64,000 nt of DNA from Gramella sp. Hel_I_59 (GTDB lineage Bacteria > Bacteroidota > Bacteroidia > Flavobacteriales > Flavobacteriaceae): NCBI RefSeq assembly GCF_006714895.1, contig NZ_VFME01000001.1:2852001-2916000 (forward strand), written 5' to 3'. Positions 1-64,000 of the stretch are shown here, in pieces. The notes under the pieces are model-generated. The model had not been told where the DNA came from. It worked only from the letters and a program-made list of their open reading frames with translations, and did not search any database. Each line of letters opens with the position of its first letter. Position 1 is the first letter of the stretch. The position numbers and the translations under genes are program-made.

Positions 1-1199
1 GTAATGTCTACAGTCTTATTGTAACCAACTTCTGCATATCCCAGTTTTTTAAGTTCAGTATAGAAAAATGGTAATAGATCCTGCCGAACGTGACGAATCA
101 AAATGTCCTGTCTCAAGGTTAATCTTAACTCGTTGCCTGCATATTTTTTAACCAAATCTGCTAGCTGCCTAGCTCCACGCGTATAAAAATCACCAAGCGG
201 CACACGAATTCCAATAGCGAATAATCCTTCCTGCTTTTGCGCAAAAACATTGGTTTTCTTCCAGCTTTCGAAATCATTCCTATCTTCGATTTCTACGGAA
301 GGAACCTCAACTTGTTGCAAAGCTGGAGCTGCTTCGAATCTTTCAATCTCAAATTCAGGTTGTTCTTGCGAAAGTGCCGTCTTTTGTTCGGCTACCAGTT
401 TCATAAATGCTTCTTTTCCTATATCCTTCAGAAGAAATTTCATTCTTGCTTTGAGACGTTTCGCACGTTCACCATGTCGATCAAAAACCCGGAGTACACC
501 TTCAATTAGAGGTATGATCTCTTCCGCAGGTAAAAAGTCATATAACTCATCTGCATGCCGGGGTTGTGAGCCCAGACCGCCACCAAGCATTACTTTGAAT
601 CCGCGTTTTCCATCCTTTAGTTTGGCGATAAAACCAAGATCATGTATATAACTAAGTGCAGTATCTTCATTTGAAGAAGAAAAGGACATCTTGAATTTTC
701 TGCCCATTTCCTGGCAGATAGGATTCCGAAGAAAAAATTGAAAGGCAGCGTGTGCATATGGTGATACATCGAAAGGCTCGTTGGGATCTATCCCAGCGGT
801 TGGCGAAGCTGTGATATTTCTTACCGTATTCCCGCAGGCTTCCCTAAGAGTGACATCATCTTTTTCCAGTTGCGCCCAAAGCTCGGGAGTCCTGTCCAGG
901 CTCACGTAATGGATCTGGATATCCTGCCTGGTTGTAATATGCAACCTACCTTTGGAATACTCATCTGAAACATTGGCGATCCGGTGTAATTGCTCTGAAG
1001 TCACCTTTCCAAACGGCAGTTTTATACGAACCATTTGAACTCCCGACTGTCGCTGTCCATAAACTCCCCGTGCAAGGCGCAGGCTACGAAACTTTTCTTC
1101 ATCAGCCTTTCCTTCGCGAAAAAGCCTGATCTTTTTTTCTAAATCCAGGATATCTTTCTCGACAACGGGATTTTCAATTTCGGTTCTAAAACTTTGCAT
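1..1199 (-). CDS. Nitrite/sulfite reductase-type hemoprotein, partial (C-terminal end beyond left edge)
   Basis: The open frame runs without interruption from an ATG at 1199 to the left edge, giving about 399 residues of the N-terminal half. Two ferredoxin-like NIR/SIR half-domains are recognisable: an early segment with YGQRQSG, VRIKLP and RLHITTRQDIQIHYV, and the repeat RLTLRQDILIRHV near the edge. ACGNTVRN near residue 105 is the siroheme-side motif. The two cysteine pairs that hold the 4Fe-4S cluster should lie further left and are not visible. The family reduces sulfite to sulfide (or nitrite to ammonia); its place after cysH-cysD-cysN and behind a Cys-codon leader argues for sulfite. 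The electron donor cannot be judged here. Confidence 0.9.
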   Translation of the reverse strand, partial: MQSFRTEIENPVVEKDILDLEKKIRLFREGKADEEKFRSLRLARGVYGQRQSGVQMVRIKLPFGKVTSEQLHRIANVSDEYSKGRLHITTRQDIQIHYVSLDRTPELWAQLEKDDVTLREACGNTVRNITASPTAGIDPNEPFDVSPYAHAAFQFFLRNPICQEMGRKFKMSFSSSNEDTALSYIHDLGFIAKLKDGKRGFKVMLGGGLGSQPRHADELYDFLPAEEIIPLIEGVLRVFDRHGERAKRLKARMKFLLKDIGKEAFMKLVAEQKTALSQEQPEFEIERFEAAPALQQVEVPSVEIEDRNDFESWKKTNVFAQKQEGLFAIGIRVPLGDFYTRGARQLADLVKKYAGNELRLTLRQDILIRHVRQDLLPFFYTELKKLGYAEVGYNKTVDI

Positions 1200-1218
1200 G
1201 ATCTTGATTATTTAAATG

Positions 1219-1252
1219 AAAAAAGTCCTTTTAAGAATGACACTTAAAAGGA
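1219..1252 (-). terminator. Intrinsic terminator of the sulfite reductase attenuator
   Basis: On the minus strand a perfect 10-bp stem (TCCTTTTAAG with CTTAAAAGGA, loop of 7) is followed by C and six T. It lies about 20 nt upstream of the reductase start codon and about 30 nt after the stop of a short Met/Cys leader. A competing hairpin is visible: GAGTT (1261-1265) with AACTC (1251-1255), which shares two bases with the terminator 5' arm. A second helix, ACTTAG (1284-1289, last codons of the leader) with CTGAGT (1262-1267), would block that competitor. This is the classical 1-2, 2-3, 3-4 arrangement; its function is inferred. Confidence 0.75.
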
Positions 1253-1283
1253 GTTTTTATAACTCAGTTTATAAAATGGACTT

Positions 1284-1346
1284 CTAAGTATGAGGCGAAT
1301 AGCACATACACATATTTGATAAAATGTTGATATTGAAGTGGTTCAT
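1284..1346 (-). CDS. Leader peptide with Met-Cys-Met-Cys, upstream of sulfite reductase
   Basis: A 20-codon frame begins at an ATG at 1346, 11 nt after the cysN stop codon, and ends TAG at 1284. The peptide ends MCMCYSPHT, so two of its 20 codons are Cys and three are Met. A shorter start at 1313 would give just those nine residues. It is too short to be a conventional protein and sits directly before an intrinsic terminator and a cysteine-synthesis gene. The best reading is a regulatory leader whose ribosome stalls when charged Cys-tRNA is scarce, letting transcription pass to the reductase. The parallel with two leaders upstream of metY strengthens this. Confidence 0.6.
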   Translation of the reverse strand: MNHFNINILSNMCMCYSPHT

Positions 1347-1356
1347 TTTCCAGCAA

Positions 1357-2601
1357 TTATTTAATAAATCCTACTCCGGCCGTGGTATTTGTTTGAGTAT
1401 CTACCAGAATAAATCGTCCATTTGTTCGATTTTCATTATAACTGTCCGCATAAATAGATTTACTTAGTTTGATCTTTACGCTACCAATATCATTCAGACT
1501 CAGAGAAGTTACATTCTCCTCGGCTCCAAAATTCGAATCAATATGGCTTTCTATTTTATCTATTTTTGCCAGAACACCGTTGGTATTATGTTGTAAAACA
1601 TATTTTTTGCCCGGAACCAAAGGGCGATTATCCATCCAGCAAACCATGGCATCCACAACTTTTGTTTCTTTAGGAACCTCTTTGGTCTTCACCAGCATAT
1701 CTCCTCTGGCGACATTTATATCATCTGCCAGGCTAATAGTTACAGAACTTCCTGCTGGAGCTTCATCAAAAGTTTCTTCGAAAAAATGAATGTCTTTGAT
1801 TTTCGAGGTCGTCAAGGATGGTAACACGGTTACATCATCTCCTACTCTCAGGCTATTACCATTAATTTTCCCTGCATAACCGCGGTAATCATGAAATTCT
1901 TCTGTTTTAGGTCTTATCACTGTTTGAACAGAAAACCTAGCCTGACTTTCTTCCGCAAAATCTTCAGCTTTAAGATCCTCGAGATGTTCCAATATGGTTT
2001 GTCCCTGATACCATGACATTGCGGTAGATTTTTCAGCAATATTCTCTCCCCATAGAGCGCTCACCGGAATAAAGGTGATTTTCTGATCTCGGAAATCACT
2101 TTTACTTCTTAACTCATCAAATTCCTTAATGATATTGGTGAATACATCTTCAGAATAATTGACAAGATCCATTTTATTTATAGCGACTATAACTTCTTTT
2201 ACTCTCAACAAATTATTTATAAAAAAGTGCCGGTACGTTTGTTCGATCACTCCCTTTCTGGCATCTATAAGTATAATTGAAGCTTGCGAAGTTGAAGCTC
2301 CGGTCACCATATTCCGTGTATATTCAATATGCCCCGGAGTATCGGCGATGATATAACTTTTCTTTGATGTTGAAAAGTAGATATGAGCCACATCTATTGT
2401 GATCCCCTGTTCTCTTTCTGCTACCAGACCGTCTGTAGCTAGTGAGAAATCCAAATAGTCCAAACCATTTTTCTTACTCACCCTATCAATGGCTTCCAAT
2501 TTATCTGAAGTTAAAGATTTGGTATCGTAAAGCAGTCTGCCTATGAGTGTGCTTTTACCATCATCAACGCTTCCTGCTGTTGCTATTTTTAATACTTCCA
2601 T
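1357..2601 (-). CDS. cysN: Sulfate adenylyltransferase large (GTPase) subunit CysN
   Basis: GTPase subunit of ATP sulfurylase, which couples GTP hydrolysis to formation of adenosine 5'-phosphosulfate with CysD. The EF-Tu-like G domain shows GSVDDGKST (residues 10-18), REQGITID (63-70), DTPGH (87-91) and NKMD (142-145), followed by beta-barrel domains. I place the start at the ATG at 2601 (MEVLKIATAG), 13 nt after the cysD stop, because the longer frame from 2682 runs through the cysD 3' end. At 414 residues it is a CysN alone, without a fused APS kinase (CysC) domain. Confidence 0.93.
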   Translation of the reverse strand: MEVLKIATAGSVDDGKSTLIGRLLYDTKSLTSDKLEAIDRVSKKNGLDYLDFSLATDGLVAEREQGITIDVAHIYFSTSKKSYIIADTPGHIEYTRNMVTGASTSQASIILIDARKGVIEQTYRHFFINNLLRVKEVIVAINKMDLVNYSEDVFTNIIKEFDELRSKSDFRDQKITFIPVSALWGENIAEKSTAMSWYQGQTILEHLEDLKAEDFAEESQARFSVQTVIRPKTEEFHDYRGYAGKINGNSLRVGDDVTVLPSLTTSKIKDIHFFEETFDEAPAGSSVTISLADDINVARGDMLVKTKEVPKETKVVDAMVCWMDNRPLVPGKKYVLQHNTNGVLAKIDKIESHIDSNFGAEENVTSLSLNDIGSVKIKLSKSIYADSYNENRTNGRFILVDTQTNTTAGVGFIK

Positions 2602-2614
2602 GCTCTTCTTTATT

Positions 2615-3514
2615 TTAAAAATAACCTTGTTGCTTTCTTGTTTCCATGGCGGCCTCAGATCTTTTATCATCGATCCTTGCACCTCTTTCTGAAATAGCTG
2701 ATTCCCTTACTTCCTTGATGATCTTTTCTACGGTATCTGCTCCAGATTCCACTGCAGCCGTACAGGTTATATCTCCCACAGTTCTAAATCGAACGGTTTT
2801 CATTTCTGTAAGTTCATGATCGTCTTTGTAAACATGCTCTGAAGCTGTCCAGATTAAACCATCTCTTTCAAAAATCTCTCTCTCGTGCGCGAAATAAATG
2901 GAAGGAATTTCAATCTTTTCAGCATCTATATAACTCCAAACATCTAGCTCTGTCCAGTTAGAAATAGGAAATACTCTAACATTCTGGCCAATATCGATAC
3001 GACCATTCAGCATATCAAAAACTTCTGGTCGCTGGTTCTTTTCATCCCACTCTCCAAAGTCATTTCTTACTGAAAAAATTCTCTCTTTTGCACGAGCTTT
3101 TTCTTCATCCCTTCTTGCTCCGCCTATACATGCATCGAACTTATATTCTTCAATAGCACTCAAAAGAGTATTGGTTTGCAATGAATTCCTGCTGGAGTAC
3201 CTGCCTTTTTCTTCAATAGAAACTCCGCTGTCAATATCATCCTGAACTTTTCTTACAATAAGGTTCAGTCCAAGTTCTTCAACTAATCGATCTCTGAACT
3301 CGATAGTTTCAGGAAAGTTGTGACCGGTATCTATGTGCATTAATGGAAAAGGAATTCTAGCGGGATAGAAGGCTTTTTGCGCTAAGCGTACCAAAGTGAT
3401 AGAATCCTTACCACCCGAAAATAATAGCACGGGATTTTCGAACTGAGCCACAACTTCCCGGAAGGTGTAAATAGCTTCGCTTTCTAACGTATTTTGATTT
3501 AAGATCGAACTCAT
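2615..3514 (-). CDS. cysD: Sulfate adenylyltransferase small subunit CysD
   Basis: Catalytic PP-loop subunit of ATP sulfurylase, which adenylates sulfate using ATP as the partner of CysN. The PP-loop SGGKDS lies at residues 33-38. It is followed by HIDTGHNFPETIEFRD, GARRDEEKARAKER and VFPISNWTELDVW, all typical of CysD. The start at 3514 (MSSILNQNTL) is chosen because an upstream in-frame ATG at 3541 overlaps the end of cysH. The length of 299 residues is normal for the family. It sits between cysH (10 nt away) and cysN (13 nt) in one operon. Confidence 0.94.
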   Translation of the reverse strand: MSSILNQNTLESEAIYTFREVVAQFENPVLLFSGGKDSITLVRLAQKAFYPARIPFPLMHIDTGHNFPETIEFRDRLVEELGLNLIVRKVQDDIDSGVSIEEKGRYSSRNSLQTNTLLSAIEEYKFDACIGGARRDEEKARAKERIFSVRNDFGEWDEKNQRPEVFDMLNGRIDIGQNVRVFPISNWTELDVWSYIDAEKIEIPSIYFAHEREIFERDGLIWTASEHVYKDDHELTEMKTVRFRTVGDITCTAAVESGADTVEKIIKEVRESAISERGARIDDKRSEAAMETRKQQGYF

Positions 3515-3524
3515 TTTTAAACTT

Positions 3525-4154
3525 TTAGGCGTGTAAACCACACTCTCTATTATTTAATACTTTTGTAGGGTCGAAATATTTGAATTCATTCGGTAATTTA
3601 TGCTCTCTCAAATACTCATCTAATTTTTCGTCTGACCAGTGGTAAAAAGGACTGACCTTAAGAAGACCGTCTTTACTATAACTTAGAATATCGATGCTAT
3701 CTCTAAAATTTGTCTGTCCTTTCCTAAGATTCGTAAACCACACATCTGGATTTTGTTCTGCCATTGCTCGCTGGAATGGTTCTAGTTTTACCTGCCTGGT
3801 AAATTCCTTATGATCTGGAGAATCTACTCCTGGAATACCCTTAAAAAATGCGTCTCTATAAGCAGCAGTTTCTTTTGGTGTATAAAGTTTCACTTTAAGA
3901 TCTAAATGGTCCATGAGAAACTGAGCATGTTTATAGGTAGGCAGAGTATTGTAACCTGTGTCGCACCAAATTATCTTCATAGAACTATCTACCTGAGTAC
4001 AGGCATGTAAGATTGCTGCTTCATAAGGTCTGAAATTGGTAGTAACTACTGGATTATTACTAGATGCCAAGACCCATTGAATTATTTCTGAAGGTGCTAC
4101 ACCGCGTAACTGACTGTTAAGTTTTTCTATTTCTGTATCGCTAAACTTTTTCAT
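3525..4154 (-). CDS. cysH: Phosphoadenylylsulfate reductase family protein CysH, lacking the Fe-S cysteine pairs
   Basis: Thioredoxin- or glutaredoxin-dependent reduction of activated sulfate to sulfite. Visible motifs are IIWCDTGYNTLPTY (PAPS reductase core), RKGQ, SPFYHWSD and the C-terminal ECGLHA, whose Cys (about residue 206) forms the thiosulfonate intermediate. The CC and CxxC pairs that bind the 4Fe-4S cluster of APS-type reductases are absent: only three cysteines are present. By family rule this suggests PAPS as substrate, yet no APS kinase gene (cysC) is in the cluster. 209 residues, slightly short. Start ATG at 4154. Confidence 0.9.
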   Translation of the reverse strand: MKKFSDTEIEKLNSQLRGVAPSEIIQWVLASSNNPVVTTNFRPYEAAILHACTQVDSSMKIIWCDTGYNTLPTYKHAQFLMDHLDLKVKLYTPKETAAYRDAFFKGIPGVDSPDHKEFTRQVKLEPFQRAMAEQNPDVWFTNLRKGQTNFRDSIDILSYSKDGLLKVSPFYHWSDEKLDEYLREHKLPNEFKYFDPTKVLNNRECGLHA

Positions 4155-4240
4155 CTGTCTTTATGATTTAATTCTGGTCAATTGCGAATAACCAGTTACT
4201 ATTTCACATTTGAATAATTTCCGGTTCGCTACTATTAAAG

Positions 4241-4498
4241 CTAATCTTTGCCATAGGGTATTAAATTCCAAAGCCGTTCGTGACCAAAGTACAGGATCAT
4301 CTTTGTTACCAGTTCTACAGATCCAATTGCGAGAGCGGTTTCTATTTTTCCAGTAAGAAACCATGCGATCATAACCGTATCCAGGGTTCCAACTATTCTC
4401 CAACTAATCGTTTTAAGAATACTTCGAAGCGGTCGTTCTGTAGTCCTATCTTTTTTATAGGTACTTTTTTCTTTAGTTTGATTCAGTAACATCAACAT
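4241..4498 (-). CDS. DUF2061 small membrane protein
   Basis: 85 residues. The core (RPLRSILKTISWRIVGTLDT, then AWFLTGKIETALAIGSVELVTKMILYFGHERLW) matches the DUF2061 pattern: an amphipathic lead-in and two hydrophobic segments ending in a YxHERxW box. The function is unknown. Members of the family are often found beside cysH and sulfate-activation genes, as here (first gene of the cysHDN operon, 86 nt before cysH). A frame from 4403 overlapping its end is a shadow. Confidence 0.8.
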   Translation of the reverse strand: MLMLLNQTKEKSTYKKDRTTERPLRSILKTISWRIVGTLDTVMIAWFLTGKIETALAIGSVELVTKMILYFGHERLWNLIPYGKD

Positions 4499-4522
4499 AC
4501 TCTCTTCATTAAAAACTATAAT

Positions 4523-4577
4523 CCTATCGGTTTACTAGGTTTTAAGCAAAACTAGACTTCGTTTATTTAAACACCAA
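4523..4577 (-). promoter_or_regulatory. Promoter and candidate operator of the DUF2061-cysHDN operon
   Basis: On the minus strand TTGG (4574-4577), 19 nt and TAGTTTTG (4547-4554) fit the Bacteroidota -33/-7 promoter. About ten bases downstream lies CCTAGTAAACCGATAGG (4523-4539), an imperfect dyad (CCTA, 9 nt, TAGG) that would overlap the transcription start. An Rrf2-family regulator is encoded immediately upstream (4614-5030), so this dyad is a candidate site for it; that link is inference. Confidence 0.45.
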
Positions 4578-4613
4578 TTTATTTCTCTGTAAAATTTTAT
4601 TTTAACACCCTTA

Positions 4614-5030
4614 TCATTGCTTTAAGGCAATGTCTGCAAGCGTATTCTCTCCAAGTACATTCAGCGATGCATCCCTAACCTGTATCATCAATTTATGAAC
4701 AGAACAGGCGTCCTCATCTGGACAGTCATCGCATTTTTCATAGTAATTAAGGCTAACACATGGAACCATGGCAATGGGTCCTTCCAGCACCCTGATCACT
4801 GCGGTCATTTTAATTTCTGAAGGTTTTTTTATTAAATAATAACCTCCACCTTTTCCCTTCTTAGATCCTAGAAAACCAGATTTTCTAAGTTCCAGCATAA
4901 TACTCTCCAGGAACTTCTGAGAAATATTCTCACTTTCTGAAATTTCAGAAGCCTGGACAGGGAATTTTTCATCTTTTCGCGCTATGTATGTTAGTGCTTT
5001 GATGCCATACTTGGTCTTTTTGGAAAGCAT
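4614..5030 (-). CDS. Rrf2-family transcriptional regulator
   Basis: 138 residues. The N-terminal winged helix begins MLSKKTKYGIKALTYIA and contains the Rrf2 recognition-helix pattern ISQKFLESIMLELRKSGFLGSKKGKGGGYYL. Three or four cysteines (VPCVS, EKCDDC, DACSV) occupy the region where IscR-type members bind an Fe-S cluster; spacing is C-x8-C-x2-C-x5-C. Rrf2 members include CymR, the cysteine-metabolism repressor of Firmicutes, and IscR. Its location between metZ and the cysH operon makes a sulfur-responsive role likely, but whether it senses a cluster or a CysK-like partner is not visible. Confidence 0.85.
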   Translation of the reverse strand: MLSKKTKYGIKALTYIARKDEKFPVQASEISESENISQKFLESIMLELRKSGFLGSKKGKGGGYYLIKKPSEIKMTAVIRVLEGPIAMVPCVSLNYYEKCDDCPDEDACSVHKLMIQVRDASLNVLGENTLADIALKQ

Positions 5031-5063
5031 GAAACGAAAATAAAAAATTTCCGACTGCTAATG

Positions 5064-6227
5064 CTATTCCTGCAAGGCCTTTTTAAGATCATTAATAATA
5101 TCTTCCACATGTTCCAGACCCACAGAAATTCTAACCAGGCTTTCTGAAATTCCTACCGCTTTCAACTCTTCGTCACTTAGTTTACTATGTGTAGTGGAAG
5201 CAGGATGAGTCACAATCGTCCTTGTATCTCCTAAATTTGCAGATCTTGAACACATTTGCAGTCTGTCGATAAACCTTCTACCTGCTTCCAGTCCGCCTTT
5301 GATCTGGAATGCCACTACATTACCGCCCAGTTTCATTTGTTTTCTTGCCACTTCATATTGTGGATGAGATTTCAAGAACGGATATTTTACGGTTTCTACT
5401 TGAGGTAAAGATTCGAGAAACTCTGCAACCTTTAGCGCATTTTCACAATGCTTTTCCAGTCTAATAGACAGTGTTTCCAGACTTTTTGATAAAACCCAGG
5501 CATTAAATGGCGATAGTGCCGGACCTGTATTTCTACTAAAAAGATAGATCTCACGAATTAGTTTATTATTACCTACTGTAATTCCGCCTAAGACCCTACC
5601 CTGTCCATCCATCAACTTTGTAGCCGAATGTATAACCAGGTCGGCCCCAAATTTTAAAGGATTCTGCAAATATGGAGTCGCAAAGCAATTATCTATAATC
5701 AAAATGAGATCATGTTTTCTGGCAATATTTGCAAGTAATTCTAGGTCCAGAATATCAACACCAGGATTGGTTGGTGATTCAGCAAACAGGATTTTTGTTT
5801 CAGGTTTGATCAAACTTTCAATATCTTCAGGTGCATTCACATCAAAATAATCATGTGAAATATTCCATTTTGGAAAATATTTAGTGAATAATCCATGAGT
5901 TGAACCAAATACAGAACGGGATGAAACTACATGATCACCGCTTTCCAGTAAGGCTGCCAAAGTAGAAAATACCGCAGCCATTCCTGTCGCAAAAGCAAAC
6001 CCATCCTCAGCTCCTTCCATCTTCACTACCTTGTCAATAAATTCTGAAGTATTAGGATTTGAATAGCGACTGTAAATATTTCGCTCCTTCTCTTCAGCAA
6101 AACTTGCTCGCATATCTTCTGAATCTTCAAAGACATAGCTGGATGTTAGATACATAGGTGTGGAGTGCTCCTGAAATTGAGTTCGTTCCAATTGCGTTCG
6201 TACCGCTATAGTTTCAAATTCTGCCAT
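5064..6227 (-). CDS. metZ: PLP-dependent trans-sulfuration enzyme, O-succinyl/O-acetylhomoserine sulfhydrylase (MetZ type)
   Basis: 387 residues of the Cys/Met-metabolism PLP family. The PLP lysine is K204 in SATKLMDGQGR; the LMDGQGR-LGG context and SRYSNPNT (residues 53-60) are typical of MetZ-type O-substituted homoserine sulfhydrylases. The family makes homocysteine from an acylated homoserine and sulfide. The gene starts 4 nt after the hom stop, so the two are co-transcribed. The operon also encodes a MetY; both could use O-acetylhomoserine, or this one may act as cystathionine gamma-synthase. Acyl specificity cannot be read from sequence alone. Confidence 0.85.
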   Translation of the reverse strand: MAEFETIAVRTQLERTQFQEHSTPMYLTSSYVFEDSEDMRASFAEEKERNIYSRYSNPNTSEFIDKVVKMEGAEDGFAFATGMAAVFSTLAALLESGDHVVSSRSVFGSTHGLFTKYFPKWNISHDYFDVNAPEDIESLIKPETKILFAESPTNPGVDILDLELLANIARKHDLILIIDNCFATPYLQNPLKFGADLVIHSATKLMDGQGRVLGGITVGNNKLIREIYLFSRNTGPALSPFNAWVLSKSLETLSIRLEKHCENALKVAEFLESLPQVETVKYPFLKSHPQYEVARKQMKLGGNVVAFQIKGGLEAGRRFIDRLQMCSRSANLGDTRTIVTHPASTTHSKLSDEELKAVGISESLVRISVGLEHVEDIINDLKKALQE

Positions 6228-6231
6228 TACT

Positions 6232-7305
6232 TTAGTTTAATTGCTTGTTTATCTTCAGAATATCGCTAAAAACACCTCGTGCGGTAACATCAATTCCTGC
6301 GCCTGCTCCCTGTATAACCAGTGGAAACTCTTTATAGGATTCAGAATAGATCTCAAAAATATTATCGGTTCCATCAATCTGGCCAAGCGGAGTTGCAGCA
6401 TTCGCTGAGATCAACCTCGTTTGCAAACTTCCATTTTCTACATTGAGTTCCCCCACATAACGCAATACTTCGCCGCTTTTGTTCTCCTCTTTATGCTTCT
6501 GAAAAATATCATCCAGAATTGAAATTTGCTTCTGAAAATGCTGTAAACGGGTTCCACCATTTAAGGATGTAGGAAGTAAAGATTGAATACTTACCTCTTC
6601 CAGCTCTTTCTTTAGCTGAAGTTCACGTGCAAGAATTAGTAATTTTCTGGCCACATCCTTCCCGCTAAGATCCACCCGTGCATCTGGCTCGGTATAACCA
6701 AATTCACCGGCCTTCCGAAGCACTTCTGAAAATTGAACATTTTCCTTTGAATAGGTGTTAAATATATAGCTGAGTGAACCTGAGAAAACTCCCCGAATTC
6801 TGGTTACCTGCTCACCAGAATCATACAGGCTTTTAATGGTTTCCACCACTGGCAAGCCAGCTCCCACATTTGTTTCGTACTGAAATATTTTATGATGTCT
6901 TTTCAAAGCTATTCTTAACTGCTGATAAAAATCCAGACTTAGTGTATTGGCAACTTTATTTGCGGCTACAATATGACTCCCATGTTCGATAAGATCAACA
7001 TAATTCTCAGGCAAATTATCACTTGCCGTTGTGTCTATGGAAATTAGATTAGTAAATGCATTATTTTTTAAATATTTCAGGATATCCTGGAATTGGTAAG
7101 AGTGTTTTTCCTTGCTAAACCGTTCGTTCCAGTGCTCATTAAAACCTAGATTATCAGTAATCAAATTACTGGAATCGGCAATCAGGATGATCCTGATCTC
7201 CAGGTCTGAATTTCTTAGAAGTTGATCTTTTGCAGCGATGATCTGCTGAATTAACTTACTTCCAACCTTACCCGGCCCAAACAGAGCGAGATTTATTATT
7301 TTCAT
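6232..7305 (-). CDS. hom: Homoserine dehydrogenase (monofunctional)
   Basis: 357 residues. The Rossmann motif is FGPGKVGSK (residues 9-17). The homoserine dehydrogenase catalytic region follows, with AANKVANT, YETNVGAGLPVVETIKSL and SGSLSYIFNTYS, and the substrate segment GYTEPDARVDLSGKDVARKLLIL. It reduces aspartate semialdehyde to homoserine, the precursor that MetX acetylates. It has no aspartokinase or ACT domain. The start overlaps the 3' end of metX by 38 nt, so translational coupling is likely. Its position inside a methionine operon suggests dedication to methionine rather than threonine supply. Confidence 0.92.
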   Translation of the reverse strand: MKIINLALFGPGKVGSKLIQQIIAAKDQLLRNSDLEIRIILIADSSNLITDNLGFNEHWNERFSKEKHSYQFQDILKYLKNNAFTNLISIDTTASDNLPENYVDLIEHGSHIVAANKVANTLSLDFYQQLRIALKRHHKIFQYETNVGAGLPVVETIKSLYDSGEQVTRIRGVFSGSLSYIFNTYSKENVQFSEVLRKAGEFGYTEPDARVDLSGKDVARKLLILARELQLKKELEEVSIQSLLPTSLNGGTRLQHFQKQISILDDIFQKHKEENKSGEVLRYVGELNVENGSLQTRLISANAATPLGQIDGTDNIFEIYSESYKEFPLVIQGAGAGIDVTARGVFSDILKINKQLN

Positions 7306-8281
7306 TTGTGTAGTTCTTTTTTTGAAATATGGGTTCTAAAAATTTTGCCACCTGGTCGGTTTCGATCAAAAATGCATCATGTCCATGAATAGATTTGATC
7401 TCGTGAATACTGACATTGTTTTTGAATAATGACAGCTCCACGTAAGAATTCCAATTCTCTTCTGCCAGGAAAAAAAGATCGGTATCTATCGTGATCATAT
7501 GTATATGGCCTTTAACCCGCGCAGCCACTTCAATAGCGCTTTGTGATTCATTTGAGATATTGATCGTAGTCAATAAATGGTTCATCAACTTATAGGAACT
7601 TAAACTAAAGCGCGATCTAAGTTTACTCCCGTGATGCTCCAGCCAGTTTTCGACCTTAAAACTCTTCGTAGTTTCGTCTTTTTCATTTCTGAATTTGTAG
7701 CTAAGCGATTGTGGTGTGCGATAAAAGGTCATCGCATGCATACGTGCATCTTCCAATGGATTCTCACTATTATTCAAAATCCTGTCCTGAATTTTACAAT
7801 TTGCAAGAAGCCAGTCTGTCGATTTAAGATCTGTAGCGATTGGGATCACGTGCAAGGCAAGGTCTGGTTTTAAAGCTGCCAGTTGCCAGGCGAGCGCTCC
7901 GCCAATAGAGGCTCCAATGATGGCAAATAGCTCTGTGATATTTAAGTATTCCAGAACTTTAACCTGGATTCTCGCAATATCATTCAGAGTAAACTCTTTA
8001 TAGTTATGAAAGCTATCTTCATCATTCTTCAGAATCCCATTTCCAGGAATGTTAATGCAAAGGATAGAATATTGATCTGTATCTATGCTCGCTCCAGGCC
8101 CCACAATATCACTCCACCAACCTCCTGAACCGCAAACCTGGGCATTGCCGGTAAGTGCATGATTCACCAGAATTACCGGAGCAGTTCCAAGTTTTCTGCC
8201 AAATAACTGGAAACAGACATCTATTTTCTGGACTTTGCCGGCACTATTCGTGAAATCTGTTATGCTTATTTGTTGTAACAT
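7268..8281 (-). CDS. metX: Homoserine O-acetyltransferase (MetX-like alpha/beta hydrolase)
   Basis: Transfers acetyl from acetyl-CoA to homoserine. Motifs in order are NHALTGNAQVCG (residues 40-51), GWWSDIVGPGASIDTDQY (54-71), the nucleophile S125 in GASIGG, DTDLFF (acid) and GHDAFL (catalytic His). At 337 residues it lacks part of the lid of longer MetX proteins. The start at 8281 (MLQQIS) is preferred over an upstream ATG at 8308, which lies inside a strong hairpin. The end overlaps hom. Confidence 0.88.
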   Translation of the reverse strand: MLQQISITDFTNSAGKVQKIDVCFQLFGRKLGTAPVILVNHALTGNAQVCGSGGWWSDIVGPGASIDTDQYSILCINIPGNGILKNDEDSFHNYKEFTLNDIARIQVKVLEYLNITELFAIIGASIGGALAWQLAALKPDLALHVIPIATDLKSTDWLLANCKIQDRILNNSENPLEDARMHAMTFYRTPQSLSYKFRNEKDETTKSFKVENWLEHHGSKLRSRFSLSSYKLMNHLLTTINISNESQSAIEVAARVKGHIHMITIDTDLFFLAEENWNSYVELSLFKNNVSIHEIKSIHGHDAFLIETDQVAKFLEPIFQKKNYTNENNKSRSVWAG

Positions 8282-8296
8282 AAAATTGAGGTTAAA

Positions 8297-8328
8297 CCGG
8301 AGCCGCATATATAGTATACAGGCTCCGG
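8297..8328 (-). other. Strong intercistronic hairpin between metY and metX
   Basis: CCGGAGCC and GGCTCCGG form a perfect 8-bp GC-rich stem with a 16-nt A/T loop. It lies between the metY stop and the metX start, with no T-run on either strand. It may protect the upstream message from decay or act as a processing site that sets a ratio between MetY and MetX. Rho-independent termination is unlikely without the T-run. Confidence 0.5.
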
Positions 8329-8347
8329 CGATGAAACCAAACTAAAA

Positions 8348-9640
8348 TTAAACAAGTGATTGTTGAGCAATCTGAGCGAAAGCCTGCTTCAAATCTGCTT
8401 TAAGATCTTCTGTATCTTCCAGTCCTATTGAAAGTCTTATTAGATCCGGCTTTACCCCTGCAGATAATTGTTCATCGTCTTTCAACTGCTGGTGAGTGGT
8501 ACTGGCAGGATGAATAATGAGCGATTTGGTATCTCCAATATTGGCAAGCAGTGAAAAGACCTTTGATGCATCTACTACTTTTTTAGCTACTTCATAACCT
8601 CCTTTGATTCCGAAAGTCACGAGTCCGCTTTGTCCTTTTGGTAAATACTGCTGAGCGATATCGTAGTACTCGCTGGATTCGAGGCCTGGATAATTCACCC
8701 ATTCCACTTCCTCCTGCTGCTCTAGCCAGGTGGCGAGTTCCAGCGCATTTTTACTATGTTCGTTTATTCTAACTTTCAGCGTTTCTAGTCCCTGGATGAT
8801 CTGGAACGCATTGAACGGACTCAAAGCTGCACCATGATCACGCAATCCTTCGATCCTTACTTTAGCTATGAATGCTGCTTCCTGCAATGCTTCGTGATAA
8901 ACTAATTCATGATATCCTGGAGATGGCTCGGTAAACTCAGGAAATTTACCACTAGACCAGTCGAACTTACCAGCATCAATGATCACTCCTCCAAGACTGG
9001 TTCCATTCCCTCCAATATATTTGGTTAGAGAGTGTATTACGATATCTGCTCCGTATTCTATTGGATTCAGAAGGTAAGGTGTGGCCACTGTATTATCCAC
9101 GATAAACGGCACTTTGAATTCCTTTGCCTTTTTAGAAATTGCCTTAAGATCCAGGACATCCAGTTTTGGGTTTCCCAGAGATTCAACGAAAAATACGCGG
9201 GTATTTTCCTGTGCTGCTTTTTTGAAATTGGCAGGATCACGTGGATCTACAAAAGTGGTTGTAATGCCAAATCTTGGCAGTGTATTTTGTAAAAGGTTGA
9301 AGGTCCCGCCATACAAACTGCTACTGGCTACAATATGATCGCCAGCTTTTAGTAAAGTTAGTAATGCAGTATTGATCGCAGCAGTTCCAGATGCTGTAAC
9401 CACCGCTCCAATTCCACCTTCCAGTGCTGCCAGCCTTTGTTCCAGCACATCATTAGTGGGATTATTTAAACGGGTATAAATAAAACCTGGCTTTGCAAGA
9501 GAAAAGAGATCTGCCGCATGCTGACTATCGTTGAAAACATAGGAACTGGTCTGGTAAATTGGTACCGCTCTGGTTCCTCCATTTTGAGTTGTATCGTGTC
9601 CTGAATGTAATGCCTGTGTTGAAAATTTTTGAGTACTCAT
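8348..9640 (-). CDS. metY: O-acetylhomoserine sulfhydrylase MetY
   Basis: 430 residues, the usual length of the long O-acetylhomoserine aminocarboxypropyltransferase subfamily, which makes homocysteine and acetate from O-acetylhomoserine and sulfide. The N-terminus FSTQALHSGHDTTQNGGTRAVPIYQTSSY and the PLP lysine K207 in IHSLTKYIGGNG are diagnostic, as is YTRLNNPTNDVLEQRLA. First gene of the operon, preceded by about 365 nt of transcribed leader that contains two attenuator units. Expression is therefore probably set by methionine/cysteine supply. Confidence 0.93.
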   Translation of the reverse strand: MSTQKFSTQALHSGHDTTQNGGTRAVPIYQTSSYVFNDSQHAADLFSLAKPGFIYTRLNNPTNDVLEQRLAALEGGIGAVVTASGTAAINTALLTLLKAGDHIVASSSLYGGTFNLLQNTLPRFGITTTFVDPRDPANFKKAAQENTRVFFVESLGNPKLDVLDLKAISKKAKEFKVPFIVDNTVATPYLLNPIEYGADIVIHSLTKYIGGNGTSLGGVIIDAGKFDWSSGKFPEFTEPSPGYHELVYHEALQEAAFIAKVRIEGLRDHGAALSPFNAFQIIQGLETLKVRINEHSKNALELATWLEQQEEVEWVNYPGLESSEYYDIAQQYLPKGQSGLVTFGIKGGYEVAKKVVDASKVFSLLANIGDTKSLIIHPASTTHQQLKDDEQLSAGVKPDLIRLSIGLEDTEDLKADLKQAFAQIAQQSLV

Positions 9641-9675
9641 GATATAAATTTTTAAAAATTGGAATTGATTGAAAT

Positions 9676-9712
9676 AAAAAAGTCCCCCTGATATGCTATT
9701 ACCAGGGGGACT
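9676..9712 (-). terminator. Proximal attenuator terminator upstream of metY
   Basis: A perfect 10-bp stem (AGTCCCCCTG at 9703-9712, CAGGGGGACT at 9681-9690 on the minus strand, 12-nt loop) is followed by a run of T, 36 nt before the metY start codon. A 9-nt segment of its loop and 5' arm (9695-9703, GGTAATAGC) is perfectly complementary to codons of the preceding leader (9754-9762, GCTATTACC). A competing structure therefore exists. Confidence 0.8.
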
Positions 9713-9736
9713 TTTGAATTGATTCCTTTTTAAAAT

Positions 9737-9832
9737 CTATATTCTCGAGTTCAGGTAATAGCTATACATGCTGCACATACACATCATCATGCGCATGTTC
9801 ATCATATTTTTAACTGTTACCTGTAATTTCAT
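9737..9832 (-). CDS. Methionine-rich leader peptide B, proximal to metY
   Basis: 31 codons from ATG at 9832 to TAG at 9737, with nine Met and two Cys. The middle reads NMMNMRMMMCMCSM and is followed directly by codons SYYL, whose bases GCTATTACC pair with the downstream terminator region. No similarity to a functional protein is apparent. A ribosome held at the Met/Cys run would leave or occlude the SYYL codons and so choose between terminator and antiterminator. The codon composition matches the product of the downstream operon, which is the hallmark of amino-acid leader peptides (trpL, hisL and others). Confidence 0.7.
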   Translation of the reverse strand: MKLQVTVKNMMNMRMMMCMCSMYSYYLNSRI

Positions 9833-9870
9833 AATTGTAAGTTTTATATTCTAATTTCAATTTTGGCCAT

Positions 9871-9904
9871 AAAAAAAGCCGCTGCGGTTGGCAGCGGCTT
9901 TTTG
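9871..9904 (-). terminator. Distal attenuator terminator upstream of metY
   Basis: A perfect 10-bp GC-rich stem (AAGCCGCTGC / GCAGCGGCTT, 5-nt loop) is followed on the minus strand by seven T. The 5' arm contains CGCTGC (9891-9896), complementary to GCAGCG in the preceding leader (9940-9945, its Ala-Ala codons). A further hairpin (ATTCT-GAA-AGAAT within TTGCA...TGCAA) fills the spacer. The flanks also give a T-run on the plus strand. Confidence 0.8.
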
Positions 9905-9924
9905 CAATATATATTCTTTCAGAA

Positions 9925-9996
9925 TTATGCAATAAGGTGCGCTGCGGAAGTTCTCCACATCATACACATCATCATATTGCAAACTGTTCTGTACAT
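9925..9996 (-). CDS. Methionine-rich leader peptide A, promoter-proximal
   Basis: 23 codons from ATG at 9996 to TAA at 9925, containing six Met, two Cys and a Trp in the order VCNMMMCMMW. It starts about ten bases after the predicted transcription start, so it is the first thing translated on the metY transcript. Codons after the Met/Cys cluster (Ser-Ala-Ala) contain GCAGCG, a copy of part of the terminator 3' arm, and so can sequester the 5' arm. It forms the first of two independent attenuator units in series. Confidence 0.68.
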   Translation of the reverse strand: MYRTVCNMMMCMMWRTSAAHLIA

Positions 9997-10014
9997 TGTT
10001 CTAAAATTGTTTTA

Positions 10015-10046
10015 CAAAGATAACGGCAGAGTTTTTTATTATCCAA
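10015..10046 (-). promoter_or_regulatory. Promoter of the metY-metX-hom-metZ operon
   Basis: TTGG (10043-10046), 20 nt, and TATCTTTG (10015-10022) on the minus strand match the Bacteroidota housekeeping promoter. Transcription would begin near 10007, just before leader peptide A. Confidence 0.6.
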
Positions 10047-10132
10047 GCTTTTGCGCACTTATTTTTTTATCATTCTAGAAAATACAAAGTATAACCCGCA
10101 TAAATACTGATAGTTAAGAAGTATATTTTTTT

Positions 10133-10245
10133 GTTGCGTTAGGGATAGAGCGAGTTGTTTGAGCTCTTTTGGTTCATTTTCGAACCAAAAAGCGAGTCGC
10201 GAAAGCCCGGCGCAAGACCGGAACGGGCGAAGCGCAACGCCCTAA
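10133..10245. repeat. GC-rich palindromic intergenic element
   Basis: The element is much richer in G+C than its surroundings. Its ends are inverted (TTAGGG at 10139-10144, CCCTAA at 10240-10245, with GTTGCG and CGCAAC next to them). Inside are a perfect 9-bp hairpin (TTTTGGTTC/GAACCAAAA) and a GCCCG...CGGGC hairpin containing two CCGG. This resembles the short REP-like palindromes scattered through Flavobacteriaceae genomes. I see one copy in the window. The 64-codon plus-strand frame across it is not a gene. Confidence 0.55.
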
Positions 10246-10300
10246 TATTTCACGAAAATGCAGCTGTAATTCCACGTCCTTTAAAATGGCGTTAAATCGA

Positions 10301-10330
10301 TTTGCTATCCTTTTAAATTTTATACATTTG
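10301..10330 (+). promoter_or_regulatory. metK promoter
   Basis: TTTG (10301-10304), 18 nt and TACATTTG (10323-10330) form a perfect Bacteroidota consensus promoter. Transcription is expected to start near 10337, giving a 5' UTR of about 145 nt. Confidence 0.65.
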
Positions 10331-10335
10331 TATCA

Positions 10336-10425
10336 ACTTATTGAAAGGGATAGATTTGACTGATTGCAACCCTCTACATCACATCGATGTTTTAAAATGC
10401 TAAAGCAGAATGGTAATTACACTCC
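10336..10425 (+). promoter_or_regulatory. Structured metK 5' UTR, candidate S-box/SAM-I-like riboswitch
   Basis: Immediately after the predicted start site the RNA contains AGGG (10346-10349) able to pair with CCCT (10370-10373), the motif GATTGCAACC ending at 10371, a hairpin ACATC/GATGT (10376-10390) and TGCTAAAGCA (10398-10407). The order GGGA, GCAACC, hairpin, AA-TGCTAA is the order of conserved elements in SAM-I-family riboswitches, in a shortened form; the gene product makes SAM. I cannot find a convincing closing P1 stem or a terminator, so translational control, or a different RNA class, is possible. A covariance search would decide. Confidence 0.42.
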
Positions 10426-10480
10426 TTTTTAGCTTCACACGTCAAATTTTTCCATTCTTATAAACTTAAAAAGTAATTGA

Positions 10481-11740
10481 ATGGCTTATTTATTTACTTC
10501 AGAAAGTGTATCTGAAGGACACCCGGATAAAATTGCAGATCAAATTAGTGATACGTTACTGGATAATTTTCTTGCCTTCGATGGCGAATCGAAAGTAGCT
10601 TGCGAAACTCTGGTTACAACCGGGCAGGTAGTACTTGCTGGTGAAGTACGTAGTAATACATATCTGGATGTTCAAAATATCGCACGTGACGTGATCAATG
10701 ATATTGGTTATACAAAAGGTGCTTATAAATTTAGTGGTGATAGTTGCGGTGTGATCTCCCTTATTCATGAACAGTCCCAGGATATTTACCAGGGTGTGGA
10801 TCGTGGAAAGAAGGAGGAACAGGGTGCTGGTGACCAGGGAATGATGTTTGGTTATGCGACCAATGAAACTGAAAACTATATGCCGCTGGCATTAGATATT
10901 TCACATCGTATCCTAATTGAACTGGCTAAACTTAGAAGAGAAAGTAAAGATATCGAATATCTACGACCTGACTCCAAGAGCCAGGTGACTATTGAATATA
11001 GCGATGACAACGTTCCTGAAAGAATTGTTGCGATCGTGGTTTCTACGCAGCATGATGATTTTGATCAGGATGATGAAAAAATGCTGGCGAAGATCAAAAA
11101 GGATATGGTTGAGATTCTTATCCCAAGAGTTAAGAAACAGCTGCCAGATTATGTTCAGGAATTGTTCAATGACGACATTATTTACCATATTAATCCTACC
11201 GGCAAGTTCGTAATTGGAGGTCCACATGGTGACGCAGGACTCACCGGAAGAAAAATTATTGTAGATACCTATGGTGGAAAAGGTGCTCATGGTGGTGGTG
11301 CATTCTCAGGAAAAGATCCTTCTAAAGTAGATAGATCTGCCGCGTATGCTTCCAGACATATTGCCAAGAACCTGGTAGCTGCAGGAGTAGCTCCTGAAAT
11401 TCTGGTACAGGTTTCTTATGCAATTGGGGTGGTGGAACCAACTTCTATTTCGGTTTATACCTACGGAAAGAATAATACAGATCTTTCTGATGGTCAGATT
11501 GCAGAAAAGGTTCGTAAAATTTTTGATATGCGACCAGCTGCGATCGAAGAACGACTGAAGTTAAGAAATCCAATTTACCGGGAAACTGCTGCATATGGAC
11601 ATATGGGAAAAACTCCGCGTACAGAAACCAAGGTTTTTGAAAGTCCGTATAATGGTAAGATCACCAAGGAAGTGGAACTATTTACCTGGGAGAAGCTCGA
11701 TTATGTAGATAAGATCAAAGAAAGTTTCGATTTGAAATAA
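10481..11740 (+). CDS. metK: S-adenosylmethionine synthetase MetK
   Basis: Forms SAM from methionine and [23 protein letters not shown] at the N-terminus supplies the catalytic His and metal-binding residues. [33 protein letters not shown] and [11 protein letters not shown] complete the family signature. 419 residues, slightly longer than E. coli MetK, as usual in Bacteroidota. It is divergent from the methionine operon, with its own consensus promoter and a structured leader, and ends at a strong terminator. Confidence 0.97.
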
Positions 11741-11760
11741 AACCATACTAAAATATATAA

Positions 11761-11790
11761 AAAGCCTCTAAAAGTTTAGAGGCTTTTTTA
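11761..11790 (+). terminator. Intrinsic terminator after metK (bidirectional)
   Basis: AAAGCCTCTA and TAGAGGCTTT form a 10-bp stem with a 6-nt loop and T-runs on both sides. It serves metK and, on the other strand, the short-chain dehydrogenase gene. Confidence 0.85.
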
Positions 11791-11795
11791 ATGAA

Positions 11796-12665
11796 TCAAA
11801 TCGTGTACTGGCCACCAGTGACCTGTACCGTTGAGCCGGTCATATAACTAGAATCTTCAGAAGCTAGCAACACGAAAGCTGCTGCCAATTCTGCTGGTTG
11901 CCCAGGTCGTTTCATAGGGGTATCACTTCCAAAATTCTTCACCACATCCTCTGGCATGGTAGCCGGAATAAGCGGAGTCCAGATTGGTCCCGGAGCTACA
12001 CAATTCACCCGAATTCCTTTATCTGCTAGCAATTGCCCCATACTCGCTGTAATATTCTGTATCGCACCTTTAGTAGCAGCATAGGCCAGAAGATCTGGAC
12101 GGGGATTGTAGGCATTTACTGAAGTAGTATTCACAATAGTACTTCCCGGTTTCATATGAGGCTCTGCCGCCTTACATAAATAAAACAGAGAGTAAATATT
12201 CGTTTTAAAGGTGTAGTCCCATTCTTCTGCAGAAATTTCCTGCAAAAACTCTCTCGCCATCTGGTAAGCTGCGTTATTTACCAGGATATCGATCTGGCCG
12301 AATTCAGCAATAGCTTTTTCAACTATACTTTTACAATGTTCCTGATCACCGATATCCCCCGGAACTAAAACTGCCTTTTTCCCTGCCTCTTCTACCAGTC
12401 TGGCAGATTCCTTAGCATCCTCATGTTCTTCAAGATAGGAAATCAATACATTTGCCCCTTCCCTGGCAAAAGCAATTGCCACTGCTCTTCCAATTCCGCT
12501 ATCTGCACCGGTAATGATCGCGTTTCTGCCTTTGAGTTTACCTGAACCTTTATAGGATTTTTCACCATGATCTGTATCCGGATCAATACTACTTTCAGTT
12601 CCCGGTTCACTCTGGTTAAGATTTTCAAATGGTGGTTTTGGATATTTTTCCTGTGGATGTTCCAT
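11796..12665 (-). CDS. SDR-family oxidoreductase (general stress protein 39/YhdF-YghA type)
   Basis: 289 residues. A hydrophilic N-terminal tail of about 45 residues (EHPQEKYPKPPFENLNQSEPG) precedes the Rossmann fold with TGADSGIGRA, NNAA, catalytic Ser in NTTSVNA and YAATK, and PGPIWTPLIP. This tail plus core defines the stress-associated subfamily of glucose/ribitol-dehydrogenase-like SDRs. The substrate is unknown. I start at the ATG at 12665, since the 45 extra codons to 12800 are A+T-rich and unlike the family. Confidence 0.85.
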   Translation of the reverse strand: MEHPQEKYPKPPFENLNQSEPGTESSIDPDTDHGEKSYKGSGKLKGRNAIITGADSGIGRAVAIAFAREGANVLISYLEEHEDAKESARLVEEAGKKAVLVPGDIGDQEHCKSIVEKAIAEFGQIDILVNNAAYQMAREFLQEISAEEWDYTFKTNIYSLFYLCKAAEPHMKPGSTIVNTTSVNAYNPRPDLLAYAATKGAIQNITASMGQLLADKGIRVNCVAPGPIWTPLIPATMPEDVVKNFGSDTPMKRPGQPAELAAAFVLLASEDSSYMTGSTVQVTGGQYTI

Positions 12666-12850
12666 AATTATTGATTTTATAGGTTTCTCTAAAATTATAG
12701 AATGGATCGATATATCAGGAAAGTAGATGTTGTAAACTTTCCCTAAATAATTATGGAAAAGCGCGATATTTTTTATCAATTCTTCGGAAAACCTTAACAA
12801 GCGAACGCTGTTTTAATTCCTAAATTGAAATTCCACCAAGAGGAAATTCT

Positions 12851-14215
12851 ATGTCTTTATTTAAAAAAGTTCGTGATACGGTTAACCTTCTAAAATCGGT
12901 TGATCTGGATCAGCTCGCCAAGATCAATCAAAAGATCGATCTCACCGAGGCGATGAAAACTTTGGGCAAACTTGACGACCGTCAACTCGCCGGATTAATG
13001 AAAATGTTAAAAACCAAGAAGAAAAAAGGTCAGCACGACTTGCCTCCTATCGACGGTGATTTTTATAACCTGGATCTCAAGCTTACTCCAGAACAACGGG
13101 AAATTCAGCTTAAGGTCAGAAATTTCATGGAAGATGAGATTCGGCCATTAGTAAATGAATACTGGAAGAAAGATCAGTTTCCATTTGAAGTCATCAAAAA
13201 ATTCAGCAAACTTAATATTGTTGGTGTTCCTTATGAAGGATATGGATGTCCAAATATGCCATTTTTAATGGAAGGCATCATTGCTCAGGAAATTGCACGT
13301 GTAGACGTTTCCATCTCTACATTCTTTGGAGTCCACAGTGGACTCGCTATGGGTTCTATTTATCTCTGCGGAAGTGAAGAACAGAAACAGGAATGGTTAC
13401 CACAAATGGCAAAAATGGAAAAGATCGGTGCCTTTGGCCTTACTGAACCTAATGTGGGTTCAGGTGTTGCTGGCGGACTCGAAACTACCTGCAAATTTGA
13501 TGGAGAGAACTGGGTATTGAATGGTCAGAAAAAATGGATAGGAAACGCCACTTTCGCTGATGTAATCGTTATCTGGGCTCGGGATCTTGACTCTGGAAGA
13601 GTAAAAGGTTTCCTGGTACGTAAAGAAAACCCTGGTTTTTCAGCAGAAAAAATTCAGGATAAAATGGCATTGAGAATCGTGCAGAATGCGATCATCACCC
13701 TCAAAGATTGTAAGATCCCTGAAGGTGACAGGTTGCAGAACGCTAATTCTTTTAAAGACACTGCCAATGTTCTTAGAATGACCAGAGCCGGAGTAGCATG
13801 GCAAGCCGTTGGATGTGCCAGAGGTGCTTATGAAAGCGCTTTGAAATACACCAAAAAAAGGGAGCAGTTTGGAAGACCTATTGCCTCTTTTCAGCTTATT
13901 CAAAATCATCTTGTGGAAATGCTTTCAAATCTTACAGCGATGCAGACGCTTTGCTTTAGATTATCAGAAATGCAGGATCAGGATCTACTTACAGATGAAC
14001 ATGCAAGTCTTGCAAAGGTTTACTGCAGCATGAGAATGCGGGATGTGGTAAGCAGAGCAAGAGAGGTTCTTGGTGGAAATGGAATATTATTAGAATACGA
14101 TGTAGCTCGTTTTGTAGCAGATGCTGAGGCGATCTACAGTTATGAAGGAACTAAAGAAATCAATTCATTGATCGTTGGCCGTGCAATTACCGGTTACAGC
14201 GCATTTGTGAGTTAA
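12851..14215 (+). CDS. Acyl-CoA dehydrogenase, glutaryl-CoA dehydrogenase-like
   Basis: 454 residues. A helical N-terminal extension of about 70 residues (Lys-rich, ending KTKKKKGQHDLPPID) precedes a complete flavin-dependent acyl-CoA dehydrogenase: GVHSGLAM, FGLTEPNVGSG, WIGNATFADV, KREQFGRPIASFQLIQ, LGGNGI and YEGTKEINSLIVGRAI, where the Glu is the catalytic base. The arrangement is closest to glutaryl-CoA dehydrogenases, but an Arg that binds the glutaryl carboxylate cannot be assigned with certainty. It oxidises an acyl-CoA and passes electrons to ETF (etfBA lies at 33885-35646). It begins a plus-strand run of four genes. Confidence 0.85.
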   Translation: MSLFKKVRDTVNLLKSVDLDQLAKINQKIDLTEAMKTLGKLDDRQLAGLMKMLKTKKKKGQHDLPPIDGDFYNLDLKLTPEQREIQLKVRNFMEDEIRPLVNEYWKKDQFPFEVIKKFSKLNIVGVPYEGYGCPNMPFLMEGIIAQEIARVDVSISTFFGVHSGLAMGSIYLCGSEEQKQEWLPQMAKMEKIGAFGLTEPNVGSGVAGGLETTCKFDGENWVLNGQKKWIGNATFADVIVIWARDLDSGRVKGFLVRKENPGFSAEKIQDKMALRIVQNAIITLKDCKIPEGDRLQNANSFKDTANVLRMTRAGVAWQAVGCARGAYESALKYTKKREQFGRPIASFQLIQNHLVEMLSNLTAMQTLCFRLSEMQDQDLLTDEHASLAKVYCSMRMRDVVSRAREVLGGNGILLEYDVARFVADAEAIYSYEGTKEINSLIVGRAITGYSAFVS

Positions 14216-14232
14216 ATGAAAAAGAAAAATTT

Positions 14233-15162
14233 ATGTCAGTATTAATCGTTGCTCCGGGAAGAGATTCGGAGGCATGGGTAGAAGCATTAAAAAATCAACA
14301 TCCGGGAATGAATATTTACACCTATCCGGAAGAACATGACCCGGAAGAGGTAGAATTTGCGCTAACCTGGAACCACCCAAGAGGATTATTCAAGAATTAT
14401 CCGAACTTGAAAGTAATCGCCAGTATGGGTGCAGGTGTGGATCATATTTTAAGTGATAATTCCCTTCCGGAAAACGTTGCAATTACGCGAGTAGTAGACG
14501 AAACACTTACCGAAGATATGGGTGATTTCGTACTTAGCCAGGTAATGAATCATATTCGTAATCTGCATGGTTATGTAAAATCGCAGTATAAAAAACAATG
14601 GGACAGGTCTCAATATAAACGACCACAGAACACCAACGTCGGAATTATGGGGCTTGGTGTCCTTGGTAATGCTGTAGCAGATAAATTGCACAAGAACTTT
14701 TTCAAGGTGTCCGGATGGTCAAAAACAGAAAAAGATTGTGATAACGTTACTAGTTATTATGGGAAAGATCAGCTAGAAGAATTTTTAAATAATTCTGAAA
14801 TTTTAGTTTGTCTTCTTCCTTTGACTGAAGACACTGAAAATATTCTGAACGAAGATCTTTTTGATATGCTACCGGAAGGTGCATACGTGATCAATGTAGC
14901 GCGTGGTGAACATCTGGTGGAGCATGATCTAATGAAAATGATCGACAATGGTCATCTTTCAGGAGCATCCCTGGATGTATTCAGAGAAGAGCCATTACCG
15001 GAAGAACATCCTTTCTGGGAACATGATCGTATCAATATCACTCCACATATTGCCAGTGTAACCAAGCCGGAATCTGTGGTTCCGCAGATCGCTGAAAATT
15101 ATGATCGTATGAAGGAAAATCAAGACCTGAAGAACAAAGTTGAAATGGACAGAGGTTACTAA
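14233..15162 (+). CDS. D-2-hydroxyacid dehydrogenase, glyoxylate/hydroxypyruvate reductase A type
   Basis: 309 residues. NAD(P) motif GIMGLGVLGNAVADKL, then CLLPLTEDTENILN, NVARGEHLVEHDL (catalytic Arg), SGASLDVFREEPLPEEHPFWEHD and INITPHIAS (catalytic His) as in the GhrA family. It probably reduces glyoxylate, hydroxypyruvate or a related 2-oxoacid. It starts 17 nt after the acyl-CoA dehydrogenase, so the two are likely co-transcribed. Confidence 0.88.
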   Translation: MSVLIVAPGRDSEAWVEALKNQHPGMNIYTYPEEHDPEEVEFALTWNHPRGLFKNYPNLKVIASMGAGVDHILSDNSLPENVAITRVVDETLTEDMGDFVLSQVMNHIRNLHGYVKSQYKKQWDRSQYKRPQNTNVGIMGLGVLGNAVADKLHKNFFKVSGWSKTEKDCDNVTSYYGKDQLEEFLNNSEILVCLLPLTEDTENILNEDLFDMLPEGAYVINVARGEHLVEHDLMKMIDNGHLSGASLDVFREEPLPEEHPFWEHDRINITPHIASVTKPESVVPQIAENYDRMKENQDLKNKVEMDRGY

Positions 15163-15172
15163 GTAATTTACT

Positions 15173-15619
15173 ATGGATACATTCAAAAATATCATGGTAG
15201 CGGTAGACTTCAATGACAGCATTGGCGAATTAATGATCTTTGCTGAAAGTCTTGCTGAAAAATATGAAGCCAAATTATGGGTTTTGCATGTGGCAGATCC
15301 AGAACCGGATTTTGTTGGTTATGAACCAGGACCTCAATACATCAGAGATCTTCAAGCTGAAGAATATCGCGAAGAACATCGAAGTCTTCAACAGGTATGC
15401 GATAGTTTTATAAGCAAAGAGGTTGAAAGCGACGCTTTACTTATTCAAGGGTCAACGGTAAGCACCGTTCTTGAGGAAGCCAAAAAATTAAATGTAGATT
15501 TACTTATAGTTGGAACTCATAAACATAGTTTCCTCTACAATCTGCTGAATGAAAGCGTCTCGATGGAACTGGTTAAAAAAGCTGAAATTCCCATGTTAAC
15601 GATCCCTATTAATGAATAA
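15173..15619 (+). CDS. UspA-domain protein
   Basis: 148 residues with the UspA fold: NIMVAVDFNDS at the first strand, AKLWVLHVADP, and VDLLIVGTHKHSFLYNLLNESVS near the end. In ATP-binding Usp proteins this last motif is G-x2-G-x9-G-S/T. Here the second and third Gly are replaced (HKH, NES), so nucleotide binding is doubtful. Insert residues 45-75 are acidic. It lies 10 nt after the dehydrogenase and before a strong terminator. Confidence 0.85.
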   Translation: MDTFKNIMVAVDFNDSIGELMIFAESLAEKYEAKLWVLHVADPEPDFVGYEPGPQYIRDLQAEEYREEHRSLQQVCDSFISKEVESDALLIQGSTVSTVLEEAKKLNVDLLIVGTHKHSFLYNLLNESVSMELVKKAEIPMLTIPINE

Positions 15620-15651
15620 AAAAAATCCCCGTAATCACGGGGATTTTTTAT
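15618..15651 (+). terminator. Intrinsic terminator
   Basis: AATCCCCGT and ACGGGGATT form a perfect 9-bp stem with a 4-nt loop, flanked by A- and T-runs. It ends the acyl-CoA dehydrogenase operon. Confidence 0.88.
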
Positions 15652-15672
15652 TTTAGTATAAAACTGAAAGAT

Positions 15673-16614
15673 TTGAATAGCAGCAAAGAAGAACTTCTAA
15701 AAGTTCTGGAAACCATAGCGCCTTTTATCCATAGAACTCCGGTTCTAACTTCTAAGCTAATCGACGAAATGGCCGGCTGTGAAATTGAATTTAAGTGCGA
15801 GAATTTTCAAAAAATGGGTGCATTCAAGATGCGGGGTGCGATGTATGCAATTTCAAAGCTTTCTGAAGCCGAAAAAAATGCCGGTGTGGTCACACATTCT
15901 TCAGGAAATTTTGCACAGGCGTTATCTCTGGCAGCTAAAAGTCTGAATGTTCCTGCTTACATTGTAATGCCCGATTCGGCTCCTGAAGTTAAAAAAGCTG
16001 CGGTTCGAACCTACGGCGGAGAGATTACAGAATGTCCCTCTACTCTTCAAGATCGGGAAGCAACAGCTAACAGAATAATGGAAGAAAAAGGAGCAAGTTT
16101 TATACATCCTTCTAATGATATGAATGTGATCCTGGGACAGGGAACTGCGGCAACCGAATTATTGCTGGACCATCCTGAACTGGATATGATCGTTTGTCCT
16201 GTTGGCGGCGGTGGCCTGATCGCCGGAACCGCTATCTCCACTCATGTTTTGCTTCAAAACTGTGTTTGTATTGGCGCAGAACCTATGGAAGCTGATGATG
16301 CATGGAGATCTTTGAAAAGTGGAAGGATTGAAAATAATACTTCTGTTCTAACCATTGCAGACGGACTCAAAACAATGCTTGGAGACGTTAACTTCCCTAT
16401 AATCAGGAATCATGTTTCCGAAATCATCAGGGTTTCTGAAGAAGAGATCATTGCGGCAATGCGCTTGATCTGGGAACGCATGAAGATCGTGGTGGAAGCT
16501 TCCAGCGCTGTAGCCCTGGCCGCAATTCTTCAGCAGAAAGATAAATTTAGAAACAAGAAAGTGGGTTTGATCATTTCTGGCGGCAATGTTGATCTTTCTA
16601 ACTTGCCATTTTAG
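15673..16614 (+). CDS. PLP-dependent threonine/serine dehydratase or serine racemase family
   Basis: 313 residues, fold type II PLP enzyme. PLP lysine K52 in GAFKMRGA, substrate loop HSSGNFAQA, phosphate-binding GGGGLIAG and C-terminal ISGGNVDL. It has no C-terminal ACT domain, so it is a catabolic-type dehydratase or serine racemase rather than biosynthetic IlvA. The start is TTG at 15673 (MNSSKEELLK); no in-frame ATG fits the conserved N-terminus. The stop overlaps the convergent DinB gene stop by 3 nt. Confidence 0.85.
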   Translation: MNSSKEELLKVLETIAPFIHRTPVLTSKLIDEMAGCEIEFKCENFQKMGAFKMRGAMYAISKLSEAEKNAGVVTHSSGNFAQALSLAAKSLNVPAYIVMPDSAPEVKKAAVRTYGGEITECPSTLQDREATANRIMEEKGASFIHPSNDMNVILGQGTAATELLLDHPELDMIVCPVGGGGLIAGTAISTHVLLQNCVCIGAEPMEADDAWRSLKSGRIENNTSVLTIADGLKTMLGDVNFPIIRNHVSEIIRVSEEEIIAAMRLIWERMKIVVEASSAVALAAILQQKDKFRNKKVGLIISGGNVDLSNLPF

Positions 16615-17126
16615 GAGTCTTTTACCACAGATATTGTCACGAGCATTTGTCCTATATGTCTTTGAGAATGTTCCGCGGCATGAAAAAGCACGCCAATTAA
16701 ACTTGACTTAATTCGCTTTCTTCCTACTTCTACACTATTGGTTAGATCTTCAGGTTTCTGAGATTTCAAAAATTCTACCGCTGCGTTCAACTCATTTTCA
16801 GCCTGAATTATTAGTTCTTCAACACTAATAGAGGCATCGGCTTTTCCTTCCAGTTTTAAATAGTGCAACTGAGCTTCACTCAATTGTTCGCCTTTTGCAT
16901 AAGTGATCAAACGGTTGGTCACACCAGCTATATGCTGAAGATGAAAACCTACAGATGCCCTTTCCGCAGGTTTCGCCCATAATTCATCTGCAGGGAAATT
17001 ATCCAGATATTTCAGTAGTTCTTCTTTAGACTGAAGTAGTGCATGCGCTGCAGGCTGCAACAGATCGGGAACATTCTCTACTTTGCCTCGTAGCCAATTC
17101 TCTGGTTTAGCTTTATCCATTTTCAT
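16611..17126 (-). CDS. DinB family protein
   Basis: 171 residues. Four-helix DinB fold with the expected metal ligands: HLQHIAGV near residue 65 and HAAEHSQRHIGQM near 155 (HxxxH). Family members bind a divalent metal, and some are thiol transferases using bacillithiol or mycothiol. The substrate is unknown. Start ATG at 17126 (MKMDKAKPEN); a second ATG at 17120 is equally possible. Confidence 0.85.
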   Translation of the reverse strand: MKMDKAKPENWLRGKVENVPDLLQPAAHALLQSKEELLKYLDNFPADELWAKPAERASVGFHLQHIAGVTNRLITYAKGEQLSEAQLHYLKLEGKADASISVEELIIQAENELNAAVEFLKSQKPEDLTNSVEVGRKRIKSSLIGVLFHAAEHSQRHIGQMLVTISVVKDS

Positions 17127-17216
17127 ATTTTACTGTAAAATAGAAATTAAATTAGGTAATAAAAAGAAGTCTTATCTTTAAGAAGAACATCAGGTTGTTA
17201 TATTAAATAAATTCAG

Positions 17217-19016
17217 ATGGAATTGTATCTCACCGTTGCGATCATCATCATTGGTATCATCCTGTTCGTGCGCGATTATTTCTCGATAGACACCACTTCT
17301 ATCATTATCATGGCGCTTTTTATCATTTCGGGAGTTCTAAGTCCCGAAGAAGGTTTTTCGGGATTTAACCACCCTGCAACTATTACGCTTGGTTGTATGT
17401 TCGTGGTTAGTGCTGCCGTTTTCAAATCGGGGATCATTGATGGTCTTAGTGCCAGGCTCATCAAGATTGCACGTATAAATTATTTTTCTGCACTTGTTTC
17501 TTTGTGTCTCACTTCAGCTGTGCTTTCTGCCTTCATTAATGATTCTGCGGTAGTTGCAATTCTTATTCCTGTGGCACTATTGGTTTGCCGGGAAGCTGAA
17601 ATTAGCCCCGCCAGACTTCTAATTCCTATCTCTTTTTCAGCATTATTTGGTGGCACCTGTACCCTTATTGGAACCTCAACGAATATCCTGGTAAGCAGTT
17701 ATGCTGAAAAGCTAGGTTCTGAGCCCTTCGGCATGTTCGAATTTTCAATGGCTGCTCTGTGCTTACTTGCTATTGGCCTCGCTTATATCTTCCTGCTTGG
17801 ACCAATTCTATTGCCAAAACGAGGATTGCCTGAAAACACAGGACTTATAAAGCAAACTGAAAAGTATATGGCGGAGATCGAACTACATCATGATCATGTT
17901 GATATCGACCTACCTGTTTCAGAATCCAGACTGGTCAAAGACTATAAGATCCAGATACTTAGAATAAAAAGAAAACACTACCGGGTTTATGAAATCAATG
18001 GTGAAACGGTTTTGAGAGAAAACGATAGGATTAGAATTCTGGTGGATCCAGTAAACCTGGCAAAATTAAAATCAAAAAAAGGTATTTCTGTTAGAGGTGA
18101 CAAAGAAAGCATCAAGGAAATGGAGGCCAATCAGGATGCCTCAGAAGTTTCAGAAGAAAAAAAGATCTTCGAAGTCATGATTCCGTATGGATCTGAACTT
18201 GCTGGTAATTCCATTAGGGATATGAACTTCAGAAGCACTTATTATGCCTCTGTTCTGGCTATTCGACATCGCAAGGAAACGATCACCGAAGATGTTTCAC
18301 GGGTAGTTCTTAGAGAAGGCGATATGATGTTATTGTTCGCTTCAGAAAAAGCCATTTCAGTCCTCGCTTCAGAAAAAATGATCGTAACACTTTCAGAATA
18401 CCAGGGAAGAAATGTGAATTACAAAAAGGCAATTCCTGCGTTGCTCATCGTGATTGGGGTAGTTGCCGCTGCAGCATTTAACATTACTTCTATCCTCATA
18501 AGTGCGATGGTTGGAAGTTTATTGATTGTCACTCTTACCATTTTAAAACCTCAGGAAGCTTACGAAGCCATTGAATGGAAAGTGATTTTCATGATTGCCG
18601 GTGTACTATCCATGGGAAAAGCTTTGGAAAAAACCGGTGGTTCCGATATTGTTTCCCAGTATGTCTTTGAAACTCTGGGCGATATGGATCCCCGGTGGAC
18701 GTTAAGTATGATATTTTTATTCACCTTTCTTTCCACGAATGTCCTATCCAGTAAAGCAGCCGCAGCTCTAATGACGCCTATTGTCATAAGTCTGGCCGGG
18801 GCGATGCAGGTGAGCGAAAAACCTTTTTTAATTGGTGTCATGTTCGCATGTTCGCTTACATTTATGACTCCGGTGAGTTATCCCGTGAATACAATGGTGT
18901 ACGCGCCGGGAAATTATAGGTTCAGAGATTTTCTAAAGTTCGGAACTCCGCTTAACTTTATCATCTGGATCGCGGCCTCATTTATTATCCCGATGTTTTT
19001 CCCTTTTGAACTATGA
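17217..19016 (+). CDS. SLC13/DASS-type anion permease with two TrkA-C domains
   Basis: 599 residues. Multiple membrane segments in two halves: about 1-205, including NDSAVVAILIPVALL and GGTCTLIGTSTNILV, and about 400-599, including SSKAAAALMTPIVISLA and MTPVSYPVNTMVYAPGNY. The two halves carry the paired N-T/S-N-like substrate signatures. Between them lie two RCK_C/TrkA_C domains (about 210-285 and 310-390). The family imports sulfate, dicarboxylates or similar anions with Na+; substrate not visible. It overlaps the next gene by 4 nt. Confidence 0.88.
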   Translation: MELYLTVAIIIIGIILFVRDYFSIDTTSIIIMALFIISGVLSPEEGFSGFNHPATITLGCMFVVSAAVFKSGIIDGLSARLIKIARINYFSALVSLCLTSAVLSAFINDSAVVAILIPVALLVCREAEISPARLLIPISFSALFGGTCTLIGTSTNILVSSYAEKLGSEPFGMFEFSMAALCLLAIGLAYIFLLGPILLPKRGLPENTGLIKQTEKYMAEIELHHDHVDIDLPVSESRLVKDYKIQILRIKRKHYRVYEINGETVLRENDRIRILVDPVNLAKLKSKKGISVRGDKESIKEMEANQDASEVSEEKKIFEVMIPYGSELAGNSIRDMNFRSTYYASVLAIRHRKETITEDVSRVVLREGDMMLLFASEKAISVLASEKMIVTLSEYQGRNVNYKKAIPALLIVIGVVAAAAFNITSILISAMVGSLLIVTLTILKPQEAYEAIEWKVIFMIAGVLSMGKALEKTGGSDIVSQYVFETLGDMDPRWTLSMIFLFTFLSTNVLSSKAAAALMTPIVISLAGAMQVSEKPFLIGVMFACSLTFMTPVSYPVNTMVYAPGNYRFRDFLKFGTPLNFIIWIAASFIIPMFFPFEL

Positions 19017-19339
19017 GAAAAGTAAAATTACATAATCCTTTTAAAGCCAGGATCATTGACGAAAAACTGCTTCGTGAACATCTTGCTTTGGAACGAACTA
19101 AACTTGCCAACGAAAGAACTTTACTCAGCTATATTCGGGCATCTATATATTTACTAATTAGCGGACTTGCTTTATTACAGATCAAGGATTATCAGGGAAT
19201 CAGCCTGATGTGGGTAGGTTATTTGTCCCTTTTCCTCTGTATTCTATTTATAGTTGTTGGATTTTCAAGGTATGTCGCCCTGGAACGTAAACTCAACGGA
19301 CTCCTTCGAGAACAACCCGAAGATAATAACAAAGCCTGA
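19013..19339 (+). CDS. DUF202 (YidH-type) membrane protein
   Basis: 108 residues. DUF202 hallmark LALERTKLANERTLLSYIRASIYLLISG followed by two hydrophobic helices and a basic/acidic tail. Function unknown. It overlaps the permease by ATGA and the next gene by TGATG, so it is translationally coupled within the operon. Confidence 0.85.
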   Translation: MRKVKLHNPFKARIIDEKLLREHLALERTKLANERTLLSYIRASIYLLISGLALLQIKDYQGISLMWVGYLSLFLCILFIVVGFSRYVALERKLNGLLREQPEDNNKA

Positions 19340-19692
19340 TGCTACAGGGTCTGGTGCACTACTCCATGCACTTTTTGGTGATCGCCGTGATCGCCTGGTT
19401 CTATGATCGTGAAAACTGGTTGAAGTACTGGGCAATTCTCGCTGCTACCATGATCGTGGATATTGATCATTTACTGGCTACTCCAATTTTTGATCCCAAT
19501 CGCTGCGGAATTGGATTTCATCCCCTTCATTCTGAAATTGCGATCGCTGCCTATTTCTTCGGAATAATATTTATCAAACACAAAATTATCAGGTTGATAT
19601 GTATCGGATTATTTTTTCACATGATTACAGATTTTCTTGATTGCTTGTGGACAAACTATAATTGTAACTCCTGTATTTTCCCAAATTTTTAA
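19339..19692 (+). CDS. DUF6122-like small membrane protein
   Basis: 117 residues with three or four hydrophobic segments. The motifs HYSMHF, DIDHLLATPIFDPNRCGIGFHPLHS and FFHMITDFLDCLW contain conserved-looking His/Asp residues, reminiscent of the membrane metal-dependent hydrolase (YdjM) superfamily and matching DUF6122. Function unknown. Last gene of the SLC13-DUF202 operon; its end overlaps the convergent DUF302 gene by 4 nt. Confidence 0.75.
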   Translation: MLQGLVHYSMHFLVIAVIAWFYDRENWLKYWAILAATMIVDIDHLLATPIFDPNRCGIGFHPLHSEIAIAAYFFGIIFIKHKIIRLICIGLFFHMITDFLDCLWTNYNCNSCIFPNF

Positions 19693-20639
19693 TCTGAAGT
19701 AGCAGCGTTTTCAGCAATAGTTTCCAAAGCCATTTTAATTTTATTTAAAACATCATCAGAATTTGCAATCCTGTGTCTTTCAGCAATAAAGAATGGATCA
19801 TTATAAGAGATAGAAACTTTACCATCTACATCCTCCCAAACCAGCATTTTCTGCGGAAGGTCCAGTCCAATGGATTGATCCTTCTGCATTAGGGGCGTCC
19901 CAAGATTTGGATTACCGAAAATAATAATATTAGTAGGTCTCAAATCAAGACCTACGCTAGCAGCATTTGCCTGGTGATCCAATTCTGCTACAATTTTGAT
20001 TTCTGGATTATTCTGTAGAAAAGTTTTGAGATCGCTGTAGGTATTCTCAAAGTTCTGATTACTGGTTATCGATACAATTCCTTCTCCCTCACCAACTTGT
20101 TGTGCTGGCGAAACTCCAACTTCAGACTTAGTAGCAGCTGAAACAAGGTTCTCGAGAGCTCCCGAAATTTTAGGCAGTGTCGATACGCCTTCCAATCCAT
20201 GTCTTGAACTCAAATATTCTACAGAATTATATAACGCCAATTCATTTTTTTCAGCATCCTTGTAGAACAAAACTTTTTGCGGAAGATCAAGTCCGGCTAG
20301 CTGATTTCTTTGCATCAACGGAGTTCCTAAAACAGGATTTCCGAAGAAAATTACACTGGTATAATCCAGTTCTTCACCAATTGATTTTGCGTTGTTAGAA
20401 TGGTCTACTTCCGCAACTATACTGATAGCTTCATTTTTTTGTAGAGACTGCTTTAATCTATTATAAGCACCTGCAATTCCAGTCTGACTTTCGGCATATT
20501 TTACACCAATTGGTAAATCTGTCACCTCTATTGTAGAAGTATTAGCTCTGGCATCTGTAGCTATAATTTCATCCTGATCGTTCTGGGAACATGAGCTAAA
20601 TCCAGCTAGAAGTCCCAACATAATTATCGTCTTTTTCAT
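19689..20639 (-). CDS. Lipoprotein with two tandem DUF302 domains
   Basis: 316 residues. Lipobox GFSSC (Cys 17) after a short hydrophobic signal. The two halves are clear internal repeats: FFGNPVLGTPLMQRNQLAGLDLPQK and IFGNPNLGTPLMQKDQSIGLDLPQK, each followed by an aromatic-rich end with an ERH or SRH box. Single-domain DUF302 proteins are common and of unknown biochemical role; a tandem fusion is less usual. It is likely exported and membrane anchored on the periplasmic side. Confidence 0.88.
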   Translation of the reverse strand: MKKTIIMLGLLAGFSSCSQNDQDEIIATDARANTSTIEVTDLPIGVKYAESQTGIAGAYNRLKQSLQKNEAISIVAEVDHSNNAKSIGEELDYTSVIFFGNPVLGTPLMQRNQLAGLDLPQKVLFYKDAEKNELALYNSVEYLSSRHGLEGVSTLPKISGALENLVSAATKSEVGVSPAQQVGEGEGIVSITSNQNFENTYSDLKTFLQNNPEIKIVAELDHQANAASVGLDLRPTNIIIFGNPNLGTPLMQKDQSIGLDLPQKMLVWEDVDGKVSISYNDPFFIAERHRIANSDDVLNKIKMALETIAENAATSD

Positions 20640-20816
20640 ATAATTGATTTTCTTAGTAATTTATTTTTTAATGTGCTGTTATTCAATAATTTAATATTCT
20701 TTAACGCAAACATGTTAAGTACGCCGAAAAATTATTCCCCGATCCTTATTCAAATAGACCATTTTAACTCAATTCTTTTATCTTTACATTCCTTAATTCA
20801 GCCTAAGAAATAAATT

Positions 20817-21431
20817 ATGCATGTAGCCATAGCAGGAAATATTGGTGCAGGAAAAACAACATTAACTCGATTACTAGCAAAGCATTACAACTGGGAACCA
20901 CAGTTCGAAGATGTTCTGGAAAACCCTTACCTCGAAGATTTTTACAACAAAATGGAGCGTTGGTCGTTTAACCTGCAGATCTATTTTTTAAATAGCAGGT
21001 TCAGGCAGATTCTACAAATTCGTGAGAGCGGCCAGAAGATCATTCAGGATCGTACGATCTATGAGGATGCTTATATTTTCGCACCAAACTTGCATGCAAT
21101 GGGTCTTATGACCAATAGGGATTTTGAAAATTACAAATCACTCTTCGATCTTATGGAAAGCGTGGTTCAGGGACCAGATCTACTCATTTATTTGAGAAGC
21201 AGTATTCCTAACCTTGTTAAACAGATCCATAGCAGAGGTCGTGATTATGAGAACTCTATCTCTATTGACTATTTGAGCAGGCTGAATGAACGCTACGAAG
21301 CGTGGGTACACGATTATAATAAAGGAAATTTGCTTATAATTGATGTAGATAATATTAATTTTGTGGACAATCCGGAAGACCTCGGTGATATAATTAACCG
21401 CATCGATGGACAGTTACACGGACTTTTTTAA
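20817..21431 (+). CDS. Deoxynucleoside kinase
   Basis: 204 residues. P-loop GNIGAGKTTLTRLL (7-20), the DRTIYED motif and LIYLRSS, then the lid arginines in SRGRDYENSISIDYLSRLNERYE. This is the dNK family (deoxyadenosine/deoxyguanosine/deoxycytidine kinases), which phosphorylates salvaged deoxynucleosides. Base specificity is not readable. A -7-like TATCTTTA lies about 35 nt upstream. Confidence 0.92.
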   Translation: MHVAIAGNIGAGKTTLTRLLAKHYNWEPQFEDVLENPYLEDFYNKMERWSFNLQIYFLNSRFRQILQIRESGQKIIQDRTIYEDAYIFAPNLHAMGLMTNRDFENYKSLFDLMESVVQGPDLLIYLRSSIPNLVKQIHSRGRDYENSISIDYLSRLNERYEAWVHDYNKGNLLIIDVDNINFVDNPEDLGDIINRIDGQLHGLF

Positions 21432-21444
21432 ATGATAATTGACT

Positions 21445-22113
21445 ATGGAATCTACTAAACTAAAAAGACCAAAACACAAGGGTTCTCCAAAACTTTTCGA
21501 TAACCCGATCCTGGAAAAGTTAACGCACACACATATATCGCTGCCATTGATCATCTTTGGATTGATCTCTGTAGCTCTAATTTACTACGGAATATTTGAC
21601 AAAGGTTTTGAAGCGCCGGCGATGATTGGATTATTCCTTGCAGGCCTGTTCTTCTTTACATTAATTGAATATGTGATGCACAGGTACTTATATCACATTC
21701 CAGCAACTACGCCTAAAAAGCAAAAATTGAGCTATACCATGCACGGTGTACATCATGATTACCCAAAAGATAAATCCAGGCTGGCTATGCCTCCTGTTCT
21801 TAGCCTTGTAATTGCGACTGTACTATTCATCATTTATCGTGCAGTACTAGGCGATTATGTATTCGGTTTTCTTGCAGGTTTCCTGATTGGTTATGCTGCT
21901 TACCTGGCTGTTCACTATTCTGTACACGCTTTTAAGGTTCCAGATAATTTTCTGAAGATCTTATGGCATCATCACAGTATACACCATTATCGTGAACCAG
22001 ATCGTGCTTTTGGAGTTTCCTCTCCACTTTGGGACCAGATCTTTGGAACTATGCCAAGAAAGTCTCCGGTTCAGGAAAGAGCCGCGGTTGGAACCAGTAT
22101 TGATCCAAGCTAA
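21445..22113 (+). CDS. Fatty acid hydroxylase / sterol desaturase superfamily protein
   Basis: 222 residues. Histidine boxes of the di-iron membrane hydroxylases: EYVMHRYLYH, MHGVHHDYPKD, HYSVHAF and WHHHSIHHYREPDRAFGVSSPLWDQIFGT, among four hydrophobic segments. Closest to 2-hydroxylases of sphingolipid or fatty acyl chains, fitting the 2-hydroxy fatty acids and sphingolipids of Bacteroidota. The start at ATG 21445 is preferred over TTG at 21439. Likely co-transcribed with the kinase gene (13 nt gap). Confidence 0.88.
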   Translation: MESTKLKRPKHKGSPKLFDNPILEKLTHTHISLPLIIFGLISVALIYYGIFDKGFEAPAMIGLFLAGLFFFTLIEYVMHRYLYHIPATTPKKQKLSYTMHGVHHDYPKDKSRLAMPPVLSLVIATVLFIIYRAVLGDYVFGFLAGFLIGYAAYLAVHYSVHAFKVPDNFLKILWHHHSIHHYREPDRAFGVSSPLWDQIFGTMPRKSPVQERAAVGTSIDPS

Positions 22114-22129
22114 TTCAGTTTATACAACA

Positions 22130-22161
22130 AAAAAAAGTCCCTTTTTCAAGGGACTTTTTAA
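22130..22161 (+). terminator. Intrinsic terminator
   Basis: AAGTCCCTT and AAGGGACTT form a 9-bp stem with a 4-nt loop, with A- and T-runs on either side; it serves both the hydroxylase gene and the convergent App1-like gene. Confidence 0.85.
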
Positions 22162-22184
22162 ATTTATTGGATTTCGTAACCGGA

Positions 22185-23222
22185 CTATTTTATAAAGCCA
22201 TTTTCGCGGGCGTGTTCCTCAGCTTCCTCACTGCTCATAACCATTAGCACTGGTACTGTATCAAAATTATCGATGATACTTTGCACACGCTGCATCTGCT
22301 TTTTATGTTTTACACTTCTTAGATAGATCGCCATGATACGATCTGAATACTGAGCCGCAATATCTGTATAGATACTCGCATCATGTTCACCACTATCTCC
22401 AATCAGGATAAATTTAAGATCTGGATAGGTTTTCAAAATATTAGTGATCTCTTTTTGCTTGTGTGGTTTTTCAGGTTTTATAGTACTTTCAAAAGGAGTT
22501 CGAAGATCACGAAGCAATATGGGACCCTTTGGAAAATTATTATGGTCCAGGAACAACTTAAGATATTCATACATGTTCCAGGGACTGTTGCTCAGATAAA
22601 AAACAGGATTTCTGAACTTACCACTAGTACCTTCATGTAATTTCTTGTAAAGGTTTGGAGCACCCATCAATGGAATTCGTTTATATGCATTCGTTAGCAG
22701 TGAATTCTTCAGAAGGCGCCATTTTAGAAAAGAAGTAACACCTGTATGCAGGATCGTATCATCAATATCACTTATGACCCCGAATTCAGCATCATGCTGC
22801 GGAATAAGAAATTCACCACGTTTTGGATTCTCCAATTCATCTGTTCTAGGTTCTACCTTTTCACAGTACCTAACCTCGTAATCTATCCAGCCTTCATTAG
22901 ACGCATATTCCGATAAATTTTCATCAAAAGTCTTATCGAACAGAAAATAGCCTTCATCACTGGTAGTTGTCCTTAAATTTACTTTCCCAGGCACTACTAA
23001 CTCCATTTCGGCATCAGGAATTTCAAAGCTATCGAATTGCTTATACGTATTTTTTATAGTCCGAAAAATGGACTGTTCCTTAACGATATTCAGTGGTTCA
23101 TTATCTAAAACCCTTCCGAAGACATATAAATGGGAATAAGTACCATAGCTTCTATAGGGCACGATATGAATTTGATCGAGATTTCTATACCTGCCTAGTA
23201 GTTTTTTAAAACGTTTGATCAT
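22185..23222 (-). CDS. App1-like phosphatidate phosphatase (DUF2183)
   Basis: 345 residues. The C-terminal half is the App1 catalytic domain: ISDIDDTILHTGV (HAD motif DxDxT), FYLSNSPWN, PKGPILLRDL and FILIGDSGEHDASIY. The N-terminal half is a beta-rich domain of the same family. Yeast App1 dephosphorylates phosphatidic acid; bacterial members are assumed to act on similar lipids. The final HARENGFIK tail is hydrophilic and no signal peptide is visible, so it is likely cytoplasmic. Confidence 0.85.
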   Translation of the reverse strand: MIKRFKKLLGRYRNLDQIHIVPYRSYGTYSHLYVFGRVLDNEPLNIVKEQSIFRTIKNTYKQFDSFEIPDAEMELVVPGKVNLRTTTSDEGYFLFDKTFDENLSEYASNEGWIDYEVRYCEKVEPRTDELENPKRGEFLIPQHDAEFGVISDIDDTILHTGVTSFLKWRLLKNSLLTNAYKRIPLMGAPNLYKKLHEGTSGKFRNPVFYLSNSPWNMYEYLKLFLDHNNFPKGPILLRDLRTPFESTIKPEKPHKQKEITNILKTYPDLKFILIGDSGEHDASIYTDIAAQYSDRIMAIYLRSVKHKKQMQRVQSIIDNFDTVPVLMVMSSEEAEEHARENGFIK

Positions 23223-23304
23223 TAAAATTGAAGGTTTTGGTTCAAGTTATATTTAATTCTGAACCGAGTCTGCCAGATGGCCTAGTTTTATAATTATTTT
23301 AGTA

Positions 23305-25692
23305 TTAAAGTCGGTTTAAAGCTTCTAACGCTTTTCCCATATCTATACCTTCAGCTAATACTCCTTTAAAAAGATCAGGATTCTCAATAATTCTTGCGGG
23401 CATGTTCTTAATATCAAAATCTCTGATTTTTAGGCCAGACTTCAATTCGTTCCAGTGTAAAGGAGCTGAAACCGGAGCATCAGGTTTAGGTCTCGCACAG
23501 TAAGGAGCAGCCAGAGTTTGTCCGCGTCTATTCTGCAGGTAATCCAGGTAGATCTTATTTTTCCGATTCTTAACAGCACGATCCATGCTGGTAAGTCCTT
23601 TGGTTCTCTCGAGAACATAATAACAGATGAGCTTTGTAAATTCACGACCTTCTTCATAAGAATATTTCGCACCAAGTGGGATATAAATATGAATTCCTGA
23701 AGAACCGGAAGTCTTACAATAAGCTTCAATGTTTGCCGACTCTAAAATTTCCTGTGTCACCTGCGCAACTTCGATTACTTCCTCAAATGTATTTTTTTCT
23801 GAAGGATCCAGATCAATGATCACATAATCTGGTTGATCCAAAGTGTTTTTCCTGCTATTCCACGGATTGATCTCGATACACCCCAGGTTTGCCATATAAA
23901 TCAAACTAGCCTCATCCTGGCATAGAAGGTACTGAATATCTCTTTTCGCAGAAGTAGACCAAATCTTTAAAGTTTCGATCCATGAATCCAGCAAACCTTC
24001 ATTGTCTTTCTGGTAAAAACCTTCTTTCTCAATACCATTTGGGTGTCTGTGAAGATTTTGCGGACGATCTTTTAAAAACGGAATCATATATTCTGAAACC
24101 TGTATGTAGTAATCGATGAGATCGTACTTCCTGAAACCTTCTCCCGGCCAGTAAATCTTGTCCAGATTAGTGACATTAACTGTTCTGCCATTTATTTCTA
24201 AAGCATTAGAACTGGCTTTTGAAGATTTCTGAGATGCTTTATTAGTGGTTTTTACATCAATTATAGATTTATCTTCTCTCAGAACTTTGTAAACAGGATG
24301 ACGCATTCTACCGCTCTCTGTCCATTCTGAAAATTTGATCTCGCAAACAAGTTCAGGTTTTACCCAATTTGGTGTTCTGCCTTTAAGATTTATTTTCTGA
24401 CGGAAAGGTGACTTTTGAATTTCAAGATCCTGCATCTTCTGAAGTAATTCCTGTTGCACCGAAGAAGAGAATCCTGTTCCGCAATTACCTACGTATTGTA
24501 ATTCACCTTCTCTGTAGATCCCGAGTATCAATGATCCGAAAACGGATCCTTTTGAATCTGTATAACCACAGATCAAAACTTCTTCAGAGCTTGTACCTTT
24601 TATTTTTAACCATTTCTCACTACGATAGCCTGGAGTATATACAGAATCGGCTTTTTTCGCGATCACTCCTTCCATACCATCTTTTAAAGCTTTCTTGTAA
24701 AAAGCATCTGGCATACTTTCAACATGCTCGCAGTAATAGGTCATCTCCAATCCTTCCAGAACATCAGGAAGCAGACTTTTACGTTCGAGCAGGCTTAGCT
24801 TCAGCGTACTGTGTCCATTTAGAAAAAGTATATCAAAAACATAAAACCTAAGATCTGCCGGGGAATTACTGTCGTAATTTTGAAGTTTTTGAAACTGAGG
24901 TTTTCCCTGCTGATCCAGAATTACCACTTCTCCATCGAGTATCACCTCATGAGGGATACTATCCAGGTCCTGTGCAAGCTTTGAAAACTTATCATTATAA
25001 TTGATCCCATTCCTGGAATACAGGTTCACATTACCTTGGCTTATACTTGCAAGAACTCTATAACCATCCCATTTCAACTCGTAGATCCAACCGGCCTTAT
25101 TAAAGATACCATCTGCTGCAGTTGCCAGCATAGGTTTTATGATATTAGAATCGTTTAGGCTTTTTACAATTCCCTGCGGAGCATAGTCTTCTGCATCGTA
25201 ATTTGAAGTAACAGAATGATTATCTTTTTTCTTTATAAGCAACCAGTGTTTCTGTCCATCCTGGCTTCTTGTTCGAACCAAGGCAAATGTTCCTTTTATC
25301 TTATCGCCATGAAATTTCACTTTCAGATCACCCTTTTTTAATGCCTCCTCAGCTCCAAAATCTCCAACCGACTCATATGTACCGGTATCCCAGATCCTCA
25401 TTTTCCCAGCGCCATAATTACCCTTTGGGATCGATCCTTCAAAGTGTAGATATTGTACCGGGTGATCTTCAGTTTCAATAGCCAGCCTCTTATCCTCGGG
25501 ATTCATGGAAGGACCTTTAGGAACGGCCCAGCTTTTAAGAACACCATCAACCTCAAGCCTTAAATCATAATGTAATCTGGAAGCACGATGACGCTGAATT
25601 ACGAACCTATGAAGATTCTCTTTTTCAAGATCACCTTTAGGCTCAGAGGTTTGGGCAAAATCACGTTTTTTATTGTATTCCTCTAAAGACAT
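23305..25692 (-). CDS. ligD: ATP-dependent DNA ligase D, three-domain (phosphoesterase-ligase-polymerase)
   Basis: 795 residues, end-joining ligase. The N-terminal 3'-phosphoesterase domain (about 20-160) shows FVIQRHRASRLHYDLRLE and WAVPKGPS. The ligase core (about 185-480) has ELKWDGYR (nucleotidyl Lys), SRNG, DGEVV, EGVIAKK and EKWLKIK. The primase-like polymerase (about 500-790) has DKIYWPGEGFRKYDLIDYY, VIIDLDPS (metal Asp pair), SGSSGIHIYIPL and KIYLDYLQNRRGQT. The order matches Pseudomonas LigD. It follows ku by 3 nt. Confidence 0.95.
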   Translation of the reverse strand: MSLEEYNKKRDFAQTSEPKGDLEKENLHRFVIQRHRASRLHYDLRLEVDGVLKSWAVPKGPSMNPEDKRLAIETEDHPVQYLHFEGSIPKGNYGAGKMRIWDTGTYESVGDFGAEEALKKGDLKVKFHGDKIKGTFALVRTRSQDGQKHWLLIKKKDNHSVTSNYDAEDYAPQGIVKSLNDSNIIKPMLATAADGIFNKAGWIYELKWDGYRVLASISQGNVNLYSRNGINYNDKFSKLAQDLDSIPHEVILDGEVVILDQQGKPQFQKLQNYDSNSPADLRFYVFDILFLNGHSTLKLSLLERKSLLPDVLEGLEMTYYCEHVESMPDAFYKKALKDGMEGVIAKKADSVYTPGYRSEKWLKIKGTSSEEVLICGYTDSKGSVFGSLILGIYREGELQYVGNCGTGFSSSVQQELLQKMQDLEIQKSPFRQKINLKGRTPNWVKPELVCEIKFSEWTESGRMRHPVYKVLREDKSIIDVKTTNKASQKSSKASSNALEINGRTVNVTNLDKIYWPGEGFRKYDLIDYYIQVSEYMIPFLKDRPQNLHRHPNGIEKEGFYQKDNEGLLDSWIETLKIWSTSAKRDIQYLLCQDEASLIYMANLGCIEINPWNSRKNTLDQPDYVIIDLDPSEKNTFEEVIEVAQVTQEILESANIEAYCKTSGSSGIHIYIPLGAKYSYEEGREFTKLICYYVLERTKGLTSMDRAVKNRKNKIYLDYLQNRRGQTLAAPYCARPKPDAPVSAPLHWNELKSGLKIRDFDIKNMPARIIENPDLFKGVLAEGIDMGKALEALNRL

Positions 25693-25695
25693 GTA

Positions 25696-26469
25696 TTAGC
25701 TGGCCTTTGACTTTTTCTTTTCAAGGCTGGCCTTCAGTTTAGCCATTAAATCGTCTGCCTGTGTGGGTTCTGAATCGTATTCCTCGACTTTTGGCTTTTT
25801 ACCGGTCGCTTTAGATTCAATGATTTTCATTAACTGGTCATTATAGATATCCTTGTATTTTTTAAAATCAAAGTCAGAAGTATACTGCTCGATCAGTGAA
25901 ACCGCCATATCTACCTCCTTGGCTTTTACCTTGGTTTTGGTAAGCTTCAGTTCTCCGGGATTTCTTATCTCATCTTCAAACCTAATCACGTGTAAAACCA
26001 GTGCATCCCTGTAAATACCTACAAGAGATAAATGCTCCTTTTGTCGCATCACGAATGTGGCCACACCTAGTTTTCCTGTCTTTTTTAATGCCTGTAGCAG
26101 TAAATTATAGGATTTACCTCCTTCTTTTTGTGGTTCTAGGAAATAAGGCTTTTTAAACAACACATCGGCTACCTCATCTTCATCGATAAATTCTTCAATA
26201 TCAATGGTTTTCGTCTTTTTCATGTTCGCCTGGTCAAAATCATCTTTTTCCAGAATTACATAACCATCATCCTTTTTATAGCCTTTGACAATATCCTTCC
26301 ATTCCACTTCTTTACCGGTATCCTCATTTACACGTTTATAGCGAATACGCGCATGATCATTTTTATCAAGCATATCCAGGTCTATACGTCTGTCCTCAGA
26401 ACCCGAATAAAGTTTCACGGGAATTGAAACCAGACCAAAACTTATTGAACCATTCCAGATTGAGCGCAT
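25696..26469 (-). CDS. ku: Non-homologous end-joining protein Ku
   Basis: 257 residues. Prokaryotic Ku core: MRSIWNGSISFGLVSIPVKLYSGSE at the start, RIRYKRVNEDTGKEV, and YKDIYNDQLMKIIESK before a basic tail (LEKKKSKAS). It binds DNA ends as a homodimer and recruits LigD, encoded 3 nt downstream. Length and tail are normal for short bacterial Ku. Confidence 0.95.
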   Translation of the reverse strand: MRSIWNGSISFGLVSIPVKLYSGSEDRRIDLDMLDKNDHARIRYKRVNEDTGKEVEWKDIVKGYKKDDGYVILEKDDFDQANMKKTKTIDIEEFIDEDEVADVLFKKPYFLEPQKEGGKSYNLLLQALKKTGKLGVATFVMRQKEHLSLVGIYRDALVLHVIRFEDEIRNPGELKLTKTKVKAKEVDMAVSLIEQYTSDFDFKKYKDIYNDQLMKIIESKATGKKPKVEEYDSEPTQADDLMAKLKASLEKKKSKAS

Positions 26470-26470
26470 A

Positions 26471-26719
26471 TTAGTGGTTTCTTAGTGCTTTTATCAATTC
26501 ATCTTTAGACATATCACTTCGTCCATCGATGCCAACTTTTTTCGCCTGCTCGTAGAGTTCCTCTTTGGTTCTCTCTTCGTATTTTTCAGCTTTACCACCT
26601 TTCTCTCCGGAATTGGATGTATTGGCGATCCTTGCCGCTTTTTCCTTGCTCATTCCTTCCTTGCGCAATTTCTCGTATTGCTTATCATTTTTAATACTAG
26701 GTCCGTGATCTTCTGACAT
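26471..26719 (-). CDS. Small Rho_N/SAP-like protein in the NHEJ operon
   Basis: 82 residues, highly charged. The N-terminal part (GPSIKNDKQYEKLRKEGMSKEKAARIAN) resembles the DUF7218 family. The C-terminal 30 residues (TKEELYEQAKKVGIDGRSDMSKDELIKALRNH) form a Rho N-terminal/SAP-like helix-extended-helix that often binds nucleic acid. The stop lies 1 nt before ku, so it is the first gene of a ku-ligD operon. A DNA-repair accessory role is inferred from position only. Confidence 0.75.
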   Translation of the reverse strand: MSEDHGPSIKNDKQYEKLRKEGMSKEKAARIANTSNSGEKGGKAEKYEERTKEELYEQAKKVGIDGRSDMSKDELIKALRNH

Positions 26720-26926
26720 TTTCTGAATCTTTTGAATTGAACTTAAATTTAATTAACCTTTCAGCAGTGTTGAAATTTTGAGGGATTGATTAACCATAGT
26801 TTAACTGAAATATCAGTTTATACAATCAATTTTCAGAAGAAATAGGAGAATGAAAGTTATAGTCATTAATAGAAAAACCTCCACGATTGAGGAGGTTTCT
26901 TTAATTATTTTTTACTGAAGAGTTTA
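26720..26926. other. Intergenic stretch with terminator
   Basis: No gene. Holds the upstream region of the NHEJ operon (A+T-rich, no clear -33/-7 pair seen) and the hairpin AAACCTCC/GGAGGTTT (26875-26898, 8-nt loop), followed on the minus strand by a short T-run, which ends the hppA transcript. Confidence 0.6.
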
Positions 26927-27058
26927 CTATAGAGCATCGATCTTTTTCTGCACTTCCAGGCTTGACCCTTCAAATTCATAAGTATCACTGGTTTCATTTC
27001 CATTCAAAGAACTTGTTACCAATAACCTCGCGGTTACCAGATCGTCCAGATCATCTTT
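26927..27058 (-). pseudogene. 43-codon in-frame continuation of hppA behind its TAG stop
   Basis: Directly after the hppA TAG the same frame continues for 43 sense codons to TAG-TAA. The deduced stretch starts [20 protein letters not shown] and ends YEFEGSSLEVQKKIDAL. It is acidic, with coding-like composition, and ends just before the terminator hairpin. As I recall, HppA proteins of related flavobacteria carry a hydrophilic C-terminal tail ending in a similar FEG...V..K.DAL pattern. The likely reading is that a recent nonsense mutation (or a sequencing error) removed the tail; readthrough of the amber codon is a less likely alternative. Confidence 0.5.
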
Positions 27059-29335
27059 CTACAAACTAATTTCTTTTGAGATCACAGAACCTTCCGAAGA
27101 GATAACCTCCACAGTTTCCTCCTGGTTTGGAATATCAGCATCTGTATGTCCTCCTAAAATCGGCGCGATAACCAGACCGATAAGGCAAGTCAGTTTAATT
27201 AATATGTTCATTGAAGGACCTGAAGTATCCTTGAATGGATCTCCAACCGTATCACCAGTTACTGCTGCTTTATGCGCATCAGAACCTTTATAGGTCATTT
27301 CACCGTTGATCATGACTCCGGCTTCAAAAGATTTCTTAGCGTTATCCCAGGCACCTCCGGCGTTATTCTGAAAGATGGCCCAAAGCACACCGCTCACAGT
27401 AACACCAGCCATATATCCTCCAAGCATTTCAGCAATAGCGAGATTATCCATCCCAAAGATCATTGGCAGAAATGCGATGACTAAAGGAAAACCAATGGTT
27501 AACAAACCTGGCAGCATCATTTCTCTTAAGGAAGCTTCCGTAGAGATCGCCACGCATTTATCATACTCGGGCTTGGCCGTTCCCTCCATAATACCCGGAA
27601 TATCCTTGAATTGTCTTCGTACTTCCTGCACCATTTCCATTGCAGCTTTACCTACTGCATTCATTGCCAAGGCAGAAAATACCACCGGAATCATCCCGCC
27701 CACAAAAAGCATCGCCAGTACAGGAGCTTTGAAAATATTGATTCCTTCAATCCCTGTAAATGTTACATAAGCTGCGAAGAGTGCTAAAGAAGTTAAAGCG
27801 GCAGATGCAATTGCAAAACCTTTCCCTGTGGCTGCGGTCGTATTCCCTACGGAATCCAGAATATCTGTTCTTTCTCTTACTATCGGCTCCTGTTCACTCA
27901 TTTCAGCAATACCTCCAGCATTATCTGCTATAGGTCCGAAGGCATCGATCGCCAGCTGCATAGCTGTCGTTGCCATCATTGCTGAAGCGGCCAATGCAAC
28001 CCCATAAAATCCTGCGAAAGCATAAGACGCCCAGATAGCACCGGCGAATAATAAGATTGAAGGAAAAGTAGAGATCATACCGGTCGCCAAACCTGCAATG
28101 ATATTTGTTCCAGCTCCGGTACTTGATTGCTGAACGATCTTTAGAATTGGTTTTTTTCCCAGACCTGTATAGTATTCGGTTACTGAAGATATAGCTCCAC
28201 CTACAACCAGACCAACCAGCGTTGCATAAAATACGCGCATGGAACTTATGTTTATCATTTCAAATCCTTCCTCTCCACCTATGAAGAATCCCATTGTCAT
28301 GGTATTCGCAGGGAGCATCCAGTTTACCAGAAAATAACAGGATACCGCGACCAGTAAGATCGAAACCCAGTTCCCGATATTTAAAGCTTTCTGAACCTCC
28401 GATTCTTTAGCCGAATTTGAAGAAATTCTTACCAATAATGTCCCGATGATGGAAATGATAATTCCTACTCCGGCGATTGCCATTGGTAGTAAAATTGGAC
28501 CAATACCACCAAAACCTTCGCTGGTGATATCACCTCCCATATCCTCGATTATATAATTTCCAAGCACCATTGCTGCCAGTACTGTGGCCACGTAACTTCC
28601 AAAAAGGTCGGCTCCCATACCGGCAACGTCACCTACATTATCTCCAACATTATCTGCAATGGTCGCAGGGTTTCTAGGGTCATCTTCAGGGATACCTGCT
28701 TCAACCTTACCAACAAGATCAGCTCCAACATCTGCAGCTTTGGTATAAATTCCTCCTCCAACTCTGGCGAAGAGTGCTATAGATTCGGCACCCAGAGAAA
28801 AGCCAGCAAGAGTTTCCAGAACTACGGTCATTTGCTGAGTATTGGTCCACTCTCCTCCCATAAAATAATGAAAGAAGAATATAAAGAAGCCGGTAAGACC
28901 AAGTACTGCGAGACCAGCAACTCCAAGTCCCATCACTGTTCCACCTCCAAAAGAGATATTCAATGCTTCCGGTAGGCTGGTTCTTGCCGCCTGAGTCGTT
29001 CTTACATTTGTTTGAGTAGCGATTTTCATTCCGATATTTCCTGCAAATGCTGAGAATATCGCACCGAAAATAAAGGCAACTATGATGAGGTAATGGGTGG
29101 TTGGAACAAAATATGCAATTGCGGCTAAGGCAATGCTGGCTCCAATCACAAAGAGAGTCAATAATTTGTATTCTGCTTTCAAGAAGGCTAGGGCTCCTTC
29201 ATAGATGTGTGCTGAAATTTCTTTCATTTTTCCGTCTCCGGAGTCCTGTTTCATCACCCAGGATCTTTTGACCCACATAAAAATGAGTCCGATGATTGCC
29301 AGCACCGCTGGCAGGTAGATCATTATTGATTCCAT
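27059..29335 (-). CDS. hppA: Membrane-bound ion-pumping pyrophosphatase HppA, K+-dependent type
   Basis: 758 residues, about 15-16 membrane segments. Hydrolyses pyrophosphate and pumps H+ and/or Na+ outward. The substrate loop reads [53 protein letters not shown]. The position that separates the two subfamilies reads [10 protein letters not shown], with Ala as in K+-dependent enzymes (Lys in K+-independent ones). Whether Na+ or H+ is moved is not resolved. It ends in a short tail at a TAG followed by an in-frame continuation. A large hairpin touches the start codon. The soluble pyrophosphatase gene lies upstream. Confidence 0.95.
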
Positions 29336-29377
29336 ATTAGCTAGTTAATTGTTAATTAAATATTAATGCTAGCTAAT
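29336..29377 (-). promoter_or_regulatory. Large inverted repeat in the hppA 5' UTR
   Basis: ATTAGCTAG (29336-29344) and CTAGCTAAT (29369-29377) are perfect 9-bp arms, and TTAAT/ATTAA inside extends the stem. One arm directly abuts the hppA ATG. It has no T-run after it, so it is not a terminator; it could mask the start codon or be an operator. Confidence 0.45.
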
Positions 29378-29395
29378 GTAGTAAAATTGACAACA

Positions 29396-29432
29396 ATTAA
29401 AAAAGCAACAACTTTTTAAGGTTATTGCTTTC
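29396..29432 (-). terminator. Probable terminator after ppa
   Basis: AAAGCAATAACC and GTTGTTGCTTT form an imperfect stem on the minus strand, followed by a run of T. It lies between the ppa stop and hppA. Confidence 0.55.
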
Positions 29433-29464
29433 ATATTCTTAATATTTTGATTGATATCTTACGA

Positions 29465-29977
29465 TTATATCCCGAATCTGGATTTATCACCGTCATAGTT
29501 CTCATATCGTTCGATACATTGTTTAATGATCTCACGAGCTTCGTCTGCATCTCCAAAATCCCCTGTATCTACCTTTTTCTTTTCAAGATCTTTATACACC
29601 TTAAAGAAATGTTCGATCTCTTTAAGCATATGACCATTTAATTCTTTAAGATCGTTCAATCTATTCCAGATAGGATCTGATACGGGCACACAGATTATCT
29701 TCTCATCCGGTCCTTTTTCGTCTGCCATATGGAACACACCAATTGGCTTCACTTCCATCACAATCCCTGGAAAGGTTGGTTCAGAAACCAATACCAATAC
29801 ATCAAGTGGATCTTCATCCAATGCAAGGGTGTTAGGAATAAAACCATAATCTGCAGGATACATCATCGAAGAGAAGATCATCCTGTCATAACGTACTTTT
29901 TTAAGTTTGAAATCGTATTCGTATTTATTTCGGCTTCCCTTTGGGATCTCGATCAATACATCAAAAGTATTCGACAT
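29465..29977 (-). CDS. ppa: Soluble inorganic pyrophosphatase, family I
   Basis: 170 residues. Hydrolyses pyrophosphate in the cytosol. Family I motifs: IEIPKGSRNKYEYD, DRMIFSSMMYPADYGFIPNTL, DEDPLDVLVLVSEPTFPG (metal Asp cluster), KGPDEKIICVP and the C-terminal HFFKVYKDLEKKK. Next to the membrane pyrophosphatase gene on the same strand, so the cell has a heat-releasing and an energy-conserving enzyme for the same substrate side by side, separated by a terminator. Confidence 0.95.
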   Translation of the reverse strand: MSNTFDVLIEIPKGSRNKYEYDFKLKKVRYDRMIFSSMMYPADYGFIPNTLALDEDPLDVLVLVSEPTFPGIVMEVKPIGVFHMADEKGPDEKIICVPVSDPIWNRLNDLKELNGHMLKEIEHFFKVYKDLEKKKVDTGDFGDADEAREIIKQCIERYENYDGDKSRFGI

Positions 29978-30046
29978 TTTTATATTTTTATCTAAATTAA
30001 AATTCAGGGCAGCAAATATAGTTATTTCTGATATTTAAACTATTAT

Positions 30047-32539
30047 CTAAAAGTGAAATCCGAAATCTATTGTAAACGCAAGACTCCTTGCATCAGGATT
30101 ATCGAAGTAGTTTCCGCGGAAATGAACGTCAAACCTCATTACTTTTAAAATATTTCCAATACCCAGACTATACTCGTAAAACGGATCATTATCTGGAGCT
30201 ACCAGCGGTAAACCGGAAGCGTCTAAATCTTTACTTGCTTGTGAAATATCTCCATAGACCGCTCGAAATCCTACCAATTCCCGCAGGTTTAGCTCTCTTA
30301 ACAACGGAATTCTAGAAAATAGTCTCCCATTGAAGTTATGATCTATGTGAATAGCTGAATAACTATCTGTCACGAATTCGTAGAAATCCAGGGTTGGAAA
30401 TGAATTATACATACTAAAATAAGTCTGGTTTCCCGGAACTACACTCAGCAAGCCTAAAGGCACAGCATCAAATGTTTTCCCGGCTTCCAGGCTAATATTA
30501 GACCTACCAAAACCTCCAATTAACAATGGCTGATTGTAAAAGAACTGAAGTTTCTTATAATCAAAATCACTATTGAAAACCTCTTTAACTCCCAGACTGT
30601 AGTTCAGGAACAAGGTTGGAAAATCCTCTTCATTCACCACATTACGCTCCACTCCAAAGCCAGAAGTTTTTCTACCCGGTGTCCAGGTAATGATCGTAGA
30701 AAGTTCGGTTTGGTTGATCTCATTATCGGTGATCGTACGCGTGTCGTCTACATAATAATCAAGACTAAAACCTTCAGATGCCGGCTGCAATATTCTGTAA
30801 TTTGCTCCGAATCTTAGGGTAAGATTCTTTACCGGTTCCAGTTGTACGGAAAAAACACTCAAGTTAATAGAACTCAATTTATCTGTATCACCAACATTCA
30901 GAAGCGATGAAGACGCAAGACTCCTTCCCAGAACATCTGTAGAATTTGTAAGACTGGTTCCTAATTGCTCTACATCCCTTCGGTTTCCTCCACTGAGAAT
31001 AAGCCGCATTTTGTAATCCAGCAGCACTTTTGCTGAAACTCCATACTTGAATTTCTGGTCTTTGAACCCATAAGCTCCATAAGCTTCAATTCTCCATGGA
31101 TCATTCTGTCCGAAATATGTTCTTCCTCCAAAACGGGTTCGGACTCCTTCCACATCATTAAACCCGAAAGTAGAATAAACAGGACCATAATCCCATCCAT
31201 CAAACTCTACGTAACCAGACTGCGCAATCGTAGCGATATCATATAACCTGTTGAAAGCCTTTGTCTTCGTAAGACTGTCCAGCATTACATAGATTCCTTC
31301 TTCATCATCGTTTAACTGTTCAAGCCTGTTTTCACTCCAGAATTCGTCACTTCTATTATAAGCTTGAGATTGCGGATTGTAGACTGGTTGATTATAAAAA
31401 CTTGATCCTCGTTCTTTATTAAATTCATACTCATCGTAAAGCATGGTTCGTTTCGCATAAACTCCCTGAGAAGTTTTCTTTTTGTTTATTCCGAAGTCGG
31501 CCATAAAGAAATCTTTCTCAATAAGAAAAACAGAGTCATTCAGAACTTCAAAATCCTGTTCAATATAAACCTGTTTGATCCAGTTGATGTTTACATCCTT
31601 GGTAGTTTCGAGATTGATGTTCTTAACAGCCCAGGTCGTATCATTCACCCAGAAGTCTCCTTTAAAGGTTAATTCATTCTCGCGGCGTGGATAATAGACG
31701 ATATTATAGCACCACTTATTGTCGATATAAGCACTATCAGACAACACATAATTGTAGGTATCGATCCCTGTAGTCGAGATGGGACTTACAAATGATTTAT
31801 CGAAGAACTTGATATAGTTTTTATAAATATCATAATCATCATAAATATCCTTCACAAAATCGATCAGGTTCCTGTTCTGGTTGAATCCGGAATTCTTGTT
31901 TCCAAGTAAAACTTTCTTCTCTTCGTTGATCTTATTATCCCCATAAACCTGGGTTACCGATTCGTTAATGAACATAGGCAGGTAAGTCTTCCCGGTCACT
32001 GCATTGGTATCTGCATAATCAAAAATAAACTCCATTCCATTAAAGATCCTGCTTTCCACAACCGCACTATCTATGGTATTCAGATCAAATTCCAGTTTTT
32101 CGTATTCCTTATAGCTATACTGGTCGAAAGCATTTACACCGTTGCTCCGGCGGTTTGCCCACACTTTCTTTAAGATATCAATTGCCGGGTTGTTCTTCTT
32201 CGAGGTTTTCCCGCGATAGATAACCACTTCATCAAGACTGGAAGCTTCCTGCTCCAGCTTTACATCCATGTTTAGATTGACCCTGGATTTTAAAGCGATC
32301 TTTTTGGTTTTGTAGCCAATAAAAGAAAACACAAGGGTATCATAATTATCATCTGACTGAAGGTAAAACTCACCAACTTCATTGGTAGTCGTTCCTGAAG
32401 TAGAATTAGCGAAAACTACGTTCGCAAAAGGTACAGTAGCTCCGGTGTCATCGGTAACAATTCCTCCTGCTTTTGTTTGAGCGATAAGACTAAAAACTGG
32501 AAGGAGAAAAAGTATTAAAAGGTAGGTGTATTTGTTCAT
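30047..32539 (-). CDS. DUF5686/carboxypeptidase-regulatory-like outer-membrane protein
   Basis: 830 residues from the ATG at 32539 (MNKYTYLLILFLLPVFSLIAQ, signal peptide). Residues about 23-105 are a CarboxypepD_reg-like beta domain (GGIVTDDTGATVPFANVVF, GEFYLQSDDNYDTLVFSFIGYKTKKI). The rest is the DUF5686 domain, ending in alternating strands and a terminal Phe-rich FGFHF, as in outer-membrane barrels. Bacteroidota-specific; function unknown, suspected surface or TonB-related role. An extra 14 codons to 32581 fall in a terminator hairpin and are not used. Confidence 0.85.
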   Translation of the reverse strand: MNKYTYLLILFLLPVFSLIAQTKAGGIVTDDTGATVPFANVVFANSTSGTTTNEVGEFYLQSDDNYDTLVFSFIGYKTKKIALKSRVNLNMDVKLEQEASSLDEVVIYRGKTSKKNNPAIDILKKVWANRRSNGVNAFDQYSYKEYEKLEFDLNTIDSAVVESRIFNGMEFIFDYADTNAVTGKTYLPMFINESVTQVYGDNKINEEKKVLLGNKNSGFNQNRNLIDFVKDIYDDYDIYKNYIKFFDKSFVSPISTTGIDTYNYVLSDSAYIDNKWCYNIVYYPRRENELTFKGDFWVNDTTWAVKNINLETTKDVNINWIKQVYIEQDFEVLNDSVFLIEKDFFMADFGINKKKTSQGVYAKRTMLYDEYEFNKERGSSFYNQPVYNPQSQAYNRSDEFWSENRLEQLNDDEEGIYVMLDSLTKTKAFNRLYDIATIAQSGYVEFDGWDYGPVYSTFGFNDVEGVRTRFGGRTYFGQNDPWRIEAYGAYGFKDQKFKYGVSAKVLLDYKMRLILSGGNRRDVEQLGTSLTNSTDVLGRSLASSSLLNVGDTDKLSSINLSVFSVQLEPVKNLTLRFGANYRILQPASEGFSLDYYVDDTRTITDNEINQTELSTIITWTPGRKTSGFGVERNVVNEEDFPTLFLNYSLGVKEVFNSDFDYKKLQFFYNQPLLIGGFGRSNISLEAGKTFDAVPLGLLSVVPGNQTYFSMYNSFPTLDFYEFVTDSYSAIHIDHNFNGRLFSRIPLLRELNLRELVGFRAVYGDISQASKDLDASGLPLVAPDNDPFYEYSLGIGNILKVMRFDVHFRGNYFDNPDARSLAFTIDFGFHF

Positions 32540-32546
32540 TATAGGA

Positions 32547-32578
32547 TAAAAAAAAACTTCATCGTTTAGATGAAGTTT
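32547..32578 (-). terminator. Intrinsic terminator after pdhB
   Basis: AAACTTCATC and GATGAAGTTT (10 bp, 5-nt loop) followed by a T-run on the minus strand. It separates pdhB from the DUF5686 gene. Confidence 0.8.
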
Positions 32579-32598
32579 CAAAGATAGGTTGAAAAGGT

Positions 32599-33576
32599 CT
32601 ACTTGTACATGACCTTTTTCACAGCTTTAACAACATCCTCACTATTTGGCAACCATTCTTTCAGAAGAACAGGTGAATAAGGTGCAGGTGTATCTGCTGT
32701 ATTGATCTTTATAATTGGCGCATCTAGGTAATCGAATGCTTTAGATTGTACCTGATAAGAAATTTCTGTAGAAATATTTCCAAAAGGCCATGATTCCTCA
32801 AGGATCACTAGTCGGTTCGTTTTCTTAACTGATTCAATGAGGATATCAATATCCAAAGGACGAATCGTTCTAAGATCAATGATCTCACAAGAAATATCAT
32901 CTTCAGCTAAAGTTTCAGCTGCTTTATAAGCTTCTTTAATTATTTTTCCGAAGGAAACAATAGTTACATCAGAACCTTCACGCTTGATATCGGCTTTACC
33001 AATTTCAATAACATACTCATCTTCAGGAACTTCACCTTTATCTCCATACATTTGTTCACTCTCCATAAAGATCACCGGATCATCATCACGAATCGCAGCT
33101 TTCAATAATCCTTTAGCATCGTACGGGTTAGATGGAACGATCACTTTAAGACCTGGCGTGTTTGCGAACCAGCTTTCGAAAGCCTGTGAGTGAGTTGCTC
33201 CCAATTGACCTGCAGATCCTGTTGGTCCACGAAATACAATTGGAATATTAAATTGCCCACCACTCATCTGGCGCATTTTTGCAGCGTTATTGATAATTTG
33301 ATCAATCCCTACAAGTGAGAAGTTAAAGGTCATAAATTCAATGATTGGACGGTTACCATTCATGGCAGATCCAACTCCTATTCCAGAAAATCCAAGTTCA
33401 GCGATTGGAGTATCTATAACTCTATCCGGACCAAATTCGTCAAGCATACCTTTGGAAGCTTTGTAAGCACCATTGTATTCAGCAACTTCTTCACCCATTA
33501 AATAGATACTGTCGTCGCGACGCATTTCTTCGCTCATCGCCTCAGCAATAGCTTCTCTAAATTGAATTGTCCTCAT
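32599..33576 (-). CDS. pdhB: Pyruvate dehydrogenase E1 component, beta subunit
   Basis: 325 residues. Transketolase pyrimidine-binding domain (about 4-180) with LMGEEVAEYNGAYKASKGM, TPIAELGFSGIGVGSAM, RGPTGSAGQLGATHSQAFESWFANTPGLKVIVPS; then transketolase C-terminal domain with EIIDLRTIRPLDIDILIESVKKTNRLVILEE. Pairs with an alpha subunit to decarboxylate pyruvate (branched 2-oxoacids are a less likely alternative). No pdhA or E2/E3 gene adjoins it here, which is common in Flavobacteriaceae. Confidence 0.92.
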   Translation of the reverse strand: MRTIQFREAIAEAMSEEMRRDDSIYLMGEEVAEYNGAYKASKGMLDEFGPDRVIDTPIAELGFSGIGVGSAMNGNRPIIEFMTFNFSLVGIDQIINNAAKMRQMSGGQFNIPIVFRGPTGSAGQLGATHSQAFESWFANTPGLKVIVPSNPYDAKGLLKAAIRDDDPVIFMESEQMYGDKGEVPEDEYVIEIGKADIKREGSDVTIVSFGKIIKEAYKAAETLAEDDISCEIIDLRTIRPLDIDILIESVKKTNRLVILEESWPFGNISTEISYQVQSKAFDYLDAPIIKINTADTPAPYSPVLLKEWLPNSEDVVKAVKKVMYK

Positions 33577-33884
33577 TATGTAAAATCTTAATTTTAATTC
33601 CTGCAGAGCAAAAATAGTAATTCATTAAGGTAAATACCATAATTGTAAGTAAAAATTTAGGGGTCGCAGAGTTCTTCGGAAATGCTAAAATCGCGAATAA
33701 TGAGAATCTCAAAATTTTACTTAGTTTTATACATATTGCGCATTAAAACATCTACAAAACCAAAAATCAACTAAAAATTGGCTTATTCTTTTGGTTAAAT
33801 TTATTATGCATGCATAGCTTTTTTTGATATAAAATACTTACCTTCGTCTTCGAAAACGTTTTATTAAAAAAAAGAACCTTATAT
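33577..33884. other. Divergent intergenic region between pdhB and etfB
   Basis: No gene in 308 bases. On the minus strand TATTTTTG (33609-33616) is a good -7 element for pdhB, 33 nt before its ATG. For etfB only a weak -7-like TACCTTCG near 33839 is visible. The middle is A+T-rich with no strong repeats. Confidence 0.5.
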
Positions 33885-34631
33885 ATGAAAATCTTAGTTT
33901 GTATTAGTCACGTACCTGACACTACATCCAAAATCAATTTCACGGAAGGAGACACGAAGTTTGATACGAATGGTGTTCAATTTGTAATAAACCCGAATGA
34001 CGAATTTGGTCTTACCAGAGCGATGTGGTTCAAAGAAAAACAAGGTGCTAGTGTTGATGTTGTAAATGTTGGTGGAGCTGAAACCGAGCCTACACTTAGA
34101 AAAGCACTTGCAATTGGAGCAGATACAGCAATTCGAGTAAATACACCTGCAACTGATGGATATCAGGTAGCAAAGGAATTAGCAAAAGTCGTAAAAGACG
34201 GTGGTTATGATCTTGTTATTGCTGGTAGAGAGTCTATTGATTATAACGGCGGAATGGTTCCGGGAATGTTAGCCGGAATTCTGGATGCTAATTTCATTAA
34301 TAACTGTATTAGCCTTGAGATCGATGGCGACAAAGCGAAAGCTCTTCGTGAGATCGATGGCGGTAAAGAAACGTTAACTGCTTCTCTTCCACTTGTAATT
34401 GGTGGACAGAAAGGATTGGTTGAGGAATCTGATCTTCGTATCCCGAACATGAGAGGTATTATGCAAGCGCGTAAAAAACCTCTAAATGTTGTGGAGCCTG
34501 CGGAAACTTCAGTAAAAACCGAAGTAGTAAAATTTGAGAAGCCTGCACCTAAAGGAGATGTAAAATTAATCGATCCTGATAATCTGGATGAATTGATCAA
34601 CCTGCTTCACAATGAGGCAAAGGCGATCTAA
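33885..34631 (+). CDS. etfB: Electron transfer flavoprotein, beta subunit
   Basis: 248 residues. Starts MKILVCISHVPDTTSKINF and shows INPNDEFGLTRAM, ALAIGADTAIRV, and GRESIDYNGGMVPGMLAGIL, the AMP-binding region of EtfB. It shuttles electrons from acyl-CoA dehydrogenases (one is encoded at 12851) to the quinone pool via ETF:quinone oxidoreductase. It is followed 46 nt later by etfA. Confidence 0.95.
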   Translation: MKILVCISHVPDTTSKINFTEGDTKFDTNGVQFVINPNDEFGLTRAMWFKEKQGASVDVVNVGGAETEPTLRKALAIGADTAIRVNTPATDGYQVAKELAKVVKDGGYDLVIAGRESIDYNGGMVPGMLAGILDANFINNCISLEIDGDKAKALREIDGGKETLTASLPLVIGGQKGLVEESDLRIPNMRGIMQARKKPLNVVEPAETSVKTEVVKFEKPAPKGDVKLIDPDNLDELINLLHNEAKAI

Positions 34632-34677
34632 TCAAGATTCAGAATAAAATAGATTCAGGAATTAAAAAATTTAGAAA

Positions 34678-35646
34678 ATGTCAGTTTTAGTATATATAGA
34701 ATCAGAAGAAGGAAAATTTAAGAAAGCCTCATTCGAGGTTGCGTCTTACGCAAAGGAAGTTGCAGGTATGCTGGATACCAGTGTTACTGCGATTACTTTT
34801 AATATAGATGACGTATCAGAACTGGGAACCTACGGGGTTGACAAAGTTTTGAAAGTAAACAATGATAAGTTGAAGAATTTTAATGCTGAAGCATATTCTG
34901 ACGCAATCAAGCAAGCGGCAACTCAGGAAAGCAGTAAGGTTGTAGTTCTTAGCCAGAGTGCGAACAGTAAATATATGGCACCACTACTTGCAGTGCACCT
35001 GGAAGCAGGTTATGCATCTAATGTTGTTGCATTGCCAGAGAGCGCAGATCCTTTTACAGTTAAAAGAACTGCTTTCACAAATAAAGCATTTAACTTCACC
35101 AAGATCGATACTGATGTAAAAGTGCTTGGAATATCCAAGAATGCTTTCGGTCTTAAAGAAGCTCAGGGAGCTGCAGCAGGTGAAGAATTTAGCCCGAGCC
35201 TTTCAGATGAGGATTTCACGGTAAATGTAGAATCTGTAGATAAGGCAACCAATAAAGTAACCATTGCTGATGCTGAAACTGTTGTTTCAGGAGGAAGAGG
35301 ACTTAAAGGACCTGAAAACTGGGGAATGATCGAAGAGATGGCGGAAATACTTGGGGCTGCAACTGCATGTTCCAAACCAGTTAGTGATATGGGATGGAGA
35401 CCTCACAGTGAACACGTGGGACAAACAGGTAAGCCTGTGGCATCCAATTTATACATCGCTATTGGTGTATCTGGTGCAATCCAGCATCTTGCTGGTATTA
35501 ATGCTGCCAAAACCAAAGTGGTAATCAACAATGATCCTGAAGCGCCTTTCTTTAAAGCTGCAGATTACGGGGTGGTTGGAGATGCTTTTGAGATCGTACC
35601 GAAGCTAAATGAAAAATTGAGGGAATTTAAAGAGAAAAACGCATAA
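34678..35646 (+). CDS. etfA: Electron transfer flavoprotein, alpha subunit
   Basis: 322 residues. The C-terminal FAD domain is complete: [54 protein letters not shown] and [30 protein letters not shown]. Partner of EtfB. A strong terminator follows. Confidence 0.96.
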
Positions 35647-35669
35647 TTTTTCTAAATTGCGACCCATAA

Positions 35670-35719
35670 AAGGGCTGTCTAGATCTGGTAATTTTGTCCT
35701 TATTTAGACAGCCTTTTTA
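35670..35719 (+). terminator. Intrinsic terminator after etfA
   Basis: GGCTGTCTA (35673-35681) and TAGACAGCC (35705-35713) form a 9-bp stem with a long 23-nt loop, followed by TTTTT. Confidence 0.75.
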
Positions 35720-35732
35720 ATTTTTAAGAAGC

Positions 35733-36359
35733 ATGAGTTTAGTTCGTCTGAACATAAAAGGAATATCTTACAGTCAAACACAAAATGGAGCCTACGCCCT
35801 GATCCTTAATGAGGAAGATGGTGAACGTAAGTTACCAATTGTTATTGGAGCATTTGAAGCTCAATCCATTGCAATAGCACTGGAAAAAGAGATCAAACCT
35901 CCCAGACCACTTACCCACGACCTTTTCAAAAACTTTTCAGATCGATTCTCGATCACGGTAAAACAGGTTATCATTCACAAACTGGTAGACGGCGTATTTT
36001 ACTCCAGTCTTATTTGTGAACGTGAAGGTGTCGAGGAAGTTGTAGATGCCCGAACCAGCGATGCAATTGCACTTGCATTAAGGTTTGATGCCCCAATTTT
36101 TACTTACAAAAACATTCTTGACAAGGCTGGAATTTTCCTGAAAGCAGACGAGAGTCAGCGCGCAAAGGAAATGAAAGATGAAGAGGAAATAATCGAAGAA
36201 GAACTTCTACGCGAGGACATTGAAGTGAAAATGGACAGCGATTCAGGTTTCAGTAAAATGTCACTAGAAGAACTTAATGAGCTACTTGCCCAGGCTGTGA
36301 ATCAGGAAGATTACGAAAAAGCCGCTCGTCTAAGGGACGAGATCTCCAAAAGAAAATAA
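35733..36359 (+). CDS. Bifunctional nuclease family protein (DUF151) with UVR motif
   Basis: 208 residues. The N-terminal 135 are the BFN/DUF151 domain (ERKLPIVIGAFEAQSIAIALE, RPLTHDL, SLICEREGVEEVVDARTSDAIALALRFDAPIF). The C-terminal 35 form a UvrB/UvrC-interaction helix pair (MSLEELNELLAQAVNQEDYEKAARLRDEI). This fusion is widespread in Bacteroidota. Plant BFN-domain proteins have RNase/DNase activity; the bacterial role is not established. Seven bases separate it from the next gene. Confidence 0.9.
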   Translation: MSLVRLNIKGISYSQTQNGAYALILNEEDGERKLPIVIGAFEAQSIAIALEKEIKPPRPLTHDLFKNFSDRFSITVKQVIIHKLVDGVFYSSLICEREGVEEVVDARTSDAIALALRFDAPIFTYKNILDKAGIFLKADESQRAKEMKDEEEIIEEELLREDIEVKMDSDSGFSKMSLEELNELLAQAVNQEDYEKAARLRDEISKRK

Positions 36360-36365
36360 TCTATA

Positions 36366-38069
36366 ATGAATAAACTCTGGTGTTGCCTGTTTCTGGTCTT
36401 AATTTCTATTGCATCAGCTTCTTCACAAACCATTTCTAAATCCTGGACTCTGGAAAATTCAGCCGAATTTCAGGAGAATTCAGTTTTTCAGGATGTTGAA
36501 GAAGTTCATTTTAACGAAGGTAGCTTCCTTTTTCTGGCAAATTCCGAACAGGATACTATTGCTTCAGGAGACTATCTTTATCAAAAGAAATTACTGGTCC
36601 TGTTTTATAACTCACCAAAAGATACTATCCAAAATCTTAGGGTAACAGGGATTAGTGATCAAAAACTAAGCATTAAAGGCAGAGATAACACCTTCGAACT
36701 TTCAGCAAAACCAAAACTTGCTGAAGATGTAATCCCGGTGAAAGCTGCGAAGCAAATGATCCCCAGCCAGGGAATGTCTACTTCGAGTTTGATTAGAGGT
36801 GTTCTTGGAATGTTCGTGCTTTTACTTATCGCGTTCCTCTTCAGTAGTAACAGAAAAGCGATTAGCTGGAAAACTGTTGGTATAGGATTAGGAGCACAAC
36901 TCATACTGGCTATTGGCGTTTTGAAGATCACCGTAGTTCAGAAGGTATTCGAATTCGTAGGAAAAGTATTTGTATTGATCCTTGATTTTACCGCGGCAGG
37001 AAGTGAATTCCTCTTAGGTGGAATGATGGATGTAGACAGTTTTGGATTTATATTCCTATTTCAGGTACTACCTACCATTATCTTCTTCTCAGCATTGACA
37101 TCTGTATTATTCTACCTTGGAGTGATCCAGATCGTTGTAAAGGGAATGGCCTGGGTACTTACCAAATTAATGGGAATCTCAGGACCTGAAAGTCTCAGTG
37201 TCGCCGGGAACATTTTTCTTGGTCAGACCGAAGCTCCTCTAATGATCAAAGCCTATCTGGAACGTATGACCAGGTCTGAAATTCTACTGGTAATGATTGG
37301 TGGGATGGCTACTGTAGCCGGAGGTGTACTTGCTGCATATATTGGATTTCTTGGTGGTGATGATCCGGAATTAAGACTACAATTTGCTAAACACCTGCTT
37401 GCTGCTTCAGTAATGGCCGCGCCAGGTGCTATTGTAATTTCAAAAATTTTATACCCTCAACAAGAGCCTGTAAATACAGATGTAGAAGTTTCTTCAGACA
37501 AAATTGGTAGTAATATTCTGGATGCCATCGCAAATGGTACTACGGAAGGTTTAAAGCTGGCGGCGAATGTTGCTGCGATGCTACTTGTTTTTATCGCATT
37601 TATTGCCATGATAAATTATATCCTTGGTTATCTTGGTGCGCTTACTACTTTAAACAGCGTAATGGCCGAATATACTCCATATTCTAAATTCTCCCTAGAA
37701 TCGATTTTAGGAATTATCTTTTCTCCTTTGATGTGGATCATAGGTGTGGCAAAAGAAGATATGATGCTAATGGGACAGTTGCTTGGAATTAAACTGGCAG
37801 CAAGTGAATTTGTAGGTTATGTTCAACTAGCAGATCTTAAAAACCCTGCAAATGCATTGAGTCTTAATTACGAAAAGTCGGTCATCATGGCTACCTATAT
37901 GCTCTGCGGATTCGCCAATTTTGCATCCATTGGGATTCAAATTGGTGGAATTGGATCGTTAGCTCCAGGACAGCGTAAAACTCTTTCAGAATTCGGGATG
38001 AAAGCATTAATTGGTGGAACTCTTGCTTCACTTTTATCTGCAACGATCGCCGGAATGATCATTGGCTAA
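36366..38069 (+). CDS. Concentrative nucleoside transporter (CNT/NupC) with periplasmic N-terminal domain
   Basis: 567 residues. A cleavable signal (LISIASASSQ) and about 120 soluble, beta-type residues precede the CNT core (about 145-567). The core has GLGAQLILAIGVLK, the gate and pore motifs FFSALTSVLFYLGVIQ, GPESLSVAGNIFLGQTEAPLMIKAYLERMTRSE and CGFANFASIGIQIGGIGSLAPGQR. The core drives nucleoside uptake with Na+ or H+. The N-terminal domain is an addition seen in Bacteroidota members; its role is unknown. Confidence 0.9.
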   Translation: MNKLWCCLFLVLISIASASSQTISKSWTLENSAEFQENSVFQDVEEVHFNEGSFLFLANSEQDTIASGDYLYQKKLLVLFYNSPKDTIQNLRVTGISDQKLSIKGRDNTFELSAKPKLAEDVIPVKAAKQMIPSQGMSTSSLIRGVLGMFVLLLIAFLFSSNRKAISWKTVGIGLGAQLILAIGVLKITVVQKVFEFVGKVFVLILDFTAAGSEFLLGGMMDVDSFGFIFLFQVLPTIIFFSALTSVLFYLGVIQIVVKGMAWVLTKLMGISGPESLSVAGNIFLGQTEAPLMIKAYLERMTRSEILLVMIGGMATVAGGVLAAYIGFLGGDDPELRLQFAKHLLAASVMAAPGAIVISKILYPQQEPVNTDVEVSSDKIGSNILDAIANGTTEGLKLAANVAAMLLVFIAFIAMINYILGYLGALTTLNSVMAEYTPYSKFSLESILGIIFSPLMWIIGVAKEDMMLMGQLLGIKLAASEFVGYVQLADLKNPANALSLNYEKSVIMATYMLCGFANFASIGIQIGGIGSLAPGQRKTLSEFGMKALIGGTLASLLSATIAGMIIG

Positions 38070-38155
38070 CAGCGTAATTTTTAGAAAACTTTGTAATCTC
38101 ATATTCTTCAGCAGTCTGAAAATGTGCTAATTTGCCGTGCTCAGTAAAACTGAAT

Positions 38156-39139
38156 ATGGAAAAAGCAACTAAGAAAAAAGGATATAGAGGACAGAATGCG
38201 GAATGGCCGCACCAGATACCATTTAAAGGATGGGTAGACATTGGAAAGCGGGTTTATAAAGAAATGTCGGTAGACCACGTTCAGATTGTTGCTGCCGGTG
38301 TTGCATTTTATTTTTTCCTATCCATTTTCCCAACCATTGTAGTAGCAATTTCTATCTACAGCCTGGTTTTAGATCCCGCGCAGATTCAGGAGCAATTATC
38401 CAGACTTACTTTAATACTACCGGATCAGGCATATGGTATGATTACCGATATTCTCAACCCGGTCATAGAACAAGATCGTGAAGAAATTGGCTGGGGTTTG
38501 ATTATTAGCATCCTGGTTAGTATCTGGAGTGCGAACAAGGGAACCAGCGCATTGTTTCAGGGTGTTAATATCGCTTACGATGAAGTTGATACTCGTGGGA
38601 TTATCAAAAAGAATCTACTCACTTTGCTTTTTACATTAGCAGGTGTTGTGGTAGGTCTATTAAGTTTACTTATCGTTATATTCTTCCCGCTACTCATAAA
38701 GAACTTTGGTCTTACACCTGGTCTGGAACATATGCTAACCTGGTTACGCTGGGTTTTCCTGGGAGTTATTCTTATTGTAATGCTAAGTATGGTATATAAA
38801 CTGGCTCCAAACCGAACCAATCCAAAAATGCGCTGGGTGAGCTGGGGAGCGATCCTGGGAACTATCTTCTGGTTAGGAGGCTCTATTGCATTCTCCTGGT
38901 ATGTCGGGAATTTTGGTAGTTATGACGATCTCTACGGAAGCTTCGCCGCTGTTGCAATTCTAATGCTATGGCTATTTCTTACCGCTTTTATTGTTTTAAT
39001 GGGTGCTGAAATTAATTCTGAAATGGAACACCAGACTAAAATCGATTCTACAATTGGTGCTGAAAGGCCCATGGGAAAACGAAATGCTTACCATGCAGAC
39101 AGATGTGCGGTAGTTGAAGATGGTGAAGAAGAATGCTAA
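38156..39139 (+). CDS. YihY/virulence factor BrkB family membrane protein
   Basis: 327 residues. Six hydrophobic segments with the YihY signature: VAAGVAFYFFLSIFPTIVVAISIYSLV, WSANKGTSALFQGVNIAYDE, and YGSFAAVAILMLWLFLTAFIVLMGAEINSE. Not an RNase despite the old RNase BN name. Function unknown. ATG 38156 is preferred over TTG 38132. Confidence 0.9.
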   Translation: MEKATKKKGYRGQNAEWPHQIPFKGWVDIGKRVYKEMSVDHVQIVAAGVAFYFFLSIFPTIVVAISIYSLVLDPAQIQEQLSRLTLILPDQAYGMITDILNPVIEQDREEIGWGLIISILVSIWSANKGTSALFQGVNIAYDEVDTRGIIKKNLLTLLFTLAGVVVGLLSLLIVIFFPLLIKNFGLTPGLEHMLTWLRWVFLGVILIVMLSMVYKLAPNRTNPKMRWVSWGAILGTIFWLGGSIAFSWYVGNFGSYDDLYGSFAAVAILMLWLFLTAFIVLMGAEINSEMEHQTKIDSTIGAERPMGKRNAYHADRCAVVEDGEEEC

Positions 39140-39234
39140 ATTATTATAGATAGGACTGGAATTCAGTCTAAAGTTTAGCCGATTTTCTTATTTTTATTGT
39201 TCGACATTTCACTCCAAAAACTAAGTTTTTCTTC

Positions 39235-40059
39235 ATGAAACAATACCACGATCTTCTTAAACATGTACTTAAAACGGGTGCTCAAAAAGGTGACAGAACC
39301 GGCACTGGAACACAGAGCGTTTTCGGTTATCAGATGCGCTTCGATCTTAGTGAAGGCTTCCCTATGGTTACCACCAAAAAGCTTCATTTGAAATCAATTA
39401 TTTACGAATTACTGTGGTTTCTAAAAGGAGATACTAATATTGAATATCTTAAAGAAAATGGCGTAAGAATATGGAACGAATGGGCAGATGAAAATGGTGA
39501 TCTTGGCCCTGTTTATGGACATCAATGGAGAAACTGGAATAGTGAGGATATTGACCAGATAAAGGTGATTGTAGAGACTTTAAAGACAAATCCTAATAGT
39601 CGAAGAATGCTGGTTTCTGCCTGGAATCCTTCAGTGCTACCGGATACTTCTGTCCCATTTTCAGAAAATGTAGCAAACGGAAAGGCTGCGTTACCTCCCT
39701 GTCATGCATTCTTTCAGTTTTATGTAGCAGACGGAAAACTATCCTGCCAGTTATACCAGCGAAGTGCAGATATTTTTCTGGGAGTCCCATTTAATATTGC
39801 ATCCTATGCCCTACTCACCATGATGATGGCTCAGGTATGCGGGTATGAAGCCGGCGACTTTATCCATACTTTTGGTGATGCTCATATCTATAGCAACCAT
39901 ATGGAGCAGGTGGAACTTCAGCTAAGCAGAGAACCCAGAGAACTTCCTCAAATGAAACTAAATCCTGAAATAAAAAACATCTTTGATTTCACGTTTGAAG
40001 ATTTCAGTTTAGAGAACTATGATCCACATCCGGCGATCAAAGGTAAAGTAGCAGTTTAA
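39235..40059 (+). CDS. thyA: Thymidylate synthase
   Basis: 274 residues. Converts dUMP to dTMP with methylene-tetrahydrofolate. [11 protein letters not shown] (phosphate Arg), [30 protein letters not shown] (catalytic Cys), [20 protein letters not shown] and DAHIYSNH are all present. A short insertion near residues 140-155 ([13 protein letters not shown]) explains the extra length. folA lies 5 kb downstream, not adjacent. Confidence 0.96.
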
Positions 40060-40129
40060 TAGCCAGAATATTATTCAGTCCATTGTGGCGGGATAATTGC
40101 AATCTTTAGAATGAACCAAAATTGAGAAC

Positions 40130-40540
40130 ATGAAAAATATATTTCTAGTAGCATTGTTATTTATAGGATTCGGAGCCTTCGCTCAAGACGATGTATCGGT
40201 AAAAGGAAATACAGTTTCTATGAAAGAAACTGCGCCTGTCTGGCCTGGTTGCGAAACAAGTGAAGACACAAAAACCTGTTTCAATTCCATGTTAATGAAA
40301 CATATCAAGGAAAACTACAAGTATCCAAAAAATGAAAAGGGAGAATACATTAGAGGAAAAGCAACAGTTTCATTAGTTGTAAACGAAGAAGGAAAAGTGG
40401 TGGTTAAAGAAGTCACTGGTAAACATCCAAAGATCAATAAGGAAGCAAAAAGAATGATCGAAGCGATACCAACGATGACTCCAGGACAGCTGGCTGGAAA
40501 GCCAAGAGCGATTAGTTACAAGATTCCGCTTACATTATAA
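40130..40540 (+). CDS. Secreted TonB C-terminal-like protein
   Basis: 136 residues with a clear signal peptide (MKNIFLVALLFIGFGAFAQ). APVWPGCE and TCFNSMLMKHIKENYKYP, then GKATVSLVVNEEGKVVVKEVTG and TMTPGQLAGKPRAISYKIPL match the TonB carboxy-terminal domain in the form common in Bacteroidota. No membrane anchor remains after signal cleavage, so it probably does not energise a receptor itself. A single-gene unit. Confidence 0.82.
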   Translation: MKNIFLVALLFIGFGAFAQDDVSVKGNTVSMKETAPVWPGCETSEDTKTCFNSMLMKHIKENYKYPKNEKGEYIRGKATVSLVVNEEGKVVVKEVTGKHPKINKEAKRMIEAIPTMTPGQLAGKPRAISYKIPLTL

Positions 40541-40632
40541 TAGATTTTTAACTCGACCTTAACGAGCTGCTTGCAAGCTCATTTTTAAAAAATTGTAAAT
40601 TTGAGTGATACCAAAAAGTATCGCTCATTTTT

Positions 40633-41796
40633 ATGTTGTCACAATCCGAATTACTACACCTTTTCAAAGAAACCCGAAAAGATTCAGAAAATATTTGCTC
40701 CTTCCTGGAAACCGAAGATTATGTGGTACAACCCATGGTAGATGTTTCACCTCCTAAGTGGCATTTAGGACATACCACCTGGTTCTTTGAAGAATTTATT
40801 TTAAAAAAATATGCAGAGAATCATTCGCTGTTCGATGAGAATACCGCATTTGTTTTCAATAGCTATTACGAAAGTGTTGGTGAAAAAGTAGTACGTACAG
40901 ACAGGGGAAATCTTTCGAGACCAACTGTTGCCTGGATCTATAAATTTAGAGAATACGTTACCACCGAAATTATCAGATTGCTGGAAAATAGTACGCTATC
41001 GAAGGAAGCTCTAGGTGTTCTGGAAATTGGTTGTCATCATGAAAAACAGCATCAGGAACTGTTGTATGCAGATATCAAGTATATTTTAGGAAATAATCCT
41101 CTAATGCCTGAATACAATCAGCAATTTGAAGAAAATCCTGTTCAAGATTTTGAACAAGAATGGTTGGATGTTTCTGAAGGTATTTATGAAATTGGTCATA
41201 CTTCAGAAGATTTCTGCTACGACAATGAATTGGGTATACATAAAACCTATCTACAAGATTTCAGTATTTCGAATAAACTAGTAACTAATTCAGAATATAT
41301 GGAGTTTGTTGAAGCTGGTGGATATGATGATGTTCTTTTGTGGCACGCTGAAGCCTGGGATTGGGTGAACACCAATGAAATTAAAACGCCATTTTACTGG
41401 CATAAGATCGATAACAAATGGCATCAATATACATTAGGAGGATTAAAGCCTTTGAATATGGATGCTCCAGTTACTCATATTAGTTACTATGAAGCTTTCG
41501 CTTATGCGCAATGGAAAGGTATGAGACTACCTACCGAGCAGGAGTGGGAAATTTCTCAAAAAGATTTTGACTGGGGAAGCAGATGGGAATGGACAGAAAG
41601 CTCTTATTCTCCTTACCCAAATTACCAGAAGGCAGACGGCGCTCTTGGTGAATACAATGGAAAGTTCATGGTCAATCAAAAGGTTCTGCGTGGAGCTTCA
41701 GTCGCTACTTCCAGTAAGCATAGCCGTTATACTTATAGAAATTTCTTCCATCCACAATTAAGATGGCAGTTTACGGGTTTCAGGCTCGTTAAATAA
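40633..41796 (+). CDS. egtB: Ergothioneine synthase EgtB (sulfoxide synthase)
   Basis: 387 residues. An N-terminal DinB-like domain carries the Fe(II) ligands: WHLGHTTWF (His 47) and HEKQHQE (His 136, His 140, Glu 142; HX3HXE). The C-terminal formylglycine-generating-enzyme-like domain (about 175-387) shows WLDVSEGIYEIGH, NSEYMEFVEAGGY, GMRLPTEQEWE and FFHPQLRWQFTGFRLVK. EgtB joins hercynine to cysteine or gamma-glutamylcysteine by oxygen. The next gene makes hercynine, which fixes the pathway. No EgtA, EgtC or C-S lyase (EgtE) lies here. Confidence 0.9.
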   Translation: MLSQSELLHLFKETRKDSENICSFLETEDYVVQPMVDVSPPKWHLGHTTWFFEEFILKKYAENHSLFDENTAFVFNSYYESVGEKVVRTDRGNLSRPTVAWIYKFREYVTTEIIRLLENSTLSKEALGVLEIGCHHEKQHQELLYADIKYILGNNPLMPEYNQQFEENPVQDFEQEWLDVSEGIYEIGHTSEDFCYDNELGIHKTYLQDFSISNKLVTNSEYMEFVEAGGYDDVLLWHAEAWDWVNTNEIKTPFYWHKIDNKWHQYTLGGLKPLNMDAPVTHISYYEAFAYAQWKGMRLPTEQEWEISQKDFDWGSRWEWTESSYSPYPNYQKADGALGEYNGKFMVNQKVLRGASVATSSKHSRYTYRNFFHPQLRWQFTGFRLVK

Positions 41797-41802
41797 CATT
41801 AT

Positions 41803-42771
41803 ATGAAAAATCAATCTGCAACCATGTTCGAATCTGTCTTTGCCGAAGACACGCATAAAGGACTTACCAGCTATCCAAAATATTTGCATTCCAAGTATAT
41901 CTATGATAAGAAAGGAGACAAATTGTTTCAGGAAATCATGGCAATGCCTGAATATTACCTTACCAGCTGTGAATTCGATATTTTAAAACAGAACAAGACT
42001 GATATCGCTAAGATTTTCAGCAGTGAGAACGATTTTGATCTTATTGAACTTGGCGCAGGAGACGGTAAAAAGACCAAGCTTCTTCTAAAGGAACTGGTGG
42101 ACAAAAATTATAAGTTCAACTATTTGCCTGTAGATATTAGTCAGAATGTGCTTGATGAACTTGAAGATGCGTTAAAAGATGAAATTCCGCAAGTATCTGT
42201 CAAAACTCAACAAGGAACCTATTTTGAGACACTGGAGAAACTTGCCGAATATAATTCCAGAAAAAAAGTCATCTTAGTTCTGGGTAGTAATATTGGTAAT
42301 CTTTCTCATAGTGAGGCCGTAGATTTTCTTCGGAATATTGCTGTTGCGATGAGCGATGACGATATGTTATTTATGGGTTTTGACCAAAAGAAGGACCCAC
42401 AGATCATCATGAATGCTTATAATGATGCAGCTGGTATTACTGAAAGATTTAATAAGAACTTACTGGTAAGAATTAACCACGAACTGGACGGCGAATTTGA
42501 AGTAGAAAAATTCAAGCACTGGGAAACCTACGATCCAGAAACTGGCACTGCCCGCAGTTTCTTAGTAAGCAAGGAAGAGCAGAGAGTTAAGATCAACAAA
42601 CTCGAACTGGTAGTAAAGTTCGATGCATGGGAGAGCATACATACCGAGATTTCTCAAAAATATGATGATGCAATCGTAAGCTGGTTGGCAGATGAAGCCG
42701 GATTAGTAGTTGAGCGTAATTTTGCAGATTCAGATAACTCCTTTAAAAATTATATCTTTAGAAGGAAATAA
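41803..42771 (+). CDS. egtD: Histidine N-alpha-methyltransferase EgtD
   Basis: 322 residues. SAM-binding DLIELGAGDGKKTKLLL, the FLGSNIGNL-type loop (LVLGSNIGNLSHSEAVDFL) and GFDQKKDPQIIMNAYND are typical of EgtD, which trimethylates histidine to hercynine using three SAM. It begins 6 nt after egtB, so it is co-transcribed. It links the window's sulfur/SAM metabolism to production of a thiol antioxidant. Confidence 0.93.
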   Translation: MKNQSATMFESVFAEDTHKGLTSYPKYLHSKYIYDKKGDKLFQEIMAMPEYYLTSCEFDILKQNKTDIAKIFSSENDFDLIELGAGDGKKTKLLLKELVDKNYKFNYLPVDISQNVLDELEDALKDEIPQVSVKTQQGTYFETLEKLAEYNSRKKVILVLGSNIGNLSHSEAVDFLRNIAVAMSDDDMLFMGFDQKKDPQIIMNAYNDAAGITERFNKNLLVRINHELDGEFEVEKFKHWETYDPETGTARSFLVSKEEQRVKINKLELVVKFDAWESIHTEISQKYDDAIVSWLADEAGLVVERNFADSDNSFKNYIFRRK

Positions 42772-42783
42772 ATTTACTGAACT

Positions 42784-43065
42784 ATGAAAGCTATCTGGAA
42801 AGGCACCGTAATTGCAGAAAGTTCTGAAACGAGGATCGTTGAGAACAATCATTACTTTCCTCCTGAAGATATTAAAGATAAATTCTTTAAACCAAGTGAA
42901 TTCACCACCCGTTGCCCATGGAAAGGCAAAGCTTCCTACTATGATATAGAGGTAGACGGTGAAAAAAATGAAGATGCAGCATGGTTCTACCCGGAGGCAA
43001 GTCACGCGGCTAAACCAATTGAGAATTATGTAGCCTTCTGGAAGGGTGTTCAGGTAACTGAATAG
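42784..43065 (+). CDS. DUF427 domain protein
   Basis: 93 residues. MKAIWKGTVIAESSETRIVENNHYFP and CPWKGKASYYDIEVDGE, with a final YVAFWKGVQV, are the DUF427 signature (small beta-barrel). Function unknown. It lies 12 nt after egtD on the same strand, and so probably belongs to the ergothioneine transcript. Confidence 0.88.
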   Translation: MKAIWKGTVIAESSETRIVENNHYFPPEDIKDKFFKPSEFTTRCPWKGKASYYDIEVDGEKNEDAAWFYPEASHAAKPIENYVAFWKGVQVTE

Positions 43066-43068
43066 GAT

Positions 43069-43359
43069 CTAAACACTTACCACACTATTATCATCTCCCG
43101 CGAAATCATTCCACTTGTAGGCATCTGCAGCTGGATCGTTTTGCCACTGTCCGTCTACAAGATATCTGAATTCGTATGCTTTATCTACTGGTAAATTAAG
43201 CTGAGTCTTGAAATTACCATTTTTATACTTCTTCAATTTTGCTGGTTTCCAGTCATTGAACTCACCCACTAATTCTACCTGATCTGCTTCTTTCGCAGGA
43301 AGGTTAAAAGTGATCTTACATTCCGGTTTGGACTTCAGGTATTGCTTGCTAATTGGCAT
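43069..43359 (-). CDS. Isolated CBM48/AMPK-type glycogen-binding domain protein
   Basis: 96 residues, one domain: KITFNLPAKEADQVELVGEFNDWKPAKLKKYKNGNFKTQLNLP then YEFRYLVDGQWQNDPAADAYKWNDFAGDDNSVV. This is the isoamylase N-terminal / AMPK-beta beta-sandwich, with FNDW and the aromatic residues that contact glucan. Stand-alone copies are common in Bacteroidota; partner enzyme unknown. Convergent with the DUF427 gene, 3 nt apart. Confidence 0.88.
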   Translation of the reverse strand: MPISKQYLKSKPECKITFNLPAKEADQVELVGEFNDWKPAKLKKYKNGNFKTQLNLPVDKAYEFRYLVDGQWQNDPAADAYKWNDFAGDDNSVVSV

Positions 43360-43537
43360 AGTTTTAATTTAATGATTGACTCTTCAAATTAAATTAAAAT
43401 ATACTTGTAAACCAATACATATCAGCGTTCTACATCATTTTTGTAATATTACTAATTTTAGTCATTTATAGAGATAATTCTTTATTCCGAAAACGGTTTT
43501 GGATATGAATAGATTAAATATCTGCAGAATTTTAAGA

Positions 43538-44614
43538 TTAAATTCCGAGTACATTAAACAGTTTATTCAGGTCTTTTTCAGAATTAAAGTAGTGTAAACT
43601 AATTCGAATTCCGTTTCCTCTCATGGAAGTGATAATATCTTCTGATCTCAATTTCTGAAATAGTTGTTCATCGCCTTTAATATTAAAAAGGGATGAATAG
43701 ATCTCTCTTTCTGCAACCCATTCTTCCAGCAAACCAGCCGATTTAAAACGTTCCCGGGCTATATGCTTCAGCTTGGAAATCTGACCTTCAATGGGATCCC
43801 AGCCAATCTTCTGAATAATTTCAATCGCAATTTTTAAGCTTCCGAAGTTAAGCGTATCATAATGACCCGGTTCGAACTTCCCAAGAAAATTACCCTCATG
43901 TTCTTTGTACTTTCCTTGCAGCGAACCGAAACCAAGATGTTTAGGATTCAGTCTTCCTTCTACACGATCGCTAAATAACATAAAGCCATTACCGTAACCA
44001 GCATTCATCCATTTGTAGCAACTGGAGATCGCGATATCCAATCCGCTATTTTCAAAATCAAATGCTTCGGTTCCAAAGTATTGAGTCCCGTCGCCAATAA
44101 GTAGAAGTTCCGGGAATTGCTCTTTTAAATCCTTTATGAAATCTGAACTCAATTGCACCCCATTAATGTACTGGACAATACTAAAGGCGAATACGTCGGG
44201 TTTCTCTTTCTTGATGGCATCGAGAATATTATTTTCCAGATCCTTATCCAGGTTTGCATAACAGACTTGAAAATCTCTTGATTCCACCGGCCAGTTGATC
44301 GAAGGATAATCATCCTTAAGCAGTAGAATTTTGGCACCCGAATCGATTCCTTCCAGGATACTATTGAAGCCATAGGAGAAATTTGGAATCAAAGCCACCC
44401 GGTTTGGTGCACAGTGATATAAAGAACCTATACTTTCCCGTACCCCTGTAAGCATCTCTCCCATTTTCTCTTTCAAAACACTTGCTTTTAAGAAAAAATC
44501 CATGTCATGATCCTGCCTGAATTCCCAAACTTTATCGGGAAGTAAGCCGCAAGCAGCCGTGTTGAAGTATGTATATTGCTGAAGTACAGGAAAGCCTTTT
44601 CTTAAATTATCCAT
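43538..44614 (-). CDS. PLP-dependent aminotransferase, class V fold
   Basis: 358 residues. NTAACGLLPDKV at the N-terminus, FSIVQYINGVQL, LLIGDGTQYFGT (PLP-contacting Asp) and SSCYKWMNAGYGNGFML, where the Lys would form the Schiff base. Related to cysteine desulfurase and isopenicillin-N-epimerase-like enzymes, but I see no active-site Cys loop of NifS/SufS, so it is probably not a desulfurase. An EgtE-like C-S lyase role is conceivable, as EgtE belongs to this fold and this gene is 0.8 kb from egtBD, but that is inference. Confidence 0.8.
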   Translation of the reverse strand: MDNLRKGFPVLQQYTYFNTAACGLLPDKVWEFRQDHDMDFFLKASVLKEKMGEMLTGVRESIGSLYHCAPNRVALIPNFSYGFNSILEGIDSGAKILLLKDDYPSINWPVESRDFQVCYANLDKDLENNILDAIKKEKPDVFAFSIVQYINGVQLSSDFIKDLKEQFPELLLIGDGTQYFGTEAFDFENSGLDIAISSCYKWMNAGYGNGFMLFSDRVEGRLNPKHLGFGSLQGKYKEHEGNFLGKFEPGHYDTLNFGSLKIAIEIIQKIGWDPIEGQISKLKHIARERFKSAGLLEEWVAEREIYSSLFNIKGDEQLFQKLRSEDIITSMRGNGIRISLHYFNSEKDLNKLFNVLGI

Positions 44615-44677
44615 AAGCTATTGGAAGTTCTTTTGATAAAAATGTAAATTTGAAACTACACTAAGGTACTTTTTATT

Positions 44678-45142
44678 ATGTTTTCCAAAAAGAAAAACGA
44701 ATCCAAAATAGATTATGAACAAAGGGAGCTCTATGAGAATGCCAGGCAGAGAGCAAGACAGAAAAAAAGACTGTTCCGGCATTTTGTAATATTTTTAATT
44801 GGTGCCGCTTTTCTTATTGTATTGAATGTCGTGGTGGGTTACCAGGAAGATTTTAAACCCCTTGGATATAACTGGTTTGTTTGGGCCGTTCTACTATGGA
44901 CGCTGTTATTCCTGATCCATTTCTTCAATGTCTTTATCATTAATAGTTTTATGGGAAAAGACTGGGAAGCAAAACAGGTGGACAGACTGGTTAAAAAACA
45001 GCAAGAGAAAATAGCTCAACTTCAAACCAAAGTAGAGAAAGACCATCCACTACCCGATCGCAGCACTCACGCTAAAAATACAGATACAGATTTTCAGAAC
45101 AGAATTACTCCTGGAGATCCGGATAGACCAATAAACAGTTAA
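44678..45142 (+). CDS. 2TM domain-containing protein
   Basis: 154 residues. A charged N-terminal helix (YEQRELYENARQRARQKKRLFRHFVIF) leads into two hydrophobic segments (IGAAFLIVLNVVVG and WFVWAVLLWTLLFLIHFFNVFI), the 2TM (histidine-kinase-associated) domain, and a hydrophilic tail. Function unknown. It is 2 nt before folA. Confidence 0.82.
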   Translation: MFSKKKNESKIDYEQRELYENARQRARQKKRLFRHFVIFLIGAAFLIVLNVVVGYQEDFKPLGYNWFVWAVLLWTLLFLIHFFNVFIINSFMGKDWEAKQVDRLVKKQQEKIAQLQTKVEKDHPLPDRSTHAKNTDTDFQNRITPGDPDRPINS

Positions 45143-45144
45143 AT

Positions 45145-45642
45145 ATGATCACAATGATTGCTGCGGCAGCAGAAAACAATGCACTAGGCAAGGACAACGA
45201 TCTTGTATGGCATCTTCCAGACGATTTCAAAAGATTTAAAAGACTTACCTCCGGGCATCATATTATTATGGGTCGCAAAACTTTCGAGTCTTTCCCAAAA
45301 TTACTTCCAGACAGAACGCACGTGATCATTACCAGAAAGGAAGATTACTCTCCGGAAAATACTATTGTAGTACATTCTATGGAAGATGCATTAAAAGTTT
45401 CAAAACTGGATGATCAGGCTTTTATAATTGGAGGCGGTGAAATTTACAAAATGGGGATGGAACATGCTCATAGAATTGAATTAACCCGAGTTCATGGTGA
45501 GTTTGAAGCCGACACACATTTTCCGGAAATTGATAAAAGTGAATGGGAAATAGTCAAAGATCAGTTTCATGATAAAGATGAAAAACACGACTACTCGTTT
45601 ACTTATCTAACCTATGAAAGAAAGCAGGAAAAATCTCATTGA
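45145..45642 (+). CDS. folA: Dihydrofolate reductase
   Basis: 165 residues. MITMIAAAAENNALGKDNDLVWHLPDDFKRFKRLT (substrate Asp), IMGRKTFESFP, and FIIGGGEIYKM are canonical. Reduces dihydrofolate, regenerating the cofactor consumed by thyA upstream. Its last 29 nt overlap the next gene. Confidence 0.95.
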   Translation: MITMIAAAAENNALGKDNDLVWHLPDDFKRFKRLTSGHHIIMGRKTFESFPKLLPDRTHVIITRKEDYSPENTIVVHSMEDALKVSKLDDQAFIIGGGEIYKMGMEHAHRIELTRVHGEFEADTHFPEIDKSEWEIVKDQFHDKDEKHDYSFTYLTYERKQEKSH

Positions 45643-46471
45643 GAGGATTGCTGAAAAACATAGCCTCAATATCCAGAGTTTTAAGCCACTTACTGGTGGA
45701 GATATCAATGAGGTCTACAAATTAGAATGTAAGGATCAATCCCTGGTTCTTAAACTTAATTCTGCTTTAAAATTTCACGGGATGTTCGAAGCAGAGAAAA
45801 AGGGCCTGGAATTACTTGCTGCTCCCGGCGTTATTCAAATTCCCAAAATCTTTGATACTGCTATTCTTGATGATCATTCATACCTACTATTAGAATATAT
45901 CCCGACAGGCACTAAAAATCGCGATTTCTGGCAAGTCTTCGGAAGCCAACTAGCACAATTACATTCTGTGCAACATGATCAATATGGTCTGGATCATGAT
46001 AATTACTTAGGCAGTCTTCCGCAGCAAAACTCCTATCGTACTGACGCGATTAGTTTTTATACTGAAATGCGTCTGGAACCTCAACTGAAGTTGGCAAGAG
46101 AGAAAGGTTACGACCTGCCTGATACTTCCAGTCTTTTCAAAAATTGTGAATCCATTATTCCGAAGGAAAAAGCCTCGTTGATTCATGGGGATCTCTGGGG
46201 TGGCAATTACCTGGTTGATACGAATGGTACTCCATGCATCATTGACCCTGCAGTAGCTTATGCTCCCAGAGAGATGGATATTGCCATGACCAGACTATTT
46301 GGTGGTTTTGACGATCAAATGATTTCATCGTACCAAGATTATTTTCCTCTGAAAAATGATTGGGAACAAAGAATAGAGCTCTGGCAATTATATTATTTGC
46401 TTATGCATTTGAATGTTTTTGGAACTAGCTATAGGTCGCAGGTTACAGAAATCATCCATAAATACTCTTGA
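45614..46471 (+). CDS. Fructosamine kinase-family protein
   Basis: 285 residues. Protein-kinase-like fold: GGDINEVYKLE with LVLKLN (ATP Lys), LLEYIPTG, HGDLWGGNYLVD (catalytic Asp) and IIDPAVAYAPREMDIAMTRLFGGF (metal Asp). Bacterial members phosphorylate ribulosamines and fructosamines on glycated proteins. The ATG at 45614 overlaps folA by 29 nt in another frame, so coupled translation is likely. Confidence 0.88.
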   Translation: MKESRKNLIERIAEKHSLNIQSFKPLTGGDINEVYKLECKDQSLVLKLNSALKFHGMFEAEKKGLELLAAPGVIQIPKIFDTAILDDHSYLLLEYIPTGTKNRDFWQVFGSQLAQLHSVQHDQYGLDHDNYLGSLPQQNSYRTDAISFYTEMRLEPQLKLAREKGYDLPDTSSLFKNCESIIPKEKASLIHGDLWGGNYLVDTNGTPCIIDPAVAYAPREMDIAMTRLFGGFDDQMISSYQDYFPLKNDWEQRIELWQLYYLLMHLNVFGTSYRSQVTEIIHKYS

Positions 46472-46567
46472 TTTTACATTTCTTAACAAGACTATCCTCT
46501 TTTTTAGCAGTTCCTTAGCTCAGCTTCATTAGTATCTAAAGTATCTTCAACTCAAAATAAAATTACT

Positions 46568-47068
46568 ATGAGTACTAAGAATTTATACGACGATAAGGCA
46601 AGAGAAAAAATTAAAGAACTGGCAGAAAATGTAGATTTCTGCATGCTGGTTACCAATATGGATGAAAAACCATTAAGCGCAATTCCTATGTCTACTAAAG
46701 AAGTAGATGATCATGGAGCGGTATGGTTTTTAAGCAAGAATGATAGCGATCATAATCGTGATATCGAAAAAGATAAAGATGTTCAATTACTATATAGCGG
46801 AACTTCAGATATGGAGTTTCTAAGTGTATACGGTGAAGCATTTATCGAGACCAATAGAGATGTGATCAAGGAATTATATTCAAAAGCAGATAACGCATGG
46901 TTTGATGGCGAAGATGATCCAAGTATCACTGCGATCAAAGTAAACCCAAAGGAAGCTTATTATTGGGATAACAAAGATAGCAAAATGGTGACCTTGTTCA
47001 AGTTGGGAATGGCAGCAGTTACTGGCGACAAGCAGGATATTGGCGAAAAAGGAAAGCTGAATGTATAG
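46568..47068 (+). CDS. Pyridoxamine 5'-phosphate oxidase-like, general stress protein 26 family
   Basis: 166 residues. FCMLVTNMDEKPLSAIPMSTKEVDDHGAVWFLSKNDSDHNRDIEKDKDVQLLY and GEAFIETNRDVIKELYS match the split-barrel flavin-binding GS26/Pyridox_ox_2 family. Likely binds FMN or F420-like cofactor; not the genuine PdxH. Single-gene unit closed by a terminator. Confidence 0.85.
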   Translation: MSTKNLYDDKAREKIKELAENVDFCMLVTNMDEKPLSAIPMSTKEVDDHGAVWFLSKNDSDHNRDIEKDKDVQLLYSGTSDMEFLSVYGEAFIETNRDVIKELYSKADNAWFDGEDDPSITAIKVNPKEAYYWDNKDSKMVTLFKLGMAAVTGDKQDIGEKGKLNV

Positions 47069-47090
47069 TTGATTAGCATAAGATTTTTAG

Positions 47091-47130
47091 ATAAGACCTC
47101 ATAGCGAAACTTCGTTATGAGGTCTTTCTA
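47091..47130 (+). terminator. Intrinsic terminator
   Basis: AAGACCTCATA (47093-47103) and TATGAGGTCTT (47116-47126) form an 11-bp stem followed by a T-rich stretch. Confidence 0.8.
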
Positions 47131-47164
47131 TTTATCCCTATTTTTGTTATCCTAAACAATCTTT

Positions 47165-48049
47165 ATGAAAGCATACGTATTTCCAGGTCAGGGAGCACAA
47201 TTCTCCGGAATGGGTCTTGATCTTTACGAAAAATCTCCAGAAGCACAGGCTTTATTTGAAAAAGCAAATGATATCCTTGGCTTCTCTATTACAGATATCA
47301 TGTTTGAGGGTTCTTCGGAAGATTTAAAACAGACAAAAGTTACCCAACCTGCCGTTTTTATACATTCGGTAATATTAAGTAAAATCTTAGGTGAGAATTT
47401 TAAGCCAGATATGGTAGCAGGACACTCATTGGGGGAATTTTCAGCTTTGGTTGCAAATAAAACCCTAAGTTTTGAAGATGGTCTTGAGCTGGTTGCCAAA
47501 AGAGCGAAAGCCATGCAAAAGGCTTGTGAACTGGAACCATCCACTATGGCTGCTGTGCTGGGAATGGAAGATGAGATGGTAGAATCCATTTGTGCTGAAA
47601 CTGAAGGCGTGGTAGTTGCTGCAAATTATAATTGTCCGGGTCAGTTAGTAATTTCCGGAGCTTATCCTGCAGTTGAAAAAGCCTGTGAAAATTTAAAAGA
47701 GAGAGGCGCTAAACGCGCATTAATACTTCCGGTGGGTGGAGCGTTTCATTCCCCACTTATGGAACCTGCGCGCAAGGATCTAGCTGAGGCTATCGAAAAC
47801 ACGGAGTTCTCCAAGCCTATTTGTCCTATCTACCAGAATGTAAGCACATTTGCAGTGAATGATCCTTCAGAGATCAAGAAAAACCTGGTATTTCAACTAA
47901 CTGCTCCAGTTAAATGGACTCAATCTGTTCAGAATATGGTCAATGATGGAGCCAGTGAATTTATTGAAGTTGGTCCTGGAAAAGTACTTCAGGGATTAGT
48001 AAAAAAGATCAATAGAAGTATGACAACATCTTCTGCCACTGTAGAGTAG
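47165..48049 (+). CDS. fabD: Malonyl-CoA:acyl carrier protein transacylase
   Basis: 294 residues. VFPGQGAQFSGMG, catalytic GHSLGEFSAL, QKACE, VGGAFHSPLM (His) and EVGPGKVLQGLVKKI. Loads malonyl onto ACP in fatty acid synthesis. No fab neighbours; its own terminator follows. Confidence 0.95.
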   Translation: MKAYVFPGQGAQFSGMGLDLYEKSPEAQALFEKANDILGFSITDIMFEGSSEDLKQTKVTQPAVFIHSVILSKILGENFKPDMVAGHSLGEFSALVANKTLSFEDGLELVAKRAKAMQKACELEPSTMAAVLGMEDEMVESICAETEGVVVAANYNCPGQLVISGAYPAVEKACENLKERGAKRALILPVGGAFHSPLMEPARKDLAEAIENTEFSKPICPIYQNVSTFAVNDPSEIKKNLVFQLTAPVKWTQSVQNMVNDGASEFIEVGPGKVLQGLVKKINRSMTTSSATVE

Positions 48050-48070
48050 AATACAGATGATTGATAATAC

Positions 48071-48102
48071 AAAGCCCGATCTCAAGCGATCGGGCTTTTT
48101 TT
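48071..48102 (+). terminator. Intrinsic terminator after fabD
   Basis: AAGCCCGATC and GATCGGGCTT make a perfect 10-bp stem with a 6-nt loop, followed by seven T. Confidence 0.92.
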
Positions 48103-48175
48103 GTTATCTAACTAAGCTAGTTAAGATTTAAAACCGCATAGTATCTAAATTAAAATATTAGTTCTAATATTACCT

Positions 48176-49459
48176 TTATTCCTGCTTGTACACCTTTCCT
48201 TCTTTCATTACAAATACCACTTCTTTTAGGGTGGAAACATTTTGAGTAGGATCCTCGTTTACCGCAATGATATCTGCATAAAAACCACTAGCGATCTGTC
48301 CGCTTTCGTTTTCCATATTCAAAACTTTCGCGGGAGTGATCGTAGCTGAAATGATTGCTTCCATAACTGGCATTCCGGCTTCGGTCATATATTCAAATTC
48401 GCGAGCATTTTCTCCATGTTTGAAAACACCTGCATCTGTACCGAACAAAATTGGTACTCCCCTCTTGTAAGCTTTAGCAAAAGTATTCTGAATCTTAGGC
48501 CCTATCTCCTGAGCTTTTGGAACTACCAGTTCCGGGTAGTATCCTTCGATCTCAGCATTTTCTGTAACTTCCTTTCCAGCGGTGATCGTAGGCACCAGGT
48601 ACGCATTCATCTGCTTCATAAGATCCATGGTTTCTTCACTCATTAAAGTTCCATGTTCGATCGTTTTCACTCCTGCTCTTACAGCCCGCTGCATTCCCAC
48701 ATCACCATGTGCGTGAGCGGCCACATGAAAACCGTAATCTTTAGCGGTCTTTACTATTTCTTCAATTTCTTCAGTAAAAAACTGCGGATTCGAACTACTT
48801 TTCGCAACACTAAGAACTCCACCGGTAGCAGTGATCTTGATAAGATCCGCTCCATTCTTATAGCGTTGGCGAACCGCCTTTCTTGCATCCTCCAGACTAT
48901 TCACTACGCCGTCCTTCGGCCCAGGATTTCCCATCAATTCGGCATTAACTCCATTAGTAGGATCTGCATGACCTCCAGTTGTTGCTAGACTTTTTCCAGC
49001 AGTAAAAATTCTTGGACCAGCGATATTCCCTTTGTTTATGGCATTCCGAAGAGAGATATTGATACCAGAACCTCCAAGATCGCGAACGGTAGTAAAACCA
49101 GCCATCAGTGTTTTTTCAGCAAAACCTACAGAGTTGAAGGCATTATCAGCCGGGTTGTTAGTAAAGCTTTCTAAATACTCACCAGGACTGGATTCTCCTT
49201 CCATATGTACATGCATATCGGTAAGCCCGGGAAGAACCGTTTTATTTCTAAGATCGATGACTTGTATGCTATCATTAGAGGGTTTTTTAAACCCTTTCTC
49301 TACGGAAGATATCCTATTACCTTTAATAATGATGGTTTGCTTTTCCAGTACTTTAGAATTTTTTGTATCGATCAATTTTCCAGCATGGATATAAGTTCGC
49401 TGGGCCATCAAGTTCAAACTGAACAAAATAGCGACTGCTATAAAAAGAATGTTTTTCAT
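48176..49459 (-). CDS. Secreted metal-dependent amidohydrolase (prolidase/imidazolonepropionase-like)
   Basis: 427 residues with an N-terminal signal (MKNILFIAVAILFSLNLMAQ). Amidohydrolase motifs: LPGLTDMHVHMEGE (HxH metal pair), ITATGGVLS with the bridging Lys just upstream (LIKITA), HAHGDVGMQRAV, GVKTIEHGT and FGTDAGVF (Asp). This is the group of Xaa-Pro dipeptidases and organophosphate acid anhydrolase-like enzymes; substrate unknown. Probably periplasmic. 4 nt before, on the same strand, ends the aminotransferase gene. Confidence 0.87.
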   Translation of the reverse strand: MKNILFIAVAILFSLNLMAQRTYIHAGKLIDTKNSKVLEKQTIIIKGNRISSVEKGFKKPSNDSIQVIDLRNKTVLPGLTDMHVHMEGESSPGEYLESFTNNPADNAFNSVGFAEKTLMAGFTTVRDLGGSGINISLRNAINKGNIAGPRIFTAGKSLATTGGHADPTNGVNAELMGNPGPKDGVVNSLEDARKAVRQRYKNGADLIKITATGGVLSVAKSSSNPQFFTEEIEEIVKTAKDYGFHVAAHAHGDVGMQRAVRAGVKTIEHGTLMSEETMDLMKQMNAYLVPTITAGKEVTENAEIEGYYPELVVPKAQEIGPKIQNTFAKAYKRGVPILFGTDAGVFKHGENAREFEYMTEAGMPVMEAIISATITPAKVLNMENESGQIASGFYADIIAVNEDPTQNVSTLKEVVFVMKEGKVYKQE

Positions 49460-49463
49460 GAAA

Positions 49464-50600
49464 TTATTTTAGAAAATCGATTATTGTTCCTGTAAGATAA
49501 TCAATTTGCTCATCATCAAGCTCCGTGTGCATAGGTAGTGAGATCACTTCCTGCACAAGCCTGTTGGTTACAGGGAAATCTGCCTCATTATAACGCTCAT
49601 CGGCATAAGCTTTTTGCTTATGTAATGGAATAGGATAGTAAATTCCGAAGGGAAGGCCTTTCTCCTGTAGGTGTTTTGCAAGTGCATCCCTCTTGCCATT
49701 AAGAATCCTTAGAGTGTACTGGTGAAAAACATGAGTGTCGCAGTCACCTTCGCGGTAAGGTGTGACAATATGCTCGTTACCTCTAAATGCCTCTGAGTAT
49801 TTAAAAGCAGCTGCCTTCCTCGCTTCGTTGTAGATATCCAGCTTTGGTAATTTGGCTTTCAATACTGCGGCCTGTAAGCTATCCAATCTTGAGTTCACCC
49901 CAACTACATCGTGATGGTAGCGCTCATACATACCATGATTTACAATACCTCTAATTGTATGTGCCAGTTCATCATTATTCGTAAAGATAGCGCCACCATC
50001 ACCATAACATCCTAAATTCTTGCTTGGGAAAAATGAGGTAGCTCCCACATCACCCATGGTTCCAGCTTTGAACGTCTGGGCTTCCCGGGTATGGTAATTA
50101 GCACCGATAGCCTGTGCGTTGTCTTCAATAACAAAAAGATCATGCTCTTTAGCAATCTCCATGACCACATCCATATTAGCCACCTGTCCGAATAAATGCA
50201 CAGGTACGATAGCACGGGTTTTTGGGGTGATCGCCTTTCGAATTTTGTCAGGATCAATATTATAAGTTTCGGGATCTACGTCCACTAGCACCGGAGTTAG
50301 CTGAAGTAAGGCAATAACTTCCACAGTAGCGGCAAATGTGAAGTCAGCAGTTATGACCTCATCGCCTGGTTTTAGTCCCAGTCCCATCATAGCTATTTGT
50401 AATGCATCGGTACCATTCGCACAGGGAATGACATGCTTTACACCCAGATATTCTTCGAGGTCCTTCTGAAATGAATGCACATGAGGGCCATTGATAAAAG
50501 ATGTTTCTTCCATGATTTCCTGGAAAGAAGCATTTACTTCGTTTTTTATACCTTCGAACTGACCTTTAAGATCAACCATTTGAATCTTTTTCATCTGCAT
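49464..50600 (-). CDS. DegT/DnrJ/EryC1/StrS sugar aminotransferase
   Basis: 378 residues. GTDALQIAMMGLGLKPGDEVITADFTFAATVEVI, VPVHLFGQVANMD, EDNAQAIGA and SFFPSKNLGCYGDGGAI, in which the Lys binds PLP. These enzymes aminate keto-sugars for surface polysaccharides or LPS. The start could be 50600 or the ATG two codons later at 50594. Adjacent, divergent waaA supports an envelope-glycan role. Confidence 0.9.
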   Translation of the reverse strand: MQMKKIQMVDLKGQFEGIKNEVNASFQEIMEETSFINGPHVHSFQKDLEEYLGVKHVIPCANGTDALQIAMMGLGLKPGDEVITADFTFAATVEVIALLQLTPVLVDVDPETYNIDPDKIRKAITPKTRAIVPVHLFGQVANMDVVMEIAKEHDLFVIEDNAQAIGANYHTREAQTFKAGTMGDVGATSFFPSKNLGCYGDGGAIFTNNDELAHTIRGIVNHGMYERYHHDVVGVNSRLDSLQAAVLKAKLPKLDIYNEARKAAAFKYSEAFRGNEHIVTPYREGDCDTHVFHQYTLRILNGKRDALAKHLQEKGLPFGIYYPIPLHKQKAYADERYNEADFPVTNRLVQEVISLPMHTELDDEQIDYLTGTIIDFLK

Positions 50601-50691
50601 TTTTTTTCAGGTTCACGAAAATACAAAATATAGCATCTACTGGCAATCACTTTAATCACAAACGGCTATTTTTGAAATCAGATTTACATTC

Positions 50692-51930
50692 ATGCAATCT
50701 CTCTATAACTCACTTATATATTTCAGCCAGCCGGTAATTTCGATAGCTGGAAAATTCAGTCCAAAACTGAAGGAATTTTCAGATGGAAGAAAAGGTCTGT
50801 TTCCGCGGCTTGAAAAATTACTCCAGCCAGGATCACAGTATATATGGATACATGCAGCTTCGCTTGGCGAGTTTGAAATGGCAGTACCAGTTCTAAAAAT
50901 GCTGAAAACTGAATACCCTTCAGAAAAGATCATTGTGAGCTTCTTTTCTCCTTCAGGATATAATAATAAGAGAAAGCATGATCTGGTGGATATATTTACC
51001 TATCTCCCACTGGATAGTAAGTATAATGCACAAAAGTTCATTGAACTCATAAAGCCGAAAATGGCATTCTTCATCAAATATGATTTCTGGCCAAATTTTT
51101 TAATAGGTTTAAAAAATCGTAATATTCCCACATACCTGGTTTCTGGCGTTTTTCGTGAAAATCAGAGTTTTTTTAAATTCTATGGAAAATGGATAATCAA
51201 ATCCTTGCAGGCTTTCGATCACTTCTTTGTTCAAAATGAGGAATCTGCAGATTTGTTGAAGAAAATAGGCTTTGAGAATACAACGGTTGCAGGAGACACA
51301 AGGTTCGACAGGGTTGCAGCTCAAATCACTCAAGACAACCGTATAGAATTTATTGAAAATTTTAAGGCTAATAAGGTATTGACGGTCTTCGGAAGTAGCT
51401 GGCCAGAAGATGAGAAAGTTTTTATTGACTATATAAATAAAAATCCTGAACAGAAGTTCCTGATCGCACCGCATGAGATCAAGGCTGAAAAAATCCAAAA
51501 CTTAAGCGATAACATAAAACAACCGGTGCTAAAGTTTACAGAAATGGATAAGGCTAATATTGAAGATTTCAATGTTTTTATATTGGATACGATTGGTTAT
51601 CTGGGAAGAGCCTATAGCTATGCTGATATTGCTTATGTTGGCGGTGCAGCAGGTTCAACCGGCTTACACAACATTCTTGAACCAGCTACCTTCGGAATTC
51701 CTATAATCATAGGATCGAACTACGATAAATTTCCGGAAGCAGCACGATTGAGACAGTTAGCAGGACTGTTTTCTGTTAAAAATTCTGAGGAATTTGATGA
51801 GATTATGGACAAATTTATAAGCAATCCTAACTTCAGAAAAAAGAGCGGAATGATCGCTGGGCACTTTATTAACAGTAATACCGGGGCTACGAGACTTTTA
51901 GAATCCTATTTAAAAGCTGAAAAAGAGTAA
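50692..51930 (+). CDS. waaA: 3-deoxy-D-manno-octulosonic acid (Kdo) transferase
   Basis: 412 residues. An N-terminal membrane-proximal helix, then IHAASLGEFEMAVPVLKML (catalytic Glu context), SFFSPSGY, FIKYDFWPNFL, FVQNEESADLLKKIGF and AGDTRFDRV, GSSWPEDE, and the nucleotide-binding YVGGAAGSTGLHNILEPATFGIPIIIGSNYDKFPEA. Transfers Kdo from CMP-Kdo to lipid A precursor on the inner membrane. Confidence 0.94.
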   Translation: MQSLYNSLIYFSQPVISIAGKFSPKLKEFSDGRKGLFPRLEKLLQPGSQYIWIHAASLGEFEMAVPVLKMLKTEYPSEKIIVSFFSPSGYNNKRKHDLVDIFTYLPLDSKYNAQKFIELIKPKMAFFIKYDFWPNFLIGLKNRNIPTYLVSGVFRENQSFFKFYGKWIIKSLQAFDHFFVQNEESADLLKKIGFENTTVAGDTRFDRVAAQITQDNRIEFIENFKANKVLTVFGSSWPEDEKVFIDYINKNPEQKFLIAPHEIKAEKIQNLSDNIKQPVLKFTEMDKANIEDFNVFILDTIGYLGRAYSYADIAYVGGAAGSTGLHNILEPATFGIPIIIGSNYDKFPEAARLRQLAGLFSVKNSEEFDEIMDKFISNPNFRKKSGMIAGHFINSNTGATRLLESYLKAEKE

Positions 51931-52024
51931 GGATTAACAAACATTGCTAAAAAAAAGTAAAAATAATTCGTACAATTGTTTATAGTTGTAATTTCGACCC
52001 GTATTAACAACTAAATAAATACAA

Positions 52025-52264
52025 ATGAGACGTTTATCAATCCTTGCGATTGTATTAATGACTAGTTCTGTTTTATTCACATCATGTAGACAAGAAGCAG
52101 AAAAGGAAACTATCGTCAAGGAAGTAGAAGTTGAAAAGCAGGTCAAATCACCTGAAGAGGCTGATGAACGAGAAGGAATTCTTGAAAGAACAGCTAAAAA
52201 AGTCGATAATGAAGTAAATAAGGAAATCGACGAAGAAATAGAAAAAATTGGAGACGACAATTAG
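52025..52264 (+). CDS. Small acidic lipoprotein A
   Basis: 79 residues. Signal and lipobox (LMTSSVLFTSC; Cys 21), then an extremely charged tail with E/K/D alternation, predicted as a helix or coiled coil. No family recognised. It shares the signal and lipobox type (FTSCR) with the next gene, and the two form a tandem pair, likely paralogous or functionally linked. Confidence 0.7.
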   Translation: MRRLSILAIVLMTSSVLFTSCRQEAEKETIVKEVEVEKQVKSPEEADEREGILERTAKKVDNEVNKEIDEEIEKIGDDN

Positions 52265-52328
52265 TAATAAATCTCGAATTTTAATACATTGAATTACTAA
52301 AAACTACTAATAACTAAATAATCAAATT

Positions 52329-52616
52329 ATGAAAAAACCAATTTTAATGCTTGCTTTAGCACTGTCAACAAGTTTATTCTTTACTTCTTGTAGAGAAACT
52401 AACGAGAATGAAACTGATGATATGGAGCAAATGGAGTCTGATGATATGGACGACATGGATGATATGGATGACATGGACGATGCAGGTAATGACGTCGAAA
52501 ATGCAGCTAATGATGCTGGAGATGCAGTAGAAAATGCAGCTAACGACGCTGGAGATGCAGTAGAAAATGCAGCTCAGGATGTTGAAGACGAAGTTGAAGG
52601 AAACGACGACTACTAG
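52329..52616 (+). CDS. Small acidic repeat lipoprotein B
   Basis: 95 residues. Signal and lipobox (LFFTSC, Cys 21). The mature part has two repeat blocks: DDM repeated about five times (residues 38-51), then NAANDAGDAVE repeated twice with a third degenerate unit, ending DEVEGNDDY. The net charge is strongly negative and Asp/Asn-rich, which suggests cation binding or a solvent-exposed surface protein. Function unknown. Confidence 0.72.
   Translation: MKKPILMLALALSTSLFFTSCRETNENETDDMEQMESDDMDDMDDMDDMDDAGNDVENAANDAGDAVENAANDAGDAVENAAQDVEDEVEGNDDY
52500..52574 (+). repeat. 33-nt tandem coding repeat in lipoprotein B
   Basis: Two nearly identical 33-nt units (52500-52532, 52533-52565; differences only at AATGAT/AACGAC) followed by the first 9 nt of a third. 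The preserved nucleotide identity points to recent duplication, and unit number may vary between strains. Confidence 0.75.
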
Positions 52617-52636
52617 TCCTTAATAAAACAATTATT

Positions 52637-52671
52637 TAAAAGCCCTTTCTAATTTAGATGGGGCTTTTTTA
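52637..52671 (+). terminator. Terminator after lipoprotein B
   Basis: AAAAGCCC and GGGCTTTT form an 8-bp stem with a 15-nt loop and a T-run; it also lies at the 3' end of the convergent repressor gene. Confidence 0.7.
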
Positions 52672-53436
52672 ATGTTTAAAAGATTTCAATTCTCTTTTCA
52701 ACTCGTTCATAGACTGTTGTAACTCCTGAAAAAGTCCATTATTTGTAGGATTGTCCAGGTTAAAGGTAAGTTTGGAATTTACCTGCCAGATCTCCTGAAT
52801 ATCATGGACATTGATCTCTAAAGGTAAATATTCTTCGTTGAGCGATATCAACAAAACTTTTGAAGGATCAGGCATTTTCTGAATCTTCTTTACCAATACG
52901 GAGTCATACATTACGATCACGTATACTTTATTGTTACTAGCTTCTTCTATGCTAGCAACAGCTTTTCCCATCACCCATTCTCCCGGACGATAATCTGGCA
53001 ACATACTATCTCCCTCGATCTGGAAACCACGATAGGTAGCATTTCTAAATTCTGGTAACGGAATATCAAACGCCGGAAGTTGATTATACCATTCTACATC
53101 CTGAACGTTGTGAGGATAACCTGCAGCCGCCTTCTGGTTTACAAGAACTATGTTTTCGTTATCGGCATTATCTACGGTGACAACTTTTGGACTTACATCT
53201 CCTTTACTAATCTTAAGATACTTCTGCCCACTGTCTCCAAACAACCATAAAGGATTGATCGCAAACTGCCTTAAAAGTTCAGCTACTACTTTACCTGAAA
53301 GCTTCGTACGACCTCGTTCAATATCTGCTGTTGAATTTTTTATACCCAATAGCGAAGCAAATTCTGTTTGAGTATAATTATGCTCTTCACGAACTTCTTT
53401 AAAATGCTTAATTTCAATTGATCCCGGTGTACCCAT
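52669..53436 (-). CDS. XRE-S24 (LexA/CI-like) autocleaving repressor
   Basis: 255 residues. An N-terminal helix-turn-helix (about 8-62; EHNYTQTEFASLLGIKNSTADIERGRTKLS) is joined to a peptidase S24 domain (about 95-215). The presumed self-cleavage site is the Ala-Gly of QKAAAGYP. The serine nucleophile is in QIEGDSMLPDYRPGEWV, and the Lys base is likely in DSVLVKKIQ. Such proteins release their operator after RecA-stimulated cleavage. It is not obviously in a prophage; the neighbour is a metal ATPase. An operator overlapping its own promoter is visible. Confidence 0.88.
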   Translation of the reverse strand: MGTPGSIEIKHFKEVREEHNYTQTEFASLLGIKNSTADIERGRTKLSGKVVAELLRQFAINPLWLFGDSGQKYLKISKGDVSPKVVTVDNADNENIVLVNQKAAAGYPHNVQDVEWYNQLPAFDIPLPEFRNATYRGFQIEGDSMLPDYRPGEWVMGKAVASIEEASNNKVYVIVMYDSVLVKKIQKMPDPSKVLLISLNEEYLPLEINVHDIQEIWQVNSKLTFNLDNPTNNGLFQELQQSMNELKRELKSFKH

Positions 53437-53448
53437 AAACTATTAATA

Positions 53449-53468
53449 TTGGAATTATTCCAAATTTA
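53449..53468 (-). promoter_or_regulatory. Promoter -7 box and palindromic operator of the S24 repressor gene
   Basis: TTGGAATAATTCCAA (53449-53463 on the minus strand) is a perfect 7-bp dyad around one base. It overlaps TAAATTTG (53461-53468), a consensus -7 element. Binding there would exclude RNA polymerase, so negative autoregulation is likely. A further half-site-like GATTCC lies about 15 nt upstream. Confidence 0.55.
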
Positions 53469-53610
53469 TAATAATAAATGGAATCTTTCCTCGGAATTCA
53501 GAAAATTATTGAATTAAATTTACGTAAGCGACTGTTTGTCATTTCCGAATATGGCTTGTTTATAAGCGTAAGGATATGATCGTCTGATAGTTTTGAAATG
53601 CTTAAAGTTT

Positions 53611-55596
53611 CTATTCAGATTTGTAACCCAGAAGTCTAAGTGCGTTCAAAACCACCACAAGCGTTGAGCCTTCATGAAAAACCACCGCCACTCCAATATT
53701 GGCCCAACCAAAGATTGTCGCCGGAAGTAGCAAAGCCACTACACCCAGACTGATCCATAAATTCTGTTTTACGATGTTATGCGCTTTACGGCTCAAACCT
53801 ATGGCGAATGGAAGAACTTCAAGTCTATCTGCCATAAGAGCAATATCTGCAGTCTCAAGTGCAACATCACTTCCAGCAGCGCCCATCGCAATTCCCACCG
53901 TACTATTTGCCATTGCTGGAGCATCATTTACCCCATCCCCTACCATGGCAACTTTGGCCTTCCCGCTGCTAAGTTTGCGAATCTTTTCAACTTTTTCTTC
54001 AGGCAATAAACTACCATAAGCCTTAGTGAGACCAATTTCTTTAGCGACCGCATCTGCTACAAATTGATTGTCACCGGTGAGCATCACCATTTGCTTTATA
54101 CCCAATTCCCTTAAACGCATTAAGGTAGGCTTCGCTGATTCCCTGGGCTCATCCATTAATCCAAGGATCCCACTAAAATGGCCTCCAGATTTCACCAACA
54201 TGGTAGTTTTCCCATCCTTTTCCAGGTCTCTGATCCTTTTAACCAGTTTCGAATCAAGTTGTTCTTCACCTTCAAACAGTTCCAGGTTCCCTATAGATAT
54301 TTGATTCCCATTAATGTGACCACTTATACCCTTCCCCTGAATTGCTTCGGAAGCAGATAACTGAGGTATTTGATATTCTACTGGCAGTTTCGCGCTTCCA
54401 TCACGAACTATAGCCTTGGCAAGCGGATGATTACTTGTATTTTCCAAAGCAATCACTTCTGAAAGTAATTCAGCTTCCGAAGAATTATTCAGCAAAATAA
54501 CATCTGTTAGTTTTGGCTTCCCTTCAGTAAGTGTACCGGTTTTATCGAAAGCTAAAGTTTTCAAGGTTCCAAGATCTTCCAGCGGTTTACCACCTTTGAA
54601 TAAGACTCCGCCTTTCGCTGCACGAGCGATTCCACTCAATACTGCGGAAGGTGTGGAGATCGCGAGTGCACAGGGACTTGCAGCTACCAGAGCAGCCATG
54701 GACCTGTAAAAACTAGCGGACCATGGTTCATCCAGGACCAGAAATGCAAGGTTTAGAATTAAAATAAGAATAAGCACTGCAGGCACGTAAAACTTTTCAA
54801 ATTTATCTGTTAGTAATTGGGTTGGAGACTTCTTATCCTGCGCCTGCTGCACCATTTCAATAAGCCGGCTAAGCGTGGAATCCTCAGCCTTCCTGACCAC
54901 CTTCACCTCTATCGTAGCATCTCCATTAATCGTTCCTGCAAAAGCACGGTGTTTATCGGGAATGGAGGTAATATTTTTATAATCTACACCTTCATTCTGT
55001 ATAGGTTCTTTGTCTACCGGAATGCTTTCTCCTGTAATTGGAGCTTGATTAATATTAGTTCTACCATGGACCAGAATGCTATCTGCCGGCACGGTTGAAT
55101 TAGGTCTTATACGTAAAATATCGCCCACCTCTAAATTCTCCAGGTCCACTTCCCTGAACACGCCATCGATCTTCTTAAATGCTACCCTGGGAGCTAGTTT
55201 TGTTAGAGCTTCAATAGATTTCTGAGCTTTATCCATAGCGAGATGTTCAAGGGCATGACCAAAACTGAACAAGAATAAAAGCAATCCACCTTCAGCCCAC
55301 TTATCTAGAAAAGCCGCACCGATAGCGGCCACCAGCATTAAAAAATCAATTTCAAATCTACCTTTAGAAATTTCTTCAAACGCTTCCTTAGCTGTGAAAA
55401 ATCCGCCGAAAAAATAAGAAAGCAAAAATGGAACTAACGCATAAATGAAATCAAAACCTGAAAATTCCTGCAGCAAATATCCGCTTATGAGAAAAAATCC
55501 GCTTAAAACAGCAAATATTAATTCTGTTCTTTCTCCAAAAATACCGTCATTATGCGGCGTGCAACAACCGTGATTATGTCCTGACATTTGTTTCAA
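53611..55596 (-). CDS. Heavy-metal P-type ATPase, P1B-4 type (SPC motif)
   Basis: 661 residues. No N-terminal metal-binding domain; instead a His/Cys-rich N-terminus (GHNHGCCTPHND). Membrane helices, actuator loop with ITGESIPVDKEP, the metal motif SPCAL (in place of CPC), phosphorylation site DKTGTLTEGKP, the HP motif in NHPLAKAI, and GDGVNDAPAM. An SPC motif with few helices after it marks the P1B-4 group (Co2+, Fe2+ or Zn2+/Cd2+ exporters). Start 55596 or the ATG at 55587. No metal regulator adjoins; the S24 gene downstream is not one. Confidence 0.88.
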   Translation of the reverse strand: MKQMSGHNHGCCTPHNDGIFGERTELIFAVLSGFFLISGYLLQEFSGFDFIYALVPFLLSYFFGGFFTAKEAFEEISKGRFEIDFLMLVAAIGAAFLDKWAEGGLLLFLFSFGHALEHLAMDKAQKSIEALTKLAPRVAFKKIDGVFREVDLENLEVGDILRIRPNSTVPADSILVHGRTNINQAPITGESIPVDKEPIQNEGVDYKNITSIPDKHRAFAGTINGDATIEVKVVRKAEDSTLSRLIEMVQQAQDKKSPTQLLTDKFEKFYVPAVLILILILNLAFLVLDEPWSASFYRSMAALVAASPCALAISTPSAVLSGIARAAKGGVLFKGGKPLEDLGTLKTLAFDKTGTLTEGKPKLTDVILLNNSSEAELLSEVIALENTSNHPLAKAIVRDGSAKLPVEYQIPQLSASEAIQGKGISGHINGNQISIGNLELFEGEEQLDSKLVKRIRDLEKDGKTTMLVKSGGHFSGILGLMDEPRESAKPTLMRLRELGIKQMVMLTGDNQFVADAVAKEIGLTKAYGSLLPEEKVEKIRKLSSGKAKVAMVGDGVNDAPAMANSTVGIAMGAAGSDVALETADIALMADRLEVLPFAIGLSRKAHNIVKQNLWISLGVVALLLPATIFGWANIGVAVVFHEGSTLVVVLNALRLLGYKSE

Positions 55597-55857
55597 TAAT
55601 ATTTAATCTAAAGGTACAATTAAATGGTTGGAAGTATAAAATGTGAGGAAGCCAAGGGAGTATAAGTTGTTAGAATGTAAAAAAATATCGGTAATAATTA
55701 GCCCCTTGTAAAGGCGACATTCTCATATCTAAGAATGATTTCTGATCCACACCAAAAAAGTACAAAAAGAGGTAGGTTGTACATTTGATATAATTGCGAG
55801 TATTTTGCTCTGCAAAAGGCTTGAGGGATCCGTGAATGTTATACTGATAACATTAGA
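55597..55857. other. Intergenic, no gene seen
   Basis: Contains a plus-strand -7-like TACATTTG (55780-55787) with no plus-strand gene downstream. It also holds a hairpin TTTTGC-TCT-GCAAAA and a perfect 8-bp hairpin AATGTTAT/ATAACATT (55835-55854) without a T-run. A small transcript is possible but not supported further. Confidence 0.35.
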
Positions 55858-56052
55858 TTATCTGCAACAACTGCAAGTATCGAGGTTCAAAACCTGATAT
55901 TTCATTAATGCTGCTTCTGAAGCCAGCCTACTATTATCAAATATTCCCAGGTAAACCCGTTCAAGAATTGAAGGGAGTTGTGTACAGCTATCCGCGTGGA
56001 TAGACATAACGCCATCTCTATTAGTTTGTTTACTGAGGTAGTAAAATTTCAT
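55858..56052 (-). CDS. Small conserved-type protein with C-terminal CxCC
   Basis: 64 residues. MKFYYLSKQTNRDGVMSIHADSCTQLPSILERVYLGIFDNS with later DTCSCCR at the very end. The layout (one Cys after a short lead, a LGxF strand, an Ala-rich helix with ALMKYQ, then a Cys cluster) resembles a widespread small Bacteroidota family that ends in a CxxC-like cluster. A metal site or disulfide is plausible. Function unknown. Confidence 0.6.
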   Translation of the reverse strand: MKFYYLSKQTNRDGVMSIHADSCTQLPSILERVYLGIFDNSRLASEAALMKYQVLNLDTCSCCR

Positions 56053-56131
56053 CCGGCAATTTATCCTACTAATGGAAGATCATTTAATAGAATTCGGTAA
56101 AATTTTAATGTTTTTAAACTACTGATTGATA

Positions 56132-56473
56132 TTACAAAGTTTGAAGTTCAATTATCCAGAATGCAATGATAAGTAGAAGACTAATAATCATTCCTGAAAA
56201 GATCATGAGAAGACCTCTATTTTCAACCTGAATGGTTTCCAGTTCCTGCTCAAATAATTCCTGCTGTTCCTTTTCCATTTTGAAATACCGCTGAAATCCC
56301 AACCTGTTGGCCAGTTTACCTTTATTGGTAAGATAAACCTGTCCGCGGTCATTAATATATATAAGTCGCTTATCTCTTAACGTATTAATAAAGTCTATTG
56401 ATGTGCTTTGTCTCAGGTCTGTCGCCATTGTTCCATCCTGCAGATTATTTAGAGTATTTGCGTATCGCTTCAT
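56132..56473 (-). CDS. Hypothetical protein with winged-helix-like region and C-terminal membrane helix
   Basis: 113 residues. The first 70 (LRQSTSIDFINTLRDKRLIYINDRGQVYLTNKGKLAN) read like the second half of a winged helix, with a wing between two strands. A short Glu-rich coiled helix (EKEQQELFEQELETIQ) and a hydrophobic segment (LLMIFSGMIISLLLIIAFWII) follow. It may be a tail-anchored membrane protein. No family recognised. Confidence 0.6.
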   Translation of the reverse strand: MKRYANTLNNLQDGTMATDLRQSTSIDFINTLRDKRLIYINDRGQVYLTNKGKLANRLGFQRYFKMEKEQQELFEQELETIQVENRGLLMIFSGMIISLLLIIAFWIIELQTL

Positions 56474-56876
56474 ATTAACAAGTCTTTAACTTTCGAGTAA
56501 TACTAATTAAAAGAAGTTCAACATATTTTCCTAATGAAATCTTAATTTTAACTTCTGTGAAATACCACTAAAAAAGGATGAAGGGTTGATATCAGCAAAT
56601 AGGGCCATTGGATAATAACCACTAAAATCTGATCATCATGAGACTCTGATAAAGATGCTGAAATAGTTCGATTAAACGGAATCAAGTTATCTTATACATG
56701 GAAATTTGGAGTTTAATGTTCAAAATCAGAAATGTAAAACAGTAAAATAGAGGATTTGATTCCAAGTTTTATTGCAAGCATTCTCTTTACAAGCACACAA
56801 TATCTGAGTATACAGTTAAAAACAAAAAAAACCTGCCAGAACCGGCAGGTTTTTCTATTCAGAAATGATAGCTAAA
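56474..56876. other. Intergenic stretch ending in a terminator
   Basis: About 400 bases with stop codons in all frames and no convincing gene. AACCTGCC and GGCAGGTT (56830-56851, 6-nt loop), followed on the minus strand by a run of T, is the terminator of the M16 peptidase gene. Confidence 0.7.
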
Positions 56877-59774
56877 TTATTTTACGTCTTCCATTTTAAT
56901 TTCTTCACCTTCTTTATTCAGAAGTTTTACTTCATCAAAACCCATATCTTTAAATTGTTCAAACTGAGTCTTTGCATCTCCAACAACCAGATAGGCCATT
57001 TTTGATTCATCCAGATACTTATTCGCCAATTCCTGATGTTGCTCTAAAGTCATGTTATTAATAACATTTTCTTCTTTCTCGATATAATTTGAATCAAGAT
57101 CATAAGCACTCATTTCCTGTAGCATCCCTAAAAGCGATCCCTGAGTTTCAAATCGGCGTGCGTTTGACTTGATCAGTGCGTTTTTAGTGAATTGAAGGTC
57201 TTCCTGAGAAATCCCATCCTTATATTTAGAAATTTCATCCTTAAAGATCTTTACCGATTCTCCTGTAGTATTTGTTCTAACAGAAGACGACGCCGTAAAA
57301 GTCCCGGGAATTTTTGAACCGCTAAATCCTGAACGTGCTCCATAAGTGTATCCTTTTTCTTCTCTAAGAATAAGGTTTACATTTCCGGAAAAAGATCCCC
57401 CTAATTTATAGTTCATCACTTCCAAAGGATAGTAATCCTCATTAGTTCTTGGAATCGCAATGTATCCAATATTAATGATAGATTGCTTTGCGTCTGGAAC
57501 ATCTACAAAATACAGGGATGCCTTTTCGCGATTATTCTGGATTTGAAAATCAGGAATATTGACTTCTTTCGCTTTCCAGTTATTCTTAAGACCTTCAGCT
57601 GCCGCCAAAGCTTCCGCTTTATTTACATCACCAACTACATGTAATCTTGCCACAGAAGGTGAGAAGTTTTCAGAATAGAATTGTTTCAGGTCTTCCATAC
57701 TAACCGCTTCCACATCTTCTTTTGTACCTGAAGTAGTATAAGCGAATGGATGATCCTCACCGTAAAGAATTTTATTATATACCCTGCTTGCAATCCTGTT
57801 AGGGTTTGCTTCATTTCTTTCTATTCCGTTGATAGTGCTGGTTTTAATTCTTGCTAATTCTTCTTCATCCCATCTTGGTTCCAATAGAATTTCTTCCACC
57901 AGATCCATAGTTTTTGAAAAATTTCTTTTCAGAGAGTTTCCACGAACAACGATAGATTCATTGCTGGTATACATATAAATGCTTGCACCGAGTAGCGCAA
58001 TAGCGTCTTCCAGTTCCTGCGGAGTTTTGTTAGCTGTTCCTTCCATCATAATATCGCTCATTAAATTAGCAACACCATTGTTTTCAAGATCATCCAGTAA
58101 ATGTCCGCCTTCTATAACCAAACTAAAAGTTACTAGGGGCAATTCATTCTGTTCAATTCCGTAAACTTCTAAACCATTTGCCAGTTCCGTATTCCACGCT
58201 TCAGGAACACTGAGACTTGGAGATTCGCCCATTTCAGGTTGCACAGATCTATCAAAATTTGAAGGAGTTTTTTCAACTTTTTCAGAAGGAGCTTCTGATA
58301 CTTCAGTTTCTTTATTTTCAGTAATTTCTTCTTCTACAACTTGAGCTTTTTCAGAATTTTCAGTAATCAAATCAGTTTTACCCTTCGGCACAAAACTGGT
58401 CATTACATAAGGTTTGTCCTTGATATATTCATTATAGACACGCATCACATCCTCCTTGGTCACATTTTTAATGTTTTCCAAGTCTTGCTTATAGAAATTA
58501 GGATCACCAGCAAGAACATCATAGCGCGCTAACTGGAAGGATTTTCCAAGAACACTGCTAATACCATTATAGAAATCTGTTTCCAATCCAGCTTTGATCT
58601 TTTCAATATCAAAATCTGTAACTCCCTCTTGTTCGAAAAGTTCAAAAGCCTCTTCAATTCCAATTTCAATACTATCAAGATCTACTCCTGAATTTGCCGT
58701 CACGTTGATAGTGAACTGACCCGCTAATTGACTCGGACTATTATACGCATTAGCGCGAGATGTAAGTTCTTTCTGCTTTACAAGAACTTCGTATAATGGC
58801 GCATCTTTTCCGTTGGATAAAATCTGTCCAAGGTAATTTAGCGCATAAGAATCTTCGCTATACTGTTCAACAACAGGCCAAACCATATTTAATTGCGGCG
58901 CCGTGGCAAAATTGTCTTCGTGATATAAACGTTTAGTTTCATCCAGAGTTACCAATTGCGTTTCTAATGGCTCTACTTCCTGACCTTTTTTAATCTCACC
59001 AAAATATTTTTCAATAAGATTTTTAGCCTCATCTTCCTGAAAATCTCCAGCTAGTACAAGGGTAGCATTATTAGGGCCATAAAATTTATCGTAAAACTCC
59101 TTTACATCTTCAACAGTGGCATTCTGAAGATCTTCCAGTTCTCCAATTACCTGCCAGCTGTATGGGTGACCATCAGGGTACATATTTTTGTCTATTACCC
59201 AACCGGTATGCCCATAAGGATTATTATCAACACGCTGTCTTTTTTCATTCTGAACCACTTCCTGCTGATTGGCAAAAGCAGCTTCGGTCACTGTATTGAT
59301 CAAAAAGCCCATTCTATCGGACTCTAACCAAAGTACCGTTTCCAGAGCATTTTTAGGCACCACTTCATAGTAAATGGTCCCATCCTGCCAGGTTCCCCCG
59401 TTTAAAGTACCACCAACATCCTGAATTGTTTTGAAAAACTGATCCTGCGGAACATTTTCAGATTCCTGGAACAGCATATGCTCAAACAAGTGTGCAAAGC
59501 CTGTTCTACCTTTTTTCTCACGGTTAGAGCCAACACCATATTGAATCGCTACGGAAACAATAGGATCTGACTTATCCTCGTGTAGAATAACATTCAAGCC
59601 GTTTTCCAGCTCATACTTTTTGAATTCAAGACTCAGGTCTGCACTTGCTTCGGCTTGAACCGTGTCTTGTTCCACCATGGCCTGATCTGGTCCTGTGGAA
59701 GTATTCTGCGGAGTATCCTTAACCTTACAGGATACTGCAGCCAAAAATGTAAATGAAAGCGCTAAAGCTTTCAT
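56877..59774 (-). CDS. Two-domain M16 (insulinase-like) metallopeptidase lipoprotein
   Basis: 965 residues from the ATG at 59774 (MKALALSFTFLAAVSC, lipobox Cys 16). The N-terminal M16 unit is active: HLFEHMLFQE (HxxEH zinc site near residue 100) with QNEKRQRVDNNPYG about 75 residues later. An acidic linker rich in Glu, Lys and Pro (about 485-520) separates a second M16 unit beginning VTFSLVIEGGHLLDD, in which HxxEH is replaced (LMSDIMMEGT), so that half is inactive and structural, as in pitrilysin-type clamshells. Probably periplasmic or surface peptide degradation. Confidence 0.9.
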   Translation of the reverse strand: MKALALSFTFLAAVSCKVKDTPQNTSTGPDQAMVEQDTVQAEASADLSLEFKKYELENGLNVILHEDKSDPIVSVAIQYGVGSNREKKGRTGFAHLFEHMLFQESENVPQDQFFKTIQDVGGTLNGGTWQDGTIYYEVVPKNALETVLWLESDRMGFLINTVTEAAFANQQEVVQNEKRQRVDNNPYGHTGWVIDKNMYPDGHPYSWQVIGELEDLQNATVEDVKEFYDKFYGPNNATLVLAGDFQEDEAKNLIEKYFGEIKKGQEVEPLETQLVTLDETKRLYHEDNFATAPQLNMVWPVVEQYSEDSYALNYLGQILSNGKDAPLYEVLVKQKELTSRANAYNSPSQLAGQFTINVTANSGVDLDSIEIGIEEAFELFEQEGVTDFDIEKIKAGLETDFYNGISSVLGKSFQLARYDVLAGDPNFYKQDLENIKNVTKEDVMRVYNEYIKDKPYVMTSFVPKGKTDLITENSEKAQVVEEEITENKETEVSEAPSEKVEKTPSNFDRSVQPEMGESPSLSVPEAWNTELANGLEVYGIEQNELPLVTFSLVIEGGHLLDDLENNGVANLMSDIMMEGTANKTPQELEDAIALLGASIYMYTSNESIVVRGNSLKRNFSKTMDLVEEILLEPRWDEEELARIKTSTINGIERNEANPNRIASRVYNKILYGEDHPFAYTTSGTKEDVEAVSMEDLKQFYSENFSPSVARLHVVGDVNKAEALAAAEGLKNNWKAKEVNIPDFQIQNNREKASLYFVDVPDAKQSIINIGYIAIPRTNEDYYPLEVMNYKLGGSFSGNVNLILREEKGYTYGARSGFSGSKIPGTFTASSSVRTNTTGESVKIFKDEISKYKDGISQEDLQFTKNALIKSNARRFETQGSLLGMLQEMSAYDLDSNYIEKEENVINNMTLEQHQELANKYLDESKMAYLVVGDAKTQFEQFKDMGFDEVKLLNKEGEEIKMEDVK

Positions 59775-59795
59775 ATTAAATCTGACATTTGTCAT

Positions 59796-60230
59796 ATAAT
59801 TAATGTTTTTGTTAAGATTTCTGAATTTAATAAAATTAAGGCTTGTACTTTACTTGTTTATAGATAATTTGGAGTAATTCTTTAAAATAATTCAAAATGG
59901 TAATAATCAATCTAGATTCAATTCCAGAATCTATTTGTTTCATGATCTGAAATAGTTGTTGCCTATTCTAAAGAAGACCTCTGGTAATGTCTTCTAGTTC
60001 CATTCAACCAATCCATTTGACATTCCGTATCTTAAAGAGAATGATAATCCAAGGCTCCGACAAGAGTTATAATTTTCAGCATTTGATAAGCTTATTTCAG
60101 AAAATAGTAAGGCTACTTAAGCTGCTGAAATTCAAACTTGTTGATCTAAGCCATTGTCATTTTTAACGAAATCTTCTGAGAATCTAGAGGTCTAAGCGAT
60201 ATCTTAAATGTATAATTCATAATATTTGAA
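59796..60230. other. Divergent intergenic region, no gene seen
   Basis: 435 A+T-rich bases with frequent stops in every frame. No leader, terminator or repeat stood out; promoters for the M16 and channel genes must lie here but no clean -33/-7 pair was found. Confidence 0.5.
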
Positions 60231-61331
60231 ATGACACGCTTTAATTTTTCATCACTTATAGGGGTCGTACTCCTAATACTTCCAGGTTTTATCTTAGCCA
60301 GTAATATTCCGCAGGATTCTACCAATAAGAAAATAGAGCAACTTCAGGTAGGCGTATTTGAACAAGCACCTTACATGTTCAAGGATAATAAGGGAAATTG
60401 GGACGGTATTAGCATCCGACTTTGGAGAAATGTTGCCGATGATCTAAATTATAATTTCGGATTTCAGGAAATAGATCCGGAAACAGCGAATAGGAGTCTA
60501 AAAGATAAACAGGTCGATATTTTACTTTTAAGTGAACTAACTGCAAAAGAGGACAGCCTGGTAGACTTTAGTCATATCTATTACACTGCAAACATGGGAG
60601 CAGCGACCTCCCCAGCCATGGATCTTGGAGCCATTATCAAAAGTTTTTTCAGCGAAAGATTCTGGATTATAGTTTTAGTACTTTCTATATTATTGCTAAC
60701 TGTAGGAACCATCATGTATTTTGTAGAGCGCAGAAGCAACGATGAAAATTTTGGAGGCGAACGTTCAATCATAAAAGGTATAGGTTCAGGTTTTTGGTGG
60801 GCAGGCGTTACTATGACAACGATTGGATATGGTGATAAGGCTCCGGTAACTTTTTGGGGCAGAGTCATTGCACTTTTCTGGATGCTTATCGCCATGGCGG
60901 TCACGGCGGTTCTAACTGCATCTTTAGTAAGCTCGATTATGGGCAGTTCTTCCAGTAAAAAGATTGCAATCCCTACCGACCTTAAAGATATGAAGGTACT
61001 TGCGTTGCAGGATTCAAAAGCTTCCACATATTTAGAAGAAGAAAGAGTAAGTTTTCAAAAGGTTTCTGACCTCAAAGAGGGTCTACAGCTCGTAAACTCT
61101 AGAAAAGCTGATGTCATTCTACATAACATCCCGCAGCTTAATTATTATATAAACAGCGATGCAGCTCTCAATCTTCGTGTTCAACCTATCTTACTTAATC
61201 CCCGATTATATGCCATGGCAATTCGTAACAAAAGTAATTTACGCAAAGATCTAAATCGTTCTATTTTGAAAGTAATACAGACTTCCCAATGGCAACGGGA
61301 GCTAGACAGATTTATTCCGGATAAGAGATAG
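60231..61331 (+). CDS. GluR0-like ion channel with periplasmic ligand-binding domain
   Basis: 366 residues. Signal peptide (about 1-24), first lobe of a solute-binding domain (about 36-125), membrane helix 144-164, pore loop with TTIGYGD (196-202), a second helix (208-235) and the second lobe of the binding domain (about 245-350). This topology is that of the prokaryotic glutamate-receptor channel GluR0, with a K+-type filter. The Arg that binds the amino-acid carboxylate before VDFS in glutamate receptors appears replaced (TAKEDSLVDFS), so the ligand may differ. Single-gene unit. Confidence 0.85.
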   Translation: MTRFNFSSLIGVVLLILPGFILASNIPQDSTNKKIEQLQVGVFEQAPYMFKDNKGNWDGISIRLWRNVADDLNYNFGFQEIDPETANRSLKDKQVDILLLSELTAKEDSLVDFSHIYYTANMGAATSPAMDLGAIIKSFFSERFWIIVLVLSILLLTVGTIMYFVERRSNDENFGGERSIIKGIGSGFWWAGVTMTTIGYGDKAPVTFWGRVIALFWMLIAMAVTAVLTASLVSSIMGSSSSKKIAIPTDLKDMKVLALQDSKASTYLEEERVSFQKVSDLKEGLQLVNSRKADVILHNIPQLNYYINSDAALNLRVQPILLNPRLYAMAIRNKSNLRKDLNRSILKVIQTSQWQRELDRFIPDKR

Positions 61332-61526
61332 TTATAAAATGAAAGTCTCTTATTCTGTAAATAAATTATACAAAACATTAAAACACGAGTTCCTTTTTAA
61401 ATTAATTATAGAATCATTTCGAGTTTGTCATCAGTCACCTTACCTTATTGTTAGATAATTAAAAGTCCATTAAATTCTGTTTCGGATTCAGTTAAAAATG
61501 GAACTCCGTACGTAACAAATGGGTAC
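61332..61526. other. Intergenic, no gene seen
   Basis: A+T-rich sequence between the channel gene and the tRNA fragment; nothing recognisable. Confidence 0.5.
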
Positions 61527-61563
61527 AAAAAAACCCTCTAAATCAAAAAGATTAAGAGGGTTT
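61527..61563 (-). terminator. Terminator of the truncated tRNA gene
   Basis: AAACCCTCT and AGAGGGTTT (9 bp, with GATT/AATC closing the loop) followed by seven T on the minus strand, directly after the tRNA CCA end. It is the original chromosomal terminator and marks the junction side. Confidence 0.8.
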
Positions 61564-61564
61564 T

Positions 61565-61620
61565 TGGTACTCGGGACGGGACTTGAACCCGTACGACCTA
61601 ATGGTCATTGGATTTTAAGT
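61565..61620 (-). pseudogene. 3' fragment of tRNA-Leu(UAA), probable att site of an integrated element
   Basis: On the minus strand the 3' part of a class II tRNA is readable: anticodon loop and 3' stem (ACTTAAAATCC), long variable arm GACC-ATTA-GGTC, T arm ACGGG-TTCAAGT-CCCGT, acceptor strand CCCGAGT, discriminator A and encoded CCA. Upstream there is no D arm (no GGTAGAC-like box), no 5' anticodon strand and no matching ACTCGGG acceptor strand. The gene is therefore cut at the anticodon loop. Loss of a 5' part with the 3' part and terminator kept is what a tRNA-targeting integrase leaves at one end. Confidence 0.85.
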
Positions 61621-61721
61621 ACTGTACTCCCTATTATTTATGTAAAAGCGTCTTGATAATTAGTTAGTTAAGTTTTTTAATTTTCTGTTTTACAAATTTT
61701 ATAGGTACGATTCTAGAACAG

Positions 61722-62384
61722 CTATGATTTACTGTTTTTCAAGTGTTCATCCTCGGATACATATTCCTCTTTCTGATAAAAATTCTTAAACGAATAATGA
61801 AAAGTGAATACAGCTTCGCAAAAATCCTCCGCAGTTTTTAAGTCAAAATTTATATTGTGATTGAGACCATCCTTTGTTTGTAATCTTATTTTGTCAATAT
61901 CATGTTCAACAAACCTTTTCAAAGTCTCTTCGTTAATTTCGGAATAACTCTCTACCATTACTCCTCCGTCATCTTTGTCAAATTTGTATCCATTCTTATC
62001 TAATTGAAAATCTAAAACTTCCGAATCATCAAACAAGACTTTCACGGTATCTCCCTTTGATAACTTTATCTGTTTTTGATAAGTGGAAATTACCAGTAGT
62101 ATTTTATCAGCTTCAGCTCGAAATCCAATTAGAAAGGAGTCCGACTTATCTGTGAACATCATAAACTTATCCAGACCGTAATATGCGAATGTCGAAAATC
62201 GAAGAATTTTAGTTTTTTCGAACTTATCCTCCACCAGTTCTAAACGACTTCCGCTAGGAAATTCAAATTTAACACCGTCATCAATAAAGGATTGATTTAT
62301 ATTATTTTCTGGTTCAGTTGATGATGGTTTTTCGACTGCCTTCTCCTTACTCGAATTCTTTTTTAGAAAATCAAATAATCCCAT
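61722..62384 (-). CDS. Hypothetical protein of the element
   Basis: 220 residues. Starts MGLFDFLKKNSSKEKAVEKP, an amphipathic helix plus a charged linker of the form seen in small cytosolic or membrane-associated proteins of unknown role. The remainder is predicted alternating strands (VKFEFPSGSRLELVED, ILLVISTYQKQIKLSKGDTVKVLFDD) and a C-terminal helix. No enzyme motif is seen. As the last gene before the attachment site, it is a typical cargo position. Confidence 0.6.
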   Translation of the reverse strand: MGLFDFLKKNSSKEKAVEKPSSTEPENNINQSFIDDGVKFEFPSGSRLELVEDKFEKTKILRFSTFAYYGLDKFMMFTDKSDSFLIGFRAEADKILLVISTYQKQIKLSKGDTVKVLFDDSEVLDFQLDKNGYKFDKDDGGVMVESYSEINEETLKRFVEHDIDKIRLQTKDGLNHNINFDLKTAEDFCEAVFTFHYSFKNFYQKEEYVSEDEHLKNSKS

Positions 62385-62453
62385 ACGGTTAGTATTAAAA
62401 ATTTATTTTCGGCGACCCTACTCAGCATCCTTATATTAACCTAACTATTACTT

Positions 62454-62582
62454 ATGTTCGATTATCTGGAAAAGCTGTCCAAGTTGGAACGGCTTGAGTA
62501 TTATGTCAATTATTTAAAAAATCGTGATCATTATTCTCCTGGAGATCAGGAAAAATTAGATCGTTATTTTGAGGACAGTTAG
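62454..62582 (+). CDS. 42-residue hypothetical protein
   Basis: ATG at 62454 to TAG at 62580. Composition YLEKLSKLERLEYYVNYLKNRDHYSPGDQEKLDRYFED is helical and charged, and looks coding. A hairpin AGGACAG/CTGTCCT (62571-62588) with a T-run overlaps the stop, acting as its terminator. Small proteins of this type are common between phage or ICE modules. Function unknown. Confidence 0.5.
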   Translation: MFDYLEKLSKLERLEYYVNYLKNRDHYSPGDQEKLDRYFEDS

Positions 62583-62596
62583 CTGTCCTTTTTTAT
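62571..62596 (+). terminator. Terminator overlapping the small gene end
   Basis: AGGACAG, loop TTAG, CTGTCCT, then six T and more T after. The stop codon lies in the loop. Confidence 0.7.
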
Positions 62597-62634
62597 TTTG
62601 CCCTGATCTCCTTAATTAGCTAAAAATTAGAATA

Positions 62635-62772
62635 ATGAATGATGCTAAAATCGCTATCAAATTAACTCAGTTAGCAACCGAGCTTGCAATCTCCACTAAA
62701 CGTAGCTTAGAAAAATGTACAAGAGAAATTGAAGAATCATACCATCTATTTTTATCGTCTGAAAAAAAATAG
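62635..62772 (+). CDS. 45-residue hypothetical protein
   Basis: ATG at 62635 (MNDAKIAIKLTQLATELAIS) to TAG at 62770. Predicted fully helical with a single Cys. It is convergent with the 62774 gene, the two stops being 1 nt apart. It may not be translated; coding potential is judged only from codon pattern. Confidence 0.4.
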   Translation: MNDAKIAIKLTQLATELAISTKRSLEKCTREIEESYHLFLSSEKK

Positions 62773-62773
62773 C

Positions 62774-63007
62774 TCAAGATTTTAATTTCATTGGAATTTT
62801 AAATTCCAACACAGAAACATCGCTATTATTGTCAGCTAGCAGTACTCCGTTCTTCTCTCGATGTCCAATTTTTATGGACATTTCAAAAGCATAAGTATCT
62901 GCCTTCCTGCTTATAGAATCGTTTAAATCTTTATTTGCTTCACGAGCTTCAGCAATTCCTTCATAAGCTTGTTGGATTGTCTCTTTAATATATTCTTTAA
63001 GTTCCAT
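62774..63007 (-). CDS. Small protein resembling the trypsin-co-occurring (trypco2) domain
   Basis: 77 residues. MELKEYIKETIQQAYEGIAEAREA (helix) and, after a linker, YAFEMSIKIGHREKNG and VSVLEFKIPMKL (strands). The pattern helix LKxxIxETIxQIxxGIxEA followed by a strand VxFxV and a final V..xKFxVPxxL is that of the trypco2 domain, proposed by comparative genomics to accompany trypsin-like or other conflict-system effectors. Assignment is by eye; no partner protease is visible in the window. Confidence 0.5.
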   Translation of the reverse strand: MELKEYIKETIQQAYEGIAEAREANKDLNDSISRKADTYAFEMSIKIGHREKNGVLLADNNSDVSVLEFKIPMKLKS

Positions 63008-63023
63008 AAAAATTGATTATTAA

Positions 63024-63560
63024 TTATTCATGTTGTTCTTCCAAAAATTTACTTAATCTCGCGGTAGCCGCTGAAATCTCATCGGCATTTAGGCTGTAAA
63101 CAAATTTCAAGATCTCCTTTTGTCCTCTTAGCAACTTCTGTCCATGTTTTAAGCTTTCAAACATTCCATCACTTACGACTTCAAAATTCTTTGTCATTCC
63201 TTCGCTCAAAGCCAGAAGGTTTTCATTTACCGCCCTGATATCCTGCCGAATACTATTAATCTCAGCATCGCTTATTTTATACTCATCCTGCTCATCATTG
63301 GCCACCGGCTCTTTACTTGCTTCATCCTTTTTCAGAGATCCTTCACCGGAAAGCAGCCAGTTCCTATCATATTGAGGGTACTTTTCATGGATAATATCAG
63401 CTAACTTCCTGCTAACACCAGATTCCCCTCTCAAAATTTTATATATTCTTTCAGGTCTTTTAAAACCCAGTGCTTCTGAAAATTGTTTAGGATTTTCGAA
63501 TTTCATATCATCGATGATATGATTTATCACCTCCATCGATTTTTTAATTCTTATATCCAT
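63024..63560 (-). CDS. Helix-turn-helix repressor of the element (no S24 domain)
   Basis: 178 residues. N-terminal HTH with the Bacteroidota phage repressor layout (ENPKQFSEALGFKRPERIYKILRGESGVSRKLADIIHEKYPQYDRNWLLSGEGSL). Instead of a peptidase S24 domain it has a long helical C-terminus (about 95-178) with a coiled-coil-like LLALSEGMTKNFEVVSDGMFESLKHGQKLL. It therefore cannot self-cleave and would need an antirepressor or other release. It lies 17 nt upstream of the trypco2-like gene, probably one transcript. ATG overlaps one operator repeat. Confidence 0.78.
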   Translation of the reverse strand: MDIRIKKSMEVINHIIDDMKFENPKQFSEALGFKRPERIYKILRGESGVSRKLADIIHEKYPQYDRNWLLSGEGSLKKDEASKEPVANDEQDEYKISDAEINSIRQDIRAVNENLLALSEGMTKNFEVVSDGMFESLKHGQKLLRGQKEILKFVYSLNADEISAATARLSKFLEEQHE

Positions 63561-63719
63561 ACACTTTTTTTATTGTAACAACCTCTTTTCTGTAATCCAA
63601 CACGTGTATCAGTGTAAAATTTTTCAGCTACAATCCCTGCAAATTCAATACAAGAAACATTTTAACATGATTATTTTACACTTTTTTTAGTGTAATACAC
63701 TTTTTTTGTTGTATGTTTG
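63560..63719. promoter_or_regulatory. Divergent control region with three operator repeats
   Basis: Three copies of TACAC-T7-(A/G)(T/G)TGTA occur at 63560-63577, 63677-63694 and 63696-63713. The middle copy is a perfect TACAC/GTGTA dyad. The first touches the repressor start codon, and the last overlaps the rightward -7 element TATGTTTG (63712-63719). The layout is that of a two-sided phage switch, in which the neighbouring repressor would shut the rightward promoter and control itself. Confidence 0.6.
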
Positions 63720-63792
63720 CTTAACAAGAAAGTTAAACAAAACCTTAAACAAATATATACAAGTGATTTGTTTCTGGCAATAGGAGATTTGT

Positions 63793-64000
63793 ATGATCAC
63801 GAAAGAGCAAACAGAAGGATTAAAAGAATTGATAGGCCCCAAGTGCCTGTTAAGGATTTACCAGTACTTCTTCCAGCACATGATTGTGAACCGGGATGGT
63901 GATCCTTATTCTCAAATTTATATTTCCGGGGTTTTGAATGGCAGATATGCGAATCCTACTATCGAAGCTGGTATTTGGGACTATGCAGAACATCTAAAGA
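63793..64000 (+). CDS. Small helix-turn-helix-like protein, partial (runs off the right edge)
   Basis: ATG at 63793, open through 64000 in frame (MITKEQTEGLKELIGPKCLL, then RIYQYFFQHMIVNRDGDPYSQIYISGVLNGRYANPTIEAGIWDYAEHLK). The SQIYISGVLNGRYANPTIE segment is a recognition-helix pattern seen in small XRE-like proteins that lie divergent from repressors in Bacteroidota phages and ICEs. It is driven by the rightward promoter (-7 at 63712), with a 5' UTR of about 70 nt. A 61-codon frame starting at TTG 63717 in another frame is a shadow. Confidence 0.65.
   Translation, partial: MITKEQTEGLKELIGPKCLLRIYQYFFQHMIVNRDGDPYSQIYISGVLNGRYANPTIEAGIWDYAEHLK

Follow-up and report, generated by a model that had tools for sequence, protein, structure and literature searches.

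Layout of the metY leader region

The locus lies in a window of 64,000 nt, the window being the whole stretch of DNA that was analysed. metY is followed on the minus strand by a series of genes for homoserine and methionine synthesis and for sulfate and sulfite reduction, with a gene for an Rrf2 regulator between the sulfhydrylase-like and cysH-like genes (Table 1); we infer the extent of the operon behind metY. Between metY (start 9640, minus strand) and the divergent metK (plus strand) lie two leader units, termed A and B. Read 5' to 3' on the minus strand, the order is promoter element, leader A, terminator A, leader B, terminator B and metY. Between the promoter of A and the SAM-II riboswitch of metK, at about 10133–10247, a GC-rich stretch with inverted repeats in AT-rich surroundings was noted by eye and may be a repeat element.

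Table 1. Positions in the window of the genes, leader frames and RNA elements discussed in the text.
Feature	Position	Strand	Basis
Sulfite reductase-like gene, continues past the window edge	1..1199	-	matches below cut-offs
Terminator C, 10-bp stem and T run	1219..1252	-	
C segment 2, ACTTAGAAG, spans the stop codon; pairs with CTTTTAAGT at 1250..1242	1281..1289	-	
Leader C frame, MNHFNINILSNMCMCYSPHT, third unit, between cysN and the sulfite reductase gene	1284..1346	-	
cysN	1357..2682	-	TIGR02034, 501.7 bits, cut-off 336.1
cysD	2615..3541	-	score above cut-off
cysH-like gene	3525..4154	-	matches below cut-offs
O-succinylhomoserine sulfhydrylase-like gene	5064..6227	-	518 bits, below the cut-off of 522
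Homoserine dehydrogenase-like gene	6232..7305	-	matches below cut-offs
MetX-like homoserine acyltransferase gene	7268..8308	-	matches below cut-offs
metY, O-acetylhomoserine sulfhydrylase	8348..9640	-	TIGR01326, 634.7 bits, cut-off 495.1
Terminator B, 16-bp stem and T run	9676..9715	-	pattern scan, covariation
B segment 3, GGTAATAGC, upper stem and loop of terminator B	9695..9703	-	
Leader B frame, MKLQVTVKNMMNMRMMMCMCSMYSYYLNSRI, 31 aa	9737..9832	-	relatives aligned
B segment 2, GCTATTACC	9754..9762	-	
B segment 1, CAGGTAACAG, can pair with segment 2 (alternative fold)	9814..9823	-	window fold only
Terminator A, 12-bp stem and T run	9871..9902	-	pattern scan, covariation
A segment 3, terminator 5' arm and loop, common to antiterminator and terminator	9885..9896	-	
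Leader A frame, MYRTVCNMMMCMMWRTSAAHLIA, 23 aa	9925..9996	-	relatives aligned
A segment 2, codons after the Met run, GCAGCG and TTGCA, 5' side of the antiterminator	9928..9945	-	
A protector hairpin (segments 1:2), overlaps the last Met codon	9943..9959	-	78.0% of cells paired, 41-row alignment
Promoter -7 element, TATCTTTG	10015..10022	-	fits TAnnTTTG
SAM-II riboswitch of metK	10340..10413	+	RF01726, 49.2 bits, threshold 44
metK, divergent	10481..11740	+	TIGR01034, 493.3 bits, cut-off 309.4

Leader A (MYRTVCNMMMCMMWRTSAAHLIA) holds six Met, start counted, and two Cys, and leader B (MKLQVTVKNMMNMRMMMCMCSMYSYYLNSRI) nine Met, start counted, and two Cys, so that the lengths and compositions given in an earlier note on this DNA were confirmed. 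The same applies to its statement that an intrinsic terminator stands behind each leader, both in series before metY; the stem of terminator A has 12 perfect pairs and that of terminator B 16 pairs including one G-U, and a T run follows each of them. Complementarity between the codons behind the Met/Cys run and the terminator region was likewise recovered over 6 nt in A (GCAGCG:CGCTGC) and 9 nt in B (GCTATTACC:GGTAATAGC). The antiterminator of A is in fact longer than first stated, as a TTGCA:TGCAA helix and an inner hairpin fold together with GCAGCG:CGCTGC.

The earlier note had named a consensus promoter upstream of leader A. A scan for sigma-70-type promoters returned no site at the right place before leader A, and what is found there is a Bacteroidota-type element, TATCTTTG, read against TAnnTTTG, which we take to be the consensus of the Bacteroidota promoter -7 element. 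Of the 36 loci that have both units in tandem, 25 show this motif no more than 70 nt upstream of A, and in 24 of these it lies 26–31 nt before the start codon; the 11 tandem loci lacking it there are Flavobacterium or Flavobacteriales-type loci. Anywhere between A and B it was found in none of the 36. The two units most likely lie on one transcript, and the absence of the promoter element between them is counted as support for this.

Occurrence of the units beyond chance and among relatives

Both strands of the 64-kb window were scanned for short frames that combine a stretch of 10 residues holding 4 or more Met/Cys with a terminator of 4 or more G-C pairs 5–70 nt behind the stop codon. Only A and B passed this rule; in the long frames of the window Met makes up 2.5% and Cys 0.54% of residues. 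For comparison among relatives, genome contigs were scanned with the MetY protein and the best 80 of 216 stretches encoding a relative were used as metY loci. A rule that asks for 5 or more Met/Cys within 10 residues, with a terminator 10–60 nt behind the stop, applied to 700 nt upstream, yielded 88 units in these 80 loci versus 0 in 789 dinucleotide shuffles. By script, 36 of these best 80 of 216 loci have both units, 4 have A only, 12 have B only and 28 have neither, which leaves 52 with at least one unit. Five of the 28 (L013, L019, L026, L048 and L058) contain leader-like frames, recognized by eye, that fall below the script rules, and L032, also among the 28, has only 182 nt upstream. Tandem loci include Christiangramia, Gillisia, Salinimicrobium, Flavobacterium, a Chryseobacterium MAG (L080) and a Flavobacteriia MAG (L078).

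Across the family, unit A was found in 14 of 149 genomes (one per genus, the window's own included). A match to B lies just downstream on the same strand in 8 of the 14 A-bearing genera, and in the other 6 there is no neighbouring B match. Model matches were also obtained in three class-level genomes outside the order; those in G545 and G479 were unconvincing on inspection and the one in G573 was real. Candidate matches came up at order level in G173 and G305, as did candidate second copies of A in genus g112. In the family of G573, tandem units precede metY in G573 and G665, which belong to one genus, and precede cysH-like and cysD genes in a third genome, G642. Matches at E ≤ 0.01 were obtained in 27 of 60 genomes of this family, and among 29 further loci (L202–L230) only L202, L204, L206 and L208 were convincing. 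Searches of the window's own genome for further copies of A or B (R1 and R2) gave strong matches at metY only; of the next-best matches, the five R1 loci and three R2 loci that were read mostly resemble plain 3'-end terminators.

Within frame B, 2778 of 3136 pairwise gap runs in the alignment have a length divisible by three, as opposed to 461 of 3500 after the stop codon. The effect is less marked in frame A (244 of 392 versus 437 of 1745 after the stop). These triplet gaps are an indirect sign in the sequence that the leader frames may be translated. Frames, terminators and complementary segments are kept among relatives while the rest drifts, which is the outcome of the conservation check that the earlier note had proposed.

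Two further short frames were noted by eye. In L013, a small protein frame starting MKTLNSIAVEYLL lies between unit B and metY. In L121 (genome G111, about 1350–1800), between metY and the following met gene, a short frame ending VCVC is accompanied by a terminator and a CCAAAAG:CTTTTGG pairing, with another small frame behind it.

Alternative pairing and covariation

In both units segment 2, at the end of the frame, pairs with segment 3 in the 5' arm of that unit's terminator, and the pairing shows covariation. The A pair, GCAGCG:CGCTGC in the window, reads GCAGAGG:CCTCTGC at several Flavobacterium loci, GCAGGGGCT:AGCCCCTGC in L078 and GCGGA:TCCGC in L064, and the B pair occurs, among other versions, as GCTATTACC:GGTAATAGC, TTGCCAAA:TTTGGCAA, TTACCAAAAG:CTTTTGGTAA and TTTCCAAAAG:CTTTTGGAAA. 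The arm belonging to the same locus scores above the mean of arms with a different core at 40 of 40 A loci and 39 of 48 B loci.

Protector and terminator of A together were paired in 88.1% of alignment cells, with a covariation of 0.242 against a shuffled mean of 0.150 and 0.059–0.110 for slid structures. The A antiterminator was paired in 75.0% of cells (covariation 0.201, shuffled 0.112, slid at most 0.061), its second part in 58.9%, and the B terminator in 93.5% (covariation 0.386, shuffled 0.241, slid at most 0.225). None of 500 shuffles, which leave the relatedness of the loci in place, reached the covariation score of any of the three structures. The observed count of pairs altered on both sides was reached by 2 of 500 shuffles for the A protector and terminator, 40 for the A antiterminator and 28 for the B terminator, and that of further pair types by 12, 261 and 377 of 500, respectively. 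The A protector by itself was paired in 78.0% of cells, in an alignment that is one base out of register in some rows. In the MAFFT alignment of A, segment 2 is one base off register in part of the Flavobacterium rows and covariation of the A antiterminator is therefore understated. The corresponding protector pairing of B (segments 1:2) was visible only in the fold of the window sequence.

Pairs between segments 2 and 3 were also counted after anchoring, by a rule that depends on GC and CC motifs, places a few rows wrongly and leaves out 5 B loci; upon re-dealing of the arms, the observed value was reached in 3 of 2000 cases in each unit. Few single positions stood out in this count (position 4 of A, 2/1000; position 2 of B, 12/1000). 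Within single loci the complementarity of A is often unexceptional, being reached by 21 of 200 shuffles in L001 and by 55–100 of 200 in L010, L012 and L014 of Gillisia, and the single-locus duplex test is weak for many Christiangramia and Gillisia A units. L060 for A and L012, L014, L028 and L054 for B did not rise above shuffles in this test; in a wider search region, helices of 6 to 8 nt were found in L060 (A) and in L012, L014 and L028 (B). The case for the predicted pairing is carried by the comparative signal and not by single sequences.

Codons at the predicted stalling position

The control codon was defined as the last Met or Cys codon at least 9 nt from the antiterminator helix. In A it is Met in 40 of 41 loci and lies 10–12 nt from the helix in 41 of 41; in B, 36 of 48 loci have Cys and the other 12 have Met, at 9–17 nt in 48 of 49 loci, one of the 49 having given none. 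Two helices in these spacing counts are doubtful, as that scored for L052 (A) falls within the protector region and that for L054 (B) is remote from the stop codon. Both amino acids are nevertheless present in both leaders, as 39 of 40 A leaders of relatives contain Cys and 48 of 48 B leaders contain Met after the start. The six A leaders from genera without an adjoining B match hold two Cys in total, none of them inside the Met run, and the run next to segment 2 is Met.

From the control codon counts and the Met runs of these six lone leaders, A appears to be a methionine gate and B a gate biased towards cysteine. Since both runs mix Met and Cys, gating by two signals is put forward as a hypothesis. 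The suggestion of the earlier note that the leaders might sense Met and Cys separately is backed in part by the identity of the control codon.

A third unit and related leaders before other sulfur genes

The earlier note had described two units, and this turned out to be too few. A weak R2 match at 1214–1348 of the window (24.4 bits, E 0.096) proved on inspection to be a third unit, C, which stands before the sulfite reductase gene. The filter applied to the window had missed C because the core of terminator C has only 3 G-C pairs. Unit C is present in 22 of 23 genomes of the genus that have the sulfite reductase gene and was not found in the remaining one (L157); its core reads MCM[C/R], usually followed by SPHT. 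It also occurs in L115, which is of another genus. A family-wide search matched 33 genomes, three of which gave no locus, and 30 loci were read. Scanning for C with at least 4 G-C pairs returned none in 30 loci, and under looser rules it was found in the own genome and L115 only among 31 loci (in the own genome only among the 30 family-wide loci). C therefore looks restricted to the genus and one relative.

Comparable leaders were found before genes of cysteine synthesis. In L201 (genus g112, 1395–1660), an A-type leader (..VCNMCCMMWKNPQSISIA) and a terminator precede serine acetyltransferase and cysteine synthase genes. In L206 and L208, from one distant genus, a leader containing Cys and no Met after the start (MNALKLNTCCLCFC...) is found with a terminator at about 1500–1640 in the direction of the match. 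It precedes the serine acetyltransferase gene cysE, which scored above the EpsC cut-off, and in L206 a CysM-like cysteine synthase gene comes next. The codons of the leaders in L206 and L208 match the pathway of the gene behind them, which argues for tRNA sensing.

SAM riboswitches at metY and elsewhere

All 80 metY loci (best 80 of 216) were scanned with Rfam for riboswitches. Among the 28 loci without script-detected units, 17 carry a SAM riboswitch (11 SAM-I, 6 SAM-II) on the metY strand, at most about 300 nt upstream; loci of this kind come from Dokdonia, Maribacter, Nonlabens, Arenibacter and several MAGs or single-cell genomes. At this place upstream of metY, no riboswitch was found in any of the 52 leader-bearing loci; such SAM-II matches as these loci have are on the other strand, towards metK, and their SAM-I matches are downstream of metY. 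L068 and L079 have a SAM-II about 1.4 kb upstream of metY. Four loci (L027, L032, L053 and L074) have neither leader units by script nor a SAM riboswitch at the place before metY.

In the window, 4227 Rfam families at their gathering scores gave no riboswitch or T-box at A or B, the only match being the SAM-II riboswitch at metK, which is also the only SAM-II match of the genome. The only SAM-I match of the genome (G000:C1:2847111-2847214, equal to L178 7111–7214) lies outside the window, upstream of metH and metF. One pathway hence appears to use SAM-I, SAM-II and putative leader attenuators. In the same stretch, metH was seen to consist of two overlapping frames, one with the homocysteine methyltransferase part and one with the rest (L178 3366–7059).

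SAM riboswitches sense SAM directly and bring about shut-off once the product is plentiful. Where they precede metY they share the gene and the place of the A and B leaders, and they do so in other loci, without leaders. SAM riboswitches and leaders predicted to read tRNA charging would thus be different kinds of RNA sensor for the same gene within one family.

Proposed mechanism and alternatives

We consider it most probable, at roughly 0.88, that A and B are two ribosome-mediated transcription attenuators arranged in series on one transcript that read the charging of Met- and Cys-tRNA. Hallmarks of attenuators found in the units are clustered codons for the product, an intrinsic terminator pattern, antiterminator pairing and control codons at stalling distance. 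Support at the level of sequence comes from the conserved frames, the Met/Cys runs, the terminators, the covarying alternative pairs, the narrow spacing in A and the occurrence of SAM riboswitches at the same place elsewhere. The conserved frames, terminators and complementary segments likewise favour the view taken in the earlier note, namely that these are leader attenuators sensing charged tRNA.

Under the proposed mechanism, RNA polymerase would start about 12 nt before A, as judged from the promoter element, with a ribosome following it. When Met-tRNA, along with Cys-tRNA, is plentiful, the ribosome would move on to the stop codon and mask segment 2, segments 3 and 4 would pair, and terminator A would end transcription. 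In most A units a ribosome at the stop codon, 18–19 nt behind the start of the helix, would cover segment 2, given the usual size of a ribosome footprint. A ribosome waiting at the Met/Cys run would have its leading edge just short of segment 2, so that with the control codon in its A site segment 2 would just be free; segments 2 and 3 would then pair and terminator A would be blocked. Polymerase that has passed terminator A would reach B, where the identical choice would be repeated. Only transcripts that pass both gates would reach metY and the homoserine and methionine genes behind it, and as the gates are in series, read-through would multiply. Translation of the leader frames, termination at A and B, stalling of the ribosome and the response to Met and Cys are all predicted steps. 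A difficulty for any methionine leader is that its own start needs Met-tRNA.

The closest competitor keeps this mechanism and lets both gates read one signal, methionine with cysteine as a companion, so that the tandem only deepens repression and widens its range. The mixture of Met and Cys in both runs, with Cys in 39 of 40 A leaders and Met in 48 of 48 B leaders, fits this, and gates in series multiply whatever signal they read. Against it stand the last well-placed control codons (Met in 40 of 41 for A, Cys in 36 of 48 for B) and the six lone A leaders, which hold two Cys in all with none in the Met run by segment 2. We put a single shared signal at somewhat below even odds. It is improbable that only one unit is a sensor and that the other is a degenerate or constitutive terminator. 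Lone units do exist (by script, 12 of the 80 loci have B alone and 4 have A alone, the 80 being the best of 216), and in 6 of 14 genera no B match adjoins A; where both are present, however, both retain codon runs, terminators and pairing segments, also in the distant family.

The remaining alternatives dispense with tRNA charging altogether. Sensing of metal or oxidants by Met/Cys-rich peptides through nascent-chain arrest might be inferred from the likeness of MMMCMC-like runs to metal-binding sequences, but the residues between Met and Cys vary, the controlled genes make Met and Cys, the Cys leaders before cysE have no Met run, and a spacing as narrow as the 10–12 nt of A is what would be expected of stalling at a codon. 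No context supporting metal sensing was seen, and we regard this explanation as very improbable. Slightly less probable still is that A and B are RNAs binding a ligand or a protein, such as a riboswitch or T-box, with incidental frames. The SAM riboswitches occupying the same place in other loci would speak for it, but no Rfam family matches A or B, the gaps in frame B are mostly triplet, and the pairing segment sits in the codons directly behind the Met/Cys run.

Relation to known systems and significance

In the attenuators of the enteric trp, his, leu and thr operons, a short frame with codons for the product is combined with 1:2, 2:3 and 3:4 pairings and an intrinsic terminator before the structural genes. 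A and B share with these the codon run, predicted alternative pairings and a terminator pattern ahead of structural genes. They differ in that methionine would be read, that two complete units stand in series and that the host belongs to the Bacteroidia.

The tandem arrangement on one transcript that the earlier note had pointed out is present, but tandem attenuators with different signals are already on record. The Salmonella mgtCBR leader has two short frames and tandem attenuators responding to ATP and to proline-tRNA and is called a singular example (PMC3641672). A and B likewise place a pair of short frames within a single leader, each belonging to a putative attenuator, the control codon counts being what suggests that their signals differ. 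Unlike mgtCBR as described there, A and B each have an intrinsic terminator of their own, both runs contain Met and Cys, and the genes behind them serve amino-acid biosynthesis.

Cysteine leaders have precedents. The uORFC-8-2 motif before cysS of Rhodobacterales has Cys codons in a short frame and is predicted to act by ribosome-mediated attenuation (PMC8632094); as presented there it differs from A and B in reading cysteine only, in being a single unit, in the phylum and in that the gene behind it encodes a tRNA synthetase. The Cys-rich leaders of actinobacterial cys operons, for which no conserved terminators are reported (PMC1262725), and the runs of Cys codons in mycobacterial uORFs before sulfur genes (PMC4633059) share Cys runs ahead of sulfur genes with A and B; Met runs are not mentioned in the available portions of either source. 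Upstream of the methionine operons of Actinobacteria, PMC1262725 reports no conserved RNA structure. A transcriptome study of Flavobacterium psychrophilum, which is of the same family as the host of A and B, mentions leader-peptide attenuation before amino-acid operons, and neither methionine nor metY is named anywhere in its main text (PMC9723704). The met 5'UTR of Xanthomonas works chiefly at the level of translation, and neither "leader" nor "peptide" appears as a word in that paper. Among the matches listed in open-access full texts, a scope that leaves most subscription papers outside, there was no methionine leader peptide. The mechanism class and tandem attenuators are already known, and a methionine-reading leader was not met in the open-access literature searched.

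We see a wider interpretation as falling slightly short of an even chance, namely that the units form a sulfur amino-acid regulon of leader-peptide attenuators in Bacteroidia, in which A reads elongator Met-tRNA, B reads Cys-tRNA along with Met, and C gates sulfite reductase. metY would then follow the product of two charging states, and the leaders would take the place of SAM riboswitches at metY in part of the Flavobacteriaceae. The tandem raises the question of what is computed by a pair of serial gates, and the units point to a possible annotation rule for short frames ahead of met and cys genes. Sensing of Trp, His, Leu and Thr by leader peptides is textbook knowledge, and methionine is an awkward case because the start of the leader uses the same amino acid and the same synthetase. 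A natural and conserved methionine leader would make testable a situation in which elongation is starved while initiation continues. If the regulon interpretation is true, methionine, although needed at every translation start, can still be read by a leader peptide.
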